Assembly (NCBI GenBank): GCA_021805665.1
Contig: JAJZEV010000017.1
Span: forward strand, 1-33,840
Direction of reading: 5' to 3'
DNA length: 33,840 bases
Source of the DNA: Pseudomonadota bacterium
GTDB taxonomy: Bacteria; Pseudomonadota; Alphaproteobacteria; Acetobacterales; Acetobacteraceae
The notes below the pieces were generated by a model. The model was given only the letters and a program-made list of their open reading frames with translations, had not been told where the DNA came from and searched no databases. Of the stretch, positions 1-33,840 are shown in pieces. How positions within the stretch are numbered: position 1 is the stretch's first letter; each line of letters starts with the position of its first letter. The translations under genes were made by a program, and so were the position numbers.

Positions 1-1169
1 GCGTTGCAGAATTCCTGCACGATATAAGTCGCCCCGGCATATCCCATGAACGGTGTGCCGGTCGCCCGGCGGACGATCGCACCGGGAAACGAAGCCGGTA
101 TATACATGGACCGGTTGCCGGCCTCGGCGGCATACATGCGTTCGTTATAAGACCCAAACAGAACCAGTGGCGGTTTGGCCCGCAGCGCGGCCCGCACGGC
201 GGCATTGTCGGGCTTGATCCCGGCGCCGCGCGACACCGCCAGCGTACAGGGGATACCCATCTCCTCGCCCAGGAAGCGTTGCAACCCACGGGCATAGGTG
301 TCCGTCGCCACCACACCGAAAGTCGCCGTGGCAAAAAAATCCTGCGTCACGCTGCGCCACAAATCCCAGATCGGCTTGATCGTAGTGTGCTTCTCACGCT
401 CGATGAACGGTTCGGGATCCAGCCCGGTCAGTTCTCCCAGTCTCCGCAAGAAGCTGGTGGTGGTAAAAAGCCCGATCGGCGCTTGCAAATACGGACGGTC
501 AAGCTCCTCGCAAAGCTTGCGGCCGAATTCACGGTACATGCAGACGTTCACGTCGGCTTGGGGAAGGCGCGCGATATCGTCGATGTGAGCGCCGATCGGG
601 AAGGTAAGGTTGATCTCGCAGCCGATACCCTCGACAAGGCGGCGTATTTCCGCCAGGTCGGATGGCATGTTGAAGGTTCCGTAGATGGGGCCGATTATAT
701 TCACGCGCGGCTTGGCACCCGGGGCGCGTTGATACGGCTTCGGCCGTTTCGATCCGAATTCGGTCCACAGCCAGTAGATCGCGCGATCCGCCGCCTGCCA
801 CTGGTCTTCATCGATCGTCCTTGGAACGAAACGGCGAAGATTGGACCCCTCGGGTGTCACGCCGCCGCCGATCATTTCGGCGATGCTTCCCGTTACCACC
901 ACCGCCGGCATATCCTGATCCCCTGTGCCCGCCGCTCTGCGCATCGCATCTTCGGTGCCGTTCCGAGACAATTCTTCCTCGGATAAACCCGTTACCACGA
1001 CAGGCAATTCGTGCGGCGGCAGCGCGTCGGTGTAGTGCAATACCGCGGTGACCGGCAGGTTCTCGCAGCCCACCGGGCCGTCGATCACCACACGCAGTCC
1101 GCGAACGGCGGTAAACGTGTAAACCGCGCCCCAGTAGCCACCCGCCCGGTCATGATCCAGCACCAGCAT
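1..1169 (-). CDS. bchZ: chlorophyllide a reductase subunit Z (partial, 3' end outside window)
   Basis: BchZ pairs with BchY to form the nitrogenase-like catalytic component of chlorophyllide a reductase, which reduces ring B of chlorophyllide a on the way to bacteriochlorophyll a; BchX supplies electrons. The frame is open from an ATG at 1169 to the left edge, about 390 residues. The N-terminus ([17 protein letters not shown]) is that of the BchZ family, and the Gly-Cys-Glu-Asn-Leu-Pro block around Cys35 is a conserved NifK-like metal-cluster region. The start lies 4 nt after the bchY stop, so it is the last visible gene of a bchC-X-Y-Z operon. The family is nearly 500 residues long, so roughly the last fifth is missing because the window ends, not because the gene is broken. 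pufBALM would be the usual next genes, but that is inference. Confidence 0.97.
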
Positions 1170-1173
1170 GGCG

Positions 1174-2634
1174 TCAGGTCCCCACGGCCATGGCGGCCTT
1201 GGCTTTCGCCTCGCGCGCCTTGCGTAAACGGTCTTTCGCCCCGGGCGGATCCTTCGGCACATCGGTCCAGCCATAGCCGGCGGTTTCGCCCGATCCGACC
1301 TTGTCGAAAAAACTCACCATGCGAGAGAAACGGTCGCGGCCCTTGGTTTGCGCCGCGACGATCGCCGCCAGTGCGCCAGCCCCCGCCGAACCGAACAACG
1401 GACGCGCCGATACCATATTGGTGAAGTAAAGCGCGGGAATGCCCAGTGCCTTGGCCTTCTGCACCAGCGGCGTGGTGCCGACCGCCAGATCGGGCCGCAC
1501 CTCCAGCATCGCCGCCATATCCTGCTCCAGCGACGCCCGGAACTGCACATGGGTGCCCTGCGCGGCCAGCCAGGCCCGATCCGGCTCGCTCCATGCGGTT
1601 TGCGGACAGGCTGTGCCGACATAAGGAACGTCCGCGCCGGCTTCGATCAGCAGGCGCGCGACCAGCAGCTCCGATCCTTCATATCCCGAAACCGTCATAC
1701 GCGCCTCGATCTGATTCTCGGCGATCGCCGCCCGGATTGCCGGCAGCGCCTTGGCCTTCGCCGCGGCGGCACTGATTCCGGTGGCGGCGGCGATGCTGTC
1801 CAGCCAGTCCGCGGTGCCTTCCTCGCCGACCGGGCCGGAGCCAACCACCGGGCGCCCCGCGGCCTGCATTTCGCGGATCGATGCGGTGTAGAACGGATGC
1901 ACTGCCGCCGCGGCCGCACAGTCCAGTGCGCCGTACAGATCGCGCCATTCGCGCGGCGGCACAGATGGGCCGACCGCCAGGCCCATCGGTGCCAGGATCG
2001 CGCCGACCCCCGGGGGGTCCAGCGGAAACAATTCGCCAATCAACGTGACCGTTGGCATGGACGAAACCGATCGGGGCCGGGCGACCGGGCCGGCCCCGGC
2101 TTCGGTGCGGGCATAGCGCAACATGGCCCCGGCCAGCACGTCCTTGGCCTCGGCATGGGTGGGAACACCGAACCCCGGGACATCGATTCCGATGATCCGC
2201 ACACCGTCTATGGCTTTCGGCAACCGGTCCAGCGGCACGCCCGATGCGGTGGGCACGCACAGGTTGATGACCACCACCGCGTCATAGTCGGCCGGCTTCG
2301 CGACCTCATACACCGCGTTGCGAATGTCTTCGTACAGTTGCCCGCGCACCAGCGTTTCGGAGTTGAACGGCACGTAACCGACAGAGCGTTTGGCGCCATA
2401 GAAGTGCGAGGTAAAAGTCAGTCCATAGACGCAGCAGGCGGAGCCGGACAGGATGGTGGCGGTGCGGCGCATGCGCAGGCCAACACGCAACGACCCGAAT
2501 GCCGGACACATCGATTGCGGCTGGTCATGCGGCCCGCTGGGATAGTCGGTCAACAGCTTGTCCAGCGACTCGCTCTTGCCGGCAACCCGGGCAGCCTGTT
2601 GCATGGTGTCCCGTCCGCCGTGACATCCGTCCAT
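1174..2634 (-). CDS. bchY: chlorophyllide a reductase subunit Y
   Basis: NifD-like subunit of chlorophyllide a reductase (BchXYZ), a cytoplasmic enzyme of bacteriochlorophyll a synthesis. The 486-residue product carries the family's cysteine pattern: Cys43 in [10 protein letters not shown], the Cys67-Cys68 pair in [11 protein letters not shown], and Cys126 in [10 protein letters not shown]. These are expected to help bind the inter-subunit 4Fe-4S cluster. I chose the ATG at 2634, which follows an AGGGG-like ribosome site and starts 4 nt after the bchX stop. An ATG at 2604 is a possible later start, because the conserved part only begins near residue 40. It is followed by bchZ after 4 nt, so translation of the two partner subunits is probably coupled. 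Confidence 0.97.
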
Positions 2635-2638
2635 GACG

Positions 2639-3631
2639 TCAGGACCCCTCGTAAATAACTTCGAGGGAGGGCTTCTCCAGCACCGCGGCGGCGCACATAT
2701 CCTCGGCCGTCGCCGGGTCCAGCACCACGTCGCGCCCCACGGCGTCGCCCGAGAACAGACCGAGCAGCCCGTCCTGGGTTAACGGCGAGGGGCGAACAGG
2801 GGGCGCGATTGCCACCTGTTCGGCCAGTTGCTCGAACACCCCGGCCCAGCGCCCGCCGGGTTTGCCGATGATCTCATAGCTGGCGCTCTTGCGGCGGATA
2901 TCGTCGTCGGCGGGGATGGCCGACAGGACCGGAATGCCCACCTTTTCGGCGAAAGCCCGCGCCTCGCCGGTGCCATCGTCCTTGTTGACGACCATGCCGG
3001 CGACGCCGACATTGCCGCCCAGCTTGCGGAAGTAATCGACCGCGGAGCAGACGTTGTTGGCGACGTACAACGACTGAAGGTCGTTCGATGCGACCACGAT
3101 CACCTTCTGGCACATGTCGCGCGCAATCGGCAGGCCGAAGCCGCCGCAGACCACGTCGCCCAGGAAGTCCAGCAGCACGTAGTCGAAGCCCCAGTCATGG
3201 AAGCCCAGCTTTTCCAGCAGCTCGAACCCATGGATGATGCCGCGTCCGCCGCAGCCGCGTCCGACCTCCGGCCCGCCGAGTTCCATGGCGAACACGCCGT
3301 CGCGCTTGAAGCAAACGTCGCCGATCTTCACCGCCTCGCCAGCGAGTTTCTTTTTGGAGGAGGTTTCGATGATGGTCGGGCAGCTTCGCCCGCCGAACAG
3401 CAGCGATGTGGTATCGCTTTTCGGGTCGCAACCGATCAGCAGGACGCGCTTGCCCTGCTGGGCCATCATGTAGGACAGGTTGGCCAGGGTGAAGCTCTTG
3501 CCGATCCCGCCCTTACCGTAGATGGCGACGATCTGGGTTTCCTTCTTCACCGAACCGGTCACCGGGGCATCCGGTTCGATTGCCGCTTCGGCGCGAAGCC
3601 GGGACAGGGCTGCATCGAAGGGTGCATTCAT
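2639..3631 (-). CDS. bchX: chlorophyllide a reductase iron protein subunit X
   Basis: NifH-like ATPase that passes electrons to BchYZ for chlorophyllide a reduction. The 330-residue product has the P-loop YGKGGIGKS at about residues 38-46, the switch-like GCDPKSDTT at 67-75, and the two cysteines that bridge the dimer's 4Fe-4S cluster, Cys127 (GRGCGGRG) and Cys162 (VVCGGFG). The start is the ATG at 3631, which overlaps the TGA stop of bchC by 4 nt (ATGA), a sign of coupled translation. A long upstream extension of the open frame is ignored, since it runs through bchC and has no family similarity. BchX rather than BchL is indicated by the N-terminal extension before the P-loop and by the bchY/bchZ neighbours. 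Confidence 0.97.
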
Positions 3632-4545
3632 GCGCGGGCGCTCCAATCCAGGATCATTTTCAGGCAGGCGGCGTCGCCGAACGCCGTGCGATAGGCGCTG
3701 TCCGCGTCGTCGGCGGCGGCGCGATGGGTGATCAGACCGTCCAGCGACAGGCGTCCGTCGCCGGTCATGATGCGAACGGTTTCCAGGTCCGCCGGCTGCC
3801 ACTGGGCGGCGATGCGAATCCGCGCCTCACGCATGAAGGCCATCGGGAAGGCGAAGGACAGGCGTTCGGCGTAGAAGCCCGCCAGCACGATTTCGCCGGC
3901 CGGTGCGATCCGGCCGATCAGCGTGTCGAGCAATGCCGGGTCGCCGCTGGCGTCGCAGATGCACCGGTAATCGCGTCGGGCGTCGTTCTCGGGGTGGGTG
4001 ACCGCATAGCCGACTGCGCCGCCCATGCGAACCGGGTTGGTTTCCCACACCACGGGCGCACCGCCGGCCGCGACCGCCAGCCGGGCCAGCAGCCGGCCGA
4101 CCACGCCATGGCCGACGATCAGATCCGGTGGTTCATGTCCTGCGATCGCATGTTGGGCGGTGGCGGCCAGCGCGATCAGGATGCCGCGATCGCCCAGCGT
4201 GGAGTCGATCGGCATGGCCTTGGCGGCCGGCACTACCAGCCGCGAGGCGGAACCGCCGAACAGACCGCGGATTTCGCCGAAGCAGCTGGCACCCGGGACA
4301 AAGACAGACTGCCCGCTGCGCGGGCCTTCGACGATTCGGCCGACGGATTCATAGCCGGGCACCAGCGGGTAGCCCATGCCGGGGAAAGGGGGCATGCGGC
4401 CTTGAAACAGCAGACGCTCCGTGCCGGTGCTGATCCCGCTGAAGTCGATATCCACCACCACGTCCGACTTACCAGGCGGGGTCAGATCCACTCGGTTCAC
4501 CGAAAGGCTTTCGGGCCTGTTCAGAACGACTGCGTAGGCTTCCAT
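3628..4545 (-). CDS. bchC: bacteriochlorophyllide a dehydrogenase
   Basis: BchC oxidises the 3-hydroxyethyl group to acetyl late in bacteriochlorophyll a synthesis. The 305-residue protein is a medium-chain dehydrogenase relative: [12 protein letters not shown] start, [20 protein letters not shown] and [12 protein letters not shown] in the catalytic half, and a Rossmann-type [15 protein letters not shown] segment near residues 145-160. The start at 4545 is fixed by a strong AGGAGGT ribosome site 5-6 nt upstream; an ATG further up in the same frame is discarded. It is the first gene of bchC-X-Y-Z and has its own PpsR-type promoter region at 4592-4635. Confidence 0.96.
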
Positions 4546-4591
4546 CCCGCACCTCCTGCCAAGCCGTTCGGGCATTGGACTTGGGTCTTGA

Positions 4592-4635
4592 TGTCATCGT
4601 AGATTGACGATCATACATGTCAACTAAGATTTACG
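4592..4635 (-). promoter_or_regulatory. bchC promoter with two tandem PpsR-type sites
   Basis: Reading leftward, a perfect TTGACA -35 (plus-strand 4618-4623) is separated by 16 nt from a TACGAT -10 (4596-4601). Two TGT-N12-ACG elements, close to the PpsR/CrtJ consensus TGT-N12-ACA, lie at 4592-4609 and 4618-4635. The first covers the -10 and the second the -35. They are exactly 8 bp apart, the spacing described for the Rhodobacter bchC promoter. Both right half-sites end in ACG instead of ACA, so affinity may be reduced. Repression by promoter occlusion is inferred. Confidence 0.75.
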
Positions 4636-4643
4636 TTTCGGCG

Positions 4644-5738
4644 CTATTTCACCGCTAACAACACGCGCACCAGCATCGGTCGCCGCGTCGCCAGCAGCCG
4701 GACGCGGGTGAAGCCGGCGCTGTGCAGCATGCTCGTCAGTTCGGCGGGCCGTCGGGGCCGGCCGCTGCCCATCGCCAGCAGGTACAGCGCGAAATAGGCC
4801 TCCACACCGCCAGCTTTCGGGGTTCCAGCCATCGGTTCGGCAAGCAGCAGCGTTCCGTTCGGGGGCAGCGCCTGCCAGGCGGCTGACATGATAGCGAGTG
4901 CCTGCCCGTCGTCGTGATCGTGAATGACGCGGACCAGCGACACGATATCGGCCCCGGACGGCAGGGCATCGGTTCGGAAGTCGCCGCCGAACGTCCGGGC
5001 GCGATCCGTCAGGCCGGCGTCGGCGAATCGGGAATGCGCCCGGTTCGCCACCGCCGGCAGATCGAACAGCATCAGCCGCAGGTCCGGCGCCGTCGCGGCG
5101 GCCTGGATCAGAAATGTCCCTTCGCCCCCGCCCACGTCCAGCAGGCACCGGTACCGATCCAGACGGCAGGCGGCCAGGATGTCCTCCGCCACGATGGGTT
5201 GGGACCCGGACATTAAAGTCGTGTAGGCGGCCACGTCCGCCTCATGCAGTCCGGCCGGCCGGGGGCCTTTCGCATACGGCCAAAGCCGGCCGAGTCCCGT
5301 GTCCCGCCGGTCACCCCGCAGCAACGCCACAGGGTCGCCCAAATCGGCGTAAAACAGGCTGTTATGCTCGATCATCGCCATGATCCCGGGGTTCCCGGTC
5401 AGCGCGGCGCCCAAAACACCCGGGCCGAAGCTGTTTTTGCCCCGGCGCTCCAGCAGGCGCAGTGCCGCCGCGGCTTCCAGCAAACGCGACGCCGCGTCCG
5501 GCGGCAGCGGCAGGGTTTCAGCAGAGATCGGCCCATTTTTCAGGGCGTCGAACAGGCGCAACCGGACGCACGCCAGCAGGACCTGACTATAGACGAACCC
5601 CGCGCACAGATCGAACAGCGCCGCCGCCCGGCGTTGAGCAATCGAGCGGGTCAGCGGGAAGGTGGCGGCCCAGCGCTGAAACCCCGGATTGGCCAGCACC
5701 CGGTTGCGCCATGCGAACCAGCGGTCCCCCAAGGTCAC
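4644..5738 (-). CDS. crtF: hydroxyneurosporene-type carotenoid O-methyltransferase
   Basis: CrtF methylates the tertiary hydroxyl made by CrtC, giving methoxylated carotenoids of the spheroidene/spirilloxanthin type. The 364-residue product has an N-terminal dimerisation/winged-helix region (FVYSQVLLACVRLRLFDAL) and a class I SAM-methyltransferase fold with the glycine-rich loop DVGGGEGTFL near residue 193. A His-Asp-His segment (VIHDHDD) matches the catalytic region of plant-type O-methyltransferases. The start codon is GTG at 5738, overlapping the crtE stop by 4 nt (GTGA). It is followed by a roughly 100-nt gap that holds the bchC promoter, so crtE-crtF may read through into bchCXYZ, the classical superoperon arrangement; this is inference. 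Confidence 0.95.
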   Translation of the reverse strand: MTLGDRWFAWRNRVLANPGFQRWAATFPLTRSIAQRRAAALFDLCAGFVYSQVLLACVRLRLFDALKNGPISAETLPLPPDAASRLLEAAAALRLLERRGKNSFGPGVLGAALTGNPGIMAMIEHNSLFYADLGDPVALLRGDRRDTGLGRLWPYAKGPRPAGLHEADVAAYTTLMSGSQPIVAEDILAACRLDRYRCLLDVGGGEGTFLIQAAATAPDLRLMLFDLPAVANRAHSRFADAGLTDRARTFGGDFRTDALPSGADIVSLVRVIHDHDDGQALAIMSAAWQALPPNGTLLLAEPMAGTPKAGGVEAYFALYLLAMGSGRPRRPAELTSMLHSAGFTRVRLLATRRPMLVRVLLAVK

Positions 5739-6604
5739 GCCGCGCGCTGCGACAGATCCTTCGGCAGCAGCCGGCGCGCTTCCCCCAGCGTGAGTGCCTT
5801 CAGGTCCGCCGCACCGGGGCAGGGTGGAATGGACTCCGCCGCCGCCGCCGCCAGGCGCTCCAGATGCCGCATCGCACCGTCAACACCCATAGACAGCGCG
5901 GCGTTCGGCCGGCCCAGTGCGAGGTCCTGGCCGGTTGGCTTGCCCAGGTCTGCCTGGCCGGACAACACATCGGCGATGTCGTCGGCGACCTGATACGCCT
6001 CGCCCAGCCGTTCACCCAGGGTCCGCCACTGTTCCGGTTCCGCCCCGCTCGCCGCGGCGCCCAAAACGGTGGCGGCGGCGAACAGTGCTCCGGTCTTGGC
6101 CCGCTGGTATTCGCCAAGGTCGATGGAGGATTCGCACTCCCATGCCTGACCCGCGGCGATCCCGGACGGCAGGCCCGTGGCCTGAGCCATTGCCACGATC
6201 AGCGACGCCAGACGCGCCGGCGATGCGCTGGCACCCCAGGCAATGGTCTGAAACGACAGGACGATCAGTGCATCCCCGGCCAGAACGGCCAGCGGCTGGC
6301 CGAACGCGCGATGCACCGAGGGCCGCCCCCGGCGTGTGTCCGCGTTGTCGAAGCAGGGCAGGTCGTCGTGGATCAGCGATGCGCAGTGCATGAACTCGAT
6401 CGCCGCCGCCGCGCCATTCGCGGCCGCCGGGTCGTCCCCGCCGCACGCCTCGGCCACGGCCAGGCACAGCCGGGGCCGGATCCGCGCACCGCGCGGAAAC
6501 ACCGCATGGCGCATGGCGGCGGCGAGCAGTTTCGGTCCGGCTGTCGTATCGACACGATCCAGCGAGGCTGACAGGGTTCGCTCGATCCGGGTGACGGCAT
6601 CCAT
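5735..6604 (-). CDS. crtE: geranylgeranyl diphosphate synthase
   Basis: CrtE condenses isoprenyl diphosphates to geranylgeranyl diphosphate, the precursor for phytoene and for the bacteriochlorophyll tail. The 289-residue trans-prenyltransferase has the first Asp-rich motif DDLPCFD (Asp80, Asp81, Asp86) followed by RRGRPSVH, and the second, DDIAD (Asp208, Asp209, Asp212). The ATG at 6604 has a GGAGGG ribosome site close upstream. A consensus TATAAT -10 element lies about 24 nt before the start (plus-strand 6628-6633), inside a PpsR-type site. It overlaps crtF by 4 nt, so the two are cotranscribed. Confidence 0.96.
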   Translation of the reverse strand: MDAVTRIERTLSASLDRVDTTAGPKLLAAAMRHAVFPRGARIRPRLCLAVAEACGGDDPAAANGAAAAIEFMHCASLIHDDLPCFDNADTRRGRPSVHRAFGQPLAVLAGDALIVLSFQTIAWGASASPARLASLIVAMAQATGLPSGIAAGQAWECESSIDLGEYQRAKTGALFAAATVLGAAASGAEPEQWRTLGERLGEAYQVADDIADVLSGQADLGKPTGQDLALGRPNAALSMGVDGAMRHLERLAAAAAESIPPCPGAADLKALTLGEARRLLPKDLSQRAA

Positions 6605-6622
6605 GGCGATCTTCCCTCCGCG

Positions 6623-6666
6623 TGTCTATTATAGTTGTCAGTTAGAAGTGTCATGTATATCTGACA
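6623..6666. promoter_or_regulatory. divergent crtE/crtD control region with tandem PpsR sites
   Basis: A perfect TGTC-N10-GACA palindrome (PpsR/CrtJ consensus) lies at 6649-6666. A second element, TGT-N12-TCA, lies at 6623-6640, again exactly 8 bp away. For crtE (leftward), a consensus TATAAT -10 (plus-strand 6628-6633) sits inside the weaker site, and the region that would hold its -35 is inside the strong site. For crtD (rightward), TTGTCA (6635-6640) and TATATC (6656-6661) are possible but poorly spaced (15 nt) promoter elements. One bound PpsR tetramer could silence both directions; this is inferred. Confidence 0.75.
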
Positions 6667-6698
6667 CTCAAGTCAATCGCAAAATAGGAGCCAAGCCG

Positions 6699-8162
6699 CT
6701 GCGATCCCCCCGAGTCACCGTGATCGGCGCCGGCGCCGGCGGTCTGGCGGCTTCCATCGACCTGGCCAGGCAGGGCGTCGCGGTCACGATGCTGGAACAG
6801 GCGCCAACACCCGGCGGCAAAATCCGGGTCGATACCGCCGGCATCGATTCCGGCCCGACTGTGCTGACCATGCGCTGGGTGTTCGAATCGCTGTTCCACG
6901 ATGCCGGCACCACCCTCGATGCCTGTCTGACCCTCCACCCCGCCGAAATCCTCGCGCGGCATGCCTGGAACGACACCGAACGGCTCGATCTGTTCGCCGA
7001 TACCGATCGATCGGCCGACGCCATCGCGGCGTTCGCCGGTTCGACGGAGGCGGCCGGATACCGGGCATTTTGCACGCGGGCCAGGCGCGTGTTCGAAACG
7101 CTGGATCAGCCGTTCATGCAGGCGCAGAAGCCATCGATGCTGGCGTTGACCGCGACGGCCGGGCTGGTGCGGATGGCCGGGATATCGGCATTTGCCACAA
7201 TGTGGAAAGCCCTGGGTGAGCACTTCCGGGACCCCAGGTTACGTCAGTTGTTCGCTCGCTACGCCACCTACAGCGGGTCTTCGCCGTTCCTGGCCCCGGC
7301 GACACTGATGTTGATCGCCCATGTCGAGCAGCGTGGAGTCTGGCTGGTCGAGGGTGGCATGGGCCGGTTGGCGTCGGCCCTCGCCGGTCTCGCCGCCCGC
7401 CTTGGTGCCGTCCAACGGTTCAACGCCCGCGTCGCGGAAATCCTGGTTCGCGGTGGCCGGACCAGCGGCGTCGTCCTGGCCAGCGGCGAACATATCGAGT
7501 CCGATGCCGTGATATGCAACGCCGACTGCGCCGCCTTGGCTGACGGTGCCCTTGGGCTGGCTTCCAGGCGCGCGGTGCCGCCGACCCGGCCAGAAGACCG
7601 CTCATTGTCCGCGATCACCTGGACATTGACGGCGCCGACCGGCGGGTTCCCGTTGGATCGCCACAACGTGTTCTTCAATCGCGACCATGGCGCCGAGTTC
7701 GACACCCTGTTTCGCCGCCGCGGCCTGCCAGCCGAACCCACGGTCTATGTCTGCGCGCAGGATCGCGGCCTGCCCGGCCAGCAGCCCGGTCGCCGGATGG
7801 ATCGGCTGCTGGTGCTGATCAACGCCCCGGCCGGCCTGGATCCGTCACCCAAGGAGATTGGCCAATGCGCGACAAGGACGTTCGACCAACTGCGGCGCTG
7901 CGGACTGACCGTGGACCCGGGCGCGATGACGGTGACGACGCCGGCCGGGTTCGCGGCGATGTTCCCAGCCACGGGCGGCGCGCTGTACGGGCGGGCGGTG
8001 CATGGGGCGACGGCGGCGTTTCGCCGTCCGGGTTCCCGCAGCGCGATGCCGGGATTGTATCTGGCGGGGGGCAGCGTCCACCCGGGGCCGGGCGTGCCGA
8101 TGGCGGTGCTGTCTGGCCGCCTGGCGGCGGCGCGTGTCCTGCGGGACCTGACTTCAGGCTGA
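6699..8162 (+). CDS. crtD: methoxyneurosporene/hydroxyneurosporene dehydrogenase (3,4-desaturase)
   Basis: CrtD introduces the C-3,4 double bond in the carotenoid branch between CrtC and CrtF. The product is a phytoene-desaturase-type flavoprotein with an N-terminal dinucleotide-binding motif (VIGAGAGGLAA), the following LEQAPTPGGKIRV, and a C-terminal FAD segment (LAGGSVHPGPGVPMAVLSG). The start is unusual. No ATG sits at the expected place; a good AGGAG ribosome site at 6686-6690 is followed 8 nt later by an in-frame CTG at 6699, giving a family-like N-terminus and 487 residues. Alternatives in frame are GTG 6649 (inside the PpsR site, no ribosome site) and GTG 6720 (would cut into the nucleotide-binding strand). 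The gene assignment is firm; the start is not. It is distinguished from CrtI by its position next to crtC and opposite crtE/crtF. Confidence 0.93.
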   Translation: MRSPRVTVIGAGAGGLAASIDLARQGVAVTMLEQAPTPGGKIRVDTAGIDSGPTVLTMRWVFESLFHDAGTTLDACLTLHPAEILARHAWNDTERLDLFADTDRSADAIAAFAGSTEAAGYRAFCTRARRVFETLDQPFMQAQKPSMLALTATAGLVRMAGISAFATMWKALGEHFRDPRLRQLFARYATYSGSSPFLAPATLMLIAHVEQRGVWLVEGGMGRLASALAGLAARLGAVQRFNARVAEILVRGGRTSGVVLASGEHIESDAVICNADCAALADGALGLASRRAVPPTRPEDRSLSAITWTLTAPTGGFPLDRHNVFFNRDHGAEFDTLFRRRGLPAEPTVYVCAQDRGLPGQQPGRRMDRLLVLINAPAGLDPSPKEIGQCATRTFDQLRRCGLTVDPGAMTVTTPAGFAAMFPATGGALYGRAVHGATAAFRRPGSRSAMPGLYLAGGSVHPGPGVPMAVLSGRLAAARVLRDLTSG

Positions 8163-9088
8163 CTCCGCCGTCGGGTGGCTACGTCTGGTGGTACGTCGAT
8201 GCCATCAGCGACGACGGCGCCCATGGAATTACCGTGATTGCCTTCCTGGGCAGCGTCTTCTCGCCCTATTACGCATGGTCGCGACGGCGGGGCGGCGGCG
8301 ATCCCATGCAGCACTGCGCATTGAATGTCGCCCTTTATGGCAGGAAAAAACGCTGGTCGATGACCGAGCGGGGGGCAGAGGCGGTATCGCGGGGGCGCGA
8401 TTTCCTGGCGATAGGACCCAGCACGATGTCCTGGGACGGCACCGCGCTGACCGTGGAGATCCGGGAAATATCGGTGCCGCTGCCACGTTCGATCAGGGGC
8501 ACGGTGCGGCTGTATCCGTCCGCCGTCGAACACGCCCCGCTGGTTCTGGACACCGCCGGGCGCCACCGCTGGCAGCCGATCGCCCCCTGTGCGCGTGCCG
8601 AAATCAGGTTCGACCGCCCGGACCTGCGCTGGTCGGGATCCGCCTATTTCGACACCAACAATGGCGATCGGCCGCTGGAAGCCGATTTCGTGCGGTGGGA
8701 CTGGAGCCGAACGCCCGTCCCTGGCGGCACCGCCATCGTCTATGACGTGCAGCGCCGGGACGGTTCGGCGCTTCATGCCCGCCGCTACGACGCAAAAGGC
8801 GGGATGCGTGATTTCGACCCCGGCCCGGTGTCCTCGCTCCCGCGGACATTGTGGCGCGTGCCACGCTTTATGCGCGGTGCGGCGCCATCCCTCACCGGCA
8901 CCCTGGAGGATACGCCTTTCTATGCTCGGTCGCTGGTTTCCGCGACAGTATCCGGCCACCGCTCCACCGGCTTCCATGAGGCCCTTGTGCTGGATCGGTT
9001 CGCTTCGTCATGGGTCCAGGCGATGCTGCCGTTCCGGATGCCAAGGGTCGCGGGCAAGATATCAGGTTCCAGCCCAGCCCGGAATTAG
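8159..9088 (+). CDS. crtC: carotenoid 1,2-hydratase (hydroxyneurosporene synthase)
   Basis: CrtC adds water across the terminal C-1,2 double bond of acyclic carotenoids, giving the hydroxyl later methylated by CrtF. Family blocks are clear: GGYVWWYVDAISDDG, FLGSVFSPYYAW, ALNVALYG, MTERG, and SGSAYFDTNNGDRPLE followed by WDWSR. The reading frame has no ATG, GTG or TTG between 7865 and 8234, and the GTG at 8234 would delete the conserved GGY-WWYVD block. The best start is therefore a CTG at 8159 that overlaps the crtD stop (CTGA), giving 309 residues. Start by coupled re-initiation, or a frameshift from crtD, are the alternatives. The product lies within the usual family length range. It ends 38 nt from the convergent small gene downstream. 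Confidence 0.92.
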   Translation: MTPPSGGYVWWYVDAISDDGAHGITVIAFLGSVFSPYYAWSRRRGGGDPMQHCALNVALYGRKKRWSMTERGAEAVSRGRDFLAIGPSTMSWDGTALTVEIREISVPLPRSIRGTVRLYPSAVEHAPLVLDTAGRHRWQPIAPCARAEIRFDRPDLRWSGSAYFDTNNGDRPLEADFVRWDWSRTPVPGGTAIVYDVQRRDGSALHARRYDAKGGMRDFDPGPVSSLPRTLWRVPRFMRGAAPSLTGTLEDTPFYARSLVSATVSGHRSTGFHEALVLDRFASSWVQAMLPFRMPRVAGKISGSSPARN

Positions 9089-9126
9089 CCCGTCATCGCG
9101 GTCCCAAAGCCCGGACTCCGCTGAGC

Positions 9127-9297
9127 CTACTGGCCAGGCGGTGTCCACTCGGCGTCCGCCGCCTTGCGCCTGTCACGGCGCCGGGTGCGCCGCAGACTGA
9201 ACAGTTCCCAGAACAGAAAGCCCAAGACCGCGAACTCGCCGATCGCCCATTCCCACTGGACGCCGCTGGGCCAGCTAATCCCGAACCAAGTCTGCAT
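9127..9297 (-). CDS. small single-pass membrane protein downstream of crtB
   Basis: A 56-residue product starts at ATG 9297, 1 nt after the crtB stop, so it is translationally linked to crtB. It has an aromatic N-terminus (MQTWFGISWPSGVQWEW), one hydrophobic segment (FAVLGFLFWELFSL) and a very basic tail (LRRTRRRDRRKAA). That layout predicts one membrane helix with the tail in the cytoplasm. I do not recognise a named family. Its position in the crtI-crtB operon suggests a role near membrane-bound carotenoid synthesis, but that is only context. Confidence 0.7.
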   Translation of the reverse strand: MQTWFGISWPSGVQWEWAIGEFAVLGFLFWELFSLRRTRRRDRRKAADAEWTPPGQ

Positions 9298-9298
9298 C

Positions 9299-10318
9299 TC
9301 ATGCCTCCGTCTGCACACGCTCCCGTTGTTCCAGGCGCATGAACAGTTCGATCGTCCAGCGCGTACGATCGGCGATCGACCACCACGGCGCCCCGGCGTT
9401 TACGGGGCGAGGCGCGGATTGGACCACGGCGTCCATCAGAAAAGCGCCCTCCGGCACACCGACGCCTGACAACGGCCGCACCGGCAACACCACTCCGGCC
9501 AACCCCGCCGCCAGCACCCCAACCTTCCGGCGGCCGGACACCACCGCTCGGCCGGTTACCGCATCCATCCCACGCCGGGCGACCTCGTGGCCGATTTCGG
9601 CATACAACAGTCCAGCGGCGCCAATCCCCATGCGGCAGCCGATCGGCAACCGAGCGATTCCAGCACTCGCAAGGCGATAGTGATCGTCGGCGACCCGCAG
9701 CAGGCGGGCAACCACGCCGCCCAACGCGGCCGAATGGGCGGGGGCAGCCAGGAACCGGTCCGCGTCGATTCCGGCATCCGCCAGCCAGCAAAGCGGCAGA
9801 TACAGCCGGCCGTTACGCGCATCCTCGCCGACATCGCGCGCGATGTTGGACAACTGCATCGCGACCCCAAGGTGGATCGCCGCCGTCAGCCGGCCGGGGT
9901 CATGCACGCCCATCAACACCGCCATCATGGCGCCAACCGAACCGGCGACCCGCACGGCATAGGCGCGCAATGCCGGCAGATCGGCGTAACGCAGCCCCGC
10001 GGCGTCCCACGCAAACCCTTCCAGCAGCGCGTCCGGCAACGCACGCGGTATCGCGAACCGCTCCACCACCCCGGCGAACGCCCGGTCGGCGGGAATGTCC
10101 AGCGGACGGCCTTCATAGGCGAGACCCAGGCGTTGGCGCACCCAGCCGATGCCGCCGCCCTGACTGTCGATCACGTCATCCGCTTCCCGGCAGAACGCGT
10201 ACAGCGCGATCGCCGGATCGCGGACACGGGCGGGCAGCAATCTTGCCGCCGCGGCAAAGCTTTTGGAGCCGCCGCGCAGCAAAGCGCGGCATGCGTCGAG
10301 GTCAGAGAGCGGCTGCAT
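9299..10318 (-). CDS. crtB: 15-cis-phytoene synthase
   Basis: CrtB joins two geranylgeranyl diphosphates head to head into phytoene, the first committed carotenoid step. The 339-residue protein shows both Asp-rich sites of the squalene/phytoene synthase family: DDVID (Asp47, Asp48, Asp51) and DVGEDARNGRLYLP (Asp162, Asp166). The GGSKSF segment near residue 17 is the usual N-terminal motif. The ATG at 10318 lies inside the end of crtI (17-nt overlap), and no strong ribosome site precedes it, so translation probably depends on crtI. The longer open frame upstream runs through crtI and is not used. Confidence 0.96.
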   Translation of the reverse strand: MQPLSDLDACRALLRGGSKSFAAAARLLPARVRDPAIALYAFCREADDVIDSQGGGIGWVRQRLGLAYEGRPLDIPADRAFAGVVERFAIPRALPDALLEGFAWDAAGLRYADLPALRAYAVRVAGSVGAMMAVLMGVHDPGRLTAAIHLGVAMQLSNIARDVGEDARNGRLYLPLCWLADAGIDADRFLAAPAHSAALGGVVARLLRVADDHYRLASAGIARLPIGCRMGIGAAGLLYAEIGHEVARRGMDAVTGRAVVSGRRKVGVLAAGLAGVVLPVRPLSGVGVPEGAFLMDAVVQSAPRPVNAGAPWWSIADRTRWTIELFMRLEQRERVQTEA

Positions 10319-11831
10319 GCGGCACCACACGATCGAGGACTTTGGCCGAGGACAATACGCCTGGAACGCCGGCCCCGGGGTGGGTTCCGGCGCCGACCAG
10401 ATACAAGCCGGGGACATCCTCGCTGCGGTTATGCGGGCGGAACCATGCGCTTTGCAGCAGCACCGGTTCCATCCCGAAAGCGGAGCCCTGCCAGGCGCAC
10501 AGGCGATCCTGGAAATCCAGCGGAGTCATCAGCCTGGAGCTGATCACCCGGGCCTGAAGGTCCGGCAGAACGGTCGCCGACAGGTGTTCGGCAATGGCCT
10601 GCCGGTAAGGTTCGGCGGTGGTTCGCCAATCCGTATCCCCGCACAGGTTCGGCACGGGCGACAGCACGTAGAACGCATCGCAGCCCGGGGGTGCGAGGGA
10701 CCGGTCGGTCGCCGTCGGACGATGCAGATACAGCGAGAAATCCCGGGCCAGCACCTTTCGGGTGAAGATATCGCGCAGCAGGCCGCGATAACGCGGTCCC
10801 AGCAGAATAGTGTGATGGGCGACGTCCTCGTAGCGCCGGTCGGTGCCAAAGTACCAAAGGAACAGGCCCATGGAGTAATCGGTCCGCTTCAGCTTGCGGT
10901 CGGTCCAGCGGCGGCGGGCCTCGGGCGGCAGCAGCTTTCCATAGGTCCAGGCGGAATCGGCGTTGGATACCACGATATCGGCGGGGACCGTCTCCCCGGA
11001 CGTCAGCCGCACCGCGTTGACCCGGCCGTGGGCCAGCAGAATTCGATCCACATCGGCGTGGTAGCGGATGGTGTTGCCTTGACGATCCTGGATCAGACGC
11101 GCCAGACCGGTGACGACCTGTCCGGTGCCGCCCATGGCGAAATGCACGCCCCAGCGGCGTTCCAGATAGGGGATCAGCGTATAGATCGCGCTGGCGGTGA
11201 ACGGATTGCCGCCGATCAGCAGCGGATGGAAGCTGAACACGATGCGCAGGCGTTCATCCTCGATGAACCTGCTGACCAGCGAATAAACGCTGCGCAAGCC
11301 GCCCAGGCGGAGCAGATCCGGCGTGACGCGCGCCATGTCGCGGATCGAACCGAACGGCACGTCGCCCAACTGCTGAAACCCGATGCGGCAGGTGGTTTCG
11401 CTCAGCCGCATGAACCGCTCGTACCCGTCCACATCGGCGGGCGAGAATTTGGCGACTTCCGCCCGCATGGCGGCTGGATCGCCGGAGCAATCGAAGACGG
11501 ACCCGTCATCGAACCGGATGCGGTAGAACGGCGACACTGGAACAAGCGTCAGGTCGTCCGCCATGGATCGGCCGCATAGGCGCCAAAGCTCCTCCAGCAG
11601 GAATGGCGCGGTCAGGATCGTCGGGCCGGCATCGAAGGTGAAGCCGTCCTGACGGAAGACCGAGGCCCGCCCGCCGGGTGCGCCAAGCCGTTCCAGGATG
11701 GTGACGCGGTAGCCGCGGGCACCGAGGCGGATCGCCGCCGCGAGACCACCGAGCCCGGCGCCGATCACCACTGCGTGCGGGCGCGGATCGAAGGCAGGGT
11801 GGACGGTGTCATTCGGTGTCAACGAGTCCAT
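10302..11831 (-). CDS. crtI: phytoene desaturase
   Basis: CrtI carries out the successive desaturations of phytoene to neurosporene or lycopene; the step number cannot be told from sequence. The 509-residue flavoprotein has the N-terminal FAD motif HAVVIGAGLGGLAAAIRL followed by LERLGAPGGRASVF and GFTFDAGPTILT, and the C-terminal CrtI signature around LYLVGAGTHPGAGVPGVLSSAK. The ATG at 11831 was chosen because it leaves the usual short lead before the FAD motif; no convincing ribosome site is seen. A PpsR-type site sits 9-26 nt upstream of this ATG. It overlaps crtB by 17 nt. Confidence 0.96.
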   Translation of the reverse strand: MDSLTPNDTVHPAFDPRPHAVVIGAGLGGLAAAIRLGARGYRVTILERLGAPGGRASVFRQDGFTFDAGPTILTAPFLLEELWRLCGRSMADDLTLVPVSPFYRIRFDDGSVFDCSGDPAAMRAEVAKFSPADVDGYERFMRLSETTCRIGFQQLGDVPFGSIRDMARVTPDLLRLGGLRSVYSLVSRFIEDERLRIVFSFHPLLIGGNPFTASAIYTLIPYLERRWGVHFAMGGTGQVVTGLARLIQDRQGNTIRYHADVDRILLAHGRVNAVRLTSGETVPADIVVSNADSAWTYGKLLPPEARRRWTDRKLKRTDYSMGLFLWYFGTDRRYEDVAHHTILLGPRYRGLLRDIFTRKVLARDFSLYLHRPTATDRSLAPPGCDAFYVLSPVPNLCGDTDWRTTAEPYRQAIAEHLSATVLPDLQARVISSRLMTPLDFQDRLCAWQGSAFGMEPVLLQSAWFRPHNRSEDVPGLYLVGAGTHPGAGVPGVLSSAKVLDRVVPHAAAL

Positions 11832-11839
11832 GTGTGGAC

Positions 11840-11857
11840 TGTAAACATAAGATGACA
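11840..11857 (-). promoter_or_regulatory. single PpsR-type site upstream of crtI
   Basis: A TGT-N12-ACA element (TGT 11840-11842, ACA 11855-11857) lies just upstream of the crtI ATG, between crtI and the small membrane gene before it. The inner positions are A and G rather than the C/G of the TGTC-N10-GACA ideal. No second site at the 8-bp spacing is present. Its closeness to the start codon means it would overlap the start of transcription or the leader. A clear -35/-10 pair is not evident. Confidence 0.6.
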
Positions 11858-11875
11858 GTTTTAGCCAGTGCCGTT

Positions 11876-12127
11876 TTATCGATCCAGCCGCACCCGCACA
11901 TCCGCCAGATGACTGACCAATGCCCCGGCCAATGCCACCGGCAGGCACGGCCACGCCGCGCCGGCCAGAACCGCGCGGATGCCAAGCATCAGGCAAACCC
12001 CCGGAAGCAGCAGCATCGCCACGCCCCCGATCGGCCGCTTCGCCGCTGCCACCAGCACCGCCGCTTCCACCGCCGTAAAAAGCAGCACCAGATCGATCAG
12101 ATGCGGCGAGGAGAACAGCGCCTGCAT
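11876..12127 (-). CDS. small multi-pass membrane protein, unknown function
   Basis: An 83-residue, strongly hydrophobic product beginning MQALFSSPHLIDLVLLFTAV. It has about three membrane segments (LIDLVLLFTAVEAAVLVAA; GGVAMLLLPGVCLMLGIRAVL; CLPVALAGALVSHLA) and a short basic end (ADVRVRLDR). The ATG at 12127 begins 2 nt after the DUF3422 stop, so it belongs to the bchI-bchD-bchO-DUF3422 transcription unit. I do not recognise it by name. It lies directly before the crtI promoter region. Confidence 0.65.
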   Translation of the reverse strand: MQALFSSPHLIDLVLLFTAVEAAVLVAAAKRPIGGVAMLLLPGVCLMLGIRAVLAGAAWPCLPVALAGALVSHLADVRVRLDR

Positions 12128-12129
12128 CG

Positions 12130-13419
12130 CTAGTACTTCGTCGGATTCGTAACGACTTTGCGGATATGGTGAATTCCCAGCCATGCAACGATCGCGACGA
12201 TCGGAATACTGATGCCGATCGCCAGATCCGGCTCGATAGGCACGCCGACAGCCTTCAGCGCCTCTGCCGCATGCCCGACCAATGCCGAAACATAATAAGT
12301 TACGGCTGCAACCGACAGTCCCTCCACCGTCGATTGCAGCCTCAACTGCAACCGTGCTCGGCTGTTCATCGACGCCAGCAGTTCTTGATTTTGTTGTTCT
12401 CGTTTCAAATCGACGCGGGTCGATAGCAAGCGGGTTGCGCGGGCGACCCGTTGCGATAGCGATTCTTGCCGGATAGCGATCGAACGGCAGGTGCTCATCG
12501 CCGGGGCCAGCCGCCGTTCGGTGAATTCCCGAAAGGTCTGCAATCCCGGAATGCGCTGTTCGCGCAGTTCGTCGATACGTCGCTGCATAAGGTCGTGATA
12601 GGCGTCGGCGGCCCCGAAACGATATCGCGTCTCGGATTGCTGATTTTCGATCTGGGCTTCAAGCTGGGTCAAGCGGTCCAGCAACGCCGGTTCGTCGGCT
12701 TCGGCCGCCGATACCATCGATGCGGTGATCCGCGCCAGTTCGCGTTCCCACGATGCCAGCAACGGGCCGGCAGCCCGCGCGACGGGAAGCGCCAGCAGCG
12801 CCATGATGCGGTAGGTGTCTATTTCCAGCAGCCGTTGCGCCACCCGCCCGGCCTGCCACGGTGTCGTGGCGTGATCCAACAGCAGGTGCCGGCTGAATCC
12901 CCCGTCATGCACGCGGAAATCCGTCAGCGCGGTCGCCGCCCCATCCGAAATGGCGGCACCGACCGGGACATTGCCGCCAAACCACCCGCTGCCGATGGCG
13001 CGCGGGTCCAACCCGCCCGGTTCGGCCGCGATCAAGGCCGCGTGGGCGGCAACCATCACCTGGCCGGGCAGGGCGGATACCCAATCCGCCGGCACAGCCG
13101 CGATGGCCGGCCGATCGAACGGATCGCCCGTACCGCCCTCGACGATGAACATGTAGCGGATGAATTCGGTATGCCGTTCCCATTTCAGGCGAAAGCCGCC
13201 CAGGTCGGCGGTGAAGTGCAGCACGCTGTTCGACGGGGGCTCCACATTGAAGCGGCTGCACAGATCGCAGACCGCCGCCCAACCGGCCTCGCGCTGGGCC
13301 GCGTCGCACAGCAACGCCAGATAGGACAGCCGGGTCGGCGCGATCAGCGGTTCGGGCGGACGGGCGTGAACCTCGTCGTTCAACTCTTGCCGTTGCGGAT
13401 GGTCAGGCGGCAGTTGCAT
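12130..13419 (-). CDS. DUF3422 family membrane-anchored protein
   Basis: A 429-residue protein starting MQLPPDHPQRQELNDEVHAR, the typical opening of the DUF3422 family. The first two thirds are soluble and partly helical, with a likely coiled-coil stretch around LLDRLTQLEAQIENQQSETRYRF. The C-terminal part holds two membrane helices (TVEGLSVAAVTYYVSALVG and AIGISIPIVAIVAWLGI), ending with a basic tail. The function of the family is unknown. The start lies inside the end of bchO (17-nt overlap), so it is cotranscribed with the magnesium chelatase genes; whether it serves photosynthesis is open. Confidence 0.85.
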   Translation of the reverse strand: MQLPPDHPQRQELNDEVHARPPEPLIAPTRLSYLALLCDAAQREAGWAAVCDLCSRFNVEPPSNSVLHFTADLGGFRLKWERHTEFIRYMFIVEGGTGDPFDRPAIAAVPADWVSALPGQVMVAAHAALIAAEPGGLDPRAIGSGWFGGNVPVGAAISDGAATALTDFRVHDGGFSRHLLLDHATTPWQAGRVAQRLLEIDTYRIMALLALPVARAAGPLLASWERELARITASMVSAAEADEPALLDRLTQLEAQIENQQSETRYRFGAADAYHDLMQRRIDELREQRIPGLQTFREFTERRLAPAMSTCRSIAIRQESLSQRVARATRLLSTRVDLKREQQNQELLASMNSRARLQLRLQSTVEGLSVAAVTYYVSALVGHAAEALKAVGVPIEPDLAIGISIPIVAIVAWLGIHHIRKVVTNPTKY

Positions 13420-14287
13420 GAAGCACCCGCGTTCTTAGCAGCGTGGCGATCTCCGCGGGCCGTTCTTCATGCGCGAGGTGGCCGAGACCCTTCATCGATA
13501 TCAGTTCGGCTTTAGGCAGCAGCGTCTTGATGCGATGTGCCTGTGCGGGCGGCACCATGCCGTCCTGGCTGCCGGTCACCAGGATCAGGTCGGACGTCAA
13601 ATGTGGCAGGTCACGGACCAGCGGATGCAAATCCCAGTGTGCCATCAGCGCCAGCGCCCCGTGGACATGCCCGGCATTGGCGGTCAACCGGGCGTACAGA
13701 CGCATGCCGAGCGGATCGATGCGGGAGCCCGTCGATCCGATCAGCCGCTCCACCGACGGGCGAGAGCCGGTGAACAGCGTCAGCGCCCGGGCCGTCAGGG
13801 AGGAACTGGCCAGAAACCGGGCGGCGGGTCCCAACAAGCCGTTGGCAATGCCGGGGAAGGGAAGCAGCGCGCCGTTCAGACTGAAAATCGCCTCGGGCGA
13901 GATCAGGCCATCCAGGGCCATGCGAATCGCCACCGCCGCGCCGGCCGAATGGCCCGCCGCCAGGATCGGCCGCAACCCAAGCTGGCGCAGTAAGGCCGCG
14001 ATGCCGCTGGCGACCGATGGCAACGCGAAGCCGGATTGCCGCATCGGCTCGCCGGTAAAGCCATGCCCTGGCAGATCGGGCGCGACGACGGTGAAATCCG
14101 CCGCCAGTATCGGCATCGAATCCCGGAAGGAATGGGTGGATGCACCAGTCCCGTGGATCAGCAGCACCGCCGGTCCCGACCCCTGAACCTGAACATGCCA
14201 CCGCAGCCCACCGGCGGTCACGAAGCGGCTGGACGCGCGGTTCGGCCAGTCCCGGCCGTCGCGCTCCCAGTTCAGCCGCCGGGTCAT
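13403..14287 (-). CDS. bchO: BchO, alpha/beta-hydrolase of the magnesium chelatase operon
   Basis: A 294-residue alpha/beta-hydrolase. It has the HGTGAS oxyanion region near residue 45, a nucleophile elbow GHSAGA with Ser114, an acid in VTGSQDGMVP and a terminal GLGHLAHEE histidine. BchO is found with bchI and bchD in most purple bacteria. Its exact reaction has not been established; a supporting role in magnesium chelation or porphyrin handling has been proposed. The ATG at 14287 overlaps the bchD stop by 4 nt (ATGA), confirming the bchI-D-O operon. A much longer upstream extension of the frame is a shadow of bchD. Confidence 0.92.
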   Translation of the reverse strand: MTRRLNWERDGRDWPNRASSRFVTAGGLRWHVQVQGSGPAVLLIHGTGASTHSFRDSMPILAADFTVVAPDLPGHGFTGEPMRQSGFALPSVASGIAALLRQLGLRPILAAGHSAGAAVAIRMALDGLISPEAIFSLNGALLPFPGIANGLLGPAARFLASSSLTARALTLFTGSRPSVERLIGSTGSRIDPLGMRLYARLTANAGHVHGALALMAHWDLHPLVRDLPHLTSDLILVTGSQDGMVPPAQAHRIKTLLPKAELISMKGLGHLAHEERPAEIATLLRTRVLHATAA

Positions 14288-16002
14288 GCCGCACCCGCTT
14301 CCCGGATCGCGCGGGACAGCGAGGATGCGTCGGCATAGGGAAGCGGCAGGTAGCGCGCCCGCATTTCCGCCGCCAATCGCGCGGCGAACGGGTTCGGACG
14401 CGGCGAGGTATCGATCAGCAGCGCGGCCACGCCGCTGGCGCGCAGGGTCAGGGCACTGGCCATCGCATCGGCCTCGGCATGCTGGCGGCCGGTGCCCCCG
14501 TCGCGCGCGACGTTTGCCCTTGCATCCGTCAGCAGCGTGACAACCGGCGTGCGGCCGGAGCGGCGGATGGTTTCGGCCAGGGTCATCGCTGCCTCGATCC
14601 CCGCGGCCAGCGGTGTCGGGCCGCCGCCCGGCAAACCGGCCAGACCGCGCTTCGCCCGCGGCAACGACCCGGTCGGCGGCAGCAGCAAGGTGGCCGCATT
14701 GCCCCGGAAGGCGATCAAGGCGACCTGATCGCGCCGGACATAGCAGTCCGCCAGCAGCAGTTCCACAGCGCCCTTGGCCTCCGCCAGCCGGTTCAGTGCG
14801 GCGGAACCGGAGGCATCGACCGCGAACACCGTGGTTGTGCCGATCCGCTGGCGAAAGCGAACGATACGAAAATCTTGTCGGCACACTTTGAACCGGTCTG
14901 TCTTGCCACGCAGACGCTGCCACGGCGCGGCGGCCTTCAAAGTCTCCAGCAGGTGAAGCCTGGCGCCGTCGCGCGGATCCCCCGGCCTGGTGCCAACGGG
15001 GCGTCCGCGCTTGATGGAAAATCTGGCCTGTCCGGCCCGCCCGGGTGCCCGAACCAGCCCGCGGGCGGCATCCGTACTGGCCAGTTGCGACAGCAGATCG
15101 GCCGGCAGCGCGGCTTTCGCGGCGTCCAGCACCCTATCTTCCAGCGGTTTGTCCGCAGCCGACAGATCGTTTCCCGCATCGTCCCCGGGATCGTCCCCGG
15201 GATCGTCCGGTGCGTTCGCCGCCGGTTCCGGTTCGCCGCGGGTTTCCCCGTCCGGCGGCAAGCACATCGTTCGCGGCGCCAGCACCAGACGCGCGGCCAG
15301 TGCAAGATCGGCCTCCGCGACCTGTTCGCGTCCGGCAAGGCGCGCCGCGACCCGGGCCGCGCGCAAGGCCAGCAGCGGCGGATGCGGCGAGTCGATCCCC
15401 AGCGCGAACGCCGCGTGGCAAATGGCTTCCGTCGCGCCGTCCGTCGGTGGCGATCGGGCGGCTTCCGGCAACGGGGCGACATCGGCCAGATCGGCCAACG
15501 ATACCCCGGTCAGGTCCAGCAGGAACGCGAACCGGTCCAGCAACGAAGCCGGCGGATGCTCGTCCTGCACGCCCTCATCCAGCGCCACGATGCCGAACCG
15601 CGCCGGTAACACACGGGACAATCCATCGCGGTGCAATGTCACCGAACCGGAGTCCATCGCCGCGCGCAATCTGGCGCCAACCCCGGCATCGATGCGTTCG
15701 GCCATCGCGAGGACCAAAACCCCGCCGTCGGCCTCGGCAAGCAGGCCCTTCTGCACCACGGGCCGGCCCGCTTGCAGGGTGGCGGACAGATCGAGTCCGC
15801 CAAGCAACCGGTCATCGCCCGTATGCAGCGGCAACCGCCGCACCGGCATGCCTGCTGGCAAAGCCTGCCACAGCAGCGCCAGAAACCGATCCCGAACCGG
15901 CCCGGCACCGGCCCGCACGCACAGGCCACCGAGCCCGACCGGATCGTCCGCGAACAGTGCCGTGGCCTGAAGGGCATCGATCCAGGCCCGGCCCGCCGTC
16001 AT
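14284..16002 (-). CDS. bchD: magnesium chelatase subunit D
   Basis: BchD forms the AAA+/integrin-I-domain double ring with BchI that drives insertion of Mg2+ into protoporphyrin IX by BchH, the first committed step to bacteriochlorophyll. The 572-residue protein has a degenerate AAA+ half without an intact Walker A, then an acidic, proline-rich linker (about 266-279, repeated Asp-Asp-Pro-Gly), then a C-terminal von Willebrand A domain. That domain shows a metal-site motif DASGS at 396-400, a downstream GGGPTPLA threonine and a TDARAN aspartate. The start (16002) overlaps the bchI stop by 4 nt. Part of the linker is encoded by a 12-nt tandem repeat (15178-15210). Confidence 0.96.
   Translation of the reverse strand: MTAGRAWIDALQATALFADDPVGLGGLCVRAGAGPVRDRFLALLWQALPAGMPVRRLPLHTGDDRLLGGLDLSATLQAGRPVVQKGLLAEADGGVLVLAMAERIDAGVGARLRAAMDSGSVTLHRDGLSRVLPARFGIVALDEGVQDEHPPASLLDRFAFLLDLTGVSLADLADVAPLPEAARSPPTDGATEAICHAAFALGIDSPHPPLLALRAARVAARLAGREQVAEADLALAARLVLAPRTMCLPPDGETRGEPEPAANAPDDPGDDPGDDAGNDLSAADKPLEDRVLDAAKAALPADLLSQLASTDAARGLVRAPGRAGQARFSIKRGRPVGTRPGDPRDGARLHLLETLKAAAPWQRLRGKTDRFKVCRQDFRIVRFRQRIGTTTVFAVDASGSAALNRLAEAKGAVELLLADCYVRRDQVALIAFRGNAATLLLPPTGSLPRAKRGLAGLPGGGPTPLAAGIEAAMTLAETIRRSGRTPVVTLLTDARANVARDGGTGRQHAEADAMASALTLRASGVAALLIDTSPRPNPFAARLAAEMRARYLPLPYADASSLSRAIREAGAA
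15178..15210. repeat. 12-nt tandem repeat coding the BchD acidic linker
   Basis: The unit ATCGTCCCCGGG occurs at 15178-15189 and 15190-15201, and a third partial copy follows (15202-15210). It is in frame with bchD and encodes Asp-Asp-Pro-Gly repeats of the flexible linker between the AAA+ and vWA halves. In-frame slippage here would change linker length by four residues per unit. Confidence 0.8.
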
Positions 16003-17012
16003 CCGAACAGTTCCTCGACCGCCCGGGTAACCCGCGTGCTGGCCACCGCGTCATCCAGCGGGTTCCGTCTCAGCCGATGCCCCAGGACCATCGGCGCGAT
16101 CTGACGCAGGTGCCGGTCGGCGACCTCCTCGTCGCCATCCAGCGCTGCAATGGCCCGCGCGGTGCGGATCAGTGTCAGTTCGCCGCGCAGGCCATCGGTG
16201 CCAAGCGCCATGCACAGCCGCGCGGCGCGTTCCAGCGCGATGTCGGGGACGGTGACCGAGGGCAGCCGCGACCGGGCAGCGACGATGCGCCGGCGCAGCT
16301 TGTCCTGCGGCTTGCGCCAGGTTTCGGTGAAACCCGCTGGATCGCGCTCGAAACCGTCGCGCCGGCGAATGACCTCGATCCGGGTCGGCAAATCGCGGGG
16401 CGTTCGCACCTCCACCGACAGGCCGAACCGGTCGAGCAACTGCGGGCGCAGTTCGCCTTCCTCCGGGTTGCCGCTGCCGATCAGCACGAAACGGGCCGGA
16501 TGGCGGACGCTGAGGCCTTCCCGTTCGACGACGTTCTCGCCCGAGGCTGCGACATCCAGCAGCAGATCGACCAAATGATCTTCCAGCAGGTTGACCTCGT
16601 CGATGTAAAGAAAACCGCGATTGGCGCGGGCCAGCAGGCCTGGTTCGAACACCTTCGATCCAGCCAGGGCGCGTTCCAGGTCCAGCGCGCCGACCAGCCG
16701 ATCCTCCGTCGCACCCAGCGGCAGATCGACCACCGGGACCGGGGCGGTCACGGCTTTGCCATCGCCCGCGGTTCGGCACGCTTCGCACCAAAGATCCGAT
16801 ACCGCGGGATCGCAATGATACCGGCACCCGTCCATGACTTTCATCGTGGGCAGCAGGGCGGCGAGCGCCCGGATGGTGGTGGATTTACCCGTGCCGCGAT
16901 CGCCGAAAACCAGGACGCCGCCGATCCCCTGATCCACCGCGGCGGCCATCATCGCGAGCTTCATGTCTTCCTGCCCGACAATCGCGGCGAACGGGAAGAC
17001 AGCACGCATCAT
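15999..17012 (-). CDS. bchI: magnesium chelatase ATPase subunit I
   Basis: BchI is the AAA+ ATPase of magnesium chelatase. The 337-residue product opens with FPFAAIVGQEDMKLA and carries Walker A GDRGTGKST (37-45), Walker B FLYIDEVNLL, a sensor region LIGSGNPEEGELRPQLLDRFG, and the family insert with VDLPLGATEDRLVG. The start is ATG 17012 or the adjacent ATG 17009. It heads bchI-bchD-bchO and has its own upstream control region in the 158-nt gap after the phytochrome gene. Confidence 0.97.
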   Translation of the reverse strand: MMRAVFPFAAIVGQEDMKLAMMAAAVDQGIGGVLVFGDRGTGKSTTIRALAALLPTMKVMDGCRYHCDPAVSDLWCEACRTAGDGKAVTAPVPVVDLPLGATEDRLVGALDLERALAGSKVFEPGLLARANRGFLYIDEVNLLEDHLVDLLLDVAASGENVVEREGLSVRHPARFVLIGSGNPEEGELRPQLLDRFGLSVEVRTPRDLPTRIEVIRRRDGFERDPAGFTETWRKPQDKLRRRIVAARSRLPSVTVPDIALERAARLCMALGTDGLRGELTLIRTARAIAALDGDEEVADRHLRQIAPMVLGHRLRRNPLDDAVASTRVTRAVEELFG

Positions 17013-17083
17013 GCCGGAACCGTTCCAGCGAGCAGAGACACAAACACAGCGGGTACGAGGACGAGGTCAGGGCGCACCCGGAC

Positions 17084-17156
17084 TTTATCGTGCAATCGAT
17101 CGGTGACTGTCAATGTTAGTTGTCGCTTCTGTGGTGTGTGTCATGTCAAATTGACA
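17084..17156 (-). promoter_or_regulatory. bchI promoter region with PpsR site
   Basis: A perfect TGTC-N10-GACA palindrome lies at 17139-17156. Leftward of it, a TTGACA -35 (plus-strand 17108-17113) and a GATAAA -10-like element (17084-17089) are 18 nt apart. A degenerate TGTC-N10-GTCG element at 17108-17125 overlaps the -35. Here the two sites are 13 bp apart rather than the 8 bp seen at bchC and crtE/crtD. Control of bchI-D-O by PpsR is inferred from the motif; the -10 assignment is weak. Confidence 0.6.
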
Positions 17157-17170
17157 CTGACCCGAGGAAG

Positions 17171-19336
17171 TCAGCCGTCCTCGCCCTTGGATGAGTGCCA
17201 AATCAAACATCCCAGCATCTCCGCCGTTCGGGTCACCGATGCCCGGACGGCTTCCAGCATGTGCGGCATTTCAGCCGGATCGACACCATCGGCGATTTCC
17301 AGCGCCGCGAGCTGCGCGTTTTCCACCATCACGCCCAGCAGGTTGCGGAATACCAGGTCGGCCTTGGAATCCAGCCGGCCGGACATCGGGCGATGCTGCT
17401 CGATCACGCCTTCCTGGAATCGCCGGCGGGCTGCTTCGGCGGCCTGCCGCTCCGTCAGGTCGGTGAACATCAGCACGAACCCCAGCGACCGGTCCCGTTG
17501 GGCGAAAACCGGATCGGCCCTGACCAACAGCGGGGTGGGCTGCCCGCCGCGGCCGTCGAGCATGACTTCCCCGCGCCAGCCGCGTCCGCTTTTCACCAGA
17601 TTGCGCAATGCCTCGATCGCATCGTCCGGGCCGGCCAGCAGCGTGCGCAAGTCGCCCATGGATGACGGCCGCCGGGTGTGCGGCGGCAGCAGCGCATCGA
17701 AGGCGGAGTTCATCTGCAGGATGATGCCGTCCGGGTCGGTAATAATCACCGGATTCGCCGATTGCTGGATCTGCCGGCGCACCTGATTCAACTGGTCCTC
17801 CGCGATCAGCGAACGAACCGAGCGGAACTGGAGTACGACATCGGTGACGGTGTCGCCGATCAGGCGGCCGGCGGCATGGTCGGCGGGGCCCCAGGGATCC
17901 GACGTGCCCTCTACCAGTTGATGCCATTGTGCGAACGACCGGCGCGGCGACAGGGTCAGCGGATCGTCGCCCATCAGATGCGGCTCATTCGGGTTGCCGC
18001 CCCAGGTGACCGTGCGGACCCGCTCCGGGCGCAGCCAAACCAAATATTCGCCGGGCATTGTGGAGATTGGCACCGCCAGCAGCCCGCTGGCGATCGATGT
18101 CAGGCTGGCGAAGTCCGGGGCGTCGCGGCCGAAGGCGGCTGTTGCGGTCAATCCGGGCTGTTGGCGGTCCAGCCATCGGCCGATATCGCGCAGTGCCGCG
18201 GTGCTGGGTACATCGCCAACGGTTCGGACCTCGCCCTCGAACAGCAACGCCGCGCCGGTCGCCCCGACTGGTTCCAGCAGCGCTGTCGAGTTGTCGAACA
18301 ACGCGCTGCGCCAGTCGCCCTCGCGGGAGATGGACTGGATCATGCGCTGTTCGAGTCGTCTGACCGAGAACTCGGCCCGGGCCTGGGCGAAGCTTTCCAG
18401 GGCGGCGATCCGGGTGGCGACGGCTTCGGCCAGCAGTTCGCAGACCGCCCGTTCCTCGAAATGGATGAAGCGGGGGGCGTAATGGTGGCAGGAGACCAAA
18501 CCCCACAGTTTGCCGTTGACCATCAGAGACACGACCAGGGTGCCGCGCACGCCCATGTTCTTCAGATATTGAACATGGATCGGCGAGATACTGCGCAAAA
18601 AGCACAGCGACATTTCCAGTTGCTCGCCGGTAATGGGCGACAGGGCAGGGATCAGCGGCGCCGGCCGATATTTCACATCGTAGAGCACCCGAATGCGATT
18701 GCGTTCGTACAGGCGTCTGGCGATTTGCGGGATGTCGGACGCCGGGTAGCGATTGCCCAGCAACGGCTCCAGCGCCGCTTCCTTTGCCTCCGACAGCACC
18801 TCGCCATGGCCTTCGTCGTCGAAGCGATAGACCATGACCCGGTCGTAGCCGGTCAAAGTTCTGAAAATACGTGCGGTTTCGTCGCTCAACGCGCGCAGTC
18901 CGGCCGCCGCCATGATCGCCTGAACCGACTTTTCCAGCGTCGTCGACAGCTCGACCGATGGGCCAGCGCCTTCCAACTCGATGATCAGGCCACCGCCGAG
19001 CGGACGATGGATCAGGCAGTCGAATGGACGGCCGCCGGGTCCGATATGGCAGCGGACACCGCGGCAGATTTCATGTAGGGAATCGGAAAAATGCGGCTGA
19101 ATCCGTTCCGCCAGGTCGCCCGGAATATCGTCGATCTGGCGACCGATCAGGGAGCCGGCGATACCCATGAAGGCAGCCGCATTCTGGCTGCACTGAACGA
19201 CCGTGTAACCCGGTTCGCTTAACAGAAGCAGCGCGCCATGCGGCTGGATAGAACCGGCGAGGTGAAGTTGCTCCCGCTCGCAATTCAGTAAGTCAGCCTG
19301 TCCGAAGGCTGGCGTGGAAACCGAGCGTGTCGGCAC
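17171..19336 (-). CDS. bphP: bacteriophytochrome with PAS-helical output, no kinase
   Basis: A 721-residue biliverdin photoreceptor. The PAS-GAF-PHY core is complete: Cys19 in LLNCEREQLHLAGSIQPHG is the expected chromophore attachment site, PASDIP at 198-203 contains the key Asp201, and His254 and His284 match conserved chromophore-pocket histidines. WGGNP and PRRSF, typical of the PHY tongue, are present. The C-terminus has another PAS domain (about 535-650) and a helical tail (RRRFQEGVIEQH to HSSKG). I see no histidine-kinase ATPase motifs. This matches the PpsR-antagonising phytochromes of Bradyrhizobium and Rhodopseudomonas (BphP1 type). The start is GTG at 19336, 17 nt after the ppsR stop and behind a G-rich ribosome site, so both are probably one transcript. 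Whether the dark state is Pr or Pfr cannot be read from sequence. Confidence 0.93.
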   Translation of the reverse strand: MPTRSVSTPAFGQADLLNCEREQLHLAGSIQPHGALLLLSEPGYTVVQCSQNAAAFMGIAGSLIGRQIDDIPGDLAERIQPHFSDSLHEICRGVRCHIGPGGRPFDCLIHRPLGGGLIIELEGAGPSVELSTTLEKSVQAIMAAAGLRALSDETARIFRTLTGYDRVMVYRFDDEGHGEVLSEAKEAALEPLLGNRYPASDIPQIARRLYERNRIRVLYDVKYRPAPLIPALSPITGEQLEMSLCFLRSISPIHVQYLKNMGVRGTLVVSLMVNGKLWGLVSCHHYAPRFIHFEERAVCELLAEAVATRIAALESFAQARAEFSVRRLEQRMIQSISREGDWRSALFDNSTALLEPVGATGAALLFEGEVRTVGDVPSTAALRDIGRWLDRQQPGLTATAAFGRDAPDFASLTSIASGLLAVPISTMPGEYLVWLRPERVRTVTWGGNPNEPHLMGDDPLTLSPRRSFAQWHQLVEGTSDPWGPADHAAGRLIGDTVTDVVLQFRSVRSLIAEDQLNQVRRQIQQSANPVIITDPDGIILQMNSAFDALLPPHTRRPSSMGDLRTLLAGPDDAIEALRNLVKSGRGWRGEVMLDGRGGQPTPLLVRADPVFAQRDRSLGFVLMFTDLTERQAAEAARRRFQEGVIEQHRPMSGRLDSKADLVFRNLLGVMVENAQLAALEIADGVDPAEMPHMLEAVRASVTRTAEMLGCLIWHSSKGEDG

Positions 19337-19353
19337 GTCTAGCCCCCCGTATA

Positions 19354-20769
19354 TTATTCCGTCGAATATGCTCCCGCGTGCGGCTGACCGTCCATCTCGT
19401 ATTGGGCAAGCTTCTTGTAAAATCCTTGCCGGCTCATGCCCAAAATCTCGGCCGCCGCCGTACGGTTGCCGCGGGACAGGTCTAACGCAGCAAGGATATA
19501 GTGGCGTTCGACCAGACCGACAGTGTCGCGGACCAAGGTTTTCAGCGCGGTTTTTCCGGTCTGTTCGATGATCGCGGCCAGGGCGGATTGCAGGCTTGCG
19601 TTGGTTTCGCTGGATGACAGCCGCCGTCCGACATCGCGCATAAGCAGGACGATCTGGCTGGGTCGCGTGGACGTGTTGCCAACGGCGGAGATTTCCACAT
19701 CGGTTTCGCCGCCGAGTTCGCCTTGGATGCCCGTCGCGAACAGGCGCACCGACCCGTGTCGGTTCAGGTTGGCCATCAGCACCGGCAAGTCGGCCCCGGG
19801 GCGGGCGAGGAAACGGCCCAGCGGTTCGCCCAATACCGCGCCCTCCGCGCCCACCTGAACAAGATCGAGGAACGCCCGGTTGGCCCGCCGGATCATGCCG
19901 TCGCGGTCGGTCACGACGAACGCGTCGGGCAGGCGGTCCACGAATTCATCGAGGGCGGTTTGCTTGACGTCGGGCACCGGGGTTTGCATTCCCGCTGCCG
20001 GCGCGAGTTGCACCATGAACATCTGGCCGGGATCGCTTGTCATCAACGAGGCCCGGACCAGCCAGCCGTTACGATCCGGTCCCAGGTGCAGCAGCACCCC
20101 GGGCGCCCGGCCCGACTGGCGGACCCGTTGCAGCATGGCCTGAAACGGCTCCCGCTCCTCCGGCGCCATTTCCGGCAGCAGGTCGCGCCCGCGTGCCAGA
20201 CCCAGCGCGCGGATGGCGGCTGGATTAGCTTCCATGATCCGCAGCGTTTCGGCCTGCAGCATCAGCACCGCTTCGTTGGAGGCGTCGAACAGCAGGCGGT
20301 AGCGGGTTTCGACCTCCCGCAGTTTCCAGTATTCCTGTTCCATCGCCTGCTGGGCGGCGATCAGGCGGGATTGCAGTTCGGCGACGGCATGCAGGTTTCG
20401 TCCGATAGCGATCAGCCCGGCCTGCCCGCCGAGTCGCACGGTGGTGTACTCCATCGGCACCTCGATGCCGCTGGGGAAGCGTTGATTGACCTGACGGTAG
20501 GCGGACACGCCGTTGTCGCGTGCATCCGCCAGCATACGCAATACCTTGCTGCTGACGCCCTCGCCGACGGTTTCCACCCATGGCCGTCCGCGCCAATCGG
20601 CGACGGATTCCTCGGCAACCGCATTGGACAGGCTGACATTCTGGATAATGCCGTCCAAATCGAGCATCAGCGTCACATCTGGTTGCGCGATGTTGATGCC
20701 GGGTAACTGAGCGACGGGGATGGTAACCTCCTGAAGACGACACCTTTGCAGGTAGGGAGGGTCTAGCAT
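19354..20769 (-). CDS. ppsR: photosynthesis gene repressor PpsR/CrtJ
   Basis: PpsR binds TGT-N12-ACA sites and represses bch, crt and puc genes. The 471-residue frame shows an N-terminal PAS (about 28-125), a Gln/Glu-rich helical linker (AELQSRLIAAQQAMEQEY, 130-147), PAS1 (about 155-255), PAS2 (about 275-380) and a C-terminal Fis-type helix-turn-helix (TAAAEILGMSRQGFYKKLAQY, 437-457). The only cysteine is residue 10, which lies in an N-terminal stretch that may not be translated. The redox-active cysteines known from Rhodobacter sphaeroides PpsR are absent. The start used is ATG 20769, without a clear ribosome site. A perfect AGGAGG at 20727-20732 sits 5 nt before an in-frame ATC (20721), so a shorter product from a rare start is possible. 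The downstream phytochrome gene is the likely light input. Confidence 0.94.
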   Translation of the reverse strand: MLDPPYLQRCRLQEVTIPVAQLPGINIAQPDVTLMLDLDGIIQNVSLSNAVAEESVADWRGRPWVETVGEGVSSKVLRMLADARDNGVSAYRQVNQRFPSGIEVPMEYTTVRLGGQAGLIAIGRNLHAVAELQSRLIAAQQAMEQEYWKLREVETRYRLLFDASNEAVLMLQAETLRIMEANPAAIRALGLARGRDLLPEMAPEEREPFQAMLQRVRQSGRAPGVLLHLGPDRNGWLVRASLMTSDPGQMFMVQLAPAAGMQTPVPDVKQTALDEFVDRLPDAFVVTDRDGMIRRANRAFLDLVQVGAEGAVLGEPLGRFLARPGADLPVLMANLNRHGSVRLFATGIQGELGGETDVEISAVGNTSTRPSQIVLLMRDVGRRLSSSETNASLQSALAAIIEQTGKTALKTLVRDTVGLVERHYILAALDLSRGNRTAAAEILGMSRQGFYKKLAQYEMDGQPHAGAYSTE

Positions 20770-20922
20770 GGTTTACAATCCAGGACGCCCAAAATCTTGC
20801 GGCGCAGGTCCGATCCGGTCTGGATAACCAAAACGTAACGCAATTTGGAGACGCCGGGGGGATTGCCGATACGCCATGCCGGCTGTCTGGGGTTAGGTCG
20901 CCCGGGACCGGGACAACGGCAA

Positions 20923-21093
20923 GACCCCCGAACGCATGGGCGTTAACGGGGGTCGGGTCGCGAAGTCATACTTCGCACCTGGCTGTCAAAGCCGGGTATG
21001 ACGTGGGCTATACTGGTTAATTGCCGGTGCCACGGAAGTCGGCAACACTAAATATGCTGGGTGGAGTCATGCTGTATCTACATCCTCCTGTAG
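20923..21093 (-). other. structured putative ppsR leader (inverted repeats, possible short leader ORF)
   Basis: Four inverted repeats lie upstream of ppsR. GACCCCCG/CGGGGGTC (20923-20930, 20947-20954) is extended by AACG/CGTT inside it. GCGAAG/CTTCGC (20960-20965, 20971-20976) is a small tight hairpin. GTCATAC/GTATGAC (20965-20971, 20996-21002) encloses CTGGC/GCCGG. The last, TTGCCG/CGGCAA, spans 21021-21045. The second and third share bases and cannot form together. On the leftward strand an AGGAGG (plus-strand 21084-21089) precedes an 18-codon frame (ATG 21070 to TAA 21017) at 13 nt. A switchable leader for ppsR is plausible; no known RNA family was recognised. Confidence 0.35.
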
Positions 21094-21685
21094 CAGTTGC
21101 AAGACGGAGCGTGCGCCCGCGCGTGGATCGTTGTCAAAGGAAATTGCGCATCGGGCCGTGCCGCCGACATAAAATCATTGGGCGCCGTGCCGGCCATGTC
21201 GTGCGACCGGATAGGCATGGCGGAATTCTTTACCGGTTGGCCGTCTGTCACGCAGGCTTTGCGGGGTGATCCGCATGAACGAAAGCCCCGTTGGTTCGCA
21301 CCCAAAAAAAGGACGCGGCCCCCGCACTGGCGCCGGTGGCAACCGGATACCCCATGCTGGGGTCTGCTCGGTACCAGCGGACATGTTCTCTGTCTGTTCG
21401 CTAGCCATCGCCGCCGCCGGATGTATTCCACGACGATAATGAACGTCCAGCCAAAGCAGCAGCGCACGAAAGATACCAGCAGCGCGGGAGCGCTTCACGT
21501 TTTCATCCATGAGTCCACGCGCCCGAATAAACGACTTGCGAAGAAACGCCTCGTTACGCGGCGCGCTTAGCGAGGCTGTGCGCGGCATCCGGATTGGGCC
21601 CCCGTGGCAGGGGCCGCGTCGGGCGGCGCTTGAGTGAAGCCGCAACCAAGCGTAGAGCTTGGGTAACGAAACAGGGAGACATGCG
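21094..21685. other. intergenic region without a convincing gene
   Basis: This stretch separates the photosynthesis genes from the accessory cluster. Open frames exist on both strands (for example leftward from 21510), but their translations are arginine-rich and resemble no family I know, and none has a good ribosome site. No transposase, tRNA or attachment site was recognised. A GGCCCC/GGGGCC hairpin with a 7-nt loop lies at 21597-21615, about 70 nt before the next gene, and CCCCA/TGGGG flank a short loop near 21350. The AG-rich GGGAG before 21686 is the ribosome site of the next gene. Confidence 0.5.
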
Positions 21686-22150
21686 ATGACCGAGGCAAAA
21701 CTGGCGCCGAATCTGCCGGGATGGATGCTGGAACACACCAACCGCTACCTGGCCAGCGGCGGCACCGACGGCCATATGTATCGGATGACGATGCCCGGCC
21801 GGCCGGAAATGACGGTGCCGTCGTTGCTGCTGACCACGACGGGGCGAAAATCCGGCGAAAAATACATCTTCCCGCTTTTCTACGGCGAATCCGGCGGCAG
21901 TTGTTTCGTCGTCGCTTCGAAGGGCGGCGCGCCGGAACATCCCGGCTGGTATCGCAACATCCTGGCGAACCCCGATGTCGAGGTTCAAGTCGGTACAAGG
22001 AAATTCCATGCCAGGGCGCGTACCGCGGCGGGGGCGGAGCGCGCGACGCTTTGGAAGAAGGGGCTGGAATTCTGGCCACCTTACGCCGACTACCAGGTCA
22101 AGGCAGGCGATCGGGAAATCCCGGTTGTGGTACTCGATCCGATCGCCTGA
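21686..22150 (+). CDS. deazaflavin (F420)-dependent nitroreductase family protein
   Basis: A 154-residue protein of the Ddn-like split beta-barrel family. Diagnostic stretches are LLTTTGRKSGEKYIFPLFY, the central FVVASKGGAPEHPGWYRNI and LANPDVEVQVGTRKF. Actinobacterial members bind F420, but many proteobacterial relatives have unknown cofactors, so the reaction is not assigned. The start is ATG 21686 with GGGAG about 10 nt upstream; a TTG at 21659 in the same frame is less likely. It lies 52 nt before a GMC oxidoreductase on the same strand and is probably cotranscribed with it. Confidence 0.85.
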   Translation: MTEAKLAPNLPGWMLEHTNRYLASGGTDGHMYRMTMPGRPEMTVPSLLLTTTGRKSGEKYIFPLFYGESGGSCFVVASKGGAPEHPGWYRNILANPDVEVQVGTRKFHARARTAAGAERATLWKKGLEFWPPYADYQVKAGDREIPVVVLDPIA

Positions 22151-22202
22151 CGCTTGCCGGCGGCCGGGCTGTCGCGCCGATCTCCCGGGGGGAGCAAAAA
22201 CA

Positions 22203-23801
22203 ATGGAAACGTACGATTACATCGTTGTCGGGGCCGGTTCGGCGGGATCGGTCCTGGCCAACCGTTTGAGCGCCGATCCGAAACACAAGGTGCTGGTGCT
22301 GGAAGCGGGGCGGGAAAGCCATCCGTGGTCCCGCGTTCCGGTGGGGTTCGCCAGGCTGATCGAAAACCCCGCCGCCAACTGGCTGTATGCGTCGGAACCG
22401 GAAGCATCCACCGGCAACCGGCGGGTTCCGGTTCCGCGCGGCAAACTGCTGGGCGGATCGTCGTCGATCAACGGCATGGTGTTCGTGCGCGGCCAATCGC
22501 AGGATTATGACACCTGGGCACAGCTTGGGAACCGCGGATGGAGCTACCGGGAGGTGCTGCCGATCTTCCGCGACATGGAAAGCTACCAGGGTGAGGGGGA
22601 CGACGAGTATCGCGGACGCAACGGCCCGCTGAAAGTCACCGAAAATATCGAATCCGGCCCGATCTACGATGCACTGATCAAGGCGGCGGGCGAAGTCGGC
22701 ATCCGCTATACAAAGGACTACAACGGCGCCTCGCAAGACGGCATCGGCATGACCCAGGCGACCATCCGCGACGGCCGCCGCATGAGCACCGCGGTCTGCT
22801 ACCTCGACCCCGCCCGTTCCCGTCCGAATTTGACGATCCAATCGCGGGCTTTGACGGAATGTCTGCTGCTGGACGGCAAACGCTGCGTCGGCGTTCGTTA
22901 CACCGTCAACGGCCAGCAACGCGAAGCCCGGGCATCGCGGGAGGTCGTGGTCAGCGCGGGGTCCATAAACTCCCCGCAGTTGTTGGAACTGTCGGGAATA
23001 GGGCAGCCGGATCTGCTGCAAGGGTTGGGCATCGAGGTGCGCCATGCGCTGAAAGGTGTCGGGGAAAATCTGCGGGACCATTATTCACCGCGCATGAAAT
23101 GGACCGTGCCGCGCTCGCTGGGGCTGACCTACAACGATCACGGACGCGGCGTGAAGCTGGTGTGGCAGGCGCTGAAATATGCGCTGACCAACAAGGGCCT
23201 GCTTGGGCTGCCGGCATCCCCGATCAGGGCCTATGTGCGCACACGGGCCGGGCTGGATGCCCCGGATGCGGCGATTTCCTGGATACCGTTCCTGGCCGGG
23301 GCGAACTTCAAGCTGCATCCGGACTCCGGTGTGACCGCGATCACCAACATCCTGCGGTCGGAAAGCACCGGCAGCATCCATGTCTCCTCCGCTTCGCCCA
23401 ACCGCGCGCCGGCCATTCGTTTCAACTTCCTCAGCGCGCGGCTGGATCAGGAGGTGACGCTGGAGGCGATGCGCATCACCCGGCGGATCATGACCGCGCC
23501 GTCGATGAAGGACATCGCGACGGATGAAATAGCACCCGGCCTTAATGTAGATTCGGACGACGAACTGCTCGATTGGGTGAAACACAATGCGGAGACGACC
23601 TATCATCCGGTCGGGACCTGCAAAATGGGGTCCGACCCGATGGCGGTGGTGGACGACCAGTTGCGGGTGCATGGGATGCAGGGACTGCGTGTGGCGGACG
23701 CGTCGATCATGCCCACGCTGACGTCGGGCAACACCAACGCGCCGTCGATCATGATCGGGGAGAAGGCATCGCGCATGATCCTGGCGGACGCGCGGGCTTA
23801 G
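22203..23801 (+). CDS. GMC family FAD-dependent oxidoreductase (choline dehydrogenase-like)
   Basis: A 532-residue flavoprotein oxidising an alcohol group of unknown identity. It has the N-terminal FAD motif YIVVGAGSAGSVLANRL, the GMC signatures PRGKLLGGSSSINGMVFVRG and AGSINSPQLLELSGIG, and the catalytic His in TYHPVGTCKMG with the Asn in SGNTNAPSIMIGEKAS. No signal peptide is present, so it is cytoplasmic. The start is ATG 22203, with GGGGGAG upstream. Its TAG stop overlaps the TAA stop of the convergent gene by 2 nt, so no room exists for a separate terminator. Confidence 0.93.
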   Translation: METYDYIVVGAGSAGSVLANRLSADPKHKVLVLEAGRESHPWSRVPVGFARLIENPAANWLYASEPEASTGNRRVPVPRGKLLGGSSSINGMVFVRGQSQDYDTWAQLGNRGWSYREVLPIFRDMESYQGEGDDEYRGRNGPLKVTENIESGPIYDALIKAAGEVGIRYTKDYNGASQDGIGMTQATIRDGRRMSTAVCYLDPARSRPNLTIQSRALTECLLLDGKRCVGVRYTVNGQQREARASREVVVSAGSINSPQLLELSGIGQPDLLQGLGIEVRHALKGVGENLRDHYSPRMKWTVPRSLGLTYNDHGRGVKLVWQALKYALTNKGLLGLPASPIRAYVRTRAGLDAPDAAISWIPFLAGANFKLHPDSGVTAITNILRSESTGSIHVSSASPNRAPAIRFNFLSARLDQEVTLEAMRITRRIMTAPSMKDIATDEIAPGLNVDSDDELLDWVKHNAETTYHPVGTCKMGSDPMAVVDDQLRVHGMQGLRVADASIMPTLTSGNTNAPSIMIGEKASRMILADARA

Positions 23802-25396
23802 TCGAACAACACCGACAGTCGCTGTTTTATTTGGTCGGCGATGTACAGCGCCAGCGCCTGGATGGTGGAGGTTGGGTTTACCCCGCCCGACGTGACCCAA
23901 ATGCTGCCATCGACAATGAACAGGTTCTTCACGTCGTGGCACCGGCCCCATGCGTTGACCACGGAACGATCCGGGTCCGTCCCCATGCGCGCCGTGCCCA
24001 GCAGATGCCCGGGGTAATTCAGCAGGGTCCGGGACGCGGAGATATTCGTCGCACCCGCGGCGGTCAGGATTTCCTCCGCCCGCGCGATGCCATGCTCCAT
24101 CATCCGCCTGGTATTCTCGCTGATGGTATAATCGATTTTCGCCGCAGGGATGCCGTTGCCGTCCGTCAGCACCGGATCCAGGGTGACGCGGTTGTGTTCC
24201 TCCGGCAGATCCTCGCAGGCAACACCGATCGCCAGCCGCCGATACACCAACTCCCGGTAAACCCGGTGATGGTCCTTGCCCCAGGGCAGCCGGCCGGCCG
24301 CCGCGCTGGTGATCGCCTCATTCACCACCCCCGTACCGCGGCTGAATTGCAGCATGTAGCCGCGGACGAAATCGCGAGACGGGTCGGTTTCGTAGAACTG
24401 CTTGCTCCACAGGCTGGTGATCGGCGCGCGGTCGCCGTCCACCCGCTCGTTCGCATAGCCGACTACCATCGGCCAGGGATGCATCATCAGGTTCTTGCCG
24501 ACCAGCCCGCTGGAATTGGCCAAACCGCCGGGAAACCGCGACGATACCGAATTCAGCAGCAGACGCGGGGTGCCGACCCCGTTGCAGGCCAGAACGACGA
24601 CCTCGGCCGGCTGAAAATGCTCGATGCCATCGGCGTCGTAGTAAATCGCACCCGACGCCATGCCGTGTTCGTTCGTCACGATCTCCCGCACCCGGCAGCG
24701 TGTCCGCAACTCCACCCCCGCGCGGAGTGCGTGCGGCCAATAGGTGATGTCCGTGCTGGCTTTCGCCCCCTGCGCGCACCCCGGGGTGCAGTGCCCAAGG
24801 TTGATGCAGGGCGCGCGGCCTTCGTATTCGGTCGTTGCCACCGTGGTATCGGACGGCCACCAGTGCCAGCCCAGCGCGTTCATCGCCAGGGCGTACCGTG
24901 TTCCGGTCTTGCCCAGCGGCACCGGCGGCATCGCGGGCGCGCGCGGCGGAACCCCCGGATCGCCGGCCAATCCCGAAACACCCATCATCCGGTCGTTCTC
25001 GGTATAGAACGGCTCCAGCGTGCGATAGTCGATCGGCCAGTCGTCGGCGACGCCATCCAACGACCGGACACGGAAATCCGACGGGTGCATCCGCGGCCAG
25101 TGCGCCGTATAGATAATCGTCCCGCCGCCAACCGCGTTGAAGTTGGCGACCTTCATGATGGAGGCATCGTCGTTCACCGGATAATCGGTCACCCGGCCGC
25201 GCTTGTTCGGGCTGATATCGAAATCCCCGTACCGCCGAGCCTCCCAATCCCGCCCATTGCTGGGAAATTCCGACGGCTTGATCCAATCGCCTTGTTCCAG
25301 GCACAGGATACGCATTTTCGTGTCGGCCAGGCTGTAGGCGACCGCCGCGCCCGACGCGCCGGAACCAATGATCAGTACATCCACGATCTCGTTCAT
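23798..25396 (-). CDS. GMC oxidoreductase with 3Fe-4S-type cysteine motif
   Basis: A 532-residue protein related to the large subunits of FAD-dependent glucose, gluconate and fructose dehydrogenases. It has the FAD motif VLIIGSGASGAAVAYSL, NAVGGGTIIYTAHWPR, a catalytic-side His in NYPGHLLGTARMGTDP and Asn in VNPTSTIQALA. Cys197, Cys203 and Cys207 form C-X5-C-X3-C (CINLGHCTPGC), the same spacing as the 3Fe-4S ligands of Burkholderia FAD-glucose dehydrogenase. The ATG at 25396 overlaps the stop of the upstream subunit-3-like gene by 4 nt, which supports a two-subunit enzyme. No cytochrome c subunit is nearby and no signal peptide is seen. The substrate is unknown. Confidence 0.92.
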   Translation of the reverse strand: MNEIVDVLIIGSGASGAAVAYSLADTKMRILCLEQGDWIKPSEFPSNGRDWEARRYGDFDISPNKRGRVTDYPVNDDASIMKVANFNAVGGGTIIYTAHWPRMHPSDFRVRSLDGVADDWPIDYRTLEPFYTENDRMMGVSGLAGDPGVPPRAPAMPPVPLGKTGTRYALAMNALGWHWWPSDTTVATTEYEGRAPCINLGHCTPGCAQGAKASTDITYWPHALRAGVELRTRCRVREIVTNEHGMASGAIYYDADGIEHFQPAEVVVLACNGVGTPRLLLNSVSSRFPGGLANSSGLVGKNLMMHPWPMVVGYANERVDGDRAPITSLWSKQFYETDPSRDFVRGYMLQFSRGTGVVNEAITSAAAGRLPWGKDHHRVYRELVYRRLAIGVACEDLPEEHNRVTLDPVLTDGNGIPAAKIDYTISENTRRMMEHGIARAEEILTAAGATNISASRTLLNYPGHLLGTARMGTDPDRSVVNAWGRCHDVKNLFIVDGSIWVTSGGVNPTSTIQALALYIADQIKQRLSVLFD

Positions 25397-25818
25397 GGTG
25401 CGTCCCGCCACAGTTTCGGGCGGGCGCGAACCGGATCCAGCAGCGACCAATCCCCTTGTTCCAAAATATGGCCGCGCGGAAACGGCGGCCGCGGTTCCAG
25501 CCCCAGCGAGCGGATCACCCGGTCATCGCGATAGTAACATTGCAGAATAACCCGGCCCAAAGTCGCAACGGCGGGGCCGGGTTCGGCAAGCAGCGCGGCT
25601 GCCGCCTGGTCCGGGGCGCCGCCGCCGGATAAATCGGCAAACCGGCCCAGCGCGGCGCGCACCTGGCCACGGTCGCGGCCCAGTGAGCCGAGAATATCGG
25701 CAAATATCGCGGCATCGTCCGCTCCGGGCACATCGAATTCCTCGCTGGCCGGAATCATGGTGCCGGCCAGCAGCCGCAGGTCACGGATTTCCTCAGCGGT
25801 CAGATCGGTATCGGACAT
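25393..25818 (-). CDS. gluconate 2-dehydrogenase subunit 3-like protein
   Basis: A 141-residue, mostly helical protein starting MSDTDLTAEEIRDLRLLAGTMIP, with the family's TMIPASEEFDVPGADD region near residues 20-35 and a GHILEQGDWSLLDPVR end. In FAD-dependent sugar dehydrogenases this small subunit is needed for folding and, via its Tat signal, for export of the flavoprotein. Here no Tat (twin-arginine) signal is present. The 4-nt overlap with the GMC gene indicates a complex that stays in the cytoplasm; this is inferred. It begins 9 nt after the MBL-fold gene. Confidence 0.8.
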   Translation of the reverse strand: MSDTDLTAEEIRDLRLLAGTMIPASEEFDVPGADDAAIFADILGSLGRDRGQVRAALGRFADLSGGGAPDQAAAALLAEPGPAVATLGRVILQCYYRDDRVIRSLGLEPRPPFPRGHILEQGDWSLLDPVRARPKLWRDAP

Positions 25819-25827
25819 GGCCGGCCG

Positions 25828-26703
25828 CTAGTCCCGCTTGTAACGGTAATGGAACCGGTCGCCATCCGACGTCACCAGACCCGCGGTCGGCGACGGAAAA
25901 TGGATCGGCATCAGCAGCGTCCCGGTATCGGCGACCGACCCCAGGAAACGTCGGCGAGACGCCGCGGCCTGTTTCGGATCCCAATCCACCCCCGGACACC
26001 AGTCCGGTTCGCGGCACTGGATCGCGTGGTGCATCATATCGCCGGTCACGATCGCCTTCTGCCCGCGCGAATGGATATTCACGCAGCAATGGCAAGGCGA
26101 ATGTCCCGGCGTCGGCGTCAGCGTGATGGTGTCGTCCAGGGCGTAATCGTCGTCCACCAGCAGCGCCTGGCCCGCCTCCACGATCGGCAGGCAGTTGTCG
26201 CGGAACACCGTGCCGGGCGGGTTGGTGCCCTTGGCGTGCTCAGCCTCCCACACCGCGTATTCGCGTTTATGGAAGACGTATTTGGCGTTTGGGAAGGTCG
26301 GCACCCAGCGCCCGTCCCGCAGCGTCGTGTTCCAGCCGGTGTGATCGATGTGCAGATGCGTGCAGAACACATAGTCGATGGACTCGTAAGTCACGCCCAG
26401 CGCAAACAATTCGTTGCGCCACCGCTCCTTGCCGGGAAAATCGAACGGCGGCGGATGTCCCTTGTCCTCGCCGGTGCAGGTGTCCACCAGAATCGTGTGG
26501 CGCGGGGAGCGGACGACGAAGGTCTGATAGGTCGTCACCATCAGGCCCAGCGCCGGATCGAACACCTCGGGTTCCATCGATGGCAGGTGGCGGTTCCAAA
26601 CCACCGCATCGTACATCGGAAAGAACTGTTCCGGGCGCCGCCACGGGCCTTCCCGTTCGATCACCGCGTCGATTGTGATGTCGCCGATCCTGATCTGCCG
26701 CAT
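25828..26703 (-). CDS. MBL-fold metallo-hydrolase
   Basis: A 291-residue metallo-beta-lactamase-fold enzyme. The zinc motif HLHIDH is at His116, His118, Asp120 and His121. Further ligands are expected in TPGHSPCH and TGDMMHHAIQ, and the final histidine in MPIHFPSPTAG. The sequence resembles the lactonase/N-acyl homoserine lactonase-like branch, but the substrate is not assigned. It is the first gene of a three-gene leftward unit with the subunit-3-like protein and the GMC enzyme. A lactonase acting on the product of a sugar- or alcohol-oxidising enzyme would fit but is speculative. Confidence 0.9.
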   Translation of the reverse strand: MRQIRIGDITIDAVIEREGPWRRPEQFFPMYDAVVWNRHLPSMEPEVFDPALGLMVTTYQTFVVRSPRHTILVDTCTGEDKGHPPPFDFPGKERWRNELFALGVTYESIDYVFCTHLHIDHTGWNTTLRDGRWVPTFPNAKYVFHKREYAVWEAEHAKGTNPPGTVFRDNCLPIVEAGQALLVDDDYALDDTITLTPTPGHSPCHCCVNIHSRGQKAIVTGDMMHHAIQCREPDWCPGVDWDPKQAAASRRRFLGSVADTGTLLMPIHFPSPTAGLVTSDGDRFHYRYKRD

Positions 26704-26822
26704 GGTTGTTTCCCCCGTTCCCCAACCAGGATAACGCGATCCATCGGCGAAAGGAAATTTGACACGGACAGCCCGGGCCGGTTGCTGTAGAAGCGCGGTT
26801 CAACCGATTCAGGAAACAGACA

Positions 26823-27509
26823 ATGATCAAATTCTACTACAATCTGGCGCCCAATCCGACGAAAGTCGCGCTGTGCCTGGAAGAAATGGGCCTGGCCTAC
26901 GAACCGGTGCCGATCGACACCCGCAAGGGCGAGCAACACCAGCCGGCGTTCCTGGCGATCAACCCCAACGCCAAGCTGCCGGCGATCGTCGATGGCGACG
27001 CCACGGTGTTCGACAGTAATGCCATCCTGCTGTACCTGGCGGAAAAGACCGGCCAGTTCCTGCCAGGCAATACCCCGGCTGAACGAGGTGCGCTGCTGTC
27101 GTGGATGATGTTCGTTGCCTCCGGCATCGGCCCGTATTCGGGGCAGGCGGTTCACTTCAAGAACGTGGCGCCGGAACCGAAGGAATACGCGGTTAACCGT
27201 TACGTCTTCGAAGCACAACGCCATTGGGGCATTCTCGATGACCGGCTGTCGCGGAATCGTTTCATGCTGGGCGACACTTACACCATCGTCGATATGGCGG
27301 TGTGGGGCTGGTCGCGCCTGCTGGGTGTCGTTGTTGGCCCGGACGGCGTAACGATGTTTCCGCATGTGCAACGTCACCTTGCCGAAATCGGCGCCCGGCC
27401 GGCCGCCGCCAGGGCGCTGGCGCTGAAGGACCGGCACGCATTCAAGGCCGACATGGACGACGCCGCCCGAATCGCCATGTTCCCGCATCTCGCTAAAAAG
27501 GTCATCTGA
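26823..27509 (+). CDS. glutathione S-transferase family protein
   Basis: A 228-residue cytosolic GST. The N-terminal thioredoxin-like half shows FYYNLAPNPTKVALCLEE, RKGEQHQPAFLAINPNAK, LPAIVDGD and FDSNAILLYLAE (glutathione-binding cis-Pro and Glu/Asp-Ser region). The C-terminal helical half includes FMLGDTYTIVDMAVWGW, with the N-capping box. The KGEQ..FLAINPN pattern resembles the YfcG/Ure2p-like group, which often acts as a disulfide reductase. The ATG at 26823 follows an AGGAAA ribosome site. It reads divergently from the MBL gene; a 119-nt gap would hold both promoters. Confidence 0.9.
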   Translation: MIKFYYNLAPNPTKVALCLEEMGLAYEPVPIDTRKGEQHQPAFLAINPNAKLPAIVDGDATVFDSNAILLYLAEKTGQFLPGNTPAERGALLSWMMFVASGIGPYSGQAVHFKNVAPEPKEYAVNRYVFEAQRHWGILDDRLSRNRFMLGDTYTIVDMAVWGWSRLLGVVVGPDGVTMFPHVQRHLAEIGARPAAARALALKDRHAFKADMDDAARIAMFPHLAKKVI

Positions 27510-27521
27510 TCCGTCAGCCCC

Positions 27522-27565
27522 GGCGGGCGGGCCGGGCCGCGAAACGCGGACTTGATTCGCCCGCC
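27522..27565. repeat. nested inverted repeats between GST and amidohydrolase genes
   Basis: GGCGGGCG (27522-27529) pairs with CGCCCGCC (27558-27565) and encloses CCGCG-aaa-CGCGG (27537-27549). It starts 12 nt after the GST stop. No T-run follows, so it may be a Rho-independent-like stem of weak quality or a leader structure of the amidohydrolase gene. Confidence 0.4.
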
Positions 27566-27613
27566 TAAAGGCGCATCGTTGCCGGCAATGAGAACCGGAG
27601 GAGGAACGAAGCG

Positions 27614-28453
27614 ATGCCGATAATCGACGCCCAGGTGCATGCCTATGAGCGTGATCGACCGGAACGCCCGTGGGCCGGTGTCCTGCATGGGCCGGCCGAG
27701 GTGACCGGCGACGATATGGTCGCGGCAATGGACGCGGTCGGTGTCGATGGCGCGCTGCTGGTATCCCCGTTCACGATGTATCGTTACGATGCCAGCTACG
27801 CGTTGCAGGTGTACGCCGAACATCCCGGCCGCTTCGCGCTCATCAAACCAGTCGATCCGGCCGATCCCGGCGTAGTCGAAACGATCCAGGACTGGGCCGC
27901 CACGAAAGGAACCGTGGCGATCCGGATCATGATGACCCGTGGCGTGTCGGAGGATGCCGACGATCCCGGCATCAACCGCGTTTTGGCCACCGCCGCGAGA
28001 CTGGGGATTCCAGTCAATCTGCTGTGCTGGGGCAGGGTGGAGCAGGCACGCAGACTGGCTGCCCGTAATCCCGATACGCAGCTGGTGATCGATCACCTGG
28101 GTCTGCAACAACCATTCGAGCCCCCAGTCCCCGCCAACCCTTTCGCCGACCTCTCCACCGTGCTCGGTCTTGCCGCACACGCCAACGTGGCGATCAAGAT
28201 TTCCGGGGCCTGCACGCTGTCGCACGAACCGTTCCCCTATAAAGACATTTGGGATCCGATCCGCCGCATCGTCGATGCGTTCGGCATCGGCCGCTGCATG
28301 TGGGGCACGGACTGGACGCGGGCCGTCGAACTGCTGACCTATGCGCAGGGCGTGGACGCCTTCCGGACCACCGACCGGTTGTCGGCCGGCGACAAGCAGG
28401 CGCTGATGGGCGGAACGCTGGCGAAAATCTACAATTGGTCCCCACAGCGGTAA
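27614..28453 (+). CDS. amidohydrolase family protein (COG3618-type TIM-barrel)
   Basis: A 279-residue TIM-barrel metal hydrolase. It begins MPIIDAQVHAYE, carrying the D-x-x-x-H metal motif (Asp5, His9). It continues with IKPVDPADPG, VIDHLGLQ (His ligand region) and GRCMWGTDWTRA (late-strand Asp). This pattern belongs to the group of lactonases and decarboxylases acting on sugar lactones or aromatic acids. The substrate is not assigned. ATG 27614 is preceded by GGAGGAGGAA, a strong ribosome site. Confidence 0.88.
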   Translation: MPIIDAQVHAYERDRPERPWAGVLHGPAEVTGDDMVAAMDAVGVDGALLVSPFTMYRYDASYALQVYAEHPGRFALIKPVDPADPGVVETIQDWAATKGTVAIRIMMTRGVSEDADDPGINRVLATAARLGIPVNLLCWGRVEQARRLAARNPDTQLVIDHLGLQQPFEPPVPANPFADLSTVLGLAAHANVAIKISGACTLSHEPFPYKDIWDPIRRIVDAFGIGRCMWGTDWTRAVELLTYAQGVDAFRTTDRLSAGDKQALMGGTLAKIYNWSPQR

Positions 28454-28474
28454 GCGCGCGTTGCCGCCCGGGGG

Positions 28475-28532
28475 GTTGCTCGATGGTTTCTTCATTCGCA
28501 CCAACCGCCTCGCCGCCGGGAAATCGAGCAAC
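28475..28532. repeat. 10-bp perfect inverted repeat before the HpaB-like gene
   Basis: GTTGCTCGAT (28475-28484) and ATCGAGCAAC (28523-28532) are perfect inverted copies separated by 38 nt, in the 243-nt gap between the amidohydrolase and the monooxygenase genes. A second, tight hairpin, TCGGCCG/CGGCCGA, lies at 28589-28607. A looping operator or a processed leader is possible; neither is proven. Confidence 0.45.
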
Positions 28533-28696
28533 AATCTGCAACCCACTCCGCATGCACCCCATGGCGCCCGGCTGAGTCCCACCTGGTCTCGGCCGAAGCC
28601 CGGCCGATCGGCTGGCGGGATGGCATAGGGGGTCTTGTATTCGGCTGGCGAACGGGCACAAAGCCAGGGTCGGAAACCGACGGGGAGATCGAAAAA

Positions 28697-30136
28697 ATGC
28701 CAGCACGCACCGGGGCACAATTTCTCAGCGGGCTTCGCGACAGCCGCGAGGTCTGGCTGGGCGGACAACGGGTTAGCGACCCGATGGACCATCCGGCGCT
28801 GCGCGGCGCGGCCGAAGCCATCGCCGCGACGTTCGACCTGCACCATCGGTATCCGGACGACTGTCTGATGCCCGATCCGGAAACCGGGGAACCGATCGCG
28901 GTCAGCCACATGATCCCGGCCTCCAAGGACGATTTACGACGCCGGCACAGGGCGTTGCGGCGGGTTGCGGAATTCTCGGTCGGGCTGATGGGGCGCACGC
29001 CGGACTATATGAATGTCACCTACGCTGGGTTTGCCGGACGGGCCGACGAATGGGCGGTGAATGGCAACGAGGAAGGGGCGGAAAATCTGGTCGCCTTCCA
29101 GAAGGTGCTACGCCGCGACGATCTGAGTCTGACCCACACGCTGATCCATGCAATGTCGGACAAGTCCAAGGGGCATGTACCGACAGGGCTGGACGAGACT
29201 CAGTTGCACACCGTGGAAAAGACCGAACATGGCATCCTGGTGCGCGGCGCCCGGGTGCTGGCGACGCTGGCGCCGTTTTCGGATGAAATCGCGGTGTATC
29301 CCAGCCAGCCGATGCCGGATGCCAGCCACCGCCATGCGTTGTCGTTTTGTATCCGGATGGATACGCCGGGGCTGAAGTTCATCTGCCGCGACAGTGTCTC
29401 ATTGCCCGACAACCGGTTCGATCATCCGATGTCGGGGCGGTTCGACGAGCAGGATGCGTTTGTGATTTTCGACAACGTCGAAGTGCCGCGCGACCGGGTG
29501 TTCTGCGACGGCAATCTGAAGGTGTACAACTCTGTGATGTCGGCCAGTTGGCGTGCCAACGCGATGCAGCAGACAATGATCAGGGCTTGGACCAAGCTGG
29601 AATTCGCCTGGGGCCTGGCGTGCCGGATGGCGGAGGCGATCGGTGCATCCGACCCGGTGACCCTGCAAATGCTGGGCGAAATCTGGAGTTTCGCCGAACT
29701 CGCCCGGTCCGCCGTGATGGCGGGCGAGGAGGGGGCGTACCACCACGGCAACGGGGCGTGGTTCCTGGATGGGCGACCGATGGACGCGCTGCGGACCTCA
29801 CTGCCGTATTGGTTCCCGCGGGTGAACGAAATCATCCGGCTGATCGGGTCGCACAATGTGCTGGCGACGCCGCCGGCGGCGGCGTTCGACGATCCGTATT
29901 TGCGGCCGCTGATCGACAAATATCTACGCGGGGCAGGGGATACGACGGCGCGGGAGCGGGCGCGGATTTTCCGGCTGGGTTGGGATTTCGCCGGCAGCGC
30001 GCTGGCGAGCCGGAATGAGCAGTACGAGCGGTTCTACCTGACCTCGGGCGCGCGCAACCGCCAGAACGTGCAGATGCGGGCGGATCGAACCGAGGCGAAC
30101 CGGCTGGTGGACCGGTTCCTGACCGAGGCGGTGTGA
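28697..30136 (+). CDS. 4-hydroxyphenylacetate 3-hydroxylase (HpaB)-like flavin monooxygenase, oxygenase component
   Basis: A 479-residue protein of the HpaB/PvcC family, two-component FADH2-dependent aromatic hydroxylases with an acyl-CoA-dehydrogenase-like fold. Family landmarks include MPARTGAQFLSGLRDSREVW at the start, PETGEPIAVSHMIPASKDDL, the central GLDETQLHTVEKTEHGILVRGA, FDEQDAFVIFDNVEVPRDRVF, and the C-terminal RPLIDKYLRGAGDTTARERARIFRL. The start is ATG 28697 with a GGGGAG ribosome site. No flavin reductase (HpaC) gene is seen in the window. The true substrate could be a phenol other than 4-hydroxyphenylacetate. It ends 25 nt from a convergent aminotransferase gene. Confidence 0.9.
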   Translation: MPARTGAQFLSGLRDSREVWLGGQRVSDPMDHPALRGAAEAIAATFDLHHRYPDDCLMPDPETGEPIAVSHMIPASKDDLRRRHRALRRVAEFSVGLMGRTPDYMNVTYAGFAGRADEWAVNGNEEGAENLVAFQKVLRRDDLSLTHTLIHAMSDKSKGHVPTGLDETQLHTVEKTEHGILVRGARVLATLAPFSDEIAVYPSQPMPDASHRHALSFCIRMDTPGLKFICRDSVSLPDNRFDHPMSGRFDEQDAFVIFDNVEVPRDRVFCDGNLKVYNSVMSASWRANAMQQTMIRAWTKLEFAWGLACRMAEAIGASDPVTLQMLGEIWSFAELARSAVMAGEEGAYHHGNGAWFLDGRPMDALRTSLPYWFPRVNEIIRLIGSHNVLATPPAAAFDDPYLRPLIDKYLRGAGDTTARERARIFRLGWDFAGSALASRNEQYERFYLTSGARNRQNVQMRADRTEANRLVDRFLTEAV

Positions 30137-30142
30137 GCGGGT

Positions 30143-30169
30143 GGGGCTTGCTCGGCGGCCGTTAGCCCC
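30143..30169. terminator. possible shared stem-loop between convergent genes
   Basis: GGGGCT (30143-30148) pairs with AGCCCC (30164-30169) over a 15-nt loop in the gap between the HpaB-like gene and the aminotransferase gene, overlapping the latter's stop codon. It could end transcription from both sides, but there is no T-run on either strand. Confidence 0.3.
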
Positions 30170-31391
30170 GGGCGACGTTGCCGCTTCTTATTGGAATTCC
30201 CGTCTCCTCGTAACAAACCCGGGCGAGTTCGGCCACGCCGGCCTTGATGGTTTCCTTCCCGGGCATGGCGAAACACAGGCGCAGACAGTTGCTGGAGTTA
30301 CCGGCGCTGACCGCCCATTCCGGACCCGGATTGAACACGATCCCCGCATCGGCGGCGGGTTTGACCAGCTTGCGCACATCGACCTCCGGCGGCAGCCTGA
30401 TCCACAGGAAGATGCCGCCTTTCGGCACCCAACATTCCGCCGAAGATCCGAATTCGCGCGCCACCGCCTCGATCATCGTGTCCAGTTTTTCGCGCAGAAC
30501 GCCGTTCAGGTGGACCATGTGGCTGTCGAAATGTTGAGAGAAATACTCGGCGACGACCATCTGATCCAGCGCGCCGGTGCCGCTGTCGCCCTTCAGCGGC
30601 AGCAGACGGCTCATGATATCCGGGGGCGCGATAACGTAGCCAAGCCGCAGGGCAGGGGCGAGGGATTTGGAGAACGAGCCGAGATGGATCACGCACCCGG
30701 GATCCAGGGCATACAGAGCCGGCGGAGCTTCGATGCCGTCCCACAGCAGATCGGCGTAGCACTCATCCTCGAAGATCGCGACGTTGTATTCCTTTGCTAA
30801 TGCGATCAGCGCGTGGCGTCGGTCCAGCGGCAGAATACTGGCCGTCGGGTTCTGGATGGTGGGGATGGTGTAGATGAATTTCGGCGTGATGCCTTCCGCC
30901 TTCAAATTCGCCAGCTGCGCCGCCAGCGCGTCGATGACGATGCCATCCCCGTCCAGCTTCATGCCCGCCAGATTCGCGCCCAGCTTGCGGAATCTGTTCA
31001 ATGCACCCTGGTAACAATATTCCTCGGTCAGCACGGTATCGCCGGGATTCACCAGCAGTTTGCTGATCATATCCAGGCCCTGGCCGGAACCGGTGGTGAT
31101 CAGGATGTCCTCCACCGACGCGGCGATACCGCGCTGCCGCCGGGACTTGTCCGCGACAAACTGGCGCAAGCCCGGATACCCCTGTGGTCCCAGGCCCAGA
31201 TTGTAGATCGCCAGCTTCGATCCCTCGCGACGCAGGACGGACGCGGCAGCCTCGATCAGGCCCTCGATGGGGATTTGTTCCGGGTCGTTGTTGCCACCGA
31301 CAAAATAATATTTTGGAAATGGCGCCCAACGGGGGGCAGCCGGCGGCAGATCGGCGCTGAACAGCCTGCTGTAGTCTATCGTTGAAGACAT
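30162..31391 (-). CDS. PLP-dependent aminotransferase (class I/II, 2-aminoadipate-type)
   Basis: A 409-residue fold-type I aminotransferase. The PLP lysine is Lys242 in GSFSKSLAPALRLGY; Asn181 (IPTIQNPT) and Asp209 (IFEDECYADL) are the usual pyridine-ring contacts, and a late Arg is in NCLRLCF. It resembles the LysN/MocR-aminotransferase group but has no DNA-binding domain. The ATG at 31391 follows GGGGGGAAACGACAGA, a strong ribosome site; an upstream in-frame ATG at 31451 lies inside the neighbouring gene and is not used. It lies 34 nt after the SDR gene, in the same leftward unit. The amino donor and substrate are unknown. Confidence 0.9.
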   Translation of the reverse strand: MSSTIDYSRLFSADLPPAAPRWAPFPKYYFVGGNNDPEQIPIEGLIEAAASVLRREGSKLAIYNLGLGPQGYPGLRQFVADKSRRQRGIAASVEDILITTGSGQGLDMISKLLVNPGDTVLTEEYCYQGALNRFRKLGANLAGMKLDGDGIVIDALAAQLANLKAEGITPKFIYTIPTIQNPTASILPLDRRHALIALAKEYNVAIFEDECYADLLWDGIEAPPALYALDPGCVIHLGSFSKSLAPALRLGYVIAPPDIMSRLLPLKGDSGTGALDQMVVAEYFSQHFDSHMVHLNGVLREKLDTMIEAVAREFGSSAECWVPKGGIFLWIRLPPEVDVRKLVKPAADAGIVFNPGPEWAVSAGNSSNCLRLCFAMPGKETIKAGVAELARVCYEETGIPIRSGNVARG

Positions 31392-31425
31392 TCTGTCGTT
31401 TCCCCCCGTTGTTTTGCCCAACCGG

Positions 31426-32211
31426 TTACATGGTGTTTTGCATATCCGCATCGACGCTGATCGCCTGACCGCTGATCGTGCCGCCGAACGGGCTGGCCAG
31501 GTACAGCGCCATGTTGGCGATGTCCTGTTGGGTGACGAAACACTTCAGGCTGGTCGTCGCCACCGTCCGTTCGGTCATTTCATTTTCGGAGATCGACGCC
31601 GCCTGTGCCTTCGCCTTGATCACCGCCCGAATCCGCGGGCCATCCACCGGCCCCGGCAGGATCGCGTTAACCCGGATGCCGTCCGGTCCCAGTTCGATCG
31701 ACAGCGACTTGGTAAACCCGATCACGCCCCACTTCGCCGCCGCGTACGGCGCCCGCAGCGCAAAACCGAACCGCCCGGCCGCCGACGACAAATTGACGAT
31801 CGCCCCGCCGCCGTTGGCCCGCAGTGCCGGAATCGCCCGCCGAGACATGTGGAACATCGACCCCACGTCGATTCGCAGCGTGGCATCCAGTTCCTCGGGC
31901 GTCACATGTTCCACCAGCGCCGTTGGCCCGGCGATGCCGGCATTGTTCACCAGCACATCCAGCCCGCCCAGGTGCTTCACCGCGGCGTCGATGAACGCCT
32001 CGCACTGCGCCGGATCGCCGGCATCGGCCCGCATGCCCGCATGGCCGCAGGTCTCCAGCGCCTTCGCATCCACGTCGCTGACGAACACGGTCGCGCCGCA
32101 ATAGGCGAAACTATCGGCCATGACCTTGCCGATGCCGTTCGCGCCGGCCGAAATCGCCACCTTGTAGCCAGTCAGATCGACCGTCAGCGGCGTCAGTGCT
32201 CCGGAAACCAT
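31426..32211 (-). CDS. short-chain dehydrogenase/reductase (SDR family)
   Basis: A 261-residue classical SDR. It has a cofactor loop AGANGIG (22-28), NNAG (89-92), Ser142/143 in NLSSAAG, and catalytic Tyr156 and Lys160 in the YAAAK segment. Asp46 at the end of the second strand (VFVSDVDAK) suggests NAD rather than NADP preference. The start is ATG 32211. It reads divergently from the LVIVD-repeat gene across a 66-nt gap and is followed by the aminotransferase gene. The substrate is unknown. Confidence 0.92.
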   Translation of the reverse strand: MVSGALTPLTVDLTGYKVAISAGANGIGKVMADSFAYCGATVFVSDVDAKALETCGHAGMRADAGDPAQCEAFIDAAVKHLGGLDVLVNNAGIAGPTALVEHVTPEELDATLRIDVGSMFHMSRRAIPALRANGGGAIVNLSSAAGRFGFALRAPYAAAKWGVIGFTKSLSIELGPDGIRVNAILPGPVDGPRIRAVIKAKAQAASISENEMTERTVATTSLKCFVTQQDIANMALYLASPFGGTISGQAISVDADMQNTM

Positions 32212-32277
32212 GTGTCACTTCCCCTTTCCCATGTGTTGGCTAATGTGATCGCGCCGAATCAACAGGGAGGCAAGGGC

Positions 32278-33504
32278 ATGATCACGCCAGAAGGCGCGCG
32301 CAACATCTCGTTCGTGGGGCACACGAACCAGGGCGGGCGTGGCGATGGTGTCCAGGTCATGGTCAATCGCGGCCACGCCTATATCGGCACGCGCGTTTCC
32401 CGGGGCGTTGTCGTTACGGATGTGCGCGACCCGCGCAACCCGAAGCCGGTCAATTTCATGCCGATCCATCCCAATTCCTGGTGCATGCACCTGCAGACCG
32501 CCAACGATCTGCTGCTGTGTATCGAAGAACTGGACCTGAAGGCGCTGCTGTCGCTGAAGGATTATTACGGCGGGTCGAACCAGGTCGATTCGTCGCGTTA
32601 CGGCAAACGCGGCGAGGATTTTTCCGCCGGCATGCGGGTTTACGACATCTCCGATCCCGCCAATCCGCGCCCGATCGGGTTCATGGAGGTCCAGGGGCTG
32701 GGTCTTCACCGTATCTGGTGGACCGGGGGACGCTATGCCTATGCCTCCGCGTTGCTGGACGGGTTCCTGGACCACATCCTGATCAGCATCGACATGGCGG
32801 ACCCGACGAAGCCCCGGGAAGTTGGGCGCTGGTGGATCCCCGGCATGAACGCGGCGGCGGGCGAAACCGCGAGCTGGACCGGGCGGTGGGCGCTGCACCA
32901 CGCGGTGGTGGAGGATGGCATCGCCTATGGAAGCTGGCGCAACGGCGGGCTGACGATCCTGGACGTGAAGGACCCGGCGCACATGTCGCTAATCGCGCAT
33001 CGCAACTGGTCGCCGCCGTACGGCGGGGGAACCCACAGTGCGTTGCCGCTGCACGATCGCGGCCTGCTGGTGGTGGCGGACGAGGCAACGCTGAACATCG
33101 ATCAGGAGCAGATGAAGCGCACCTGGGTGTTCGACATCCGCGAGAAATCCAATCCGATCTCGATCTCCACCATGCCGACGCCATCGGATCAGGACTACGT
33201 CAGCATCGGTGGCCAGTTCGGGCCGCATAACCTGCATGAGAACCGGCCGGGATCGTTCCGGTCCTCGACCACGATCTTTGCCACATGGCAGAGCGCGGGG
33301 GTGCGGGTATTCGACATCGAAAACCCCTATCGGCCGGAGGAAATCGGCTACTTCGTGCCGCCGCGGCCGACGACGTGGATGGAGCCGATGCGCGGGCGGG
33401 CGAAAGTGCGCCACACGGCCGATATCTTCGTCGCGGAGGATGGGCTGATGTACGTCACCGATTACGACGCCGGCCTGTACATTCTTCAGTGGAACGGGGC
33501 GTAG
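32278..33504 (+). CDS. LVIVD-repeat beta-propeller-like protein
   Basis: A 408-residue protein built of repeats with the pattern VxDVRDPRNPKPV, VYDISDPANPRPIG, SIDMADPTKPREVG, ILDVKDPAHMSLIA, VFDIREKSNPISIS and VFDIENPYRPEEIG. These are typical LVIVD repeats, predicted to form a propeller. Conserved histidines in ALHHAVV, GGTHSALPLHD, FGPHNLHENR and VRHTADIF could bind metal. No signal peptide is seen, so a cytoplasmic location is likely, unlike many secreted members. The enzymatic role is not known. ATG 32278 follows AGGGAGG. The next gene begins 20 nt later. Confidence 0.85.
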   Translation: MITPEGARNISFVGHTNQGGRGDGVQVMVNRGHAYIGTRVSRGVVVTDVRDPRNPKPVNFMPIHPNSWCMHLQTANDLLLCIEELDLKALLSLKDYYGGSNQVDSSRYGKRGEDFSAGMRVYDISDPANPRPIGFMEVQGLGLHRIWWTGGRYAYASALLDGFLDHILISIDMADPTKPREVGRWWIPGMNAAAGETASWTGRWALHHAVVEDGIAYGSWRNGGLTILDVKDPAHMSLIAHRNWSPPYGGGTHSALPLHDRGLLVVADEATLNIDQEQMKRTWVFDIREKSNPISISTMPTPSDQDYVSIGGQFGPHNLHENRPGSFRSSTTIFATWQSAGVRVFDIENPYRPEEIGYFVPPRPTTWMEPMRGRAKVRHTADIFVAEDGLMYVTDYDAGLYILQWNGA

Positions 33505-33524
33505 AAAATCTCCAGGAGGAAACA

Positions 33525-33840
33525 ATGAAAATCGGCTTTATCGGACTGGGCATGATGGGCGCGGGGATGGCGTCCAACCTGCAAAAGGCCGGTCATGACC
33601 TCGTTGTCCACGACCTGACCCGGCAGGCGGCCTCCAGGCACCTGAACGATGGCGCCGCCTGGGCCGACTCACCGAAGGCGGTGGCACAGGCGTGCGGCAT
33701 TGTCTTCACCTCGCTGCCCACCCCGGCGGACGTGCAACGGGTCGGCACCGGCCCCGATGGGTTGATCGAGGGTTTCCGCGGCGGCGCCGCGTGGTTCGAT
33801 TTGTCCACCAATGCGGTGGATGTCGTGCGCTCGCTGCATG
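33525..33840 (+). CDS. 3-hydroxyisobutyrate dehydrogenase-family NAD-binding protein (partial)
   Basis: The first 105 residues of a beta-hydroxyacid dehydrogenase. The Rossmann motif GFIGLGMMGAGMASNL is at residues 4-19, followed by VVHDLTRQA and VFTSLPTPADV, typical of the HIBADH/glyoxylate reductase family. ATG 33525 is preceded by AGGAGG, and the gene follows the LVIVD gene after 20 nt, so the two are cotranscribed. The catalytic lysine lies beyond the right edge of the window. Confidence 0.92.
   Translation, partial: MKIGFIGLGMMGAGMASNLQKAGHDLVVHDLTRQAASRHLNDGAAWADSPKAVAQACGIVFTSLPTPADVQRVGTGPDGLIEGFRGGAAWFDLSTNAVDVVRSLH

Follow-up and report, generated by a model that had tools for sequence, protein, structure and literature searches.

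A PpsR2 repressor gene lacking the redox cysteines beside a bacteriophytochrome gene in a Rhodopila relative, with a probable non-canonical start codon

The stretch of DNA analyzed here (the window; 33,840 nucleotides) carries a ppsR2 gene from a relative of Rhodopila globiformis; among the matches listed, its nearest named relatives were R. globiformis DSM 161 and Rhodopila metagenome-assembled genomes. The gene is read from the minus strand, and a plus-strand reading of the same interval was interrupted by stops. The predicted protein matched TIGR02040 (PpsR-CrtJ) at 479.3 bits (curated cut-off, 275.4 bits) over model positions 4 to 441 of 442. PAS and Fis-type helix-turn-helix (HTH) domains were identified by profile search, and residues 29 to 382 matched the PpsR structure 4HH2. 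The features of the locus are collected in Table 1.

Table 1. Features of the ppsR2-bphP locus (positions in the window)
Feature	Position	Strand	Comment
PpsR-type palindrome immediately before crtE-like gene	6649..6666	plus	
PpsR-type palindrome immediately before likely start of crtI-like gene	11840..11857	plus	
bchD	14284..16002	minus	NF009943, 731 bits
bchI	15999..17012	minus	TIGR02030, 494 bits
PpsR-type palindrome in bphP-bchI gap	17139..17156	plus	TGTCATGTCAAATTGACA
bphP	17171..19336	minus	PAS2-GAF-PHY-PAS9 and C-terminal region; Pfam
ppsR frame of the original prediction	19354..20769	minus	471 codons from ATG; single Cys is residue 10
ppsR2 as probably translated	19354..20721	minus	455 amino acids from ATC, zero Cys; TIGR02040, 479 bits
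Tyr424 codon, column of the HTH redox Cys	19498..19500	minus	Alignment to Rhodobacterales PpsR
Probable non-canonical start ATC	20719..20721	minus	Residue 17 of the frame (I17)
Shine-Dalgarno AGGAGG	20727..20732	minus	5 bases before ATC; identical in 9/9 Rhodopila loci
Cys10 codon	20740..20742	minus	Probably within the untranslated leader

Redox-sensing PpsR/CrtJ proteins were recognized by a cysteine in the HTH (CrtJ C420) and another in the PAS2 region (C249). The HTH column was defined from three plasmid-encoded PpsRs of Rhodobacterales (VEKMCIETA or IEKICIETA) and is occupied in the window protein by Tyr424. The PAS2-region cysteine of 4HH2, a structure of R. sphaeroides PpsR, aligned with Val253. 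The original prediction, which gave no strand, had stated that the redox cysteines are replaced and that residue 10 is the only cysteine; the first statement was borne out at both columns and the second for the whole ATG frame.

The same prediction had placed bphP directly downstream, and this gene does start 17 bases past the ppsR stop, on the same strand. Its product was assigned the Pfam domains PAS_2, GAF, PHY, and PAS_9, and no HisKA/HATPase (kinase domain) was detected in it by Pfam. The NF041576 model gave 338 bits, below its 1,040-bit cut-off. The best solved-structure match was 4gw9 (828 bits, residues 7 to 633), and the alignment keeps NCERE (Cys19), YPASDIP, PRRSF, and SCHH, which we take to be chromophore-site motifs. 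Passages of PMC6899989 identify 4gw9 as RpBphP1 without its HOS region. The last 91 residues of the window BphP matched phytochrome tails beside related ppsR2 genes, and by this likeness the C-terminal region is taken as HOS. On its domains and motifs, the protein classifies as an RpBphP1-type (type 3) phytochrome, with a predicted PAS-GAF-PHY-PAS9-HOS order, no kinase domains, and an N-terminal bilin cysteine.

Downstream of bphP come bchI and bchD, after which crt and bch genes continue as far as bchY. On the other side, ppsR is preceded by an F420H2-dependent quinone reductase-like gene and by a convergent pair of GMC oxidoreductase genes (frames 21659 to 22150 [+], 21975 to 23801 [+], and 23798 to 25450 [−]). 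Sites of the form TGTN12ACA numbered 3 in the window against 3.07 expected by chance, and the palindrome in the bchI gap was absent from the same place in three relatives (L033, L035, and L037). Since they are no more numerous than chance predicts and the bchI site is not kept in those relatives, these sites were rejected as evidence.

PpsR relatives were found with two PpsR2 peptide patterns and limited to the best 80 of 171 matches, by which PpsR1 is under-sampled. Nine loci (L032 to L040) had been dropped earlier as duplicates of named contigs. From the 104 sequences gathered, 17 were removed (the partial or near-identical L051, L059, L064, and L089 and 13 of 16 Gemmatimonadota rows), leaving 87 rows for a tree built by a quick method (LG+G4). 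The tree divided into 40 PpsR1 and 47 PpsR2 rows (SH-aLRT support for the split, 100), and the window protein fell within the PpsR2 clade, which includes proteins of Rhodopseudomonas (L087, L092, and L097). A bphP gene downstream, on the same strand and within 1.5 kb, accompanied 43 of the 47 PpsR2 rows (the exceptions being L072, L074, L078, and L091) versus 0 of the 40 PpsR1 rows. At the HTH column, the PpsR2 rows have Tyr (41), His (2), Phe (2), or Cys (2; L072 and L082), whereas Cys is present in 32 of the 40 PpsR1 rows; the other eight have Ala (L071 and L122), Ser (L092 and L097), Tyr (L108), or Phe (L100, L101, and L130). Before row removal, the HTH cysteine was present in 33 of 54 PpsR1 rows versus 2 of 48 readable PpsR2 rows (50 in all), and bphP was downstream in 44 of 50 PpsR2 versus 0 of 54 PpsR1 rows; restoring the dropped rows adds to PpsR1 one row with Cys and 13 Gemmatimonadota rows with Phe.

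Given these counts, the lack of the cysteine is no chance oddity of the window copy. Cysteine loss and bphP adjacency divide the tree at a single old branch; the 87 rows therefore offer only three independent pairs, and a statistical link between the two traits was discarded for want of power. As read from the tree, the loss is one old change and not a repeated correlation. The PpsR2 branch seems to have been without the thiol switch from early on, rather than individual strains having lost it as a quirk. A single clade made up only of the rows with bphP was rejected by the approximately unbiased (AU) test (P = 0.008), as expected from the four PpsR2 rows lacking bphP that are interspersed with them.

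Several rows depart from the general pattern. L072 (positions 521 to 1891) encodes a PpsR2-clade protein that has the HTH cysteine (VERHCIEAAL) and no adjacent bphP; redox sensing may have been regained here once the phytochrome was lost. L082 has both the cysteine and bphP. All 16 Gemmatimonadota PpsRs among the matches listed have Phe at the HTH column (L100, L101, L103 to L107, L109 to L111, L113 to L116, L120, and L130). Expression of photosynthesis genes in Gemmatimonas phototrophica is described in passages of PMC11406998 as unchanged by oxygen despite the presence of ppsR, and the missing HTH cysteine may explain this indifference. In two Rhodopseudomonas strains, this column of PpsR1 is Ser (L092, residue 463; L097, residue 417), in contrast to the role of redox copy that PMC6899989, in the text available, gives to PpsR1.

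The window locus is read here, with a probability of roughly 0.85, as the known ppsR2-bphP1 module, switched by light, devoid of a thiol switch, and translated from an AUC codon. PpsR2 would bind TGT-N12-ACA operators of the photosynthesis gene cluster and repress bch and crt genes, and BphP converted by far-red light would offer its C-terminal two-helix HOS to PpsR2 and take the repressor off DNA. With no cysteine at the HTH or PAS2 position, the window protein presumably cannot use a thiol switch, and any redox input would come from a second, cysteine-bearing PpsR1 encoded elsewhere in the cluster. Published relatives point the same way: excerpts of PMC4452267 describe the PpsR2 of Bradyrhizobium as lacking the HTH cysteine and as presumably devoted to light control, with R. 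palustris PpsR2 likewise lacking it, and excerpts of PMC6899989 describe wild R. palustris PpsR2 as no redox sensor and as controlled in far-red light by BphP1, through a light-driven 2:1 RpBphP1:RpPpsR2 complex formed by HOS. The idea of light control for a PpsR2 without the cysteine is thus already in print for both organisms in these two sources. PF01126 heme oxygenase was not found in the window draft (G000), G019, or G020 and was present in 8 of the 11 genomes searched; in G013 it lies (39002 to 39598) on the contig of ppsR2 itself, just before that gene (39849 onward). Its absence from the draft counts against a light switch, as it leaves the biliverdin supply unproven although bphP keeps its chromophore-site motifs.

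PpsR2 might instead answer to redox without cysteines, through heme, another cofactor, or a partner. The title of a work in the reference list of PMC4452267 calls PpsR a heme-sensing protein, and CrtJ is described in passages of PMC5362033 as binding to many targets in vivo whether or not oxygen is present, so that the cysteines are not the whole story. Against such a response, the C436A protein of Rubrivivax PpsR showed no redox difference in binding, according to the accessible text of PMC4452267; there the variant still represses in air and loses only a small redox response, and hence repression itself does not require the cysteine. We consider a cysteine-independent redox response unlikely, and we prefer the light-switched module.

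Translation of ppsR2 was examined in nine Rhodopila loci. All of them share the sequence CAGGAGG, with a five-base spacer between it and ATC (eight loci) or ATT (G002). Within it, CAG GAG is invariant at every base, third positions included, while neighboring positions vary: between −75 and −14, none of 62 positions is identical in all nine loci, and the commonest base averages 4.3 of 9. In four loci (G006, G008, G013, and G002), the frame is closed by a stop 10 to 18 codons upstream, and the codons from there to the ATC/ATT include no ATG, GTG, or TTG; an upstream in-frame canonical codon, 16 to 42 codons away, is present in the other five (the window, G020, G010, G024, and G029). Downstream, a canonical start was found 3 to 8 codons from the ATC/ATT in G006, G024, G013, and G002, and none within 14 codons in G008, the window, G020, G010, and G029. 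Since no one canonical position fits all nine loci and the ATC/ATT does, the start is probably this codon (I17 in the window). In the sister locus L074, GGAGG-N5-ATT is present and the interval from the stop to the core contains no canonical start, whereas PpsR2 loci outside the Rhodopila group have ATG, GTG, or TTG near the same place, mostly with a weak or absent Shine-Dalgarno sequence. AGGAGG-N5-ATH was found 11 times in 289 kb of Rhodopila sequence (19 loci, chosen for holding a ppsR), and 9 of these occurrences are the ppsR2 starts. A non-canonical AUC/AUU start of ppsR2, conserved in Rhodopila and the sister line, is therefore judged highly probable from sequence comparison. No common RNA fold was found around the start (z scores of −0.19, 1.12, and −2.31 for the three of nine 120-base leaders that were folded). 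An AlphaFold model of PpsR2 was too weak for use (mean pLDDT, 56.7); its unordered residues 1 to 31 and first strand at 32 to 36 fit a start at I17 and are no proof of it.

If PpsR2 instead started at the upstream ATG, Cys10 would be present in the protein and could act, for example, via an intermolecular disulfide. That ATG lies in frame 16 codons before the ATC and is shared by G020; G029 likewise has an ATG in frame at this distance, and in-frame GTG or TTG codons lie further up in G010 and G024; Bradyrhizobium PpsR1 is said in passages of PMC4452267 to sense redox by a single cysteine, although one located in the HTH. The nine-locus comparison weighs against this start, both through the upstream stops of the four loci without an intervening canonical codon and through the base-for-base conservation of CAG GAG. 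Moreover, the ATG (position 20769) is preceded by no Shine-Dalgarno sequence of at least 4 bases, and in G006, G008, and G024 the stretch matching it reads TGTAAACC(A/G)TGGTATGAC, with no in-frame start inside. Initiation at the upstream ATG is accordingly rated very unlikely. A start at the residue 17 ATC, which follows a strong Shine-Dalgarno sequence, would leave Cys10 in the leader, so that the finished protein probably contains no cysteine. PpsR2 of G006, G008, and G024 keeps one cysteine (C49, counted from the ATC/ATT), so total absence of cysteine is not general among Rhodopila PpsR2 proteins.

AUU, AUC, and AUA starts are found in infC and other bacterial genes and are weighed by initiation factor IF3. 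Genes of the infC type share with Rhodopila ppsR2 a strong Shine-Dalgarno sequence before the non-canonical start; ppsR2 differs from them in encoding a photosynthesis repressor. As an in-genome control for rare starts, infC was set aside as ambiguous, ATA and ATG both being conserved in the eight infC loci read. In these loci (L135 to L142), the ATG of infC is preceded by a conserved AGGAG and then ATA-GCN, which suggests that IF3 itself may start at AUA in Rhodopila. In vitro, as reported in excerpts of PMC10158994, raising the amount of IF3 reduces the fraction of product that is full length when AUU is decoded by the initiator anticodon CAU. Constitutive expression of Bradyrhizobium PpsR2 whatever the aeration, described in passages of PMC10734443, fits post-transcriptional control and equally fits none. 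By analogy with infC, it is tentatively suggested that an IF3-weighed AUC/AUU start could tie the amount of PpsR2, and with it photosystem expression, to the state of the translation machinery besides far-red light. In listings of open-licence PMC papers, and in passages of two of these, neither a published non-AUG start of ppsR nor a PpsR of R. globiformis was found, and the conserved non-canonical start seems new. It is an uncommon kind of start for a regulatory gene and will be misplaced by gene finders limited to ATG, GTG, and TTG.

A PpsR1 with the HTH cysteine was found alongside ppsR2 in eight other Rhodopila genomes (G002, G006, G008, G010, G013, G020, G024, and G029; those of G002 are both truncated at contig ends). 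The view that light and not thiol oxidation relieves repression is well supported for the protein, given its clade, in which the cysteine is rare, its adjacent bphP, and its published relatives, and is weakened for the cell as a whole by these PpsR1 genes. Its account of thiol chemistry also has the sign reversed, as in Rhodobacter PpsR/CrtJ oxidation strengthens DNA binding and reduction weakens it, according to portions of PMC4452267 and PMC5362033. The window draft (4.55 Mb, 94.5% complete) contains one PpsR above the TIGR02040 cut-off, as would be seen had this organism lost PpsR1 and come under regulation by light alone, a possibility even more remote than the upstream start and rejected as unproven because bchL, above cut-off in the 10 other genomes searched, is missing from the draft as well, as is the rest of that stretch (the 10.66-kb PpsR1-bchG-bchP-bchF-bchN contig of G020 matches the draft only in ppsR2 itself). 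The joint absence makes PpsR1 look like a missing piece of the draft, and redox control through PpsR1 is likely in the window organism, judging from its relatives. G019 contains two different PpsR1 genes on two contigs (L041 and L050), with contamination listed as 7, and is perhaps a mixed bin.

Compared with known systems, the window protein shares the N-PAS1-PAS2-HTH architecture of Rhodobacter PpsR/CrtJ and differs in the absence of the HTH and PAS2 redox cysteines; beside its gene lie bphP and the quinone reductase-like gene, not appA or aerR. The arrangement of ppsR2 upstream of bphP is recorded in passages of PMC5362033 for Bradyrhizobium ORS278, R. palustris, and Thiocapsa. By description rather than sequence, the PpsR2-BrBphP system of Bradyrhizobium ORS278 resembles that of Rhodopila in having two PpsRs, of which the one without the cysteine is tied to light and bphP (excerpts of PMC4452267, PMC10569730, and PMC5362033). 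RpPpsR2-RpBphP1 of R. palustris has the same ppsR2-bphP order and a phytochrome with PAS9 and a two-helix HOS and without a kinase; RpPpsR2 is 49% identical to the window PpsR2, and that of strain XCP (L097) also has Tyr at the HTH redox column. The XCP gene has an ATG in the usual place, in contrast to AGGAGG-N5-ATC/ATT in Rhodopila. R428 of PMC6899989, in the text available, is the Arg of LSRQSLY in L097 numbering, separate from the Rhodobacterales redox column, and if the numbering of CGA009 equals that of L097, its C428 would be a cysteine elsewhere and not the ancestral redox cysteine. More near-infrared-controlled repressors of the PpsR2 kind could serve as optogenetic parts, and the PpsR2-BphP1 switch, as predicted here, would reach beyond Rhodopseudomonas, Bradyrhizobium, and Thiocapsa into Rhodopila and various other lineages.
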